In this document: positions 1 to 44,462 of the stretch, one piece after another
How positions within the stretch are numbered: position 1 is the stretch's first letter
Layout: each line of letters begins with the position of its first letter
From: Nostoc sp. MG11
Lineage (GTDB): Bacteria; Cyanobacteriota; Cyanobacteriia; Cyanobacteriales; Nostocaceae
Assembly: GCF_014904695.1 (NCBI RefSeq)
Contig: NZ_JACXXN010000041.1
Span: forward strand, 1-44,462
Direction: 5' to 3'
Length of the DNA: 44,462 nucleotides
Position numbers and translations under genes: made by a program
Notes under the pieces: generated by a model
Seen by the model: only the letters and a program-made list of their open reading frames with translations
What the model was told of the DNA's origin: nothing
Database searches by the model: none

Positions 1-29
1 TTCGTCGCCGGAGCAGAAGAGTTTTCAAG

Positions 30-290
30 ATGAAGAAGTTCATTGACCGCACCATAGAAACGGCAGCGATTGCCTCTTTACTGTTTACCGGATTTGCGGG
101 AGTAGGGGCGATCGCTTGCTGGGGATTAGAAATTATCGAGTTAAATACTAATCCCAGAGTAATTTTCTCTAGCTGGCACTATCAGAAAAACGCTTGTTTG
201 GGAGGTATGTTGGTTAGTTTTTCCACCTTCTTAGGCAGTTCTTTACTGGGGGCAAGCCTTAGTATTAGCAGGGATAATTTTCATAAATAA
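30..290 (+). CDS. Small two-helix membrane protein
   Basis: The 86-aa product has a basic start (MKK), a hydrophobic segment at about residues 11-33 and a second at about 59-78, so it is probably an inner-membrane protein with two helices. I do not recognise a family. It lies 13 nt upstream of another two-helix membrane protein on the same strand, so the two are probably cotranscribed. The ATG at 30 is near the window edge, and the purine-rich stretch before it gives only a weak ribosome site. Confidence 0.6.
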   Translation: MKKFIDRTIETAAIASLLFTGFAGVGAIACWGLEIIELNTNPRVIFSSWHYQKNACLGGMLVSFSTFLGSSLLGASLSISRDNFHK

Positions 291-303
291 TTAGGAGAAA
301 CCC

Positions 304-654
304 GTGCCAAACAAATATCTCAACATTTGTGCTATCGGGCTGGGAATAACAACAGCATTCATTGGAGGCACACTTATATTCAAAGGGACTAGTGAGGCAA
401 GTGTCAAAAGTTTTTTGGCTGGTTCGTGCTTGATTCTGGGAGGGACAGGGATAGCTTCAGCCAGTTTGTATCAAGTCAAAGTCGAGTCAGACATCGAAAA
501 GATTTTATCAGAAAGACGCAAAGCAATGCCAAAAGCTTGTAGGGGTTGCCGGAACTTTCATGGGATTAAATACCAAGGAGTGATGCTGGTTTGCGCGATA
601 CATCCTCATGGTGTAGAGAGTGATACCTGCCTAGATTTCGAGAAATTTAGTTAA
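304..654 (+). CDS. Membrane protein with C-terminal CxxC...C...C module
   Basis: The 116-aa product starts at GTG, preceded by a good AGGAG site at 293-297. Two hydrophobic helices (about residues 8-26 and 36-58) are followed by a cytoplasm-like linker and a cysteine module: CRGC, then FHG, LVCAIHPHG and C-x-DFE at the end. The same module ends the 222-aa protein at 9337-10005, spaced almost identically. Four cysteines and two histidines suggest metal binding, which is inference. Function unknown. It sits in a run of small plus-strand genes with spacers of 10-13 nt. Confidence 0.7.
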   Translation: MPNKYLNICAIGLGITTAFIGGTLIFKGTSEASVKSFLAGSCLILGGTGIASASLYQVKVESDIEKILSERRKAMPKACRGCRNFHGIKYQGVMLVCAIHPHGVESDTCLDFEKFS

Positions 655-664
655 CAAAATAGTT

Positions 665-898
665 ATGGAAATCATACTAACTACATCTGAAATACGGGCA
701 ATTCTCCAGGGTTGTCAGCAGACTTTGCGGCTTGTTCAAAGTACTACAGATTATCGACTGATTCAGTCTTCTCCTTACTTTTCAACATCAAACGATGTCT
801 ACATCGGTGATGCTGTGAATGTTTTAGGGGAGCTGGTGGAGGCGATTGACGAAGTAGAACAGATCACTCAATACAAGGAAGGAATTATAAATGACTGA
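665..898 (+). CDS. Small helical protein, paralogue of the 36202-36582 product
   Basis: The 77-aa product has no membrane segment and looks helical. Its N-terminal part reads GCQQTLRLVQSTTD, nearly matching GCKRTLRLVQNSSD in the 126-aa product encoded on the other strand at 36202-36582. Both continue into an acidic, valine/leucine-rich helix. The two are probably diverged paralogues on the same replicon. The stop codon overlaps the next gene by 8 nt, indicating translational coupling. Function unknown. Confidence 0.65.
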   Translation: MEIILTTSEIRAILQGCQQTLRLVQSTTDYRLIQSSPYFSTSNDVYIGDAVNVLGELVEAIDEVEQITQYKEGIIND

Positions 899-1085
899 AC
901 CAAAAACGCTTATCAAAGGAAAGCTGTACGAGTTTCGTGGGGTGCAACTCCGATACAGCCATCAGTCCCAATGTGCTGTGCAAGCCCGATATGTATTCAC
1001 CAACTCCAAGAGACAGCATCGGGAGTTGGGAGCGCAAATTATCAGACGGGAATTACACAGTATCGAAGAGTTTGCAGAGAATTAA
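891..1085 (+). CDS. Small basic hypothetical protein
   Basis: The 64-aa product starts inside the end of the preceding gene (8-nt overlap) with AGGAA about 10 nt upstream. It contains YEFRGVQLRY followed by a basic, arginine-rich stretch. No family is recognised. The coupled arrangement and the matching start support it as coding. A longer frame that begins at 937 inside it is rejected in favour of the ATG at 1153. Confidence 0.5.
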   Translation: MTEPKTLIKGKLYEFRGVQLRYSHQSQCAVQARYVFTNSKRQHRELGAQIIRRELHSIEEFAEN

Positions 1086-1152
1086 CGAACCGGAAGGAAG
1101 CAAATACCTTGCCAATCGAGGTATTAACCTAAACATACAAAGGAGTTACAAC

Positions 1153-1434
1153 ATGCGGTTATCTGTAGACAACGATTTTCAGCACAGAGAGTCGTCCTTG
1201 ACCAAAGCATTGCGGCAGATTCAGCAGTTGAAATCCAAGGTTGCTGAGTTAGAGCAGCAACATCAAGATTATGTGCGATCGCAGCAGAATCTTATAGAGG
1301 CGATCGCTGAAATTTGTATGTCTTCGATGCAGGAGGTTGAGGCCCTCCGCATTCTGATATACAAGGGTGAGGCGGAATGTCGGCGGTATTTGCGCTCGTT
1401 GTTAGTGCAAAGAAGATTGGCGAATAAAAAGTAA
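1153..1434 (+). CDS. Coiled-coil hypothetical protein
   Basis: I place the start at the ATG at 1153 because AAAGGAGTT lies just upstream at ideal spacing. The open frame extends back to 937, but that part overlaps the previous gene and reads like non-coding frame. The 93-aa product has heptad-like leucines at about residues 15-45 (LRQIQQLKSKVAELEQQHQ) and a basic C-terminus. HIP1 octamers lie inside the gene near 1277 and 1302. Function unknown. Probably the last gene of the 30-1434 series. Confidence 0.6.
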   Translation: MRLSVDNDFQHRESSLTKALRQIQQLKSKVAELEQQHQDYVRSQQNLIEAIAEICMSSMQEVEALRILIYKGEAECRRYLRSLLVQRRLANKK

Positions 1435-1445
1435 AACTGTGAAAA

Positions 1446-1820
1446 TTAAGCGCTCAGTGATTCTGGCTGTGTATCGGCTATTTCCAAAACCCGGCGTAAC
1501 CAATCTTGAGTCTGTCCCTGTGCAACCCGCTTTTGTTCGGTATCAGACCAAATTTTGTCCCAATGAAATAGCCAATGAGTTAAAACCCGACCTAAATCAA
1601 CCAACTCGGAGGCTCGATCAATGTCGTCAGCTTTCACCATGTCGGGAACAGTCCACTCAAGAAAGTACCGACTTTCTTTTACCAGAGGCATCATCAAATC
1701 CTGGGATGATGTCTCAGTCCACAAAGACTGAATTTGCTCTAGGTGTGCAGCTAAATGATGCAGGCGAGTAGAAACATCATCTTGCGTAAAATTTTGTTGT
1801 TCTGGTGTCACTTCGATCAT
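1446..1820 (-). CDS. Helical partner of the DUF5674 protein
   Basis: The 124-aa acidic helical product begins with an ATGA overlap of the upstream DUF5674 gene, so the two are translationally coupled and probably work together. It is tryptophan-rich in the middle (HWLFHWDKIW). I do not recognise its family. The pair runs against all surrounding genes, like an inserted two-gene cassette. Two overlapping small genes resemble the layout of toxin-antitoxin modules, but nothing in the sequence proves that. Confidence 0.65.
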   Translation of the reverse strand: MIEVTPEQQNFTQDDVSTRLHHLAAHLEQIQSLWTETSSQDLMMPLVKESRYFLEWTVPDMVKADDIDRASELVDLGRVLTHWLFHWDKIWSDTEQKRVAQGQTQDWLRRVLEIADTQPESLSA

Positions 1821-2149
1821 ACATTTCCCAGGAACTCGACAATAATTTGGGCTACTCTTTCTCTAATAATAGGGTCTAAAATCTCCATTGACTTATTTTG
1901 CCGAGGTCGGAGATTGACGATTGATTCAAAAATCATCCTTCCAGTTAAAGGCATGAAGCTAGCACACCAGATATTTTCTTGCCGACTACCATCATTCAGC
2001 AAGGCTTGTTCGCAATCATAGTGCAAATCACCACCACCAGCCAACACCCAACGCTCAATATCGACTGCGGTTTTAATGTAGAACTTGTGCTGTTGGAACA
2101 TAAGTTCAATTTGTTTAGGGGTAGCGCGATCACGTAATAACAGAATCAT
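1817..2149 (-). CDS. DUF5674 family protein
   Basis: The 110-aa product matches the pattern I know for DUF5674: an N-terminal LLRDRAT segment, a YIKTAVDIER-LAGGG-LH-DCE core, an LLNDGSRQENIW turn, then NLRPRQN-SMEI-DP-IRERV. The length is normal for that family. Biochemical function is unknown. It is first in a leftward pair whose second gene starts within its stop codon. Downstream of its start, on the plus strand, lie fragments of a broken small gene (2161-2387), which suggests the cassette was inserted into or beside that gene. Confidence 0.75.
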   Translation of the reverse strand: MILLLRDRATPKQIELMFQQHKFYIKTAVDIERWVLAGGGDLHYDCEQALLNDGSRQENIWCASFMPLTGRMIFESIVNLRPRQNKSMEILDPIIRERVAQIIVEFLGNV

Positions 2150-2160
2150 TCAAATCACAA

Positions 2161-2387
2161 ACTCTATCAAAGGAAAGTATTCCAATTAGGAAAGGGCATC
2201 AATTAATCATTGCAAGCACTACTGGGATATTAGCAGCAGTTGCAGTGGGATATTTCGGAGTGCAAAAGTTTAGCAGGGATACGACGCCGTTGGTGGAGGA
2301 ATGGTAGGACTGGGCGCAGTCGCTCAATTAACTCAAATCCAATCCAAGTCCCGTAAGAAACCACAAGTTTCTCACGAAAATAGATAA
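2161..2387 (+). pseudogene. Frameshifted remnant of a small membrane protein
   Basis: One frame reads a hydrophobic stretch (ASTTGILAAVAVGYFGVQKF) and stops at 2305-2307. The next frame, from about 2290, continues with VGGGMVGLGAVAQLTQIQSK and stops at 2385-2387. Joined by a single frame change the two make a plausible small membrane protein like those at 30-654. No ATG/GTG/TTG starts the first frame, so the 5' end also seems lost. The frameshift could instead be a sequencing error. Confidence 0.45.
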
Positions 2388-2421
2388 ACAATTGATTGCA
2401 ATCAACTTTGTAGAGCTACAA

Positions 2422-2736
2422 ATGGAAAATTTGAAAATCACTAGTGTTATTCCTAGCTACTGGACAGTGCCGAAATATTCGTTGGGGCAACGCATAAAAC
2501 AAGGAATGATCGTCGGCATTCAATATTGCTTGCCTGATAATCTACTGGCTGAATCCAGTGATGGCTCATGGCAGTACATAGTACAAGTTAGTACCAATAA
2601 TAAAGATAAACAAGTAGAGGATTTGCAAGAGCATGAAGTGCAACCACTTGCCCCACAAGAATTACGTAGGCTTCTGACGGCAGAAATTGAAGCTCACCAA
2701 CGAAAGATGGTAGTGCTGACACAACAGTTGCCCTGA
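2422..2736 (+). CDS. Hypothetical plasmid protein, possibly beta-rich
   Basis: The frame is open from a TTG at 2392, but I prefer the ATG at 2422, which gives 104 aa. The middle has YSLGQRIKQGMIVGIQY, then SWQYIVQVS and EVQPL, a pattern that looks like a small beta-barrel with alternating hydrophobics. The C-terminal 30 residues are helical. No catalytic motif is visible and I do not recognise a family. It is the last plus-strand gene before the repeat field. Confidence 0.6.
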   Translation: MENLKITSVIPSYWTVPKYSLGQRIKQGMIVGIQYCLPDNLLAESSDGSWQYIVQVSTNNKDKQVEDLQEHEVQPLAPQELRRLLTAEIEAHQRKMVVLTQQLP

Positions 2737-2780
2737 AATAAATAAGGCAGAAGTTGGGGATTTTTCTAATTCGTCTTTAA

Positions 2781-3060
2781 CCCTTCCGCTTTTAGCTGTG
2801 ACACCTCAATAGCCTGTCAGGACTAAGTTACAGTGTTTTTGAACTAGCTGTTTTTAACCTTCAAAACGAAAAGCGGAAGGGAAAGCGGAAGGGTTGGGCT
2901 TTTTAGACACCTGAAAGCTTTATCAAATAAGGTTTTGTATTTTTAAAGACTGTGACACCAGAAACGACTAGGTTTCAAGAAAAGCGGAAGGGTGTCACAA
3001 CGAAATAATAATGGTTTGAGACACTTGAGTGATGACACGGAACGATTGTTTTGTGACATC
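2781..3060. repeat. Iteron-like field with two repeated motifs
   Basis: Two short words recur in this gene-free stretch. AAAGCGGAAGGG occurs at 2870-2881, 2882-2893 (in tandem) and 2981-2992, and inverted at 2781-2792. TGTGACAYC occurs at 2797-2805, 2951-2959 and 3052-3060, and inverted at 2991-2999. The 2951-2959/2991-2999 pair forms a spaced inverted repeat. Such clustered words are typical of protein-binding arrays at replication origins or partition sites. Function here is inferred only. Confidence 0.6.
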
Positions 3061-3080
3061 ACGATTAGAAGGCAAAAAAA

Positions 3081-3098
3081 GAGGGGCAATTGCCCCTC
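3081..3098 (-). terminator. Strong rho-independent terminator
   Basis: A perfect 18-nt palindrome, GAGGGGCAATTGCCCCTC, is followed on the minus strand by a run of seven T residues and on the plus strand by ATTGTTCG and eight T residues. It ends the leftward operon 3122-3791 and may work in both directions, insulating the repeat field from the neighbouring genes. Confidence 0.85.
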
Positions 3099-3121
3099 AT
3101 TGTTCGTTTTTTTTGTAGCGT

Positions 3122-3571
3122 TCAAGCTGTAGCCCATCGAATCCATTGCTCAACTTCTGGGCGAGTTAAACGTTTTTCCACTTGAAAAGTAACTTGCTGT
3201 TTTTGTGCCCATCGGTAGAGAGTTCGTAAAGCTACTTGCTTGCCAGTAACTCTCAAGATGATCTCTGGTAAATCTCTTCCTTTAGCGTTGGTGAAACGAG
3301 CATCATAAATAGCTTCAGCAAGATGTAATTCTGCTAGTGGGTTTTCTTTGAGTTTGAACTTAATTTGAAGCAGAGTAATTTTTTGACAAGGCTGAAGTTT
3401 TTTCATGTAAGCCAAAGTCAAAAGCCATAGTGCTTTTTGAGTGTCAATTTCACGAGAATACGGCAGAACTTGGCATAGTCGAAGCCATTTACGCCAAGTA
3501 CGATCTGTGATTGAACGGCAATAGACCTTTTCGCAAGACAGCTTTAACCAATCCAAGGGGTATTTATCCAT
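3122..3571 (-). CDS. Putative DNA-binding protein of a repeat-linked operon
   Basis: The 149-aa basic product ends with a helix-turn-helix-like segment (TGKQVALRTLYRWAQ, about residues 108-122) followed by LTRPEVEQWIRW, resembling MerR/excisionase-type wings. The N-terminus has several tryptophans and lysines. No family is firmly recognised. It lies 13 nt downstream of the RHH-like gene on the same strand and reads toward the terminator and iteron-like field, so binding to those repeats is a reasonable guess. I see no ParA- or ParM-like ATPase beside it. Confidence 0.6.
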   Translation of the reverse strand: MDKYPLDWLKLSCEKVYCRSITDRTWRKWLRLCQVLPYSREIDTQKALWLLTLAYMKKLQPCQKITLLQIKFKLKENPLAELHLAEAIYDARFTNAKGRDLPEIILRVTGKQVALRTLYRWAQKQQVTFQVEKRLTRPEVEQWIRWATA

Positions 3572-3584
3572 AATTCATCTGTCC

Positions 3585-3791
3585 CTACTCTTTAGCAGCA
3601 GCCCTCCTATATAAAGATGCAAAAGCTGGAGACTCTTGCTCTCGCTCAAGTATTTGGCGCAACAAAGTGGCCATAGGAATTTCTTTCCAATCAGAAACTT
3701 CTTTGTATTGGTCATAAGCTTTTCTACAAAGAGTGATAGTGATTTGGTAACGGTCAGTCATGTCTGTGACTTGTTCTATATGTGGATTCAT
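3585..3791 (-). CDS. Ribbon-helix-helix-like regulator
   Basis: The 68-aa product contains DRYQITITLCRKAYDQYKEVSDWKEIPMATLLRQIL, which fits a beta-strand followed by two helices as in Arc/CopG repressors. The frame begins with GTG ATG at 3794/3791. I use the ATG at 3791; an ATG at 3761 would start directly at the RHH core. It is first in a two-gene leftward operon and probably autoregulates from the AT-rich spacer 3795-3894, which contains CGCAAT and ATTGCG half-sites. Confidence 0.6.
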   Translation of the reverse strand: MNPHIEQVTDMTDRYQITITLCRKAYDQYKEVSDWKEIPMATLLRQILEREQESPAFASLYRRAAAKE

Positions 3792-3921
3792 CACATTATC
3801 ATCCCAAAATCATTGCATTTGTGAAAGAAGTTTATCTAATTATAGGTTAAATTCATCGCAATTTAATTGCAATTGTGATTAGATTGCGTTAGCTTTGAAT
3901 GTATCACCTCCAGGAGATTAT

Positions 3922-4434
3922 ATGGACAAAATTGAACAACTTTTACAGTCTTACAACATTGAAGTCAGCGAAGAAGAGGTTGCTAAACTCTGCGTTGAAG
4001 TTGGTGTAGACATTAACCAATTGAGTGACTCTGATGCACAAGTAATAGCACAGCACATTCTTGAGCAGCGTTCATCCTCTGGGAAGTTAGCCACCAATGG
4101 CAAGTCCAAGAGTACGGGAGGCGGCAAACTGGGCAAGAATTCCCCCCGCCGTAAAACCACACCACCATTGCAAGAAGCGATCACTAAGGCATCCCAGGTT
4201 TCTAACCAAGAAATCCAATCTTTGGAGAATGTTCTAAACGTAGGTATTGATGCTTACACAACTGACAAAGCCGATCAACTATTAGCATCAATCCGCAATG
4301 CACCCAAGGAAGTGGTGAGTAAATTTGTTGAGAAGGCGATGGAGGAGGAAGCGGATGTAGATTCCTTTCGTGCAGTCGGTGAACAACTCGTTACGGGTAT
4401 TTTCGGCATTAGCCCAACAAATGCAGCCGAGTAA
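3922..4434 (+). CDS. Two-part hypothetical protein with a basic linker
   Basis: I start at the ATG at 3922 (170 aa) because AGGAG at 3912-3916 is ideally placed; an upstream TTG at 3895 is in frame but unsupported. Residues 1-50 form an acidic helical domain, residues 55-85 a Gly/Ser/Lys linker (GKSKSTGGGKLGKNSPRRK), and residues 90-165 a helical domain. No motif identifies it. It heads the plus-strand operon that leads to the FtsK/VirD4-like ATPase and diverges from the RHH operon. Confidence 0.65.
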   Translation: MDKIEQLLQSYNIEVSEEEVAKLCVEVGVDINQLSDSDAQVIAQHILEQRSSSGKLATNGKSKSTGGGKLGKNSPRRKTTPPLQEAITKASQVSNQEIQSLENVLNVGIDAYTTDKADQLLASIRNAPKEVVSKFVEKAMEEEADVDSFRAVGEQLVTGIFGISPTNAAE

Positions 4435-4630
4435 GTTGATTCAAGCGGCGGCTGGATTAAACCTGCTGTTGCTGACATTATTGATGGGAGCAGTAATTTA
4501 TGCAGGCATCAGCCAGACAGCAGTTAATAGAAAGCCTCAACAGACAGTTGAAGACCGAACCGATCAATATTCAACTGAAGTCAGATGGAGAACTGAATCT
4601 AAGAGGGGTATCCCTGCAAAACCTGAGTAA
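4421..4630 (+). CDS. Possible small membrane protein overlapping its neighbours
   Basis: A 69-aa frame starts at the ATG at 4421, overlapping the previous stop by 14 nt. Residues 4-32 are strongly hydrophobic (LIQAAAGLNLLLLTLLMGAV), which looks like a real membrane helix. From 4500 the frame lies inside the better-supported gene 4500-4844 and reads like an out-of-frame shadow. Either it is a short overlapping gene or the 5' part of the next gene joined by a frameshift. Confidence 0.4.
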   Translation: MQPSKLIQAAAGLNLLLLTLLMGAVIYAGISQTAVNRKPQQTVEDRTDQYSTEVRWRTESKRGIPAKPE

Positions 4631-4844
4631 TGAAGAGTGGTTGATTCTGCAACAACTGATTGATGAATCAAGAGTGCGCTCGCGGGACACGAAAAAGCTT
4701 GAGGAGATGATGCAACGGGGCATGGAAGCTCAAGGATTGATTGCTGCTTGCTTAGTGTTCATGCTTCTAATTTTAGGATTTTTCAGTCTGACAAGGTTTG
4801 TAAATTACCAAATTCAACAGTTTCAAACAATGGAGGTTAGGTAA
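4500..4844 (+). CDS. Membrane-anchored hypothetical protein
   Basis: The 114-aa product has a soluble N-terminal region (about residues 1-75) with a small beta segment and helices, then one membrane helix at about residues 79-100 (GLIAACLVFMLLILGFFSLT). Its stop overlaps the next ATG by one base (TAATG), so translation is probably coupled. It belongs to the cluster before the FtsK/VirD4-like ATPase and may be an accessory membrane component of that machine, which is inference from position. Confidence 0.6.
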   Translation: MQASARQQLIESLNRQLKTEPINIQLKSDGELNLRGVSLQNLSNEEWLILQQLIDESRVRSRDTKKLEEMMQRGMEAQGLIAACLVFMLLILGFFSLTRFVNYQIQQFQTMEVR

Positions 4845-5278
4845 TGTTAGGGAAATGGTTGCCTAGTTTGTTTGGCAGTAGTAATCAGTTATCAACCGAA
4901 CTGAAAGTTGGGGATGCCACCCAGATAGAGGGAGATGTCCCTTCAACTATTCGCTCTCGATATAGTTTACCAGCATACACTACAGCCCAACAGGTATTGA
5001 ACGAGGCAGAAGTAGCTGGTACTCTCAAAGCCCAACAATGGTTGCATACAAAGATGTCCCGCCACAGACTCAAGCAGTTGCAGTCTTTGGCAACAATGTA
5101 CGATAACCAATTGAAGTATAGCCAAGAAGCAATGAAGGTAGAAGAACAATTGCAGCGTACCAAAGCGATGCACGGTGAGGCAGTTATCCGTCATGCCTTC
5201 GGCTCGACTGAACAGCATCGACAACTTAATGGCTACGAGCAGGCATTTAACGAAGTAGGCGATAGCTTTAAGTTTTAG
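4844..5278 (+). CDS. Coiled-coil hypothetical protein in the ATPase operon
   Basis: The 144-aa soluble product starts in a TAATG overlap with the upstream gene. Residues 45-125 are helical and glutamine-rich (QQVLNEAEVAGTLKAQQWLH and following), consistent with a coiled coil. No known family is apparent. Tight coupling to membrane proteins on either side suggests a shared complex. Confidence 0.65.
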   Translation: MLGKWLPSLFGSSNQLSTELKVGDATQIEGDVPSTIRSRYSLPAYTTAQQVLNEAEVAGTLKAQQWLHTKMSRHRLKQLQSLATMYDNQLKYSQEAMKVEEQLQRTKAMHGEAVIRHAFGSTEQHRQLNGYEQAFNEVGDSFKF

Positions 5279-5290
5279 GGGTCAAGTGAA

Positions 5291-5578
5291 ATGAAGTTCA
5301 AGCTCTCATATGTTGGGTACATCGTCTGTGGGGTAGGGCTGTCAATGTTATTAGGATTTTTAGGAGCCGCCAGTCCTATTAGTCAGTATATAGTTTGGAT
5401 TATCGGCATGGTCTGCATTGTGTGCTTGGCAGATGGATTTCTCAATTTTGCGGACTTCACAAGAAAAGGACATGCTTTTAACCGTAAGACATTAATCAGT
5501 GCAATGATGCCAGGATTAATGTTTGCGTTGATGTTTTTAACTTTAGTTGCCGCTGGTGTTTCATTGGGGATGAGGTAG
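5291..5578 (+). CDS. Three-helix membrane protein
   Basis: The 95-aa product is mostly hydrophobic, with helices at about residues 6-26, 32-52 and 72-93, and a basic loop (FTRKGHAFNRKT) that should face the cytoplasm. It lies 12 nt after the previous gene and 7 nt before the FtsK/VirD4-like ATPase, so it is likely a partner of that ATPase in the membrane. No family recognised. Confidence 0.65.
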   Translation: MKFKLSYVGYIVCGVGLSMLLGFLGAASPISQYIVWIIGMVCIVCLADGFLNFADFTRKGHAFNRKTLISAMMPGLMFALMFLTLVAAGVSLGMR

Positions 5579-5585
5579 CAGATAA

Positions 5586-7094
5586 ATGGTATTTCAACTG
5601 GAGCGATTGGTTACAAGTCGCGTTGTGAGTGTCGAGAGAGCCACATTGTTCTCCTTGGGGGCCAGTGCAGTGATGTGTCTGTCGGCTCCTTTTTTCTTGA
5701 ATACTGACCGAGCGATGACTGGGATGTTGCTTGGTGCTGGTACTATTAGTGCGGGGTTGTTTGGAGTCTCAGCTCAAATTGCTGAGGGTAAGCAAAAAAT
5801 CCACGCCTCTCTTGAAGAGGCCGACCTGAAGGCACTCAAGCAAGAGTTACAAGGTAAAGCTCTGTCTCATCATGTCAAAAGTGCGATCGCCTCGAAAAGA
5901 GACATTGCGGCTTTTATCAACGGGCTGCCAGAACATGAAAGACCCAGATGGATTCAGGAATATGGAATGCAAGGCTTAGTGGCATTACCTGAACCACCAG
6001 CACGACAAGTGCCCCCACGTCCTGGCATCCCTAACCCAGAAATTGCTGACATTGATGAAGAATTAGTGCAGTCTATAATCAATCCTGGGGCATTGCAAGT
6101 CTTGCAGACAATTGCAGCTAATTATCCTTCATACATCAGACTAGATGCTGAATGGTTAAACCAAGTGTGTGATGCTGCGGCGAACCACGACATGACTAAA
6201 CGCAGCAATCACCATTTCTATATTAGTGGGGGTACACAGTCGGGTAAGTCCACTCTTGCAGGGGTTATTGTTAACAAGATTGCGAGCAAGTCTCAAACTC
6301 CAGCAATTGTCCTCGGTAGTGATCCCAAAGATGAAGTGACACGCTGGTTGTGTAAGTTTACCAAGAAGTTTGATGGCATGGCAAAATTAGTCGATTGGAG
6401 AACTTTTGCTACAAATCAAATTGAGCAGCAAAAAGCCAGAGTCGCCAAAGTGGGTGGTGATTGTCAGGGTGTGCCCGAATTATTTCTTTTACAAGATGAA
6501 GTCGATAGTGTTTATGGCGGTGGTAAAGGACTACCGGGAATGGTTGATGCTGACACAGCCAAAGACTTACAAGGGTTTTGGAACTATGTCATCAAATTCA
6601 CCGCTGGACTCAAAGGCCACGGAATTTTTATGGGGCAATCTCCATTGTCTAGTGAAACTGGATTTAGCCGTCCATCGCTGAAAAATGTATGTTTTATGGC
6701 CACAGGACAAACATCGTCTTACATCCTGGAGCATCCCCAAGACTTTGTAAATGTCAAAAAAGAGATTCTTGAAGTTCTACGACAAACATGTGAACTATTA
6801 GAGAAAGCGGGTGTTCGTTACGCTTTGGTGATTCCGACTCGTGGTAATCCCTTTGTTGCTCTGATTCCAGAATTTGATATCCAGGGTATGGAACAAAAGC
6901 AAGACAAACAATCAAGCGATTCTACAAGTGCATCTACTGATTGGTATGAAGAGATCAAAAAATGGGCAAACGAGTTGGGAAGACGACCAAAATATCAAGA
7001 ACTCAAGCAGAAGTATCAGGAACTAACAGGACAGGTATTAAACGAAAAGGGTATTACTCTACTGCTAGAAAACTTGGGCTATCCAGAGGATTAA
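5586..7094 (+). CDS. FtsK/VirD4-like DNA-translocating ATPase
   Basis: The 502-aa product has two N-terminal membrane helices (about residues 20-64), a variable stalk, and a P-loop ATPase domain. The Walker A motif is GGTQSGKST at 215-223 (K221) and Walker B is LFLLQDE with D304 and E305. The segment IFMGQSPLSSETGF fits a downstream sensor strand. A C-terminal helical region (about 445-502) resembles a small winged-helix or recruitment domain. Architecture matches conjugative coupling proteins or FtsK-type pumps, smaller than cell-division FtsK. Several small membrane genes precede it in one operon. It may couple DNA to the type IV secretion genes at 40-44 kb. Confidence 0.75.
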   Translation: MVFQLERLVTSRVVSVERATLFSLGASAVMCLSAPFFLNTDRAMTGMLLGAGTISAGLFGVSAQIAEGKQKIHASLEEADLKALKQELQGKALSHHVKSAIASKRDIAAFINGLPEHERPRWIQEYGMQGLVALPEPPARQVPPRPGIPNPEIADIDEELVQSIINPGALQVLQTIAANYPSYIRLDAEWLNQVCDAAANHDMTKRSNHHFYISGGTQSGKSTLAGVIVNKIASKSQTPAIVLGSDPKDEVTRWLCKFTKKFDGMAKLVDWRTFATNQIEQQKARVAKVGGDCQGVPELFLLQDEVDSVYGGGKGLPGMVDADTAKDLQGFWNYVIKFTAGLKGHGIFMGQSPLSSETGFSRPSLKNVCFMATGQTSSYILEHPQDFVNVKKEILEVLRQTCELLEKAGVRYALVIPTRGNPFVALIPEFDIQGMEQKQDKQSSDSTSASTDWYEEIKKWANELGRRPKYQELKQKYQELTGQVLNEKGITLLLENLGYPED

Positions 7095-7420
7095 ACTGGG
7101 ATGCTCGCTATGGTGATCTCAAGATGTATCGAAAACAGGTAGCTCTAGCTCATCGAGAACACAAGCAAGCTCAGAATAGATGTTGTTGCTGTTTAACAAT
7201 AAGAGCAACACAAATGCACCATACAGAATACGGGACAACAGAGCAAATAGGAATTAATTGGTTTCCCCTTTGTAAAAACTGTCATCATGAAATTGCACAT
7301 TCAACAGCCAATTGGATTAAGAGTAGAGTTAATCCAGTTTGGAGCAATCGAAATACGCAAGAGTTTACGAAACGCTTACAACTTGGATATCAACTATTGT
7401 ATGCAGGGATTGACTTTTGA
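7073..7420 (+). CDS. HNH-like zinc protein
   Basis: The product has CCCC-LTIRATQMHH in its middle and PLCKNCHHEIAH later. This gives paired cysteines, a double histidine and a second CxxCH group, the pattern of HNH endonuclease-like zinc domains. The frame DARYGDLKMYRKQV just before the ATG at 7124 looks coding, so I suggest the TTG at 7073 (115 aa, 22-nt overlap with the ATPase gene); starting at 7124 gives 98 aa. The open frame back to 6962 is shadow. The stop overlaps the next gene's TTG. Nuclease activity is inferred, not shown. Confidence 0.6.
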   Translation, partial: LGLSRGLNWDARYGDLKMYRKQVALAHREHKQAQNRCCCCLTIRATQMHHTEYGTTEQIGINWFPLCKNCHHEIAHSTANWIKSRVNPVWSNRNTQEFTKRLQLGYQLLYAGIDF

Positions 7421-7704
7421 TTAAACTATTAATTAAGTTTTTACCTGATTTTATTCTCGATTTTGTTAATGCAGAGACTTTAGCAGAGATGGACAAGCGA
7501 AAATTGATTGTTTGGGCTGAGAAAATTCCTGTTATTTCTCCAGAATCTGAAAACTCTGCATTCAATCTGTCTTCTCGCTTTACTGAAGTCACGCCAGAAA
7601 ATATGCCAGAGGTTTTTAAAGCGAGCGCTCAGATTTACACTAATCACGGTAATTGTTTGGCTTTCACTTATTTGATGAATTGGCCGCAGAATATTTTGGA
7701 TTAA
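7417..7704 (+). CDS. Small hypothetical protein coupled to the HNH gene
   Basis: The 95-aa product starts at TTG in a TTGA overlap with the upstream stop, which suggests termination-reinitiation. It opens with a hydrophobic amphipathic stretch (LLIKFLPDFILDFV) and ends with a tryptophan-containing helix. No family recognised. The unusual start codon is supported by the overlap and by the lack of an ATG before residue 25. Confidence 0.5.
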   Translation: MIKLLIKFLPDFILDFVNAETLAEMDKRKLIVWAEKIPVISPESENSAFNLSSRFTEVTPENMPEVFKASAQIYTNHGNCLAFTYLMNWPQNILD

Positions 7705-7719
7705 TCGGAGTTGAAGAAA

Positions 7720-8010
7720 ATGTATAACGAATACGACGAATTAAGTTTTGGCCAGCAACTACAACTGACAGAATCACAGATTAGACGCCGACATCAGCAA
7801 CGAATGTTTATACAAACAAATGCCGAATTATTACAGCAAGAGTTAGATCTGGAAACTCAGTTGATGGAGGAAAATCCTGAACTGTCTCAAGCAATTTATG
7901 ACTTCAACTCGTTAGAGATTCAGTCACAGCATCAGGGATTAAAGAGCGCTCTTGAGGGAGAGTGCGCGCCCAAAAAGAGTAATGTATGGAGTAGATTTTT
8001 CCGGGTTTGA
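7720..8010 (+). CDS. Glutamine-rich helical hypothetical protein
   Basis: I use the ATG at 7720 (96 aa) because CGGAG at 7706-7710 is well placed for it; the TTG at 7711 would sit on that site. The product is helical and rich in Gln/Glu (residues 10-70), with a basic C-terminus (KKSNVWSRFFRV) that might touch membrane or nucleic acid. No family recognised. It is followed after 31 nt by the Bro-N gene. Confidence 0.55.
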   Translation: MYNEYDELSFGQQLQLTESQIRRRHQQRMFIQTNAELLQQELDLETQLMEENPELSQAIYDFNSLEIQSQHQGLKSALEGECAPKKSNVWSRFFRV

Positions 8011-8041
8011 GTGGTTCAGGTGAAAAATAAGAGGTAAATCT

Positions 8042-8884
8042 ATGTCTAACTTATCAGTGTTTGTGTTTGAATCTCAACAAGTTCGATTCGTCGGCACACC
8101 AGACAAACCAGAATGGGTTGCTGCGGATGTCTGTACGATTCTGGAAATTCAAAATGTCTCACAAGCTTTAGCTTCTTTTGATGCGGATGAGAGGGGTCTA
8201 TGTAATGTATATACCCCTGGTGATGACAATTCTCAAGGGCAAGAAATGCTTACTGTTAGCGAAGCTGGGCTTTACAGACTGATTTTCAAATCTCGCAAAC
8301 CAGTTGCAAAGCGGTTCCAACGGTGGGTCTTTCACCAAGTCCTGCCATCGCTGCGCCGTACTGGCAAGTACGAAATGCCCAACTCTGACCAACAGCAGAA
8401 CACCAAACCCACCCTTGATGAACTGGTGAATTTTGGGCAAAAAGTACTTGCGCTTACTAGGCTTAGTGCAGAACTACAGACAATCACTATCCTTCGAGGT
8501 GTACAGGCGTTGTGTCCCGAAATTTCTCCGATGACTAAAGAATTAGTAGGGGCAATTCAGGAAATCTCAGCGACTCCCGACCGACACTTGCCTCCAACTG
8601 AGCTTGGCAAAATTTACGCTGAACGTAACGGACTACCTAAGCCTGTGAGGCCAGAAGTGGTCAATCGCGTTCTGGAGTCGGCTGGTTTACAACGCAAGGA
8701 AGTTCTAATTAAAACTGATACTACAGGCAAACAGAAGCGGAAAAACATTTGGCATTTGACGAACGAAGGTAAGCAGTGGGGTACTGTAGTTTTCGATAAA
8801 GCGCGTACTCACGATAAAACTGTAGAGCATGTTCGCTGGTTGACCGATGTTTTAGAAGTGATTGACTTGAGCGTGGTAATTTAA
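8042..8884 (+). CDS. Bro-N domain antirepressor-like protein
   Basis: The 280-aa product has an N-terminal Bro-N domain at about residues 4-115: VRFVGTPDKPEWVAADVCTI, EMLTVSEAGLYRLIFKSRKP and RWVFHQVLPSLRRTGKY are the conserved blocks. Bro-N proteins bind DNA and are common in phages and mobile elements. The C-terminal part (about 175-265) with PTELGKIYAERNG and NIWHLTNEGKQWG looks like a winged-helix KilA-C/Ant-type domain. GAGG upstream supports the ATG. It closes the plus-strand run and may regulate it or a resident prophage-like function. Confidence 0.8.
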   Translation: MSNLSVFVFESQQVRFVGTPDKPEWVAADVCTILEIQNVSQALASFDADERGLCNVYTPGDDNSQGQEMLTVSEAGLYRLIFKSRKPVAKRFQRWVFHQVLPSLRRTGKYEMPNSDQQQNTKPTLDELVNFGQKVLALTRLSAELQTITILRGVQALCPEISPMTKELVGAIQEISATPDRHLPPTELGKIYAERNGLPKPVRPEVVNRVLESAGLQRKEVLIKTDTTGKQKRKNIWHLTNEGKQWGTVVFDKARTHDKTVEHVRWLTDVLEVIDLSVVI

Positions 8885-8949
8885 AATGAGCTTACTGTTT
8901 TGGAGGTTAAATGTTTGATTGGGTTTAACCTCTTTTTCCAATCAATTAA

Positions 8950-9126
8950 GGAAAGTCCGCGTTTGCGGACTACCCGTAGCTAAAACCGTATCACCTTAGT
9001 CAGTGACAATCATGTAAATACAAAATGCATTTACATGACATATTTATGTTTATAAACTTACTTCTTAAATACAAGCTTTTTCGGCAATCTATTAGACATA
9101 ACTGCTGGAATTATATCTGGAAAAAG
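8950..9126 (+). repeat. Non-coding element, copy A
   Basis: This copy begins with a perfect hairpin, AGTCCGC-gttt-GCGGACT (8954-8971). A second inverted repeat follows (TGTAAATAC...TGCATTTACA, 9013-9036). It ends with a conserved tail containing CTTAAATACAAGCTTTTTCGG and ATTAGAC...CTGGAATTATATCTG. Copies B (9134-9305) and C (13231-13420) share the layout. No gene fits here. The hairpin could act as a terminator for the Bro-N gene, but it lacks a T tract. Confidence 0.6.
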
Positions 9127-9133
9127 AACTGCA

Positions 9134-9305
9134 TAAAAAAGTCCGCAAGAGCAGACTGTGTTTGGTAGAGTATTCCGTTGGATCTACTGCCTAAATCTTC
9201 CATCTAAGTTTTTGCACATATTTATTTTTAATGATTCTATTTGAAAAAGCAAGCTTTTCGGCTTAGATAATTAGACGTAATTCCGGGAATTATATCTGCT
9301 AAAAG
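9134..9305 (+). repeat. Non-coding element, copy B
   Basis: A tandem second copy, about 186 nt after copy A. The hairpin is AGTCCGC-aaga-GCAGACT (9140-9157, one mismatch). The middle is diverged, and the tail (AAGCTTTTCGG, ATTAGACGTAA, GGGAATTATATCTG) matches A closely. It ends about 30 nt before the start of the gene at 9337, so it would lie in that gene's 5' leader if transcription starts upstream. Confidence 0.6.
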
Positions 9306-9336
9306 ACGAAAACTCAAATTCCAATCAGGAGAAACA

Positions 9337-10005
9337 ATGGATACCTTGAAAGATTTCCTTTTCTTAAAGGCGAACGTTGCCGCAGAATTCAACCCCTTTG
9401 ATGAGAGAGAGTACTTAGTCATTCAAACCTACCCGCGCGATCAAAGCTTGAGAGTTAGCAAACGAAGTTTTGATTATGAATCGGCTAAGAGCTACGAAAT
9501 TATTGTAAATATGGCTCATGACTGCTCATCTTTCGGATTAAGAATCTTTCACAACTCCAAACTGTGGACAGTAGATTTCGAGGGTAATCCTGAAAGTATT
9601 TCTCTTGAGCAGGATTGGAAGATTGCTGAAAAATACTTTCAGCCCTGTTGCACTAATGATGTTGAATGTGAAGTGAATATCTGCCAATGCAGCTATCCCT
9701 ACTTCTCTACACTAAGGGTTGATATTAGCGATACTGGCGAATACAGCAGTCATTTGCGACTTGAAACTTGTTTAGTTGATGATAATTCGAGGGAGATAGA
9801 CCACTGCCCGAATTGCAATTGTGCGTTGATTGTGGAAGAGGATGAAGACGAGGATGAGGATGATTTAGACGAGACTGAATCAACACCATTAGCTTGCATT
9901 GGTTGCGACAATTATCATGGGCAATACTATGGTGGGAATATGTTAGTCTGCGGGATTCACGCGCGAGGATGGGATGGCGAGAACTGCCCGGATTATCAAC
10001 AATAG
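9337..10005 (+). CDS. Cys-module protein with acidic linker
   Basis: The 222-aa soluble product starts at an ATG with AGGAG just upstream (9327-9331). Residues 1-150 form an unrecognised, probably beta-rich domain. CPNC (about 160) may be half of a zinc site. A run of Glu/Asp (EEDEDEDEDDLDE) leads to a C-terminal module, CIGC-x-NYHG-LVCGIHARG-C-x-DY, which matches the end of the membrane protein at 304-654. Two copies of element A/B lie in its upstream region and could control it. Function unknown; metal binding is likely. Confidence 0.7.
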   Translation: MDTLKDFLFLKANVAAEFNPFDEREYLVIQTYPRDQSLRVSKRSFDYESAKSYEIIVNMAHDCSSFGLRIFHNSKLWTVDFEGNPESISLEQDWKIAEKYFQPCCTNDVECEVNICQCSYPYFSTLRVDISDTGEYSSHLRLETCLVDDNSREIDHCPNCNCALIVEEDEDEDEDDLDETESTPLACIGCDNYHGQYYGGNMLVCGIHARGWDGENCPDYQQ

Positions 10006-10435
10006 TATGTTTGTTCCCACAAGTGTGGACAGTTGGACTACACGCGGTGGTGTAACTTCGTTATCTGCACAAATCTCTTTAACAACGCCACTTTTTATGG
10101 TTAATATCAGGTTGATAAACATCAATTTTCATTGGAACCGTAATTAAAAAGCTCATCGTTATTTCATGACAACTTCTTAGATGTGTTTGTCCTGCTGCTC
10201 AGACAAAACACGCCCTATATTTCTGCAACCGTAAAATTACTGGAAATCTTGCTTAATCAATCTAGTAACTGTATTGTTAAGAGGGGCTGATTACCAAGAA
10301 TTTTTGGGCATAAATCCTATTAGTGATCTATGCCTAATTATTGCTTTTCAAATCACAAGTTATTTGTCGATATTAACGCCCTAGTGTGCTGCTCTGTCCT
10401 GGAGTCAAGGATTTAACTCCGAATCAGCAAGCATC
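10006..10435. other. Gene-free spacer
   Basis: I find no supportable gene in this 430-nt AT-rich stretch. It should hold the promoter of the diguanylate cyclase gene, but I could not single out a convincing -35/-10 pair. A minus-strand frame at 9943-10125 overlaps the previous gene and looks accidental. Confidence 0.6.
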
Positions 10436-11449
10436 ATGACAGCCCCTATTCAAGAAAATCAATTATTAGCTCTGATCGTTGATGATGAACCATTTTTCCG
10501 CACAGTGCTGCGACTTTTCTTAGAGCAGGATGGATATCGAGTCGCGGAGGCTGAAAATGGCATAGAGGCAATAAATGTTTTTGAGCAACTCCACCCTGAC
10601 ATCATACTCCTTGATATCTCAATGCCAGATATGGATGGCGTCGAGTGTTGCCACAAGTTACATTCATCAGATCAGGGTCAGCACACTCCCATTTTGATGC
10701 TTACATCTGTTGAAGATGAACGCTCGATTAACCATGCATTTGCAGTCGGTGCAACTGACTATGTTACCAAACCCGTTCTATTGCCCATTCTGCGCCAACG
10801 TCTAAAACGCTTGATTGAACAATCTCAGTTACAACAAAAACTCCTTGCTGCAAATCAGCAGTTGCAACTTTTGGTTAATCTTGATGAGTTAACTCAACTA
10901 GCCAATCGTCGGCGATTTGAGGAATACCTCTCCCTTGAGTGGCAGCGCCAAACACGCTCACAACAGCCTTTATCCTTGATTCTGTGCGATGTTGATTTCT
11001 TTAAGTCTTACAACGATACTTATGGTCATCTCGCAGGCGATGGCACTCTAGTCAAAATTGCTAGAGCTATCAAAGATGCTCTCAAGCGGACTGCGGATTT
11101 AGTTGCCCGTTATGGCGGGGAAGAATTTGCTGTTGTTTTACCTGATACAGACGCACTTGGGGCTATTCATATTGCTAAAACAATCTGCTGTGCTGTCCGC
11201 ACATTGGCAATTCCTCATCGCAATTCACTACTTTGTTCTCATATAACTCTGAGTGCTGGGTCAACTACAGTAGTTCCTCAGCCTAATTCTGACTTCCAAC
11301 AAATAATTGCCACGGCAGATAGAGCATTGTATCAAGCAAAAGCAGCAGGACGCGATCGCTTTATCCATAGCAGCTTGGATTCGTCTTTTGCTAACCCAAC
11401 TTGCTATTTATTCGGGAGCAGTGCCCCTAAGCGTTGTGGATTTTGCTAA
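10436..11449 (+). CDS. Response regulator-diguanylate cyclase (REC-GGDEF)
   Basis: The 337-aa product has an N-terminal receiver domain (about 11-128) with acidic pocket D16/D17, phospho-acceptor D60 in ILLDISMPD and K112 in DYVTKP. A short coiled coil (about 130-150) leads to a GGDEF domain with the active-site motif GGEEF at 227-231. An allosteric RxxD motif (R218-D221) sits five residues before it. It should make cyclic di-GMP from two GTP when phosphorylated, with product inhibition. All key residues are present. No kinase gene is adjacent, so the cognate partner is likely elsewhere. Monocistronic, with long spacers on both sides. Confidence 0.93.
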   Translation: MTAPIQENQLLALIVDDEPFFRTVLRLFLEQDGYRVAEAENGIEAINVFEQLHPDIILLDISMPDMDGVECCHKLHSSDQGQHTPILMLTSVEDERSINHAFAVGATDYVTKPVLLPILRQRLKRLIEQSQLQQKLLAANQQLQLLVNLDELTQLANRRRFEEYLSLEWQRQTRSQQPLSLILCDVDFFKSYNDTYGHLAGDGTLVKIARAIKDALKRTADLVARYGGEEFAVVLPDTDALGAIHIAKTICCAVRTLAIPHRNSLLCSHITLSAGSTTVVPQPNSDFQQIIATADRALYQAKAAGRDRFIHSSLDSSFANPTCYLFGSSAPKRCGFC

Positions 11450-11595
11450 TTGTTAGCCCTTTTGAGAGATTTTTCCAGAAAAATTATTCCAGCGTCGGGC
11501 GTGCTAGTAGAAATCTCTCTTCTCTAATGAATTCTATTAAAGAAGTCTTGACTTGCGTCTATGTCCAAGTTTTTAATCTTGCTTGGACTTTTAAG

Positions 11596-12555
11596 CTATG
11601 AATATCGAATTTGTAGTATTAACCGATTTGAGGTGACAGGGGGTTTCACTTTGTGAAAGCAAGAAGGGTCTTGAACGAAGCCAAATCCTTTTTTCCCAGT
11701 AATAACTATTTGATTTTCTTTGCCGTAATAATTAAATATGGCATTGTCAGGTTGGCAATTAGAAGTCAACAACATCTGTAATGGCTTTTGCTGGTGAGAG
11801 TACCTAATCATTACGTGGGGACCAGAATCTATATCTACGTCTGTAATGTAGAAATACGCTGTCATAAAGTTATAACCAGCAATATCATAATGAAAATTAG
11901 TTGGTGGGTAACTTTTCTTGATTTCTGCTTCTGGCAGGGATGAAGCAAAACTCCAGGTTAAATGCTGCGTTATCAGCGTTGGCCAATAGGTAAGATATTT
12001 CCGAACTATTTTTAACAGCAAGGGGTCGTGGACAATTTGCGCGATAACTTGACAATCTTTAACATTATTTACCAGCCCCCGCATTACATGCCGCCCACCT
12101 TGTAAACAACCATTTTTAACAGCTTTTGCCAGAAATTCCTCGTGAAAACCAGGTTCTATACAAGGTGTTCGACTAGCAAAGTCAGAGATTTCTTTTACCA
12201 TATTAGCTGACAATTGCAGACCAAATCCGACTCCGCAATCTTGCATGGCAATTACGGTTTTTTTTACACTAATACCTGTAAATATCGATTTATCTTGGAT
12301 TTCTAAACGATTTCTGTAAACAGTGCGATTCAAACTTTGTATTTTGTTTTGGGCAAGACTGTATACTTTGCGAACACCATAAAATCTACTTAAGCGTTCT
12401 AAATACTGTCCTCCTACTCTCTTATAAAAGTCATTTTTTAGACTACGCTTTCGCCGTTTATTTTGCAGTAATAATCTTTTCCAAAAATTGGTCACGGGGG
12501 TCTTCCACGAAAAGAAATCAGCAGCCTTATTACGATATGCACGTTGTCCCCTCAA
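11596..12555 (-). CDS. Phytanoyl-CoA dioxygenase (PhyH)-like protein
   Basis: The product, up to 319 aa, has the Fe(II)/2-oxoglutarate pattern in its C-terminal half: HxD at H222/D224 (NFHYDIAGYNF), a distal histidine H301 in SCFHKV, and R311 as the likely 2-oxoglutarate ligand. DSGPHVMIRYSHQ is typical of PhyH-like enzymes. The substrate is not evident. The start is uncertain: the frame opens at a TTG right after an in-frame stop, without a ribosome site; a GTG near 12496 is another choice. The N-terminal 100 residues are very basic. It could tailor a secondary metabolite, but no pathway is present beside it. Confidence 0.7.
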   Translation of the reverse strand: MRGQRAYRNKAADFFSWKTPVTNFWKRLLLQNKRRKRSLKNDFYKRVGGQYLERLSRFYGVRKVYSLAQNKIQSLNRTVYRNRLEIQDKSIFTGISVKKTVIAMQDCGVGFGLQLSANMVKEISDFASRTPCIEPGFHEEFLAKAVKNGCLQGGRHVMRGLVNNVKDCQVIAQIVHDPLLLKIVRKYLTYWPTLITQHLTWSFASSLPEAEIKKSYPPTNFHYDIAGYNFMTAYFYITDVDIDSGPHVMIRYSHQQKPLQMLLTSNCQPDNAIFNYYGKENQIVITGKKGFGFVQDPSCFHKVKPPVTSNRLILQIRYS

Positions 12556-12672
12556 TTAATAAACTTGATTGAAGGCTGCCTGATTTTTTAGGGAACAATG
12601 CGTCATACTTTGTCTTTCCAAAAAAAAACTTAATCTTTGTAGGTACTAAACAGTATAATTATTTGCTACGGT

Positions 12673-13008
12673 TTGTCCAAAAAAGCGAAATCTACGACAA
12701 GTACTTGTAAATGCTATGCGACAACTTCAGACAAGTTTTTATTTGAAACAATATATGCCTCAGATGTCTCAGGGAGCAGAGGTAATTTCACATTTATAAA
12801 TGAAACACTACCTGGAATATTACCGTACCAAAGAATTCACAAGTATTGCCTTATCAAGGCTTTGGCATACCGAGAAGGTCGGGCAATAGTAACCTCTATG
12901 TTAGGGAAATCACACAATAAAAACGATGTTAGAATTTTTTTGGACTGTAACTTTCCAGGTCGTGATCAACTTTGCTATACAGCAAAAAGTTTGGTAACAA
13001 CATCGTAG
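12673..13008 (+). CDS. Doubtful small ORF
   Basis: A 111-aa frame opens at TTG with no ribosome site. The translation has CKCY near the start, a plausible FLFETIYASDVSG stretch and an FLDCNFPGRDQ segment, and is not obviously a shadow of another gene. No family is recognised. It may be a real short gene, a decayed gene, or chance in AT-rich DNA. Confidence 0.3.
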   Translation: MSKKAKSTTSTCKCYATTSDKFLFETIYASDVSGSRGNFTFINETLPGILPYQRIHKYCLIKALAYREGRAIVTSMLGKSHNKNDVRIFLDCNFPGRDQLCYTAKSLVTTS

Positions 13009-13230
13009 TTGCTTCATTCGCTTTTGGAAATATGCTTTAAGGTAGATAATAAATCATTCCGTGGTTGGATGCCATAAGTCACATAAAAACACTTCTTATC
13101 GAGTCAACCCAATTCACAATTGCGAATTGGTTTGACGAACCTTGCTGGGTATTAACGGCTTTTGATATTTTATTGAAGTTAGAAATCAATTAGTTTTAAA
13201 GTTAATAAGTACAAGGAATAAGAATTTCTT

Positions 13231-13420
13231 GAGAAAAAAGTCCGTTCATGGCAACGGACTTAGCAATTTTGGGAGTAATATCGTTTTCTCGCTGAGAAAT
13301 ATATAAATACATTTAATGCATTTATCTCCCATCTTCATTTTTAATAACTACTTTTTTAAATACAATCGCTTTTAATTAATTCCATTGACCAAACTTCTGG
13401 AATTAAGTCTTTTACTCTCA
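13231..13420 (+). repeat. Non-coding element, copy C
   Basis: The third copy of the A/B element. The hairpin is AGTCCGTT-catggc-AACGGACT (13239-13260). Relative to A, the seventh stem position changes from C-G to T-A, and an eighth T-A pair is gained, so pairing is kept while sequence changes. The second inverted repeat (ATAAATAC...TGCATTTAT, about 13303-13324) and the tail (TTTTTTAAATACAATCGC, CTGGAATTAAGTCT) are also kept. It lies about 470 nt upstream of the double-glycine precursor gene. Confidence 0.6.
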
Positions 13421-13889
13421 AATTTGACTTCGCAAGAAATTAGAGTAGAGTTCAGGTAGGAGTTAAGTTCTGAAATTATAATAGTTAAGTAACTGGCATT
13501 TGCTGATAAAAGCAATCATCTCCTCGTTTACAACTCACCTTACTCAAAATCTCCATTTCCTGCTTTCATAATTATTCATGCTCTCTTGAAATTATTAAAT
13601 AACCCTTGTTAGCAAAGGGTCTTTATTTTTCATTCACCTTCAGAGGTAATTTACTCTCAATCTTATGGCTTATTCAACTCTCAGCCTTAAGACTGACCTT
13701 GTTAGTTAAATTCTTTTTGTCAACTGAAGTTAGGATTAAACTAAAAATCTCAAATAGACATAACTTATTTCTTTGTGGCTATTTCAACCAACTTTTAATC
13801 TTGATTTTTCTAATTCTCTTCAATAAAAATTGCATTAACAGCTAAGGAAAACTTAACTGCTTGCAAAACTATTCTTTCAGGAGTTAGTC
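13421..13889. other. Gene-free leader upstream of the precursor peptide
   Basis: This AT-rich stretch has no convincing gene; the 79-aa hydrophobic frame at 13606-13845 has no start site and looks accidental. It contains a small hairpin (13602-13620) and presumably the promoter of the precursor gene. Confidence 0.5.
13602..13620 (+). terminator. Weak terminator-like hairpin
   Basis: ACCCTT and AAGGGT form a 6-bp stem with a 7-nt loop, followed by CTTTATTTTT. No gene clearly ends just upstream, so it may instead be an attenuator in a long leader or chance. Confidence 0.3.
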
Positions 13890-14111
13890 ATGGCTAATAT
13901 CACTCTTTCTGAATTAAAACTTACTGGTTCTCAATTGTTTCAAGATTCCGAAAGCTTTCTTAATGACCTGAGCGATACTGCTTCAATCTCTGGTGGTTAT
14001 GATAACTTCAGCGATTTTACTGGATTTGACAAGCTAATTGAAGGCTATGTCAACGTATATGCCATCGGTCATGTTACTTATTTAGCTAAATCATTTAGCT
14101 CTAACTACTAA
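13890..14111 (+). CDS. Double-glycine leader RiPP/bacteriocin precursor
   Basis: The 73-aa product starts at an ATG behind CAGGAG (13879-13884). The N-terminus ITLSELKLTGSQLFQDSESF followed by LNDLSDTASISGG matches leaders of cyanobacterial bacteriocin-type precursors, which are cut after GG by peptidase-containing ABC transporters. Cleavage after G35-G36 would release a 37-residue core rich in Tyr, Ser, Phe and Gly with no cysteine, so lanthionine or disulfide rings are not expected. No C39 peptidase/ABC exporter or modification enzyme is adjacent, so export must rely on genes elsewhere. Confidence 0.75.
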   Translation: MANITLSELKLTGSQLFQDSESFLNDLSDTASISGGYDNFSDFTGFDKLIEGYVNVYAIGHVTYLAKSFSSNY

Positions 14112-14641
14112 TCTTTTTGTAGTTTAGAAACAAAGTATCTAGCTCTCTTGAGATGAAAGGGAAAAAGCAATTTCATATTCACGTATGAAGTCTTTAAATT
14201 ACTAAATTCTCAGGAGAAGCTACTTGAGTTCTCAAAAGTTTCTCTTTGTGAAAATAAAGCCACAAGAGTCAGCAACAAATCTTGTTTCATATCTCTTGCG
14301 CCAGTAATATACCTTTGCTACTATTTGCCTTGTCATATGCTTTGGATATGCAGCCAGGACAGAATCCTGGCTCTTCACTTCTGTTATATATTAAAAAATA
14401 GTAAACAATATCTATCTTTTAGTAGAAAGCTCGTTTTTACTGCTTTAGCAAGAGCATAAATGGCTTTTCTCAAAGCTTTATGTGCCAAAAAATACAAAAG
14501 TTATTGAGCAGAGCTTTCATCCTATTTAGGCTAGACTGATAATTTCACCTAATAGTCTAATTGTTATTAGCATCTTATCCATAATCATCGTTGATAATAG
14601 AATATATACTTAGCAAAAACTTGAGCACTATTTAGATATAA
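14112..14641. other. Gene-free spacer after the precursor gene
   Basis: AT-rich, about 530 nt. I see no second precursor, transporter fragment or structured repeat. It presumably contains the promoter of the 50-aa gene at 14642. Confidence 0.55.
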
Positions 14642-14794
14642 ATGGTTAATCAACAATCTCAAGATACCTCCTGGATTCCTTGCCTTAGCTGCTGGGGTGA
14701 TGGACGCTTAATTGTTTCTGATAACGAACGTGGTGGATATAAGTGGCAACCTTGCGCTCAGTGCAACTCTAAGGGAAAAATCCTTAAACAATGA
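14642..14794 (+). CDS. 50-aa CxxC zinc-ribbon-like protein
   Basis: A complete small frame encodes two matched motifs, CLSCWGDG (residues 14-21) and CAQCNSKG (38-45). They resemble the CxxCxGxG repeats of DnaJ zinc fingers, so it probably binds one zinc and may act as a small chaperone or adaptor. A short, Gln-rich N-terminus precedes it. The paired, correctly spaced cysteines make chance unlikely. The ribosome site is weak. It converges on the TpsB remnant. Confidence 0.6.
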   Translation: MVNQQSQDTSWIPCLSCWGDGRLIVSDNERGGYKWQPCAQCNSKGKILKQ

Positions 14795-14817
14795 ATAACT
14801 GCGGACAATAGTAAACA

Positions 14818-15417
14818 TCAAAAAGCATTATAGATTACAGAAAAATATACGCCATTCTCCTGCCAAGTTCTTCTGTCCGAATCCACATCTACCAACGGAA
14901 TTCCCCAGTCAACACGAGCCGTAAAACGTTCGCCTCCTCGCCACTGCAACCCCAAACCAACAGAAGCCAGGGTATTCGAGTCAGGGTTCTCTGTACCAGA
15001 ATTCCACCCAATCCCGAAATCTGCAAAGGGAATCACTTGCAACGTACCACCAGCCCGGAGAATGGGTACTTGTATTTCAGCTGAAGCAAACACGCCATTA
15101 TCAGCCAGCAGGAAATCCTGGCGATAACCCCGTACGCTCTCCTGCCCACCAACGCTAAATTGCTCGAAAGGCACGAGTGTAGTAGTCGCCAGTTGCGTGT
15201 TCAGACGGAGTAACGCTATGGTTTCAGGAGCCAGCAGGCGTACCCACTGCGCTTGTCCTTGCCACGAGAAAAATCGGCTGTCAGGAGCATTTTCGCTAAT
15301 CGTGGCATCGAATGCACCAATGCCGAGACTGAACTGCGATCGCGTAACTTTCTGGTAAGAGTGCGATCGCACTGCAAATACTTCACGGTTACTGCAATTA
15401 ATCCATTCTTGAAAAAA
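14818..15417 (-). pseudogene. C-terminal remnant of a TpsB/FhaC-type outer-membrane transporter
   Basis: The translation contains RFFSWQGQAQWVRLLAPET and then EQFSVGGQESVRGYRQDFLL, the conserved VRGY loop of two-partner secretion pores, then barrel strands to a C-terminal aromatic residue. About 200 residues remain, against more than 500 in intact proteins; the signal sequence, POTRA domains and most of the barrel are missing. In-frame coding resemblance (REVFAVRS) extends upstream of the first usable GTG (15372) to a stop at 15418-15420. Two HIP1 octamers 27 bp apart flank a probable in-frame 9-residue insertion. It was probably the transporter for the TpsA at 17369. Confidence 0.75.
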
Positions 15418-16052
15418 TTACAACGCGGATACTTAGTGCTAAATATTTTGATAATTAAAATCGAAATTGATAAAATCTTTATATCATCAAACATTACTTT
15501 TTCAGACTATATTAAAACTTTTTATTAGTATTAATTATTTATCATTTGCATAGAGAGAAAACAGGTTATGAGGTACGACCTTTGTACCCATTCCAGCACG
15601 GCTAATTAGAAAAGTGAACTTACTTCGGTTCGATGATTGTTTGACGATATTTAATATGAATGGTTATCTTAAGCTGAAGTCTGAATCACGCAAATCAAAG
15701 CATATCAAGCTATTTAGACTACTTGCTTAAACTTTTCATACGGGCAACATAGTTTCAAAATCATTTTATTGGTAGAGGCTAAAAATGCTTTTTATCAAGC
15801 AGACAAGCATTACAGCAATGGGGATTTTTACTTTCAAGAGTATTGATATGCTGCTTATTGCTGTATACTTATTGAAATTTGTTTAAAAGCACCCACATTT
15901 ACACAACTATGGCATTATCCTGAATTATTTATATCTTTTATATTCAAGAATAATTTTGCTCACAACGTTTTCCAGTGTCGTGTACTTTTATCAATACTGG
16001 CTTTAGTCAAGTCAAAGCATCATTGAAGTAAAATTGTAAAGAGTTTATAATC
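15418..16052. other. Gene-free AT-rich stretch
   Basis: About 630 nt between the broken end of the TpsB remnant and the glycosyltransferase. No frame resembles the missing part of TpsB, and I see no insertion-sequence inverted repeats at the break. It should contain the promoter for the 16053-22499 operon. Confidence 0.55.
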
Positions 16053-17336
16053 ATGACTCATTTTGGCATCATCTGTCCACCTGGCCCTGGGCATCTTAAC
16101 CCGATGACAGCTTTAGGAAGAGAATTGCAACGGCGTGGTCATCGAGTCACAATTTTAGGAATACTTGACGCTCAAGCTTATGCCGAAGCAGCTGGATTAG
16201 AGTTCTGGGCAATTGTAGAATCTGAATTCCCACTAGGCTCAATAGCAAAAATGCTAAACCAGATTGGGAAAATGAATGGGCTGGCTGCACTTCGTTACTC
16301 TCTCAATGCCTATAAAGAGTCCGCTGCTGTGATCCTCAGAGAAACTCCAACAGCGCTCCGCAGGTCTGGCATAGAAGCATTGTTGCTAGACGAAACTCAA
16401 TCAGAGGGAAGCACTGTAGCAGAGTTTTTACAAATTCCTTTTATTACAGTCAGTTGTGCTTTAACGCTTTATCCAGAGGACAGCATTCCCCCATTTTTTA
16501 CAACATGGAGTTTTAACCATGCATGGTGGGCGGTTCTACGCAATAAATTGGTAATGTCTTTACTTCGTTGGTTCGCGCAACCCATCCAGGAAGTGGTAAA
16601 CAACTATCGCCAACAATGGAACTTACCCCTTCGATCCAATTCTTACGAGTTTTACTCCAAGTTAGCTATTATTAGCCAACAACCTGCTGAGTTTGAATTT
16701 CCCCGACGAAAATTGCCGCCGCATCTACATTTCACTGGGCCATTGTATGATGATGCAGGACGTCAAGATATTGATTTTCCGTATGAAAAGTTGAATGGAA
16801 AACCCTTGATCTATGCTTCATTAGGCACTGTACAAAATCGATTACAATACGTTTTTCGCACTATTGCTCAAGCGTGCGAAGGATTGGAGTACCAGTTAGT
16901 AATTTCACTGGGAGGCGCACTTGATCCAGAAACATTGCTCAATTTACCTGGAGAACCTTTGGTTGTTAAGTATGCACCTCAGATGGAATTGCTGAGAAAA
17001 GCAAGTCTTACAATTACTCATGCAGGTATGAATACGACCTTAGAATCTTTAAGCAATGGTGTCCCCATGATTGCCATCCCCATTGCAAATGACCAGCCTG
17101 GTGTAGCAGCACGTATAGCATGGACTGGCGTTGGTGAATTTGTACCTGTGGCTAACGTAAGTGTTTCTAAACTGCGAACAGCCATAAAGCAAGTTCTGAC
17201 ACAAGACTCTTATAGGCAGAATGCACTGAGATTACAAGCAGCTATCCATCGTTCTGGAGGAGTTAATTATGCTGCTGATATCGTCGAAAAAGCTGTAGCT
17301 ACAGGAAAACCAGTTCTTTCTTCTGTCGAAGTTTAA
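16053..17336 (+). CDS. GT1-family glycosyltransferase (CrtX/macrolide type)
   Basis: The 427-aa product has a GT-B fold pattern. The N-terminus is FGIICPPGPGHLNPMTALGREL, a donor/acceptor loop seen in zeaxanthin glucosyltransferases and MGT enzymes. The C-terminal half has IYASLGTVQN, VVKYAPQMELL and the nucleotide-sugar motif THAGMNTTLESLSNGVPM with IPIANDQPGVAARI. It probably moves glucose or glucuronate from a UDP-sugar to a lipophilic acceptor such as a carotenoid or polyketide. The acceptor is not visible from context. It is 32 nt ahead of the TpsA gene; a link to exoprotein modification would be unusual for this family and is speculative. Confidence 0.85.
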   Translation: MTHFGIICPPGPGHLNPMTALGRELQRRGHRVTILGILDAQAYAEAAGLEFWAIVESEFPLGSIAKMLNQIGKMNGLAALRYSLNAYKESAAVILRETPTALRRSGIEALLLDETQSEGSTVAEFLQIPFITVSCALTLYPEDSIPPFFTTWSFNHAWWAVLRNKLVMSLLRWFAQPIQEVVNNYRQQWNLPLRSNSYEFYSKLAIISQQPAEFEFPRRKLPPHLHFTGPLYDDAGRQDIDFPYEKLNGKPLIYASLGTVQNRLQYVFRTIAQACEGLEYQLVISLGGALDPETLLNLPGEPLVVKYAPQMELLRKASLTITHAGMNTTLESLSNGVPMIAIPIANDQPGVAARIAWTGVGEFVPVANVSVSKLRTAIKQVLTQDSYRQNALRLQAAIHRSGGVNYAADIVEKAVATGKPVLSSVEV

Positions 17337-17368
17337 TAATATCACTCTTAAGTCTGAGAGACTAAACA

Positions 17369-19993
17369 ATGTTAAAAAAGAAGGCACAACGTAAAATTAA
17401 ACAGTGGATAAGTAGCTGTTGTTTTGTTAGTTTTACCACATTATATTACTTGCCATTTTCAACTCCAATTGTTGCACAGATTGTTCCCGATGCTACTCTC
17501 CGTAACAATTCTCGCGTTACAAGTCAAGAGAATACCAATATTATCAATGAGGGAACTAGAGCAGGAAATAATCTATTCCACAGTTTTAAAGACTTTTCCT
17601 TGCCTACTGGTAGTACCGCTTACTTCAACAATGGCACAAATATTCAGAACATTATCAGCAGGGTTACGGGTAAATCCATTTCAGAAATAGATGGTCTAAT
17701 TCGAGCGAATGGTACAGCTAACTTATTTTTAATTAATCCAAATGGAATTATACTTGGTCAAAATGCCCGGTTGGATATTGGTGGTTCTTTTTTAGCCAGT
17801 ACTGCTAGTGCTATTATTTTTGCTGATGGTACTTCTTTTAATGCTAAAAATCCTCAATTGGATACATTACTGAGCGTTAATGTTCCTTTGGGATTACAGT
17901 TTGGAAAAAATCCACGTTCAATTAATTTAGAAGGCACTGGTCACACTCAGTTTGTTTTTAGTAATCAAGTTGGAGCTTCTATTACCTTTATAGGGCCAGG
18001 AGAAAGCAAAAGTGGGTTACGTTTAAAACCAGGTAAAACCTTTGCCTTAATAGGAGGTGATGTCTTATTGAATGGTGGTATAGTAACAGTCCCTTCTGGT
18101 GGAATTGAAGTAGGCAGTGTTGATGAGGGTGTAGTTAGACTAATACCTAGTCTTTCAGGGTGGGGTTTCTCTTATGAAGGAGTAAACAGCCTTAAGGATA
18201 TTAGACTTGCTAGACAGTCTTTGTTAGATGCTAGCGGATTTAAGTTAGGAGATATTCATATTCAAGGCAGAAATATCAATTTCACAGACGGTTCGCTAGC
18301 TTTAATTGCAAATTCTTCTGGCTCTCTTAACCCAGGAGCGATACGTATAGATGCGTCTAATACTCTTGACTTAACAGGGATAACATCTTTTAATGCTACA
18401 TTGCCTTTCCTGTCTCCAATAAGACTTAATCGGGGCATTGTTACTGCAACTAAATTTGGTAAAGGAGCTGATATTGTTATCTTCTCTGATAAACTAATTG
18501 GTCGAGACTCTACAGTAATTAATCCTCTAACTTTTGGCTCTGGTAGTAGTGGAAATCTAATTATAAACTCTTCTAAATCTGTTGAAATCCTCGGTCAAGC
18601 AGCTAATGAAACTTCTAAAATAAGTTCTGTTTTTCAAACTGCAACCTATGGCTCTGGTCAAGCAGGTGATGTTAGTTTATCGACCGAAAAACTCTTTATT
18701 AAAGATGGAGGTGCTTTACAATCTTTAACTGCCAGTAATGGAAGAGGAGGTCATTTAAATGTAAATGCTCTTGAAACTATAAAACTTTCAGGAGGAAACA
18801 CTGGTTTCATATTATCTCCTTCTGGAACAGAAACTATTCCTTTTTTCACAGGAAGTAGTATAGCTTCGCTATCTATTTCTTCTGGCAATGCTGGCAAAAT
18901 AGATATTAAAACAAGACAATTACTTGTCGAAAATGGAGCTGGAATAGCGGCATCTGGACTACAAAGTGGTAACTCTAGCACCATAAGTATTGACGCTTCT
19001 GAATCTGTTGAGGTTATTGGAGTAAGTTCGGTTAATCCTTCTTTAAACCCCACTAGAATTACCTCTTCTGTAGGTACTGGAGATCCTTTTATAACTTATC
19101 TATATAATCTCAAGCAACCGCCAAACGCCTCATCTGGAAGCGTTTTTATTAATACAAGAAGTTTAGATGTTACAGGTGGCGCTCAAGTTGAAGTTAGAAA
19201 CAACGGTTCTGGCGATGCAGGGAAGCTTCAAATTAATGCCAATACAATCAACATTACAAACAAAGGAGGTATCACTGCAACCACTGCCGTTGGACAGGGT
19301 GGCGATATTGATATCAAGTCAAAAATCGTTCAATTAAACAACGGCAATATCTCTGCAACTGCTGGAGAGCAAGGCACTAATGGGGATGGTGGAAACATCA
19401 CCATTGATACATCTGCTTTGTTTAGCCTAGGAAATAGCGCTATCACAGCTAACGCTTTTGGAGGACGTGGAGGTAATATTCTAATCAATGCTGATGCATA
19501 CTTTTTCTCCCAAAGTGTCCAAGTTGAAGCCAGTTCCCAGTTTGGAATCAATGGACAGGTTCAAGTCAACGGACTCTCCCTTGAAAGTCGCAGCATCAAA
19601 CCAACACCAGAAGTTGTTCGAGCAATTCCTGAAATAGTCTCTGCATGTCAAGGACGATCAGGTGTAGCAGCAAGCGAATTAGTAATTAGCAGCAGAGGCG
19701 GTTTTGCATCTAGTTCCGAAGAAATGCCGTATGCCATTTTTGAGCGGCAGAATAACTCTATCTCAATCAAGAACAATGATTTAGAGCAACCTCAGCCATC
19801 AACAGTTGCACTTTCTCCAGAAATTGTAGAGGCTAACGGCTGGAAAATAGACTCGAATGGAGCACTTGTATTGACAGCAGAAGCCGATACAGCCACCCCA
19901 GTTGCTTCGTCATTGTCTGCCTCAGCCTGTCGTCAAGAACGTTATACCTCAGAAATATCACCAACCATTAAAACAGTTCATAATGATGATTAA
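17369..19993 (+). CDS. TpsA-type exoprotein (filamentous haemagglutinin N-domain)
   Basis: The 874-aa product has a basic N-terminus and hydrophobic stretch ending in TPIVAQ at about residue 37, a Sec signal peptide. The two-partner secretion domain follows (about 38-280): RNNSRV, NLFHSFKDFSL and NPNGI at 123-127 are its hallmarks. The rest is a repetitive beta-helix rich in Asn/Ser/Gly ending near residue 780, then a short tail with two cysteines. It should be exported through an outer-membrane TpsB pore, but the nearby TpsB is truncated. Its stop overlaps the start of the CHAT gene by 11 nt, so the two are translated together. Likely an adhesin or secreted scaffold. Confidence 0.9.
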   Translation: MLKKKAQRKIKQWISSCCFVSFTTLYYLPFSTPIVAQIVPDATLRNNSRVTSQENTNIINEGTRAGNNLFHSFKDFSLPTGSTAYFNNGTNIQNIISRVTGKSISEIDGLIRANGTANLFLINPNGIILGQNARLDIGGSFLASTASAIIFADGTSFNAKNPQLDTLLSVNVPLGLQFGKNPRSINLEGTGHTQFVFSNQVGASITFIGPGESKSGLRLKPGKTFALIGGDVLLNGGIVTVPSGGIEVGSVDEGVVRLIPSLSGWGFSYEGVNSLKDIRLARQSLLDASGFKLGDIHIQGRNINFTDGSLALIANSSGSLNPGAIRIDASNTLDLTGITSFNATLPFLSPIRLNRGIVTATKFGKGADIVIFSDKLIGRDSTVINPLTFGSGSSGNLIINSSKSVEILGQAANETSKISSVFQTATYGSGQAGDVSLSTEKLFIKDGGALQSLTASNGRGGHLNVNALETIKLSGGNTGFILSPSGTETIPFFTGSSIASLSISSGNAGKIDIKTRQLLVENGAGIAASGLQSGNSSTISIDASESVEVIGVSSVNPSLNPTRITSSVGTGDPFITYLYNLKQPPNASSGSVFINTRSLDVTGGAQVEVRNNGSGDAGKLQINANTINITNKGGITATTAVGQGGDIDIKSKIVQLNNGNISATAGEQGTNGDGGNITIDTSALFSLGNSAITANAFGGRGGNILINADAYFFSQSVQVEASSQFGINGQVQVNGLSLESRSIKPTPEVVRAIPEIVSACQGRSGVAASELVISSRGGFASSSEEMPYAIFERQNNSISIKNNDLEQPQPSTVALSPEIVEANGWKIDSNGALVLTAEADTATPVASSLSASACRQERYTSEISPTIKTVHNDD

Positions 19994-22499
19994 ACCACAA
20001 CATTGGCTCAGGTACTCGTTGTTAGGAATTATCGGTTTGTCAGTAGTTGCAAGCCAACCTGACGTAACCTTTGCCCAAACTTTAGACAAAAGGGCACAAC
20101 AATATAATCAGGCACAACTATTGACCCAAGAAGGTTACAAGCAATTAAATCTCGGTCAGGCGAGCAACGCTTTAGAGACTTGGAAAAAAGCTACGACTAT
20201 TTACCGTAAATTAGATGATCAAGAGGAGATTACTGGAAGTTTAATCGATGAAAGTATTGCTTTACAAGCTTTAGGCGCGAATCTTCGTGCATGTCATACG
20301 CTTGTTGAAGCATTAAAGTTAGATAAAAATGTTGGGATTTGTGCTACCAATGCGGCACGATCCACTGAATCTGTGACAAAACTTCTCTATGGGGCGATTA
20401 GTAAGCAAAAACCAATACCAGTTTACTTGCTGGGATGGCGTAATTTAGCAGAAGTCTTGCGTCAAATAGGTAAGTTAGAAGATTCCAAAATAGTTTTGAA
20501 AAAAGCGCTCTCACTTGCTAAACAAACGCCTTCATCTAATATTAGTGGTATCTTGCTATCTTTAGGTAACTCTGAGAAAGCTATTTACAAGCAAGCGCGA
20601 AACAGATATTCACAGACAGAAGAACCAGTTTTCAAAAAAGAAATTATTAGTATAATTCAGCACCAGGCACTTAACTCACTTGATATTTATCAACAGGTAA
20701 ATACTTTGTCGAATGCTCCAGCAGGAGTAAAACTACAAGCTCAATTGCACCATTTGAACTTACTATTAGATTTTCATGAATGGTTAACAGTAGAATCTAA
20801 TTCAGGTAAAACACAATTAGCTGATATTCGTACTAAAATTACTCATCAAATTCAGCCAGCAGTGGCTCTAATATTAAATAACTCTTCGGCGTTCTCTCAG
20901 TTACCAGTTAGCCATTCTATTTATGCCAAACTAAATTTTGCTAAAAGTTTGAATAAGATTGAAACCAAACAATTGCATTCAATTGCTATTGAGTATGCTG
21001 AAAAAGCATTGCAGACAGCTAGAAGTCTCAATAACCCGCGATTAAAGTCAGATAGCTTCGGCACTTTAGGCAAGTTAAAACCAGAGCAATCACAAGTGTA
21101 TCTTGAGGCAGCTTTAAGCCAAGCTCAGTTAAGCCAATCACCAGATCTTGCGTATCAATGGCAGCAGCAATTAGGGAATTTGTACAAAAAACAAGGGAAA
21201 TACGATGCAGCCCTTCAGGCATATAGTGCAGCAATTGATAACCTGACTCAAGTGCGTGATACTCTTTTGCCAAGCAATACAGATTTGCAATTCTCCTTCC
21301 AAGAAAAGGTAGAGCCTGTATATCGGGAGTATATGCGATTGCTCTTGGCATCTCCTAACCCTAATTTAAAAAGAGTAATCCAGACGAACGAACGTTTGCA
21401 AATAGCTCAGTTAGAAAACTTTCTTCAATGTGGCAAGCTTGACATCATTCCTTTAAATGAAGTTAAAAACTTGCCTAGCGCTCCAACAGTAGTTCACATT
21501 ATTGACTTGAATAACAGTGTAGAGGTAATTGTCCAGTCCCCTAATGGCTCCCTTCACCGCCATTCTGTTGACTCCAAGCTAGTTAAAGCTAGTGTCGATA
21601 ATCTACTAGAAAACTTGCAATCTTCTAGGCTAGGTTCTATTAATAAAAATTTAATTATTTCGCCTTCTCAATCACTTTATAACTTGCTAATTGCACCCAT
21701 CAAGACATACCTACCCCCATCAGGAACGTTAGTGTTAACTTTAGATACATCTTTCCAAAGCTTGCCAATAGGTTTGCTTCATGACAGCAAAGATTATTTA
21801 CTCCAGCACTACAGCATTGCTCAAACTTTAGGTTCCAGGATTAGACCACCTAAATTTTTACCCAAGGAACAGTTAAGGGCTTTAATTGCTGGACTCTCTG
21901 AAGTTAGTCCCAGCTTTTACGCTCTAAATGCCCCCGAAGGCTTGAAAGCGTTGCTAGGAGTAGAAGAGGAGGTAGAAGATGTTAAAAAACAAACTACTTC
22001 TTCAAAAGTCTTGCTAAATGATAAGTTTACCAGTCAGGCACTTGAGCAACAATTAAGCAGCTCTGATTTTTCCGTTGTTCATCTAACTACTCATGCTCAA
22101 TTTAGTTCTGACCCTCAGAGAACAATGTTTTTTGCTTGGAACAAACCAATTAGTGTATTAGAGTTTGATAGCTTGCTAAAATTAAACGCTCAAGCCAATG
22201 AAGGAGGAATTGAGCTATTAGTTTTAAGTGCCTGTCAAACTGCCAAGGGTAATAAGAAATCAGCATTAGGAATAGCTGGTGTGGCAGCACAAGCAGGTGC
22301 CAGAAGTACAGTGGCAACTTTATGGAAGGTAGATGCTGACTCTACTGCTTTACTCATGGAAGATTTTTACAAGAACTTGAAAAATGGTATTCCCAAAGCA
22401 GAGGCATTGCGTAAAGCACAATTAAATTTAATGTCAAATTCTAAGTACAGCCACCCTTATTTTTGGTCTTCTTTTTTGCTCGTTGGCGGATGGTTGTGA
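19983..22499 (+). CDS. Exported TPR-CHAT (caspase-like) protease
   Basis: I start at ATG 19983 (838 aa); the frame reaches back to 19902 inside TpsA. The N-terminus has a signal peptide ending near TFAQ. TPR-like helices span about 40-480. The C-terminal CHAT domain (about 560-838) has catalytic His704 in LTTHAQF and Cys751 in LSACQTAKG, then GARSTVATLWKVD and a closing HPYFWSSFLLVGGW. CHAT proteins are clan CD cysteine peptidases. Secretion of a CHAT protein beside TpsA is common in filamentous cyanobacteria. It may process the exoprotein or a surface target. Both catalytic residues are intact. Confidence 0.88.
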   Translation: MMIKPQHWLRYSLLGIIGLSVVASQPDVTFAQTLDKRAQQYNQAQLLTQEGYKQLNLGQASNALETWKKATTIYRKLDDQEEITGSLIDESIALQALGANLRACHTLVEALKLDKNVGICATNAARSTESVTKLLYGAISKQKPIPVYLLGWRNLAEVLRQIGKLEDSKIVLKKALSLAKQTPSSNISGILLSLGNSEKAIYKQARNRYSQTEEPVFKKEIISIIQHQALNSLDIYQQVNTLSNAPAGVKLQAQLHHLNLLLDFHEWLTVESNSGKTQLADIRTKITHQIQPAVALILNNSSAFSQLPVSHSIYAKLNFAKSLNKIETKQLHSIAIEYAEKALQTARSLNNPRLKSDSFGTLGKLKPEQSQVYLEAALSQAQLSQSPDLAYQWQQQLGNLYKKQGKYDAALQAYSAAIDNLTQVRDTLLPSNTDLQFSFQEKVEPVYREYMRLLLASPNPNLKRVIQTNERLQIAQLENFLQCGKLDIIPLNEVKNLPSAPTVVHIIDLNNSVEVIVQSPNGSLHRHSVDSKLVKASVDNLLENLQSSRLGSINKNLIISPSQSLYNLLIAPIKTYLPPSGTLVLTLDTSFQSLPIGLLHDSKDYLLQHYSIAQTLGSRIRPPKFLPKEQLRALIAGLSEVSPSFYALNAPEGLKALLGVEEEVEDVKKQTTSSKVLLNDKFTSQALEQQLSSSDFSVVHLTTHAQFSSDPQRTMFFAWNKPISVLEFDSLLKLNAQANEGGIELLVLSACQTAKGNKKSALGIAGVAAQAGARSTVATLWKVDADSTALLMEDFYKNLKNGIPKAEALRKAQLNLMSNSKYSHPYFWSSFLLVGGWL

Positions 22500-22522
22500 A
22501 ATTCTACCAACTTTAGTCCTTG

Positions 22523-23512
22523 TTAGACTTTAGCTAATTCATCTGAATTGCCAGTGCGTTTCGCTAATTCATCTGCTACCTTATATTCACGAAGCGCTTC
22601 ATTTGGCAACCATGCCTCTAGATATCGATCTGCCAGTACTCTGTAGAGAGTTGGGTTTTGACTCCCTGCTGCTACTCTTGCTTTTAGTGTCTCAATCGTC
22701 TCATTCAAAAGACTTTTGGACATATATATAGCATGTAGATCCAGGATAGCTACTTCGTCTGGAGGCAAGTTTAATTCTTTGATTTGCTTTACCTTCTGTA
22801 CAATTTCTTGTTGATCTTTTTCTGGCAAAACATTAATTATTAAGGGATCGAAAGCAATTAGAGAACCTCCTAAGTTGGCAATGACAGTAATTTTGTAGGC
22901 GTTGCCAAGTTGCAATTCTTTTTGCTCCTTCGGGTATGGTAGTGTAGTCACTTTATTATCTACTGTTGCTTCCCAATAAAATTCATAACCGCTTACGATT
23001 ACTGTGTAGTTAGTAGCGTTAGAAACAGCACTCCAAGATATTTGAGGTCGAGTACTTAACATTGAACTGCCATAGGGACTTATTAGAATTGGTGCTTCTT
23101 TCTCTTCACCCGCCCCTTTAGGGTTATAACAACGACTCGGATTCAATCCTGTGCATAACTCGGTTATCTCTTGCGGCGGTGTACACGTGTCTGGCTCCTT
23201 TAACACAGTACTCTGCTTGAGGTACACAAAATTTCCATTTAAGTAGCACAAAACCTTGACTGTAGCTCCCTTAGCTGGATTAATCCGATCGCCTGGACAC
23301 ACTCGGCTTCCACTTGGCAAGTAGAGATCCCCTGCGCTAGAGACTCGACCTATAAAGTTGTTACACTCACTCTTCACTACTGCTACTGATTGAGTCTTAA
23401 TTTCTGCGCTGCTAATATCTGATAAAAGTAATATTGATGGTAATATCGATACGAGCGCTATAATTTGAAGCTTGGAAACTTTTTTCTTCTTATGGTTGAG
23501 TAAAGACTGCAT
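22523..23512 (-). CDS. Secreted protein of the CHAT/kinase locus
   Basis: The 329-aa product has a signal peptide (basic MQSLLNHKKKKVSK, hydrophobic core, cut near SSAEI). Residues 50-125 contain four or five cysteines with VCPGD and KVLCYLNGNFVYL, probably a small beta domain. Residues 145-225 look like a fibronectin/Ig-type sandwich (PQISWSAVSNATNYTVIVSG). The C-terminal 100 residues are helical and TPR-like. It converges on the CHAT gene and lies 95 nt downstream of the kinase gene. Such a protein may sense or bind envelope material. Function unknown. Confidence 0.7.
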   Translation of the reverse strand: MQSLLNHKKKKVSKLQIIALVSILPSILLLSDISSAEIKTQSVAVVKSECNNFIGRVSSAGDLYLPSGSRVCPGDRINPAKGATVKVLCYLNGNFVYLKQSTVLKEPDTCTPPQEITELCTGLNPSRCYNPKGAGEEKEAPILISPYGSSMLSTRPQISWSAVSNATNYTVIVSGYEFYWEATVDNKVTTLPYPKEQKELQLGNAYKITVIANLGGSLIAFDPLIINVLPEKDQQEIVQKVKQIKELNLPPDEVAILDLHAIYMSKSLLNETIETLKARVAAGSQNPTLYRVLADRYLEAWLPNEALREYKVADELAKRTGNSDELAKV

Positions 23513-23607
23513 TAAAAGTTTTTACGTACTTAGTTGCCTGTTATTAGCATACACAAGTTTGATAACAAAACAAAGAGCTAGAGTCTATACTTTCGCCAAA
23601 ATGCACT

Positions 23608-25470
23608 CTATTGAGAGATTTTTGGCTTGTTGGTGAGGCGATCTAGTAATTCCTGTCTCCACTTGAAAACATCTTGCTGAGCAGTCCTAGCAAGCATACA
23701 GATTTCCCACGAAAGTCTGGCATCCTCAATTTTACCTAGAGCCTCTTGTACCTGAGCCAGCAAGCAGACAGCATCTATTCTCTTACTGTCTAAATCACTT
23801 GCCTTTTGCAAATATTTCTCTGCCTCGCTATACTGATTTTGCATGAACTTTGCCCAACCCAAATTTTTATATAAAGCAGCTTGTAGTTTTGGGTCTTTAG
23901 TTAAGCGCAATCCTTCAAGCGCCAATGCAGTAGCCTGAGTATAGTCTTCTTTGAGATTACTGAGGCGCGACAAATCATTGATCGCAGGCACAGCTTTCTT
24001 ATTAATTTTAATTGCTCTTTCATATTGTTCTTTAGCTAAACCCTCTTTCCCTTCTTCATCATAAAAACTTCCTAATCTATAATGCCCCTCCCAATCATTT
24101 GGCTTTAATTTCAAAATATGCTGATAATTATCAAGAGCGCAACTAATTTCTCCTAATTGCCAACAAACTACAGCTAGGCTATTATAAGCATTTATATCCT
24201 TGTTGTTATACTTTAGGGCTAATTCATAATATTTTTTAGCTAGTTTGAAGTCGTTAAAATAACGAGCAGCTTGCTCTAAGTAGAACTGAGAAATAGAAAG
24301 TTTAAGTTGGAGATTATATTCTATAGCTTGGTTAAAATAGTTTTGTGCAGTTTCCGAATCATTTGCTGCCTCTGACTTTTTACCCTGTGCTACTAAATGA
24401 TTAGCCATGACGGGTAAAAGTATTTTAAAACCTCCAAAACCTATTAAAGTAAAAAACACAAGTGCTGCACTAATTATGAAGGCTTTAGATCTAGTTATTT
24501 TATGAACTTTACTTTGTAGAGGAAGTTTGTTTAACCGTTGTAGAATTACTTCAGTACTTTGCGGACGCTGCCCTGGTAAGGGAGCCATGAAATCATCAAG
24601 AAGATCCGCAAAGGGTTTATCAATCTGCGATGCATGTTTTCTCCAGATTAGTTTTCCTGTGTTTTCATCCGTTGGTAGGTCACTCAGAGGAGTTGCAGTA
24701 ACTAGATTTACAAAAGTACAACCCAAAGCATAGAAATCCGATTGGGGTACTGCCCTACCATTGATTTGTTCTGTTGGAGTGTAACAAGGCGTAATGACGG
24801 ACGTAATTTCATATATTCCTTCCCTGCCTGCGCTAGTTCCCCCGCTTCCACTAACTTTTGCCAAGTAAGTGTCAGTCACTCGCCTTGCAGTACCAAAATC
24901 AACTAATGCCAGTTGACCATTTGGCTGGAGAACTATATTAGAAGGCTTGATATCTCTATGAAAAAAATTAGAACGGTGTACTGTATCAAGGATTTCAACT
25001 AACTGCTTAAGCCATTCTAATGCTAGAGATTGTGAAATTTTCCCATTAAATTCTATCCATTGCTCCAAGTTTTGTCCCTCAAATTTATCCATAACTAAGC
25101 AACGCAGCGTTAAGGGACTATTTTTAGGAACAAAAGTAAAAAAATCATCTAAAGTACTTTCAGGAATATTTGGATGCTGAATTAGTTGTAAAGTAAGAGA
25201 TTCTTGCTCAATTAATTTAACTAATTTAGGCGATTTCCATTTCAGAACTTTCATTACTCGTTGCTTACGCACAGGGTTCCAGCGAGTACCAGCATCATCT
25301 ACTTCAAAAACTTCAAAATAATTAAACGGATCATCAGTAAGCGGCCTCAGTGGTTTGACTAGACTGATGCGGTCGTTAATCAGCAGTGAAGTGCCACAAG
25401 AGAGGCAGTGTTCTATGTCGTCAGGATTTTGACGGTGATCACAAAGGGGATTAATACAATAAGACGACAT
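23608..25470 (-). CDS. Zinc-ribbon Ser/Thr kinase with membrane helix and TPRs
   Basis: The 620-aa product begins with a four-cysteine zinc ribbon (C5, C10, C22, C25). The kinase domain (about 45-320) has lysine K74 in VMKVLKW as the likely ATP lysine, catalytic loop HRDIKPSN at 171-178 and DFG at 191-193. The glycine-rich loop is not canonical. A membrane helix (about 333-355) is followed by TPR repeats (about 360-600), presumably outside. The architecture fits cyanobacterial Pkn2-type receptor kinases. Reads in the same direction as, and probably with, the secreted protein 22523-23512. Confidence 0.9.
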   Translation of the reverse strand: MSSYCINPLCDHRQNPDDIEHCLSCGTSLLINDRISLVKPLRPLTDDPFNYFEVFEVDDAGTRWNPVRKQRVMKVLKWKSPKLVKLIEQESLTLQLIQHPNIPESTLDDFFTFVPKNSPLTLRCLVMDKFEGQNLEQWIEFNGKISQSLALEWLKQLVEILDTVHRSNFFHRDIKPSNIVLQPNGQLALVDFGTARRVTDTYLAKVSGSGGTSAGREGIYEITSVITPCYTPTEQINGRAVPQSDFYALGCTFVNLVTATPLSDLPTDENTGKLIWRKHASQIDKPFADLLDDFMAPLPGQRPQSTEVILQRLNKLPLQSKVHKITRSKAFIISAALVFFTLIGFGGFKILLPVMANHLVAQGKKSEAANDSETAQNYFNQAIEYNLQLKLSISQFYLEQAARYFNDFKLAKKYYELALKYNNKDINAYNSLAVVCWQLGEISCALDNYQHILKLKPNDWEGHYRLGSFYDEEGKEGLAKEQYERAIKINKKAVPAINDLSRLSNLKEDYTQATALALEGLRLTKDPKLQAALYKNLGWAKFMQNQYSEAEKYLQKASDLDSKRIDAVCLLAQVQEALGKIEDARLSWEICMLARTAQQDVFKWRQELLDRLTNKPKISQ

Positions 25471-25970
25471 ATAAAAAAAAGTTATATATAAATATTGGTT
25501 ACTTATTGATAGATAAGTATCAATTATTTAACCATAGCTTTCTATAAAATTATGGGCAATTAAATAACTAAATCGTAGGTATCTAAGTAAATTAATAACG
25601 TTCCAAACTTATACCAAACCCTATTCTACATATCTATCACTAATCTAGTCCTTGTTATCCAACGACTGGTGGTAAGCAAAAAAAATCAAAATTATTAAGT
25701 AATATTTCTAGAAACTTTGTATAGTTATTTACTTATATTTTGTGTTTACCCACAATAATAATGTTACTTCAACAAAAGAATCGTCATTGTGCTTTCATTT
25801 ATCTATAAGTAACACTATTAGAAATTTATATTGATACTTATTTCAATTATGCGATTAAAAATGAAAAAATCTAGTAATATTAAGTGTAATGCAAGATACT
25901 CTCTAGATTAACTTGAATCTATGGAACTTCCCTTACGGGACTTCACTATCTCAACAGGACAAGTATAATC
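25471..25970. other. AT-rich divergent intergenic region
   Basis: This 500-nt stretch separates the divergent kinase and STAND genes and should hold both promoters. It is strongly AT-rich. I see no gene and no clear operator or hairpin. Confidence 0.6.
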
Positions 25971-27482
25971 ATGGATTTTGGTGACTTACGGGAACTGAAA
26001 GTTTCAGACCCTTCTTTTTCATCCATCATCACAACAGTAGAAGAACTTCCAGGGCAAAGATTTTCAGAAACAATTACTTTTGAAGAAGCTTTGATAGCAG
26101 TGAATGATTTAGTGTTTGCCAAGCTGGCTAGACATCTATCTGAAGCTGAGATCATTGTCATGAAAGGAGCCTGGAATAATCGTGAGTTCGTAGAGATAGC
26201 AGAAAACTCACCTTACAGCGTTAATTACTTGCAGCGACGTTTAGCTCCTCAGTTGTGGGATTTGCTCTCCGAAATAATTGGAGATGGTCAACGAGTGGGA
26301 AAAAGGAAACTTCGGTTTTTTTTGGAACAAGTAGCTAAAAAGTATCCTGCTCAGTCTACTTCAAATGGAGAGCAAGTCCCTTTTGACACTGGCTTTATGC
26401 AGAACATTAAGGGTCAACCGCCTAATGTATCTACTTTTTATGGACGTACACAGGAACTGGCTCATTTAAAAGAATTAATAGTAAAGCAGCGCTGCATATC
26501 ACTAGTAGGTGTGGCAGGAATTGGAAAAAGTGCATTAGCGGCAAAACTATTAGCAGAACTTAGTATAGAATCTCAACCTAGATTTGATTGTTTAATTTGG
26601 AAATCAGTTAGTCATGCACCACGAGTTCAAGACTTAGTAGCAGATTTGATTGAGTTAATTGATCCCTTAGAGCCATCCTCAAATTTACCTGAATATACGC
26701 AAGCAATGATTTCGGTGTTGGTGAAGCAACTGCAATCACGTAGATATTTGCTCGTATTAGATGAGACTGACGCATTGTTTCAAAGAAATAAATTGGAGCA
26801 GAGGCTAGAGTACAAAATACTCTTTCGTCGATTAGTGGAGGAGCAACACCAAAGCTGCTTACTTCTAACCAATCGAATCTTCCCTGAAGAGTTCAGTACT
26901 TTAATAAAGGCTAAACGTCCAATTGAGTATCTTAGAATTGAAGGTTTAGATTCAGAAGCAGCAATGCAGCTTTTATTGGCTAAAGGACTAACGAATAAAG
27001 AGAAGTGTCAAAAATTAATCCATACCTATTGTGGCAATCCTTTGGAATTAGAGACAGTAGTGGAGAAAATTCACCACTACTTCGCTAGTAGTACTGAAAA
27101 ATTTTTCAAAAAGTATACGACGTTTATTAGCAGCGAGTTTCAAGCAATGCTTGACGAAATGTTTGGTGAAATATTGAGTGAAACTCAGAGGCAGATCATG
27201 ATTTATTTGGCAGAGAAAATAGCTTTCAATTTAAAACCAGTTAGTTTTGAACAACTATTAAGTGATATAAGTCAAAGGCAGAAAACACCTGTATCTACTT
27301 CAGAGGTAATTAAAGCATTGGAACAACTGGAAAGACAGTCATTAATTGAAAGTAGTAAAGACTTAGTTACCAAAGAAATTAGTTTTACTCTACAACCAGT
27401 GATTAAAAAATATATTACAACAGATCCGATGGGGCTAGTCCATACATCTGATACTTCATCAGAATTAGCGATCGCATCTTAA
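25971..27482 (+). CDS. Short NB-ARC STAND ATPase with N-terminal vMAP-type HTH
   Basis: The 503-aa product has an N-terminal helical domain (about 35-120): FEEALIAVNDLVFAKLARHL and IVMKGAWNNREFVEIAE. This resembles the HTH placed at the front of many cyanobacterial NB-ARC proteins. FYGRTQELAHLKELI opens the NB-ARC domain; Walker A is GVAGIGKS at 180-187 and Walker B LLVLDE at 260-265. A winged-helix part (about 390-490) follows, and then the protein ends. There is no WD40/TPR sensor and no obvious effector. STAND proteins are ligand-activated switches; here sensing or output may come from a partner. Confidence 0.85.
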   Translation: MDFGDLRELKVSDPSFSSIITTVEELPGQRFSETITFEEALIAVNDLVFAKLARHLSEAEIIVMKGAWNNREFVEIAENSPYSVNYLQRRLAPQLWDLLSEIIGDGQRVGKRKLRFFLEQVAKKYPAQSTSNGEQVPFDTGFMQNIKGQPPNVSTFYGRTQELAHLKELIVKQRCISLVGVAGIGKSALAAKLLAELSIESQPRFDCLIWKSVSHAPRVQDLVADLIELIDPLEPSSNLPEYTQAMISVLVKQLQSRRYLLVLDETDALFQRNKLEQRLEYKILFRRLVEEQHQSCLLLTNRIFPEEFSTLIKAKRPIEYLRIEGLDSEAAMQLLLAKGLTNKEKCQKLIHTYCGNPLELETVVEKIHHYFASSTEKFFKKYTTFISSEFQAMLDEMFGEILSETQRQIMIYLAEKIAFNLKPVSFEQLLSDISQRQKTPVSTSEVIKALEQLERQSLIESSKDLVTKEISFTLQPVIKKYITTDPMGLVHTSDTSSELAIAS

Positions 27483-27493
27483 CAGAGGTACTT

Positions 27494-27805
27494 ATGATTA
27501 CAGGCAAAATAGAAATCACAATTAAAATCAACGAACTACCACAATCCAAGACAGTAGAAAATGGTTGGCAACAATTTGACGTTGACTGTGACGGACGCAT
27601 CATAACAGCCACAGTTAAGCCAAAAATCTGGAAAAAACTGACCGATGCTGCTAGTGATTACCCGCAGTGGATAGCAGCTATTGCTGGTAAACTTGGTCAG
27701 CAGATAGAAAACGGGTTCGTGTTAGAGGAACCTAATATACAAGTTTTTGAACGCAAGACAAAAGCAGAGGCAACAGCTACGGCTGGTACGACTGGTGCTG
27801 CGTGA
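27494..27805 (+). CDS. Small partner protein of the STAND ATPase
   Basis: The 103-aa product starts 11 nt after the STAND gene behind an AGAGG site. Residues 1-48 alternate hydrophobics in a beta pattern (KIEITIKINELP, FDVDCDGRIITATV). A helix with KKLTDAASDYPQWIAAIAGKLG follows and the tail is alanine/threonine-rich. It looks like a common small cyanobacterial protein family. I recall such proteins sometimes being labelled FinO-like, but I see no ProQ/FinO signature, so I do not adopt it. Operon position suggests a role with the STAND protein. Confidence 0.65.
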   Translation: MITGKIEITIKINELPQSKTVENGWQQFDVDCDGRIITATVKPKIWKKLTDAASDYPQWIAAIAGKLGQQIENGFVLEEPNIQVFERKTKAEATATAGTTGAA

Positions 27806-27981
27806 GAAAAAGCGATTACCCAACTAGGGTAAGCTGAAACAAACACTGGTAAATATGGAGGAGTCAAACACAAAAAACCAGAATTTCGCTAGATACGGAA
27901 AGACCACAAGTTATGTAAGATCAAGCTGATAGTTGCGTAAAGGAGATGGAGGTGAAGAATTTACAACAATACCCGCATTTA

Positions 27982-28019
27982 ACGCACAAAGCGCCACTAA
28001 GGAGTTGCGCTTTGTGCGT
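27982..28019. promoter_or_regulatory. 13-bp perfect stem-loop upstream of the rep operon
   Basis: ACGCACAAAGCGC (27982-27994) pairs perfectly with GCGCTTTGTGCGT (28007-28019) around a 12-nt loop that contains AAGGAG. Only a weak T stretch follows (CTTTAAATTT), so it may terminate the STAND operon or be part of a replication control region. Confidence 0.6.
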
Positions 28020-28035
28020 GCTTTAAATTTCATAT

Positions 28036-28047
28036 CGCTCTAGAGCG
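28036..28047. promoter_or_regulatory. 12-nt perfect palindrome
   Basis: CGCTCTAGAGCG is a perfect palindrome between two larger inverted repeats and about 280 nt before the rep operon. It could be a protein-binding site; no further evidence. Confidence 0.4.
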
Positions 28048-28138
28048 GGGTTGATCTCAAAGGAACAAAATAAGTGGCCGTTCGAGTTTGGCGACAAAGA
28101 CGACTACTAAAATTGTCCGAGAGTTTTTACCGCGCTGC

Positions 28139-28159
28139 CAACTCCTATTATAGGAGTTG
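28139..28159. promoter_or_regulatory. 21-nt near-perfect palindrome
   Basis: CAACTCCTAT and ATAGGAGTTG flank a single T. A single-base centre does not suit an RNA hairpin and suits a dimeric DNA-binding protein. It lies 166 nt upstream of the first gene of the rep operon. A 61-aa frame across this region (28074-28259) has no good start and is not supported. Confidence 0.5.
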
Positions 28160-28324
28160 CCGCCTGGAAAGTCCATTCCTTGCGGTATGTTTTGGCTATC
28201 GAAATTCATGTATTTTGTGTAAAGTTAAGTTTGATGAAGAAAAAACCCGAATTTTGTAGCAAAAAGCAGTAGCAGCGCAAATAACCCCCTCTAGCTTGTA
28301 CACCAAGTTTTAGAGGTGAATAAC

Positions 28325-28855
28325 GTGATAAATGGCAAATGCCCAGCAAAAATCGGGGTTAAGCTGTCGGGGGTAGTCTCGGTTTCGCGCACCCCACACC
28401 TTAATTTCGACGCGCTACAGAAGTGGATTATTAGCTCTTTCAAGGAAACTCGCTTTAAAAATGTCTTGCAAAGAGCGAGAGTACTACCGCAGACAAGCTG
28501 GTTCTGGCATCACTTGAACCACACGCAGCTGTCGGAGGCGGCGATCGCAATCATTGCTAGTAATACGAATGATTACAAACAAATCTTAATAAAACAGAAT
28601 CAGTTAGCCCAGGCGGTACAAGAGTTAGCTCCTCAATCGGAGCTATTATTGCTGATTTCTAGTGACCAAAACTTTGTGTTTGGTACAGTGTTGTCAACTC
28701 TTGAGAGTTTCAGCACCCATATTCTCTTTAGACAGAAGAAGGAACAAAACTCTTTAGGCTGGGGAATTAAAGAAGCGGCCAATAGTAACTCTCTTGAAGA
28801 ATTGGCAATTACCAACAATTATAGGCGCTCCCTAACGGGCGGGGGCATCAGATGA
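28325..28855 (+). CDS. First gene of the rep operon, hypothetical
   Basis: I choose the GTG at 28325 (176 aa) because AGAGGTG ends 7 nt before it; a GTG at 28316 lies within that site. The product is soluble with tryptophans in an early helical part (FWHHLNHTQL) and a strand-rich second half. I do not recognise a family. The stop overlaps the start of the replication gene by 4 nt (ATGA), so it is likely produced with it and may help load or control it. Confidence 0.6.
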   Translation: MINGKCPAKIGVKLSGVVSVSRTPHLNFDALQKWIISSFKETRFKNVLQRARVLPQTSWFWHHLNHTQLSEAAIAIIASNTNDYKQILIKQNQLAQAVQELAPQSELLLLISSDQNFVFGTVLSTLESFSTHILFRQKKEQNSLGWGIKEAANSNSLEELAITNNYRRSLTGGGIR

Positions 28856-31800
28856 AAGCAGCGACAACTGAATATCCAAACAATCTCACGGCTGCCGAAT
28901 ACCATGAGCTAGCTGTTGGTAGTGCAATTCATCCGGCGCTGATCGAGAGCAACTTCTTCCACATTGAGGGAGAAGCGGTTTATGATTTCCTGTTCATCTC
29001 CCCCCTGCTCCCCCGAAAAAATGCAGGTCGAGTCACGGACGCATACTTGAAACTGTACCAGCATTTGCTGTTGGGAGGGACATGGATTCAATCCCTCGAC
29101 CCGTTCAAAAATTGGCAACCAATGGAGTGGGGACGGATTAAGCCGAACTTCCCCCGCATTGATTGGCAGAAAGGTAAGCCTGTTAAATACGAGTCCCCTC
29201 CTAAAGTAGCCAACCGTGTCACATATTTTGATGTCAATAACCCCGTCTGGGATTTGGTCGCAAAACGGTATTGCATTAAACGATATCATTCACTTTTAGC
29301 GTTGCGCCTGCTGGATCGACTCAATCCGCTGATCTTCTGGGAGTGGGTCATCGCTCAAAGAGAAATCCCGATAATACTTTGCGAAGGTGAGAAGAAAGCC
29401 GCTTGCTTACTCAGTCTAGGGTTTGTGGCGATCGCACTTCCTGGGATTTGGAACGGGCGAGTTGGTAAGCTGGATTTTGATGAACGGTTGCATCCTGACT
29501 TAGTACCATTGGCTCAGGCGGGACGCAAGTTCATTATATTATTTGACTACGAAACTTCTTCCAATACCCGTTGGTCGGTGTTTCAAGCCACTGTTCGCAC
29601 TGGTAGAGCAATCGAGTCAGCTGGTGGGGAATGCGAAGTGGCATTACTGCCAGGGCCAGAGAAAGGCGTTGATGATTTTGTGGTAGCGCGAAATAAAGAT
29701 GCCAATGCCCTGCTGACGGAGATCGTTGATGATGCCAAATCACTTAAAGATTATCAGCGTTCGTATCGAGCCAAAAAATGGGGACTTAGCAAGTACAAAC
29801 CCGATGTTTGCGTTAACGTCAAATATCTCTCCCAAGCGCTATCCCTTCCTGACCTAGAGGAAAAATGCTCTAATGTGCCTGAACTTTATGAGATTGCACA
29901 AGAAAAATTGTTTACACCTTCTGTTAGCCCTACGGGCTGGAAAAAGGGTCAAGGGTCAAGGAGAGCAGGGGAGGCAAGGGAGGCAAAAGAGGAAAGAGAA
30001 TTATTGTTCAGCAATTCTTCTCCCCCTGCTCCCCCTGCTCCCCCTGCTAAGAGAGCATTCTGCTTTCCTAAATCAGGACTTGTGGTTTTGTGGAGTGACA
30101 TGGGTACTGGTAAAACTGAACTAATGCGCTGGTGGCGTGACCAAAACCCAAATGCCAGATTTCTTAACAATGGGCATCGCGTTAATCTGCTGAAAAATCT
30201 TGCCGAACGCTTGGGGACTGCCATGTATTCAGAACTGGGTTACGTGGGGTTAGCCAAAGCCACAGCTCTGAGCATTACTATTGATAGCTTGCACAAACTA
30301 AATACCCAAGCTTTAAACTACGGCTGCATATTTATTGATGAGGCTTGCCAGTATCTCACGCACCTACTACACAGTAATACTTGCAAATCACATCGGGCAG
30401 CAATCTTGGAAGTGCTGGAATATATAGTATACAATGCGCCACTGGTGGTCATCGCTGATGCACACATGGATGATTTGACAGTGGATTTCTTTCGGGCTAT
30501 GCGACCAAAAGACGAAATTCCGTACATCGTCAAAAACGAGTGGCGCAATGGCTCACGCACAATTTACTGGTACGAGGGAGATAACTCTTCGGCACTGGTT
30601 GCCCAAATCTCGGCGGCGCTCATGGCAGGACAGAAAATCATGGTGGTTTCTGACTCCAAGCGTTTCATCAAGAAACTTGAAAAATCGCTCTCCTTCAAGT
30701 ACGAAGAATCTGAGGAAAAGGGTGTAAGGGGGTATGGGTGTAAGGGTGTAAGGGAGGAAAATTCTCTTTGCGATAAAACTTCAGCACCAGACTCCAAATC
30801 ACTTACACCCCTACACCCCCACACCCCTACACCCACAAAATGGCGAATTTGGTCTGTGCATTCCGATAATTCTGGCAGTGAGGAGAATATCGCTTTCATC
30901 AAAGATATTACCAACGCCGTTAAAAACTTGGATGCCTTGCTGACTTCCCCCAGCCTGGGAACTGGTGTAGATATCTCCCAATATCATTTTGATTTGGTGT
31001 TTGGTGTTTTTCACGGCGTTTCCCAAACTGCAACCGAATGCGCTCAACAGCTCTACCGTTATCGCCCCAAAGTCCCGTTTCACGTTTGGGTGGCCCCCAA
31101 GCCACCGTTCGGTTACAAAGATACCAACGCCACGAAAATCAAACAGCGATTGCTCCAAACCAACGAGATGACTGCTTTTCTGTTGCGAATTGACCGCAAA
31201 ACAGGAGCACGGGGAGCAGAGAAAGATTGGGCGCTAGAGGCTTACTGTCAAATTCAAGCTAACCGTAACTATTCTCTCAATAATCTGCGGGATGACCTGC
31301 GATCGCTCCTTACAGAGATGGGCAATACATTTATATGTGTGGGCAGTGATGATGATCATGAATCCCTAGAATCTCTAAAAGTTGCAGCATCGGCTTTGGA
31401 CATTGCCCATTATTCAGCTGTTGCCAAGGCTAACAATATTACTTTGAGTGAATACCGCGCCCGTCAGAGCAAAGATTACCTGACACCCCAGGAGGTTTTT
31501 GAATGTGAAAAGTTTCGCATATCTGATTCTTATGGCATGGAAGTTACACCGTCACTGGTTGAATTAGATGACGGCGGTCGGTTAATTAGAGCGATCGCTT
31601 CTCTGGAAGCCATATTATCCGAACCTGATGAATCAATTGTTGATCCCAAGACTGGGCAGCAATACCCCGCACCACCAACAATTGTCACCCAAAAAGACCG
31701 CAGCCAACGGGATAATTTACCTTTTAGCTTCGACTGGGGCAATTATTCAGCTAAGTGGTTGGCACGGTTCAACTTGGGTTTGCATCACCTTCTCAAGCGA

Positions 31801-32460
31801 TTGGTAGCAGGCGAGGAAGTTAACGCTAGTGACAGTGACTTACTAAATATGAAGGCGATCGCTGTTGATTGTGCTGCTCACATTAAAGCAATTCTTGGGT
31901 TTACTATCCCAAGTGAGTGTGAACCGATATGGTTACTGGCCACAATGCTTGAGCAGCTGGGACTCAAGTTAGCTTGCCGCAAGCAGGGGCCACGCAGTCA
32001 ACAAGTGAAAATTTATTCACTTGCTGTGGAAGAATTGGAATTTGCTCGTACAGTAATAGCTCATCGCCAAAACAAACGGGAGCAAAAAGCCCAAATGAGC
32101 AATTCGCAATTTCTTGAAGTTAATTGTAAATTGCGAATTGCGAACTGCGAATTGGTATCCACCCCCCCCCATAATGCTATAGGGAACCCCCTATCGGGGG
32201 GGGTGGATACTACCGATTTGGAGCCACTCCCAAGCGAGCGTACACCCATTCATATCTGTGCCCAAATGCTCAGAGATAGCATCAGGCATGGGGTGGACGC
32301 GATTAAAGGCATACTTCAGCGATGGTGTTCCGATTTGCGCTGGCAGGCGGTGCTGGAATTGGAGGCTCTAGCGGCGAATGAAGTGCGGCAAGTGGAGCAG
32401 GTAGTACCGGATTTTTACGCCTTACTAACAGAAGAGGCGTTGCCGATGGAGGGTTCATAA
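28852..32460 (+). CDS. CyRepA1-type plasmid replication protein (Toprim + helicase)
   Basis: The 1202-aa product has an N-terminal DUF3854/Toprim-like domain with CEGEKKA (E178, E180) and LFDYE (D232), expected for priming. A helicase-like ATPase follows, with Walker A MGTGKT at 417-422, Walker B IFIDEA (D496, E497) and a later TSPSLGTGVDIS and QQLYRYRP motif pair like superfamily 2 helicases. This combination is the CyRepA1 pattern of cyanobacterial plasmids. Three segments, at about residues 360-400, 623-661 and 1083-1120, are low-complexity and repeat-derived, which is unusual. It overlaps the preceding gene and is 2 nt from the next. Very probably the replication initiator. Confidence 0.85.
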   Translation: MKAATTEYPNNLTAAEYHELAVGSAIHPALIESNFFHIEGEAVYDFLFISPLLPRKNAGRVTDAYLKLYQHLLLGGTWIQSLDPFKNWQPMEWGRIKPNFPRIDWQKGKPVKYESPPKVANRVTYFDVNNPVWDLVAKRYCIKRYHSLLALRLLDRLNPLIFWEWVIAQREIPIILCEGEKKAACLLSLGFVAIALPGIWNGRVGKLDFDERLHPDLVPLAQAGRKFIILFDYETSSNTRWSVFQATVRTGRAIESAGGECEVALLPGPEKGVDDFVVARNKDANALLTEIVDDAKSLKDYQRSYRAKKWGLSKYKPDVCVNVKYLSQALSLPDLEEKCSNVPELYEIAQEKLFTPSVSPTGWKKGQGSRRAGEAREAKEERELLFSNSSPPAPPAPPAKRAFCFPKSGLVVLWSDMGTGKTELMRWWRDQNPNARFLNNGHRVNLLKNLAERLGTAMYSELGYVGLAKATALSITIDSLHKLNTQALNYGCIFIDEACQYLTHLLHSNTCKSHRAAILEVLEYIVYNAPLVVIADAHMDDLTVDFFRAMRPKDEIPYIVKNEWRNGSRTIYWYEGDNSSALVAQISAALMAGQKIMVVSDSKRFIKKLEKSLSFKYEESEEKGVRGYGCKGVREENSLCDKTSAPDSKSLTPLHPHTPTPTKWRIWSVHSDNSGSEENIAFIKDITNAVKNLDALLTSPSLGTGVDISQYHFDLVFGVFHGVSQTATECAQQLYRYRPKVPFHVWVAPKPPFGYKDTNATKIKQRLLQTNEMTAFLLRIDRKTGARGAEKDWALEAYCQIQANRNYSLNNLRDDLRSLLTEMGNTFICVGSDDDHESLESLKVAASALDIAHYSAVAKANNITLSEYRARQSKDYLTPQEVFECEKFRISDSYGMEVTPSLVELDDGGRLIRAIASLEAILSEPDESIVDPKTGQQYPAPPTIVTQKDRSQRDNLPFSFDWGNYSAKWLARFNLGLHHLLKRLVAGEEVNASDSDLLNMKAIAVDCAAHIKAILGFTIPSECEPIWLLATMLEQLGLKLACRKQGPRSQQVKIYSLAVEELEFARTVIAHRQNKREQKAQMSNSQFLEVNCKLRIANCELVSTPPHNAIGNPLSGGVDTTDLEPLPSERTPIHICAQMLRDSIRHGVDAIKGILQRWCSDLRWQAVLELEALAANEVRQVEQVVPDFYALLTEEALPMEGS
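29930..30052 (+). repeat. In-frame repeat insertion 1 in the replication gene
   Basis: The stretch holds a small inverted repeat (AGCCCTACGGGCT), GGTCAAGGGTCAAGG, AGCAGGGG/GGAGGC runs, and then CTCCCCCTGCT repeated in tandem. The two halves are partly complementary. Such purine/pyrimidine repeats usually sit between genes in these genomes. Here they encode a Gly/Arg/Glu and Pro/Ala linker without breaking the frame. Confidence 0.6.
30719..30836 (+). repeat. In-frame repeat insertion 2 in the replication gene
   Basis: GGTGTAAGGG units on the left and CCCTACACCC/CTTACACCCC units on the right form an imperfect inverted repeat around a short middle. It encodes a Gly/Arg-rich, then Pro/Thr/His-rich peptide inside the helicase part, in frame. 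Confidence 0.65.
32098..32210 (+). repeat. In-frame repeat insertion 3 in the replication gene
   Basis: It begins with AATTCGCAATT/AATTGCGAATT repeats, the same family as at 35.9-36.0 and 40.9-41.2 kb. A hairpin follows whose arms are ATCCA plus nine C and eight G plus TGGAT (32157-32208). The frame stays open through both. The homopolymer runs are prone to slippage. Confidence 0.7.
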
Positions 32461-32462
32461 CT

Positions 32463-33899
32463 ATGCTGATATTAAATAGAGAAGAACCAACAACAGCACT
32501 CGACTACGATCTGATCAACAGCAGCATCAAACAAACCTTCACTATCATAGACCGATTCGAGTCCCAGGCAGTAGATGAAATTCTCGTGATGCGAGATCAA
32601 CAGGTATTTAAGGACGCTGGGTATAACAGCTTTGAAGAATATTGCCAAGCAGAATTATCTGCCTGGGGTGGCTATCGGCGGATCAATCAGCTGCTAGGAG
32701 CGCATAAGGTTATTGAAGCAGCTGGTGAATTTGGCGAACACATCAAAAATGAGCGGCAAGCCCGTCCGTTAGTTCGGCTAGCCAAAGAGCCAGAAAAACT
32801 AAAATCTGCTGTAGAGTTGGCTTTGTCAGAGAACCCCTCCCCAAGTGAATCAGATTTTGCAGCTGCGGCGAAGATTATCCTTCCCAAACGCCCACGCAAA
32901 AAGGCATCAGTAGAGGAACCATTGGTTCCTTATGGTGACGCAAATGCGTCATTGACGAGTGAGCGCAAATATCCAAAAGAATATGCAGATGCGATCACGG
33001 CGCTCAAAGAACAACACAGGCAAGAGATGGAGCGCCTAGAGCAAGAATTGAGAATTGGCTTGCAAGCAGAGGCAAGGGACAGAGTAGAAAAACAACTAAC
33101 AGAACAACTCTCATCATCTCAAAAACTGTACCAAGAGCAGAAAGAAGAGATTATTCAGTTACGGCAGCACATTCAAGAAATTGAAGCGCTAAAGCAACTG
33201 GAAGTGGAGAATCAGCGATTACTTTCTCGCATTAAAGAGTTGGAACACGCAGTTGAACAACGTCCTACCCAACAGTGGGACAATACGATGACGACCCAGG
33301 CGACCAAAGTACTGAATAAGCAGGTCAAACTTGCGCTGGAGAAAACTATTGATCTGCGATCGCTTGCAGTTGAGCCGCCACTCGACAATGCCCAAGAATG
33401 TCTGCGGCTCATGGGTATGGCACTGAAGCAGATCGCCAGCGCTATGAATAATACCCAAGCGATGGAAGCTGCGGCGATAATCTTGGGCAGTAGTCCCACA
33501 CCATCCGCGATCGCCCTTCGAGCGGAGCAATTGCAGCTGCTGCCCCAGGCGATTAGTGAGATTAGAACAGTGCTGTCAAAACCTGGATGCAGATGGCAGG
33601 ACTATTGGGCAGTCGCAGAGAAATATCAGTCGATTGAAAAAGACTACCTCGCTGAACTTACCAAGTCGGAAACAGAGTTAATTACTGCACTTCAGAACGC
33701 ATCTAGTAAACCGGACACCATTGGCGTTGGTTCTATTGTTGCCCATGCTGATCCTTACCGGACTTTGTATATGGAGAGGGGTGAAGTCGTGGAGGATTTA
33801 GGAGATAAAGTGATAGTTGCTTGGGATAGTTGGCGCAATGAGTCGAAGAAAACGGACAGATATTTCAAGTCCGAGCTGCGATTTTGGCTCCTTGAGTAA
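32463..33899 (+). CDS. Coiled-coil plasmid protein downstream of rep
   Basis: The 478-aa product begins 2 nt after the rep stop. Residues 1-90 contain VFKDAGYNSFEEYCQAELSA, a helical N-domain common in plasmid and phage proteins. A long coiled coil (about 175-265) of Glu/Gln/Leu heptads follows, then a helical region. The C-terminal 60 residues look like an SH3/KOW-type barrel (GVGSIVAHADPYRTLYMERG). It may be a partition or replication accessory protein, but no ParB signature is visible. Confidence 0.7.
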   Translation: MLILNREEPTTALDYDLINSSIKQTFTIIDRFESQAVDEILVMRDQQVFKDAGYNSFEEYCQAELSAWGGYRRINQLLGAHKVIEAAGEFGEHIKNERQARPLVRLAKEPEKLKSAVELALSENPSPSESDFAAAAKIILPKRPRKKASVEEPLVPYGDANASLTSERKYPKEYADAITALKEQHRQEMERLEQELRIGLQAEARDRVEKQLTEQLSSSQKLYQEQKEEIIQLRQHIQEIEALKQLEVENQRLLSRIKELEHAVEQRPTQQWDNTMTTQATKVLNKQVKLALEKTIDLRSLAVEPPLDNAQECLRLMGMALKQIASAMNNTQAMEAAAIILGSSPTPSAIALRAEQLQLLPQAISEIRTVLSKPGCRWQDYWAVAEKYQSIEKDYLAELTKSETELITALQNASSKPDTIGVGSIVAHADPYRTLYMERGEVVEDLGDKVIVAWDSWRNESKKTDRYFKSELRFWLLE

Positions 33900-34039
33900 C
33901 AAAGAGTCACTTTTAAGTCAGTCTGTTGACCTGTAGCGCTCTGCGACAACTCGGTGGCTCTAGGTGCTTTTTGCCCGAAAACCGAAAACTGTCCCCACAG
34001 TCGGGTTTAATGAAGGTGGATTCAACATAAGAGTAAGCT

Positions 34040-34894
34040 ATGTTGAATGATTCCTCCACGCTAACGAACACCGAACTCGTTGACCTGTGGCTGTATGGGA
34101 AGTCAAAAAATACCCAGCAGAGCTACAGTCGATTGACGCGCAGTTTTTTGAACCACATTGGCGATAAGTCTTTGAGGGAAGTTACTCTTATGGATTTGCA
34201 AACGTGGGAAATAACTCTTTCGGGAAGTGACAATTCCAAGCGGACAGCAGTAGGAGCGATTAAGAGTTTATTTTCCTTTGCTAAAGAGTTAGGTGTGATA
34301 TCAGCCAACATGGGAACACTAGTTAAATCACCGAAAGTAAAAAACCGATTGGCAGAAAGAATTCTCACGGAAGAGGAAGTAAGGGGGATAATGGATGCTG
34401 CCCAAGGGGGACGCGATCGGGTGCTCATTCGCTTACTTTACTTCGCTGGGTTACGAGTCAGTGAACTTTGTGAACTGAAGTGGCGTGATCTCAAAGGCCG
34501 TAAGGATGGTGGACAAATAACGGTATTTGGCAAAGGCGATAAAACTAGAGTAGTGCTAGTCGGCACTAGTGTTTGGCGCGAGGTTCAAGGATTAAAGGGA
34601 AAAGCCAAAAAAGATGACCCAGTGTTTGTTTCTGGTAAAGGCGGTCATTTGAGCCGAAGTATGGTTTTTCATATCGTCAGAAATGCGGCAAAGCGTGCAG
34701 GTCTAGAATCAAATGTTAGTCCACATTGGCTGAGGCACTCTCATGCAAGTCATAGTCTTGATAGAGGAGCGCCGATTCACTTATTGCAAAAAACTTTAGG
34801 GCACAGTTCAGTAGCCATTACTGAGATGTACCTGCACGCTCGACCGACTGAAAGTAGCGGACTGTATTTACCAGATGAAGAAGATGATAGCTGA
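34040..34894 (+). CDS. Tyrosine recombinase (XerC/D-like integrase)
   Basis: The 284-aa product has an N-terminal SAM-like core-binding domain (about 8-90) and a catalytic domain with all expected residues: R139 in GLRVSELCELKW, a lysine in GKGDKTR, H229 and R232 in HWLRHSHAS, H255 in LGHSS and Y264 in MYLHA. Full length for this family. It probably resolves multimers or integrates/excises DNA. It is convergent with a second recombinase 30 nt away. A likely target site has not been identified, but the 11-bp repeat cluster at 36087-36163 is a candidate. Confidence 0.93.
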   Translation: MLNDSSTLTNTELVDLWLYGKSKNTQQSYSRLTRSFLNHIGDKSLREVTLMDLQTWEITLSGSDNSKRTAVGAIKSLFSFAKELGVISANMGTLVKSPKVKNRLAERILTEEEVRGIMDAAQGGRDRVLIRLLYFAGLRVSELCELKWRDLKGRKDGGQITVFGKGDKTRVVLVGTSVWREVQGLKGKAKKDDPVFVSGKGGHLSRSMVFHIVRNAAKRAGLESNVSPHWLRHSHASHSLDRGAPIHLLQKTLGHSSVAITEMYLHARPTESSGLYLPDEEDDS

Positions 34895-34923
34895 TTGCAA
34901 AAAGCTAGGGCTTGAGCGGTGGA

Positions 34924-35556
34924 TTAGACGTTCAAGTTTTTAGAACGTAATAAGTCGCTTTTCCCGGTATAACTTTCTGGAGATAAGATTGCTAGTGAGG
35001 ACACTGCTAAGAGTAATTGTGCCGGACGAACTTCTAGGTATGTCTGAAGTTCCTCTAAACTACGATGTCCCGAAACTTCCGCGATAACTCGCAACGGGAT
35101 TTGACTATCACTCATGGAGGTAAGTGCGGTACGGCGAAAACTATGGGTACTTACTCCTTCTATCCCTAGATTAGCACAAGCTTCCCTGAGTATTTTTGCT
35201 GCTGAATCCGAGGTGATATGTCCGCGCCCATGTCTCCCAGGAAACAAATATACTTCCCCAGCTTGAGGATAGTAATCTATCAGCAGACTTTGCAAATCTT
35301 CAATGATGGGAATGCTACGGGTTGCCAACTTACCCTTAGTGTTGGCCTTGCGAATCGTAAGATGCGATCGCACCCTTCCCCCCTTATCATATATATCGTC
35401 ACTGAGCAGGGTCACAACTTCGTTGATCCGAGCCGCAGTAAACAGGGCAGTAGCAAAGATGGTGCGATCGCGGGTCGTTTTCAGTCCGTCGGTAAATAGC
35501 AACTGTATCTCTTCATGGCTGAGAATTTTCGCTTTCCCGTGGCGATCTCGCTTCAT
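34924..35556 (-). CDS. Short tyrosine recombinase, catalytic domain only
   Basis: The 210-aa product lacks a core-binding domain. Catalytic residues are R43 (TAARINEVV), a lysine near 75, H138 and R141 (THSFRRT), H164 (SGHRS) and Y173 (LQTYLEV). The sequence differs clearly from the neighbouring 284-aa enzyme, so the pair is not a recent duplication. A catalytic-only enzyme could act with the other recombinase or on a different site. HIP1 octamers lie at its 5' part (35364, 35464). Confidence 0.85.
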   Translation of the reverse strand: MKRDRHGKAKILSHEEIQLLFTDGLKTTRDRTIFATALFTAARINEVVTLLSDDIYDKGGRVRSHLTIRKANTKGKLATRSIPIIEDLQSLLIDYYPQAGEVYLFPGRHGRGHITSDSAAKILREACANLGIEGVSTHSFRRTALTSMSDSQIPLRVIAEVSGHRSLEELQTYLEVRPAQLLLAVSSLAILSPESYTGKSDLLRSKNLNV

Positions 35557-35657
35557 CTACCATACACCGTGATTTTCACCGCATTTTCAGTTTACGCGGG
35601 ACGGCTGAAAATCGCTAATAATACAAAAATACTATTAATCTCATTTGGTAACAAAAT

Positions 35658-35972
35658 ATGACGGAAAGAGGCGAGATTTACAATCATAACGGCAAGGCAA
35701 CAGCAGCAAATTTGTCATCGCGGGATTTAGCGTCAAAATTTGCTCATGCGATCGGTGAGTTCAACTGGCGGACAGATTACTTGAAGTTTTGTCAACTCTT
35801 AGAACTTGAACCGGGAGATTATGCTGATGAGCAGTATCGCCATTTCCAGCAATTGGCGGAATCGCTGACGAGATTTAATGCTGAATCACCCGCGTTGATG
35901 ATTGACCAAAACAATTGTCAATTCGCAATTCGCAATTCGCAGTTAAATACAAGAAATCGTTTAATTGCTTAA
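35658..35972 (+). CDS. Small plasmid protein with repeat-derived tail
   Basis: The 104-aa product has an acidic, aromatic middle (ASKFAHAIGEFNWRTDYLKF, DYADEQYRHFQQLAESL). The last 20 or so residues (QFAIRNSQLNTRNRLIA) are encoded by AATTCGCAATT repeats at 35918-35942. The original stop was probably displaced by this repeat. No family recognised. There is no strong ribosome site before the ATG. Confidence 0.6.
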   Translation: MTERGEIYNHNGKATAANLSSRDLASKFAHAIGEFNWRTDYLKFCQLLELEPGDYADEQYRHFQQLAESLTRFNAESPALMIDQNNCQFAIRNSQLNTRNRLIA

Positions 35973-36042
35973 TTGTTAATTAGCGGGTTTCAAACCCCCA
36001 CTGATTTTAATTGCGAATTGCGAATTGGAAATTGCGAATTGG
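35918..36042. repeat. AATTCGCAATT repeat cluster
   Basis: Direct copies of ATTCGCA at 35919-35942 are matched by inverted ATTGCGAATTG copies at 36011-36042, so the two arms could pair around the stop of the upstream gene. The same family lies inside the rep gene and at 40.9-41.2 kb. Confidence 0.7.
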
Positions 36043-36086
36043 CTTGATGCGGGGTTAGGCAGGGAATAACGCACTAATCATGGTAC

Positions 36087-36163
36087 TGTCTAGGTAACTA
36101 TCTTCCGTCCTGGCGCTCACTCGGTCGCGGGCAGTTCAAGTTTACCTAGACATTACCTAGATA
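36087..36163. repeat. Three-copy 11-bp site (TTACCTAGAYA)
   Basis: TTACCTAGACA (36142-36152) is followed directly by TTACCTAGATA (36153-36163). A perfect inverted copy, TGTCTAGGTAA, lies at 36087-36097. The outer pair frames a 44-nt GC-richer spacer. The 11-bp period puts the direct copies on one face of DNA. It may be a recombinase site, iteron set or operator. Confidence 0.55.
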
Positions 36164-36201
36164 TGAGCCAAACAGGGAAAAACAAGATACGATTGCGTCT
36201 T

Positions 36202-36582
36202 TTAACTGTGACCGTTTCGGTAATCGTAATCAGGCTCGTTTTGATGCTGTAGTTGAACAAGAACGTGATGACAGACATCGGTGAATTTAATATTTTCTGC
36301 GATTAAATCGGCTTGGATATCTGGATCAATATCGCATTTGAGTTGAGACAAGATTTGCTCATTGGCGTCGCTAAGTGCGGTTAATACTTCGTTAAGAGAA
36401 GATATCGCATCCTCAAGGGGAGCTAAGCTTTCTGCTGAAAGTCTTTGAGATGCTAATATTCTATCAATATCAGATGAATTTTGAACCAGGCGTAAAGTTC
36501 TTTTGCATCCTGTGAGTACATCCCAAGTTCGACTGTAGTCCAGGAAAAGCTGTTGTATCTGCTCGTTGGTAAGTGCGTTCAT
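36202..36582 (-). CDS. Helical protein, paralogue of the 665-898 product
   Basis: The 126-aa product contains GCKRTLRLVQNSSDIDRIL (about residues 25-43), matching GCQQTLRLVQSTTDYRLI of the 77-aa protein at the left end. It then has an acidic helix and an extra C-terminal 45 residues with HH and two cysteines. Entirely helical and soluble. Function unknown. Divergent in position from the repeat site at 36087-36163, which lies just beyond its 3' end. Confidence 0.65.
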   Translation of the reverse strand: MNALTNEQIQQLFLDYSRTWDVLTGCKRTLRLVQNSSDIDRILASQRLSAESLAPLEDAISSLNEVLTALSDANEQILSQLKCDIDPDIQADLIAENIKFTDVCHHVLVQLQHQNEPDYDYRNGHS

Positions 36583-36620
36583 AGCTTTAGTGGTAAAGTG
36601 CTCTTGGTTGTTACAGTTTT

Positions 36621-37046
36621 CTAGCCTTGACCAAATCCTAAAACAGGCTTATTAGTCTCCCCTGACAAATGCTTTTTGAGTGTATAAGGACAATCAGGAG
36701 CCTTAATTGCATGGGCGTAAGGCAATTTATAAGATGCCCAAAGTTGCCAGTGCAAAACATTAACACCAATTGCACTGTTTCCACCAATCACGACCCGGCA
36801 GTCTTGGTCTGGAGTCCCAACAGTTGCAGAGCTTAAAGCCAATAGTGCCTCTATCTTGAGATTGTTGGGTATGCCCATAGGTAGTTTGATGAGCCATTGT
36901 TTGATTTGGGGCGATCTCAGCCAGTCAATAATCTGTTCACTAGTTGGTTGTAGCCTAGTCGCTAATAGTGCCGTCTTTGCTGATTCAGCATTTAAGAATG
37001 TTTCTCTGGCAGAAGAATTGCGTGATTTACTATTTTTCTTTGGCAT
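36621..37046 (-). CDS. Hypothetical plasmid protein
   Basis: The 141-aa product begins with a basic, serine-rich stretch (MPKKNSKSRNSSAR). A helical part follows (EQIIDWLRSPQIKQWLIKL), then a possible beta part (RVVIGGNSAIGVNVLHWQLW). No family recognised. It is 38 nt upstream of the 126-aa gene and likely cotranscribed. The AT-rich spacer 37047-37180 probably carries divergent promoters. Confidence 0.6.
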   Translation of the reverse strand: MPKKNSKSRNSSARETFLNAESAKTALLATRLQPTSEQIIDWLRSPQIKQWLIKLPMGIPNNLKIEALLALSSATVGTPDQDCRVVIGGNSAIGVNVLHWQLWASYKLPYAHAIKAPDCPYTLKKHLSGETNKPVLGFGQG

Positions 37047-37180
37047 AAACTTAAAATTTTATTAATAACTATTTATATTATATTATTAATTACCAGTGAA
37101 TGAAGATTTTACTAAGTAAATATTAGTCATTTGCTTTAATTTTAGATAGCTAATTAAAAATCAGTTCTAAGTAGTAAAAT

Positions 37181-37411
37181 ATGGCTATTCTTATTACGGA
37201 GTTAAAAATTGGACAACCAGTAAAGTACTTGATAGGTACAAGAAATGGGATGAGCGCAAAGGTAACTGATATCAGCAAATCATCCCTAAGTATTAAGAAT
37301 ACTTACATTGTGACGTTAACTTTCGACGATGATTCGCTGTCGCCGCACCTCAAAACGCAACCATTAACCGCATACGACGGGAAGTTAGAAGGATGCGAAA
37401 TCGAGTTTTAA
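37181..37411 (+). CDS. Small beta-rich hypothetical protein
   Basis: The 76-aa product reads ITELKIGQPVKYLIGTRNGM and then KNTYIVTLTFDDDSL, alternating strands as in a small barrel. It starts at an ATG in AT-rich DNA with no strong ribosome site. Family unknown. Confidence 0.55.
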   Translation: MAILITELKIGQPVKYLIGTRNGMSAKVTDISKSSLSIKNTYIVTLTFDDDSLSPHLKTQPLTAYDGKLEGCEIEF

Positions 37412-37500
37412 ATATGAATGTGCGATCGCCTACGGCGGGCGGTTACGCCATCACTCCTGACCAAAGACGCTTTTGATTTGTTGAGGATCGTAACGAAAGT

Positions 37501-37752
37501 TTACCCTACTTTGCCCTCGTCACTCCGATAAGTCATAGCTCTTGGTTTCCTTTTCTTGAGAGGGACTGTTGATTTCTTGGGTGCTTGAGGACGACGGCAT
37601 TGCTCACAGTAGAGCGGTCGCGGGCCAAAAGTCTCGCGTTGGGTTGGTTGCGAACATTCCTGACAAACAAAGTTGAAAACGCGCGTGTGAATCTCTCGCT
37701 TGTGCGCTCTGACGGTGTACTCTCGGACTTCGATAATCTTGCTGCTTGGCAT
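37501..37752 (-). CDS. Zinc-finger-like basic protein
   Basis: The 83-aa product has CQEC (residues 30-33) and CEQC (49-52), a zinc-ribbon spacing. The tail is strongly basic ([15 protein letters not shown]). It likely binds nucleic acid. No known family beyond the zinc knuckles. The frame opens with a clean ATG and ends in a glycine-rich tail. Confidence 0.65.
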
Positions 37753-38079
37753 CGTATATCTGGGTGTTCTTCTCTCTATAAATATAGTCTTTAACTTCTA
37801 ACTACCTATAAGCTTTGTTTGATATTGCGTTGGCAGTCAAGTACAGACAGAACTATTCTGGCAGATTGGCATTGAATATTGTTTATCTCGACTCTAGAAA
37901 CAGAGACAACTGCACTGGTGAAACATTGCCTCGTCCGAATCGATGGTAATCAAGATGGCAGCTACTACAGAGGCAGGCATCAGTTCTCTAGGCGGTTATC
38001 TGAGGGATCAAAATTCAAGTCGTGTATCTGAAGTTTTATGAACTCGGTGTTGAGATCAAGTTAGACGCACTAAAACGCA
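37753..38079. other. Gene-free spacer before the sigma factor 3' end
   Basis: About 330 nt without a supportable gene. A 28-codon frame starting near 37955 is too short and lacks a ribosome site. I see no clear terminator for the leftward sigma factor gene. Confidence 0.45.
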
Positions 38080-39030
38080 CTAATTAACAAGATATTCTTT
38101 TACATTATCTTGATGACGACGGAGAATAGTCATTGCTTGCTGTTCAATTTTACCAACTCTTTCTCGACTCAGTTTAAGACGTTTTGCAATTTGACTTAAA
38201 GAAAGTGGGCGATCATCCTCTAATCCGAAGCGTAGAGTCAACACTTCTCGTTGTTTGGGATTGAGCAACGCTAATAACTTGCTTAAGTCCTGATACAAAA
38301 GCTCTTGATTAATTTGCTCCGAGGGAGAGTTATTAGGTATGGGTAGGATATTGATTAGTTCAGTTTCTCGTTCGTCTCCGACTTTCATTTCTAAAGAAAC
38401 TGGATGTTTCGAGACATTCAGAGATTCCTGAATCAAAGAAGGCTTGAGTTTTAGAGACTCCGCAATCTCTGTCACGGTGGGACGACGACCTAGTGATTGA
38501 GATAGTTCTCGCTCTTGGTTCTTGATTTTATTAAGTCTTTCATTGAGATGGATGGGCAAACGAATAACGCGAGATTTTTCTGCTATAGCTCTTGTGATGG
38601 CTTGAGTGATCCACCAATAAGCGTAAGTCGATAGTTTATAACCACGATTGGGATCAAACTTTTCAATACTGCGCTGTAAACCAAGTGCCCCTTCTTGGAT
38701 CAAGTCGGGAAACTCTAGATTGCGGTTCTGGTATTTTTTAGCGATCGCAACCACCAGTCGCAAATTAGCTGTCACCATCTTCTGTTTAGCTCGTTGTCCT
38801 TGGCGAAGAATTGAACTCACTTCGGCTTCAGTTTTCTCAAGTGAAGCAGCTAATTCCAAGTTGGTCGGTTCTCGGTTTAGTTGTTGTGTGAAGCTCACGC
38901 GTTCTTGTTCAAGCTTGAGCATCAACTGCACCTGCCTTGCATAAGCAATCTCTTGAGAGGGAGACAGCAGAGGATAACGACCGATTTCCTGGAGGTAGGA
39001 ATGAACTAGATCAGGAGTTGCACTAGCCAT
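38080..39030 (-). CDS. Group 2 sigma-70 factor (RpoD-like)
   Basis: The 316-aa product begins directly with region 1.2 (SYLQEIGRYPLLSPSQEIAY) and lacks the long region 1.1. Region 2 (about 80-163) has RLVVAIAKKYQNR, DLIQEGALGLQRSIEKFDP and YAYWWITQAITRAI, the core-binding and -10 parts. Region 3 spans about 165-240, and region 4 ends with LTLRFGLEDDRPLSL and LSRERVGKIEQQAM for -35 binding. This is the layout of cyanobacterial SigB-E type factors. A plasmid copy may redirect transcription to plasmid genes. HIP1 at about 38741. Confidence 0.93.
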   Translation of the reverse strand: MASATPDLVHSYLQEIGRYPLLSPSQEIAYARQVQLMLKLEQERVSFTQQLNREPTNLELAASLEKTEAEVSSILRQGQRAKQKMVTANLRLVVAIAKKYQNRNLEFPDLIQEGALGLQRSIEKFDPNRGYKLSTYAYWWITQAITRAIAEKSRVIRLPIHLNERLNKIKNQERELSQSLGRRPTVTEIAESLKLKPSLIQESLNVSKHPVSLEMKVGDERETELINILPIPNNSPSEQINQELLYQDLSKLLALLNPKQREVLTLRFGLEDDRPLSLSQIAKRLKLSRERVGKIEQQAMTILRRHQDNVKEYLVN

Positions 39031-39212
39031 ACTTTAATTAATCGTGATAACTTTTAAGCTTTTGGCTATCAAATATTGGTACAAACCAATGTTTGATAAA
39101 TTAGTTAAACACCAATAATTCAACTACTAGAATATTTGATATTGGTGTTGCCCACTATATACATATTACTTGAAACTGCTAATTAAGTAAATGTAAAAAG
39201 CTTTGCTTTGAG

Positions 39213-39411
39213 ATTGAAGTCTCTTTTATAATCAAACAGAAACCGCTACGCTACATTGAAATTGAAGTCTGAAAGCTAGCCAAGTATCTTTTCTATAAGT
39301 GAGAGAAACCGCTACGCTTTATCGAGATTGAAGTCTAAAACTAGATAAGTAATCTCTCTTATTTGAGCAAGAGAAATCGCTACATTTCATTGAGCTTGAG
39401 CTAGTAAGTCA
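39213..39411. repeat. Degenerate tandem repeat, period about 67 nt
   Basis: GAAACCGCTACGCT recurs at about 39239, 39306 and (degenerate) 39373. GATTGAAGTCT recurs at 39212, 39260 and 39326. The stretch between the words is also similar from unit to unit, so it is a tandem repeat and not a CRISPR array. It lies upstream of the sigma factor gene. Confidence 0.6.
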
Positions 39412-39489
39412 AAGGTCAGAAGGACGAATTTGGTAGGGGATTCAGACCGTAAGCTCCACGAGAAGTCGCCAGAAAGAAAAAGCAAGAGT

Positions 39490-39510
39490 GGAGAAGGGTT
39501 TTCCTTCTCC
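39490..39510 (-). terminator. Terminator-like hairpin
   Basis: GGAGAAGG (39490-39497) and CCTTCTCC (39503-39510) form an 8-bp stem with a 5-nt loop. On the minus strand ACTCTTGCTTTTTCTTTC follows. It lies about 75 nt past the leftward RHH gene at 39586-39798. Confidence 0.5.
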
Positions 39511-39585
39511 CTCAACTTCCCCAGCAGCAAGAGCTTCCCTTGCCCTCGTTTTCGGTCACTCGACATCTATGTACGTAGTTATAGA

Positions 39586-39798
39586 TTAGTTTGAAGCTCG
39601 GCACTTAGCAATAACTTCCATCGCTTGCTTTTGATGGTCAGGGATAGCTTGAATGGCAGATATTAAAAACTCCCTCATAATCTGAGTTTGGCTCTTTCCG
39701 ACTGCTTGGGAATAGAGTTTGATAGCAGTGATAAATTCTGATTCTATCCTAACAGTGACATTTGTCAAAGTTGATTTATATACTCTTTTGCGACCCAT
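39586..39798 (-). CDS. Ribbon-helix-helix repressor
   Basis: The 70-aa product has NVTVRIESEFITAIKLYSQA followed by GKSQTQIMREFLISAI: one strand and two helices, as in CopG/Arc proteins. The ribosome site AGGAGA precedes the ATG. It probably represses its own promoter or nearby transfer genes. Monocistronic. Confidence 0.75.
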   Translation of the reverse strand: MGRKRVYKSTLTNVTVRIESEFITAIKLYSQAVGKSQTQIMREFLISAIQAIPDHQKQAMEVIAKCRASN

Positions 39799-39955
39799 TA
39801 ATCTTCTCCTGATTTAGTTAATATCGCAATAACTATCATTTGTGATTGACTTAATATTTAAATCCTATCATATTTTCTATTAATATTTGGTTTAAACACC
39901 TGATTTGCTGAGCCAAATGTGCATAAAATATCTTTCATGACTTTTGATAATTTCT

Positions 39956-40102
39956 ATGAACCATCGAAAAAAGAGAAAACTTCCACTCCCGATATATTTG
40001 GATGAATTTGAGCGACAAAAGTTGGAAACGATAGCAGAATCCTGGGGTGTGAACTTGTCTAACACTGTCAAACGGCTAATCAGAGAGAAGCTAATTAAGT
40101 AA
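39956..40102 (+). CDS. 48-aa ribbon-helix-helix-like protein
   Basis: A short frame encodes basic residues 1-9, then LPIYLDEFERQKLETIAESW and LSNTVKRLIREKL, the strand-helix-helix pattern of small RHH regulators. It is divergent from the RHH gene at 39586-39798. It lies about 290 nt upstream of the pilin gene and could regulate the transfer operon. No strong ribosome site. Confidence 0.6.
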   Translation: MNHRKKRKLPLPIYLDEFERQKLETIAESWGVNLSNTVKRLIREKLIK

Positions 40103-40389
40103 TTTCAGTTAATTAGGAAATTTTTGATGATAGTTAATAACTTAATGCGAAATAAATTTAGAGAATATTTACGAGGAATTCCACAATCTAATACTGTTGT
40201 GATAACATTGGGCTGTTACTAACGGTTTTGCTAAATTCTGATAAAAAAGTTCAGAAGCTAGCAAAGGTCATTAGGTAAAAAACAAAACTGTTGATTGTAC
40301 AAAAGCAATGCTAGTTTGTCAGCATCAGAACTGAAACAGTTCCTTTTGTGAGTTCCATCTTGAACATTCACATAGTTCCCTGATTTAGC

Positions 40390-40857
40390 ATGAAAAGAGG
40401 AGCAATTGTTTTGGCATATAATCAAGTATCTAATAACCATCTTGTACAAAAAAAACCGATTCAGATTTTCACCAAGATTTTAGGTAGGTGGGGGCGTAAA
40501 TACCAACATCATATTTATGCTATTGGTACTACCATGATTGTTTCAGGGCAAGCAATACCAGCCCATGCGTTCGGGCTATTTGACCCGACTCAAATAGCTC
40601 TGACGTGTATGTTTGGTGGTGCTGCGGCCCAAGGTAATGCCTTGATGAACGCCCTGCCAGCAGTAATCAATGCAGCAATCACCGTTATGCTGTTTGTTTA
40701 TTTTGTGGCTAGTGGTGTGAAGGTAGCTAACGCAATCGGGGATGGACAAGAAATTACCCAGGTTATTCAACAACCTGTCGGCGTCTTCTTCGTAACCCTA
40801 GTCCTGTTTATTGCTCAACAAATTCTGTTTGCAGACATTACGGCTGCTTGTACTTGA
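40390..40857 (+). CDS. VirB2-like pilin precursor
   Basis: The 155-aa product has a long basic leader and a hydrophobic segment ending in PAHA-FG at about residues 58-59, a likely signal peptidase site. The mature part has two hydrophobic helices (about 88-112 and 130-148) separated by a short polar loop (GVKVANAIGDGQE), as in VirB2/TrbC pilins. It is followed by VirB3- and VirB4-like genes, the usual order. About 97 residues would remain after cleavage. Identification rests on layout and context because pilins diverge strongly. Confidence 0.65.
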   Translation: MKRGAIVLAYNQVSNNHLVQKKPIQIFTKILGRWGRKYQHHIYAIGTTMIVSGQAIPAHAFGLFDPTQIALTCMFGGAAAQGNALMNALPAVINAAITVMLFVYFVASGVKVANAIGDGQEITQVIQQPVGVFFVTLVLFIAQQILFADITAACT

Positions 40858-40877
40858 ACCACGTATACAGGACAAAC

Positions 40878-41160
40878 CAATTCGCAATTCGCAATGGGCT
40901 AACGCCCCGCTCCGCTAACGCAATTCGCAATGGGCTTCTCTACGAGACGCTGCGCGTAGCTTGCTTCCCCATAGGGGTACGTTCCGCTTCGCTAATGCAA
41001 TTAAATCAGTGGAAGCTTGAAGGCAATTCGCAATTATAAAGAGCGCAATTCGCAGTTAAAAACAATTGTGATCTTCTCTACGAGACGCTGCGCGAACGCA
41101 GGGATAGCTACGTAGGAGCGTCCGCCGCGAATTGCGAATTGCGAATTAGTTTGACCTTAT
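40878..41160. repeat. Mosaic of short cyanobacterial repeats
   Basis: AATTCGCAAT/AATTGCGAATT copies occur at 40880-40893, 40920-40931, 41023-41054 and 41129-41146. Between them lie TCTCTACGAGACGCTGCGCG (40936 and 41074) and GGGGTACGTTCCGCTTCGCT. It separates the pilin gene from the VirB3-like gene without an obvious gene of its own; the 63-aa frame there is repeat sequence only. Confidence 0.75.
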
Positions 41161-41167
41161 TTTTAAT

Positions 41168-41500
41168 ATGAAAAACAAAAAAGATTTAATTCACGTCAAT
41201 CAATCAATTGGTAAAGCCGCACCAATTGGCGTGTTTACAGGTTTTCAATTTGCGGCCGCGTTTATCTGCTTTGGGATTGGTTTTTTTGTAGCATTCCTGT
41301 TTGGGGCAGGAATGATTTGGAGTATTTTAGCTGGGATATGGCTAGCGATAACTATATTATTTTTATCTGGTAAAAACCCTCACCTATTTTGGTCTAGGGT
41401 TTTTCCTGTAACTCCTTTGTGGGTACGCGGTTACGTGAAGTATGACTCTGCTCAAAATAAGAAAAAAGCTGGTTCTCGAAAGGCTCCCAAGTCATGGTAA
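41168..41500 (+). CDS. VirB3-like membrane protein
   Basis: The 110-aa product has two adjacent hydrophobic helices (about 20-45 and 46-66) followed by a short conserved-looking tail FWSRVFPVTPLWVRGYVKYD and a basic C-terminus. Size, topology and position between a pilin and a VirB4-like ATPase fit VirB3/TrbD. Its stop overlaps the VirB4-like ATG by 7 nt, and VirB3-VirB4 fusions and couplings are well known. The gene starts just after the repeat mosaic. Confidence 0.65.
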   Translation: MKNKKDLIHVNQSIGKAAPIGVFTGFQFAAAFICFGIGFFVAFLFGAGMIWSILAGIWLAITILFLSGKNPHLFWSRVFPVTPLWVRGYVKYDSAQNKKKAGSRKAPKSW

Positions 41501-44229
41501 AGAGCGTAGGCAACAAGAATAAAAAGTTAAGTCCGTTTGAAGATGCGTTAGACTTGACGACGCTTGTCAGGCTGAAAAAATCAGGTTACGTAATTGGAGC
41601 TTATTTACTTAGCAAAAAACAAGTTGGCGACACCAACAACACTTTACAGTTAGTTTTTGGCTACACTTGCACAGGAATTCATCCCTCATTTAATTCCTCT
41701 AAGCAAGTAGAAGCGATTGCTGAAGCTTTTGAAAATGGTTGCAAGGAAATATCAATTGGTGAAAGAGTTACTTTCCGCTGGAGTTCATTTTGTAGTGATA
41801 GTGACATTGAAGAACGTCACCAGCAGCGTCTAGCCAGTCCAGTTTCTGATGAAAGTGAGTTTTTAGATTATGCTCAACTAGCCAGAACTCAAGAGTTAAT
41901 TCGCAATAAACAACGCAAGACTATTACCTTAAATATTTATACTACTTTTACTGTTAAGCCTGGAGGAACTGAGCCAGGTGATCCTATAGATAGGGCTATT
42001 ACTAAACTCTCTAACTTTCTTCAGCGCAAGTTTACCCCGACAGGTGCGAGTGAGCTTACTAATAAGGTACTAACACAGATTTTAGAGAAAGCAATTAACG
42101 CTTCTTTGAGGTATCAACAAATATTATCTAGTATGAAACTGCATCCCTTGCCAAAGAATGAGAAGCAACTTTGGAAAGAATTATCTAATCATATTAGTTC
42201 AACACCGACCAAGGTTCCCCACACTTTAATTTTTGATGAGCAAGGATTAAGGGAAGAGTTTAATGAGTCTTTTACCTACTCTAGTAGATATATTGATCAA
42301 ACTCATGCCGTTTCTGTTCTACTGAACAATGGTGTTCCTTATGCAGATCGCAAGTGGGTATGCCTACTGACTCGCGATGGTAGTAAGAAATATGTTGGTG
42401 TGATGACACTTGCTCAAAAGCCGGAAATCTTCCAGTCTGTTAGAGATCAAATCTGCTTTTTGTGGAACGTTTTTTCTCGTGACGTTATTCACGATATCGA
42501 AGTAATTACAGAAATTAGTCCGGCTGATCCAAAGATAGTCAGAGTTGCCCAGCAACTAATTACTAAGCGATCGCACAACACCGCTCGCTCCAACAGTAAA
42601 ACCATTGACGTGCTGTCACAAATTAATGTTGAGCGCTCTGTAGATGCTCAAAAGCAACTTTATACAGGTGACGTTCCAGAACATTTAGCGCTGATTATAC
42701 TAGTTTACCGTGATAGCCCTGAAGAAATTGATGAAGCTTGCAGGTTAATCTCTGGTTACATTAACCAGCCCACTGAATTATCACGTGAAACCCAATACAG
42801 TTGGTTGATCTGGCTAGAAACTTTGTTATTAAAGCAAAAACCACAACTGACTAGTCCATACAATCGTCGTACAACTTTTTTCACTAGCGAGATTATTGCA
42901 ATGGCTAATATTGTTCAAAGTGCTACAGCCGATGGTCAAGGGTTTGAGTTAATTGCTGATGAAGGACACTCTCCAGTAAATATTGATTTCTCAAAAACTA
43001 AAAACCTAATGGTTATTGGTACGACTGGCAGTGGAAAATCAGTTTTAGTTGCTTCCATAATTGCAGAGTGTTTAGGCTTGGCGATGTCCGTCACGATGAT
43101 TGACTTGCCCAATGATGATGGCTCAGGAACTTTTGGAGATTTTACACCCTACTATGGAGGTTTTTACTTTGATATTTCTAAACAATCTAATAATCTTGTT
43201 CAGCCTTTAGACTTATCAAAACTTCCTGAAGAACAAAGGGAAGATCGCGTTAAAGCCCATCGCAGTGACGTCAATTTGATACTTTTGCAGCTAGTGTTAG
43301 GGTCGCAACAGTTTGACGGTTTTCTTGCTCAAACTATTGAGTCTCTAATCCCTCTTGGCACAAAAGCTTTCTACGAAGATTCTGACATTCAACGTCGGTT
43401 TACAGAAGCAAGGGAAGATAGACTGGGTTCTACTGCTTGGGCTAACACACCAACGCTGGTAGATATGGAAAAGTTTTTTGTCCCAGAGCGCATTGATTTA
43501 GGATATGAAGACGAAAATATAGATCAAGCGCTCAAGTATATTCGCTTGCGACTCCAGTACTGGAAAGCTAGCTCAATTGGTGATGCCATTTGCAAGCCCT
43601 CTACTTTTGAAACTGATTCAAAACTTATCACCTTTGCTCTAACTAATTTGCAATCGAATAAGGAATCTGAGGTGTTTGCAATGTCTGCATACATCGCAGC
43701 TTCCAGGCAGTCCTTATCCTGTCCGAACAGTGTTTTCTTCATGGATGAAGCAAGCGTACTATTGCGGTTCCCCGCATTCTCTCGCTTAGTCGGTCGCAAG
43801 TGTGCTACCGCTCGGAAGTCTGGATGTCGTATTATTTTAGCGGCTCAAGATGTAATTTCCATAGCTAAATCAGAGGCAGGGGAGCAAATATTACAAAATA
43901 TGCCCTTGAGGTTGATAGGCAAAATAGTTTCTGGTGCAGCTAACAGCTTTCATGAACACCTGGGTATTCCAACTGAAATCATTGAAGAAAATGAAACTTT
44001 TGTACCAGATATCCAACAGCTATATACTCTTTGGCTATTTGATTACAACAAAACTTACATCAAGTGTCGCTACTATCCTTCATATCCTTTACTCGCTTTA
44101 GTTGTTAATAGCCGGGAGGAACAAGCCGCACGAGATCGCTTTAAGTTGCAGTATCCCGATAAGTTTGATTGGCTGTTAGAGTTTTCTAAACATTATGTCT
44201 CATCTATAAAACAGGGTAAACCACTATGA
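41494..44229 (+). CDS. VirB4/TraC-like conjugation ATPase
   Basis: The 911-aa product has an N-terminal domain of about 480 residues without known catalytic motifs. The RecA-like ATPase has Walker A GTTGSGKS at 509-516 (K515) and Walker B VFFMDE at 747-752 (D751, E752). SGCRIILAAQDV after it fits the sensor strand of VirB4/TraC proteins. VirB4 ATPases power pilus assembly and substrate transfer at the inner membrane. Length is in the usual range. HIP1 lies at about 42569. The stop overlaps a small membrane gene. Confidence 0.85.
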   Translation: MVKSVGNKNKKLSPFEDALDLTTLVRLKKSGYVIGAYLLSKKQVGDTNNTLQLVFGYTCTGIHPSFNSSKQVEAIAEAFENGCKEISIGERVTFRWSSFCSDSDIEERHQQRLASPVSDESEFLDYAQLARTQELIRNKQRKTITLNIYTTFTVKPGGTEPGDPIDRAITKLSNFLQRKFTPTGASELTNKVLTQILEKAINASLRYQQILSSMKLHPLPKNEKQLWKELSNHISSTPTKVPHTLIFDEQGLREEFNESFTYSSRYIDQTHAVSVLLNNGVPYADRKWVCLLTRDGSKKYVGVMTLAQKPEIFQSVRDQICFLWNVFSRDVIHDIEVITEISPADPKIVRVAQQLITKRSHNTARSNSKTIDVLSQINVERSVDAQKQLYTGDVPEHLALIILVYRDSPEEIDEACRLISGYINQPTELSRETQYSWLIWLETLLLKQKPQLTSPYNRRTTFFTSEIIAMANIVQSATADGQGFELIADEGHSPVNIDFSKTKNLMVIGTTGSGKSVLVASIIAECLGLAMSVTMIDLPNDDGSGTFGDFTPYYGGFYFDISKQSNNLVQPLDLSKLPEEQREDRVKAHRSDVNLILLQLVLGSQQFDGFLAQTIESLIPLGTKAFYEDSDIQRRFTEAREDRLGSTAWANTPTLVDMEKFFVPERIDLGYEDENIDQALKYIRLRLQYWKASSIGDAICKPSTFETDSKLITFALTNLQSNKESEVFAMSAYIAASRQSLSCPNSVFFMDEASVLLRFPAFSRLVGRKCATARKSGCRIILAAQDVISIAKSEAGEQILQNMPLRLIGKIVSGAANSFHEHLGIPTEIIEENETFVPDIQQLYTLWLFDYNKTYIKCRYYPSYPLLALVVNSREEQAARDRFKLQYPDKFDWLLEFSKHYVSSIKQGKPL

Positions 44230-44372
44230 TATTTAAACGTCTTTCACGTTTGGAAGTTATTTTATTGAGTTTAATTTCTTGCTTCGTGATTGCTGGTATA
44301 TTTCATTTATACAGCCAATATACAGAGAAATCAGCGAAAAAGAAACAAGCTGACTTTGTAGATTTAACGTAA
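44226..44372 (+). CDS. 48-aa single-helix membrane peptide
   Basis: The ATG lies in an ATGA overlap with the VirB4-like stop, so translation is coupled. Residues 10-29 are a hydrophobic helix (VILLSLISCFVIAGIFHLYS) after a basic start, then a Lys-rich cytoplasmic-like tail. It may be a small component of the secretion channel. No family recognised. Confidence 0.6.
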   Translation: MIFKRLSRLEVILLSLISCFVIAGIFHLYSQYTEKSAKKKQADFVDLT

Positions 44373-44427
44373 GGATTCAGGTGGCAGAGTATTGACAAGA
44401 GGACACTTCAGGGGGAGTATCACAAAT

Positions 44428-44462
44428 ATGAACCAAAACCTGCCTCAAGATATAGACCGAGA
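44428..44462 (+). CDS. Start of the next gene, cut by the window edge
   Basis: GGGGGAG at 44411-44417 precedes an ATG at 44428, and the frame (MNQNLPQDIDR) stays open to the window end. Too short to identify, but it probably belongs to the transfer operon. Confidence 0.45.
   Translation, partial: MNQNLPQDIDR

Follow-up and report, generated by a model that had tools for sequence, protein, structure and literature searches.

Families of sibling or multicopy trans-acting small RNAs (sRNAs) are known, such as Qrr, OmrA/OmrB and LhrC, and the elements described here resemble them in that there are several related sRNAs per genome, apparently one regulator, and intrinsic terminators. They differ in sequence, in that the types we call D, E, A, B and C have operator, promoter and terminator in common but middles that are unlike, and in an apparent regulon that includes genes for RiPP-like peptides. 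A second comparison involves TCCGGA, a HetR-type motif, which we did not find adjoining D (7 stretches, 6 distinct loci). In Nostoc sp. PCC 7120, NsiR8, which requires HetR, and 4547237r are short intergenic RNAs ended by terminators (PMC4734099). An RNA divergent from D, present in 27 of 48 named loci, is about 51 nt long, as reported for 4547237r (PMC4734099), a likeness of length and setting only. Because no NsiR8-like motif was seen beside D in these stretches, and the likeness is one of length and setting, we have not equated these RNAs with NsiR8 or 4547237r. On the peptide side, EbfG of Synechococcus elongatus are small secreted proteins with a GG motif, comparable by description only to the small proteins with double-glycine leaders discussed below; the part of that account available to us mentions neither an sRNA family nor an operator of this kind (PMC4997328).

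The window analysed here is a stretch of 44,462 nucleotides from Nostoc sp. MG11. The three repeated elements that a first-pass annotation had placed at 8950-9126 (A), 9134-9305 (B) and 13231-13420 (C) are confirmed at those coordinates, with A resembling C (71% across 119 nt, E 5e-13) and B (73% across 92 nt, E 5e-10) in searches of a small database. Judging from sequence, each is best explained as a putative minus-strand small RNA gene, in which a 25-bp palindrome (consensus AGAYATAA-N9-TTATGTCT, degenerate in C) would be followed after 19-20 bp by a sigma-70-like promoter and then by a predicted transcript, roughly 85-100 nt long, with an intrinsic terminator (Table 1). The -35 and -10-like boxes are conserved at constant spacing; a generic consensus promoter scan left them unflagged. 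We consider it likely that A, B and C belong to a set of sibling trans-acting sRNAs, present in part of the Nostocaceae and co-activated with double-glycine peptide genes by an activator that binds the palindrome. The sequences themselves show the repeated architecture, the strand, covariation in the D terminator, the distribution and the common operator-promoter; transcription, activation instead of repression, and base-pairing in trans are inferred.

Table 1. Predicted features of the three elements and of the neighbouring peptide gene, in window coordinates.
Feature	Position	Strand	Details	Basis
Putative operator palindrome of A	9094..9118	-	AGATATAATTCCAGCAGTTATGTCT	exact pattern match and alignment
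Predicted sigma-70-like promoter of A	9045..9074	-	-35 TTGTAT (9074-9069), -10-like AACATA (about 9050-9045); predicted positions	alignment with 24 other promoters
Predicted sRNA A	8946..9042	-	two hairpins, terminator 8971-8954, T-rich tail	
Putative operator palindrome of B	9273..9297	-	AGATATAATTCCCGGAATTACGTCT	pattern match with 1 mismatch, and alignment
Predicted promoter of B	9224..9252	-	-35 TTGCTT (9252-9247), 17 nt, -10 AAAAAT (9229-9224)	promoter alignment
Predicted sRNA B	9134..9221	-	terminator stem 9157-9140, then T6	terminator search
Putative operator palindrome of C	13386..13410	-	degenerate right arm AGACTTAATTCCAGAAGTTTGGTCA	R2 match
Predicted promoter of C	13337..13365	-	-35 TTGTAT (13365-13360), 17 nt, -10 AAAAAT (13342-13337)	promoter alignment
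Predicted sRNA C	13232..13334	-	terminator 13261-13238 and T-run	terminator search, fold
Putative operator before the precursor peptide gene	13756-13780	+	degenerate, AGACATAACTTATTTCTTTGTGGCT	weak R2 match
Promoter-like site of the peptide gene	13801-13830	+	20 bp after operator; -35 TTGATT (13801-13806), -10-like CAATAAAAAT (13821-13830)	
73-aa peptide	13890..14111	+	double-glycine leader (MANITLSELKLTGSQLFQDSESFLNDLSDTASISGG...)	open reading frame and paralogs; leader recognised by eye

The hairpin that the first-pass annotation set at the 5' end of the elements does pair as it claimed, with AGTCCGC/GCGGACT in A, AGTCCGTT/AACGGACT in C and a one-mismatch form in B, and the internal inverted repeat is limited to A and C. 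The annotation took the plus strand, however, and regarded B as a leader of the 9337 gene and C as one of the precursor peptide gene. Promoter, U-tract and wobble pairs indicate instead that the RNA lies on the minus strand and is read away from both genes; the supposed 5' hairpin is then a 3' intrinsic terminator, and the conserved 3' tail a palindromic putative operator. The mismatch reported in B is real on the plus strand only, and on the minus strand it is a G.U wobble. Terminators with U-runs were found on the minus strand for B and C, and the tail of the A terminator has a weaker U-run (TTTCCTTAATT). Folding agrees with this orientation: minus-strand transcripts bounded by promoter and terminator reach z -5.75 (A) and -5.35 (C), with a weak -1.45 for B, whereas the whole elements on the plus strand outdo their shuffles by a moderate margin only (z -2.2, -0.7 and -3.0 for A, B and C). 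Riboswitch-like leaders on the plus strand thus appear extremely unlikely to us. That B ends about 30 bp ahead of the 9337 start and that the peptide gene is downstream of C would suit them, but the plus strand has no T-run after the hairpin, and C stops about 470 bp short of a gene that has a promoter-like site of its own. Nor, given the terminator, promoter and wobble evidence for the minus strand, do the elements immediately precede an ORF in its own orientation, as a cis-acting leader would; in the 30 loci where D is syntenic, the nearest mapped gene is upstream of it.

Relatives of these minus-strand genes were found well beyond the window. A model trained without any copy from the window (R1) matches A at 8946-9046 on the minus strand (26.5 bits; E 8e-4 in 84 kb, 0.08 genome-wide) and detects the counterpart of B on contig C171 at 34.1 bits, but it does not pick up the window's own B and C, so that the kinship of C rests on operator, promoter and terminator. 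Model R2, which had C in its training set, matches 13410-13334 on the minus strand (E 1.7e-9). Two further copies of C type are present in the Nostoc sp. MG11 genome (C171:37224 and C190:17741). The D type, about 72 nt long, is strong (at least 70 bits) in 70 of 145 Nostocaceae genomes, and the homologous E type is strong (at least 80 bits) in 63 of the 145, every one of them also D-positive. The culturable Anabaena sp. 4-3 has D as well. All 48 named D loci have the palindrome and at least five T in the ten positions after the stem on the RNA strand, while the other strand has a T-rich stretch after the stem in 3 of the 48; the spacing from palindrome to TTG is 20 bp in 47.

Pairing in the terminator helix of D reaches 99.7% across 43 distinct sequences, and four of its eight pairs have both-side changes, in a comparison with pair shuffles that leave relatedness among sequences uncontrolled. 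Its 19 G.U cells would be A.C mismatches if read on the other strand. Many copies exist and the D terminator helix is kept, so the outcome that the annotation had named against itself, either no copies elsewhere or pairing lost as frequently as preserved, is not what we found, and its idea of an RNA function with compensatory changes gains support. Hairpin 1 of D shows no covariation, as the search pattern prescribed its 3' arm, and 23 of the 43 sequences do not form its seventh pair; among 8 A-type sequences the pair counts hold two both-side changes in all, in single cells. Taken as a whole, the interpretation given by the annotation is partly supported.

The annotation had also considered a mobile element, and for A, B and C part of this stands, as A+B and C sit inside segments duplicated within the genome. 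It is unlikely to apply to the whole family, since D occupies a same-strand position 71-532 bp downstream of cobJ in 30 of the 48 named loci. A MITE-like repeat devoid of any regulatory role would fit the dispersed copies, the four A-B pairs in genome G001 and the short inverted ends TTGAGA (13229-13234) and TCTCAA (13416-13421) seen at C alone. Neither C-type copy, on C171 or on C190, has these ends (the search for terminal repeats and target duplications was by eye only), R1 finds a single strong D copy per genome in 5/5 genus genomes, the spacing of operator and promoter is fixed, and the operator is also found before protein genes that have no RNA part. We therefore regard a mobile repeat as very improbable. 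A regulated promoter and an insulating terminator could also yield transcripts that are themselves functionless by-products, as the middles of B and C, unlike each other and unlike D, might suggest; but the middle of E ranks with the best conserved parts when genera are compared, the D middle is conserved too, if partly because the search pattern imposes it, and A and C are strongly structured. This, too, is an improbable reading. That the transcripts encode very short proteins is hardly credible: chance frames do occur, for instance one of 37 aa in one D copy, but D copies whose middles differ in length by a single base have this frame shifted (L070, L095, L103, L112 and L117), and by eye several E members have a TAG that closes the matching frame.

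The sibling sRNA genes share their operator-promoter with protein genes, as it also lies upstream of genes for double-glycine peptides and LxmK-like kinases and of nblA-like genes. In the Nostoc sp. MG11 genome the 25-mer palindrome occurs at 24 places, against 3 for its reversed control, while a pattern of incorrect length shows little excess (6 versus 3). Across the 145 Nostocaceae genomes, the strict pattern palindrome-N20-TTGA is found at 32 places and its reversed control at none; 30 of these strict-pattern sites, inspected by eye, comprise 14 sRNA, nine small-peptide, four kinase, two glycosyltransferase and one nblA sites. The promoter model matches 17 of 146 genomes of the phylum, all Nostocaceae. 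Some R2 matches look like chance, such as G003:C52:622 (E 7.4e-5), which is without the right palindrome arm. In the window, the operator-promoter of the peptide gene (13756..13830) is a weak R2 match (E 0.64), but the paralogous peptide sites C171:36796-36870 and C190:17313-17387 have at most one mismatch to the palindrome. The 73-aa peptide has no Pfam or NCBIfam match.

The 19-20 bp between palindrome and -35 box would place the putative activator some 55-80 bp ahead of the start, in a class-I-like position. By eye, no regulator gene was recognised adjoining 14 operator loci. Such an activator would turn on the sRNAs jointly with genes for double-glycine-leader peptides and peptide modification. 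The predicted sRNA genes reuse one chassis of operator, promoter and GUCCGC terminator around a middle part that varies by type. It is possible, though we hold it to be rather doubtful, that this amounts to a cell-communication or stress circuit specific to Nostocaceae, in which one activator, working through one operator, governs secreted lanthipeptide-like peptides of the double-glycine kind and sibling sRNAs with exchangeable guides, the peptide operator being wider or older and the sRNAs having been added in a sub-group.

If our reading is true, heterocyst-forming cyanobacteria gain a pair of homologous sRNA families, widely conserved and unmatched in Rfam, and a defined operator ties sRNAs to secreted-peptide and nblA-like genes. 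With such an operator, regulon, regulator and signal are directly testable, using the palindrome as bait. Neither the window nor five loci with D, E or operator sites gave a match at the curated Rfam threshold; within 8880-9340 the strongest match below it is MCS4, at 22 bits against a threshold of 56. No match came from the plasmid or phage collections. Titles and the beginnings of abstracts contained no earlier description, and the supplement of PMC4734099, with its 327 sRNA entries, may list D or E by coordinate.

As for targets, A, B, C, C3, D and E were compared with ten nearby or co-regulated mRNAs, and one of the 60 complementarity tests fell below z -2. This sole case, B with the gene at 8042 (z -2.9, mononucleotide shuffles), was treated as chance. 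In the alignments, a conserved stretch is present in the middles of D and E; in D, A and E this part is probably unpaired and would likely base-pair in trans with target mRNAs.

The three elements A, B and C exist as the first-pass annotation described them (coordinates in the table): their mutual similarity is far above chance, the arms of the hairpin are AGTCCGC/GCGGACT in A and AGTCCGTT/AACGGACT in C, and the internal inverted repeat is found in A and C only. That annotation also suggested an RNA function or a mobile regulatory element, with the hairpin named as 5' on the plus strand. The RNA stands as a prediction; the strand does not: three facts, the position of the T-run, the G.U wobbles and the better minus-strand folds, put the putative transcripts on the minus strand. 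Read on that strand, the terminator of B (AGTCTGC-TCTT-GCGGACT) is followed by TTTTTATG, that of C (AAGTCCGTT...AACGGACTT) by TTTTCTC, and the hairpin of A by the weaker T-tract TTTCCTTAATT. The single mismatch reported in B is indeed C.A on the plus strand, but on the minus strand the two bases pair as a U.G wobble. Among the named loci of D, a related putative sRNA type of about 72 nt, at least five T are found in the ten bases after the stem in 48/48 on the RNA strand versus 3/48 on the other, and 19 terminator cells are G.U where the opposite strand would give A.C. The minus-strand transcripts fold with z-scores of -5.75 (A), -5.35 (C), -3.97 (D) and only -1.45 (B), while the plus-strand elements fold more weakly (A -2.2, B -0.7, C -3.0).

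Coordinates of elements, genes and operator sites (window positions unless a contig or locus is named)
Feature	Position	Strand	Observation
Element A	8950-9126	minus (predicted)	putative sRNA gene
Element B	9134-9305	minus (predicted)	putative sRNA gene
Element C	13231-13420	minus (predicted)	putative sRNA gene
Cassette	8885-11449; also L018 (G000:C171)		A-B, 9337 gene and response-regulator/GGDEF gene; extra intervening ORF on C171
AT-rich palindrome	12780-12813		overlapping, within a 111-aa ORF
Operator and promoter	13756-13830		degenerate; E 0.64 with the palindrome and promoter model
Precursor peptide gene	13890-14111	plus	
Gene row	16053-22499		glycosyltransferase, TPS-secretion-domain protein, CHAT/TPR protein
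STAND protein gene	25971-27482		NB-ARC/NACHT type
Response-regulator-like gene	L166 1720-2127		lone; one-mismatch palindrome and matching promoter spacing
LxmK-like kinase gene	L168 1328-2500		contig C99
Operator match	C64:21433		upstream of a 279-aa unclassified ORF
Operator match	G003:C52:622		E 7.4e-5; right palindrome arm absent

It had been suggested that further copies with compensatory stem changes would support a structured element, and both were recovered. The Nostoc sp. MG11 genome carries a second A-B pair on contig C171 and D as a diverged single copy on C216, and a pattern scan of named genomes yielded 48 D loci. A model built from these 48 sequences (R1) gives one match per genome at 100 bits or more in 5/5 genomes of the genus; in 145 Nostocaceae genomes, an even sample of a larger group, it matches 78 at E<=0.01, 70 of them at 70 bits or more. 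Of the window copies, R1 recovers A with 26.5 bits (E 8e-4 for a search of 84 kb, 0.08 genome-wide) but neither B nor C in the 84-kb search; on C171 the counterpart of B scores 34.1 bits. A second type, E (core CUUGGUGACAACUUAACCUUAUCCAAU), is found by its own model, R3, in 67/145 family genomes at E<=0.001. The 63 scoring at least 80 bits all lie within the 70 D-positive genomes, leaving 7 with D only and 75 with neither at these cut-offs. As the genomes are akin, a Fisher value for this co-occurrence is no independent test. Homology of D and E is supported in that R3 weakly matches four D loci (G005:C19, G140:C1, G154:C45, G175:C1).

Since 23 transcript bases of D were set by the scan pattern, the search itself accounts for part of the conservation at these positions; it made no selection for palindrome, promoter or terminator. 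The palindrome is present in 48/48 loci, ending 20 bp before the TTG of the -35 box in 47 of them (order of parts read by eye). The terminator helix is 99.7% paired across 43 distinct sequences, with both-side changes at 4/8 pairs (33 cells): UA/AU, UA/CG and, twice, CG/UA. None of 500 shuffles reached its covariation score, and nine reached its number of both-side-changed pairs. In hairpin 1 of D, 5/7 pairs are invariant and the last is unformed in 23/43 sequences. The eight A-type sequences have two hairpin 1 pairs changed on both sides, one cell each, a hairpin 2 that is 91.7% paired, and no both-side change in the terminator.

The same gene lies 71-532 bp upstream of D, on the same strand, in 30 of the 48 loci; its product in the MG11 genome matches CobJ/CbiH (TIGR01466, 319 bits). 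Two of the other 18 stretches span just 902 and 1042 bp, and the gene was not found in the examined DNA of the remaining 16. A pattern search located a second putative short, terminator-ended RNA gene divergent from D within 725 bp in 27/48 loci, three of the misses having less than 725 bp examined on that side or a short stretch. It reads GGTCAGG...CCCC...GGGG plus a T-run (L093 and L104, for instance), and in most loci it is preceded by a related palindrome, as judged by eye. PMC4734099 gives lengths for PCC 7120 sRNAs, among them 4547237r, of 51 nt, which increases with culture density; it resembles the divergent RNA in length only. That catalogue may already contain D or E as coordinates. 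Neither the window nor five loci holding D, E or operator sites reached an Rfam gathering threshold, and complementarity of A, B, C, C3, D and E to 10 nearby or co-regulated mRNAs was negative.

With at most one mismatch allowed, the palindrome AGANATAA-N9-TTATNTCT is found 24 times in the genome and its reversed control 3 times. Model R2, which describes palindrome and promoter by sequence alone (25 training sequences, window copies included), gives, under stricter filters, 12 own-genome matches at E<=1e-4. Seven are training members; the five new ones precede two C-type sRNAs, one E-type sRNA and one double-glycine peptide gene, or are a pre-glycosyltransferase site. Laxer filters add a thirteenth, on C64 (E 1.0e-4); the match in G003 is not convincing, as one arm is missing. 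At E<=1e-4, R2 matches 17/146 phylum genomes, all Nostocaceae, some of which also gave training sequences (109 no-match genomes are not itemised). The exact pattern AGACATAA-N9-TTATGTCT-N20-TTGA occurs at 32 places in 31/145 family genomes, and the control at none. Given the spacing of 19-20 bp, the palindrome would be centred near -68, a position as for class-I activators, and may be bound by an activator.

Thirty exact-pattern sites were followed downstream by eye until a feature could be recognised, in some cases only after several hundred bp: 14 lead to putative sRNA genes, whose GTCCGC terminator falls between +131 and +137, 9 to double-glycine-type small-peptide genes (GG is seen only in the second peptide of L202 and L203, the first having GSG), 4 to kinase genes, 2 to glycosyltransferase genes and 1 to an nblA-like gene. 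NblA-like genes stand downstream of the operator in L141, L142, L153 and L158, one protein matching NblA (PF04485, E 1.2e-14) and the others assigned by eye. The C99 kinase matches LxmK (NF038156) at 102 bits, below the cutoff of 315, and putative genes of the same kind (class V lanthipeptide type) follow the operator in L184, L185, L190 and L204. Operator sites before peptide or kinase genes are likewise present in G007, G051, G053 and G059, genomes outside the D matches, so the operator is more widespread than the sRNAs.

The sRNA reading is strengthened by the U-run and spacing counts, the tight synteny and the C171 counterpart of B; single points are weakened by the genome-wide E-value of A and the weak R2 match at the peptide promoter. 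The cassette of A, B and the 9337 gene, which adjoins B, recurs on C171 and in G001, where there are four A-B pairs. Paralogs of the precursor gene on C171 and C190 have the palindrome within one mismatch, and at all three loci the predicted C-type sRNA points away from the peptide gene, with two operators about 350 bp apart.
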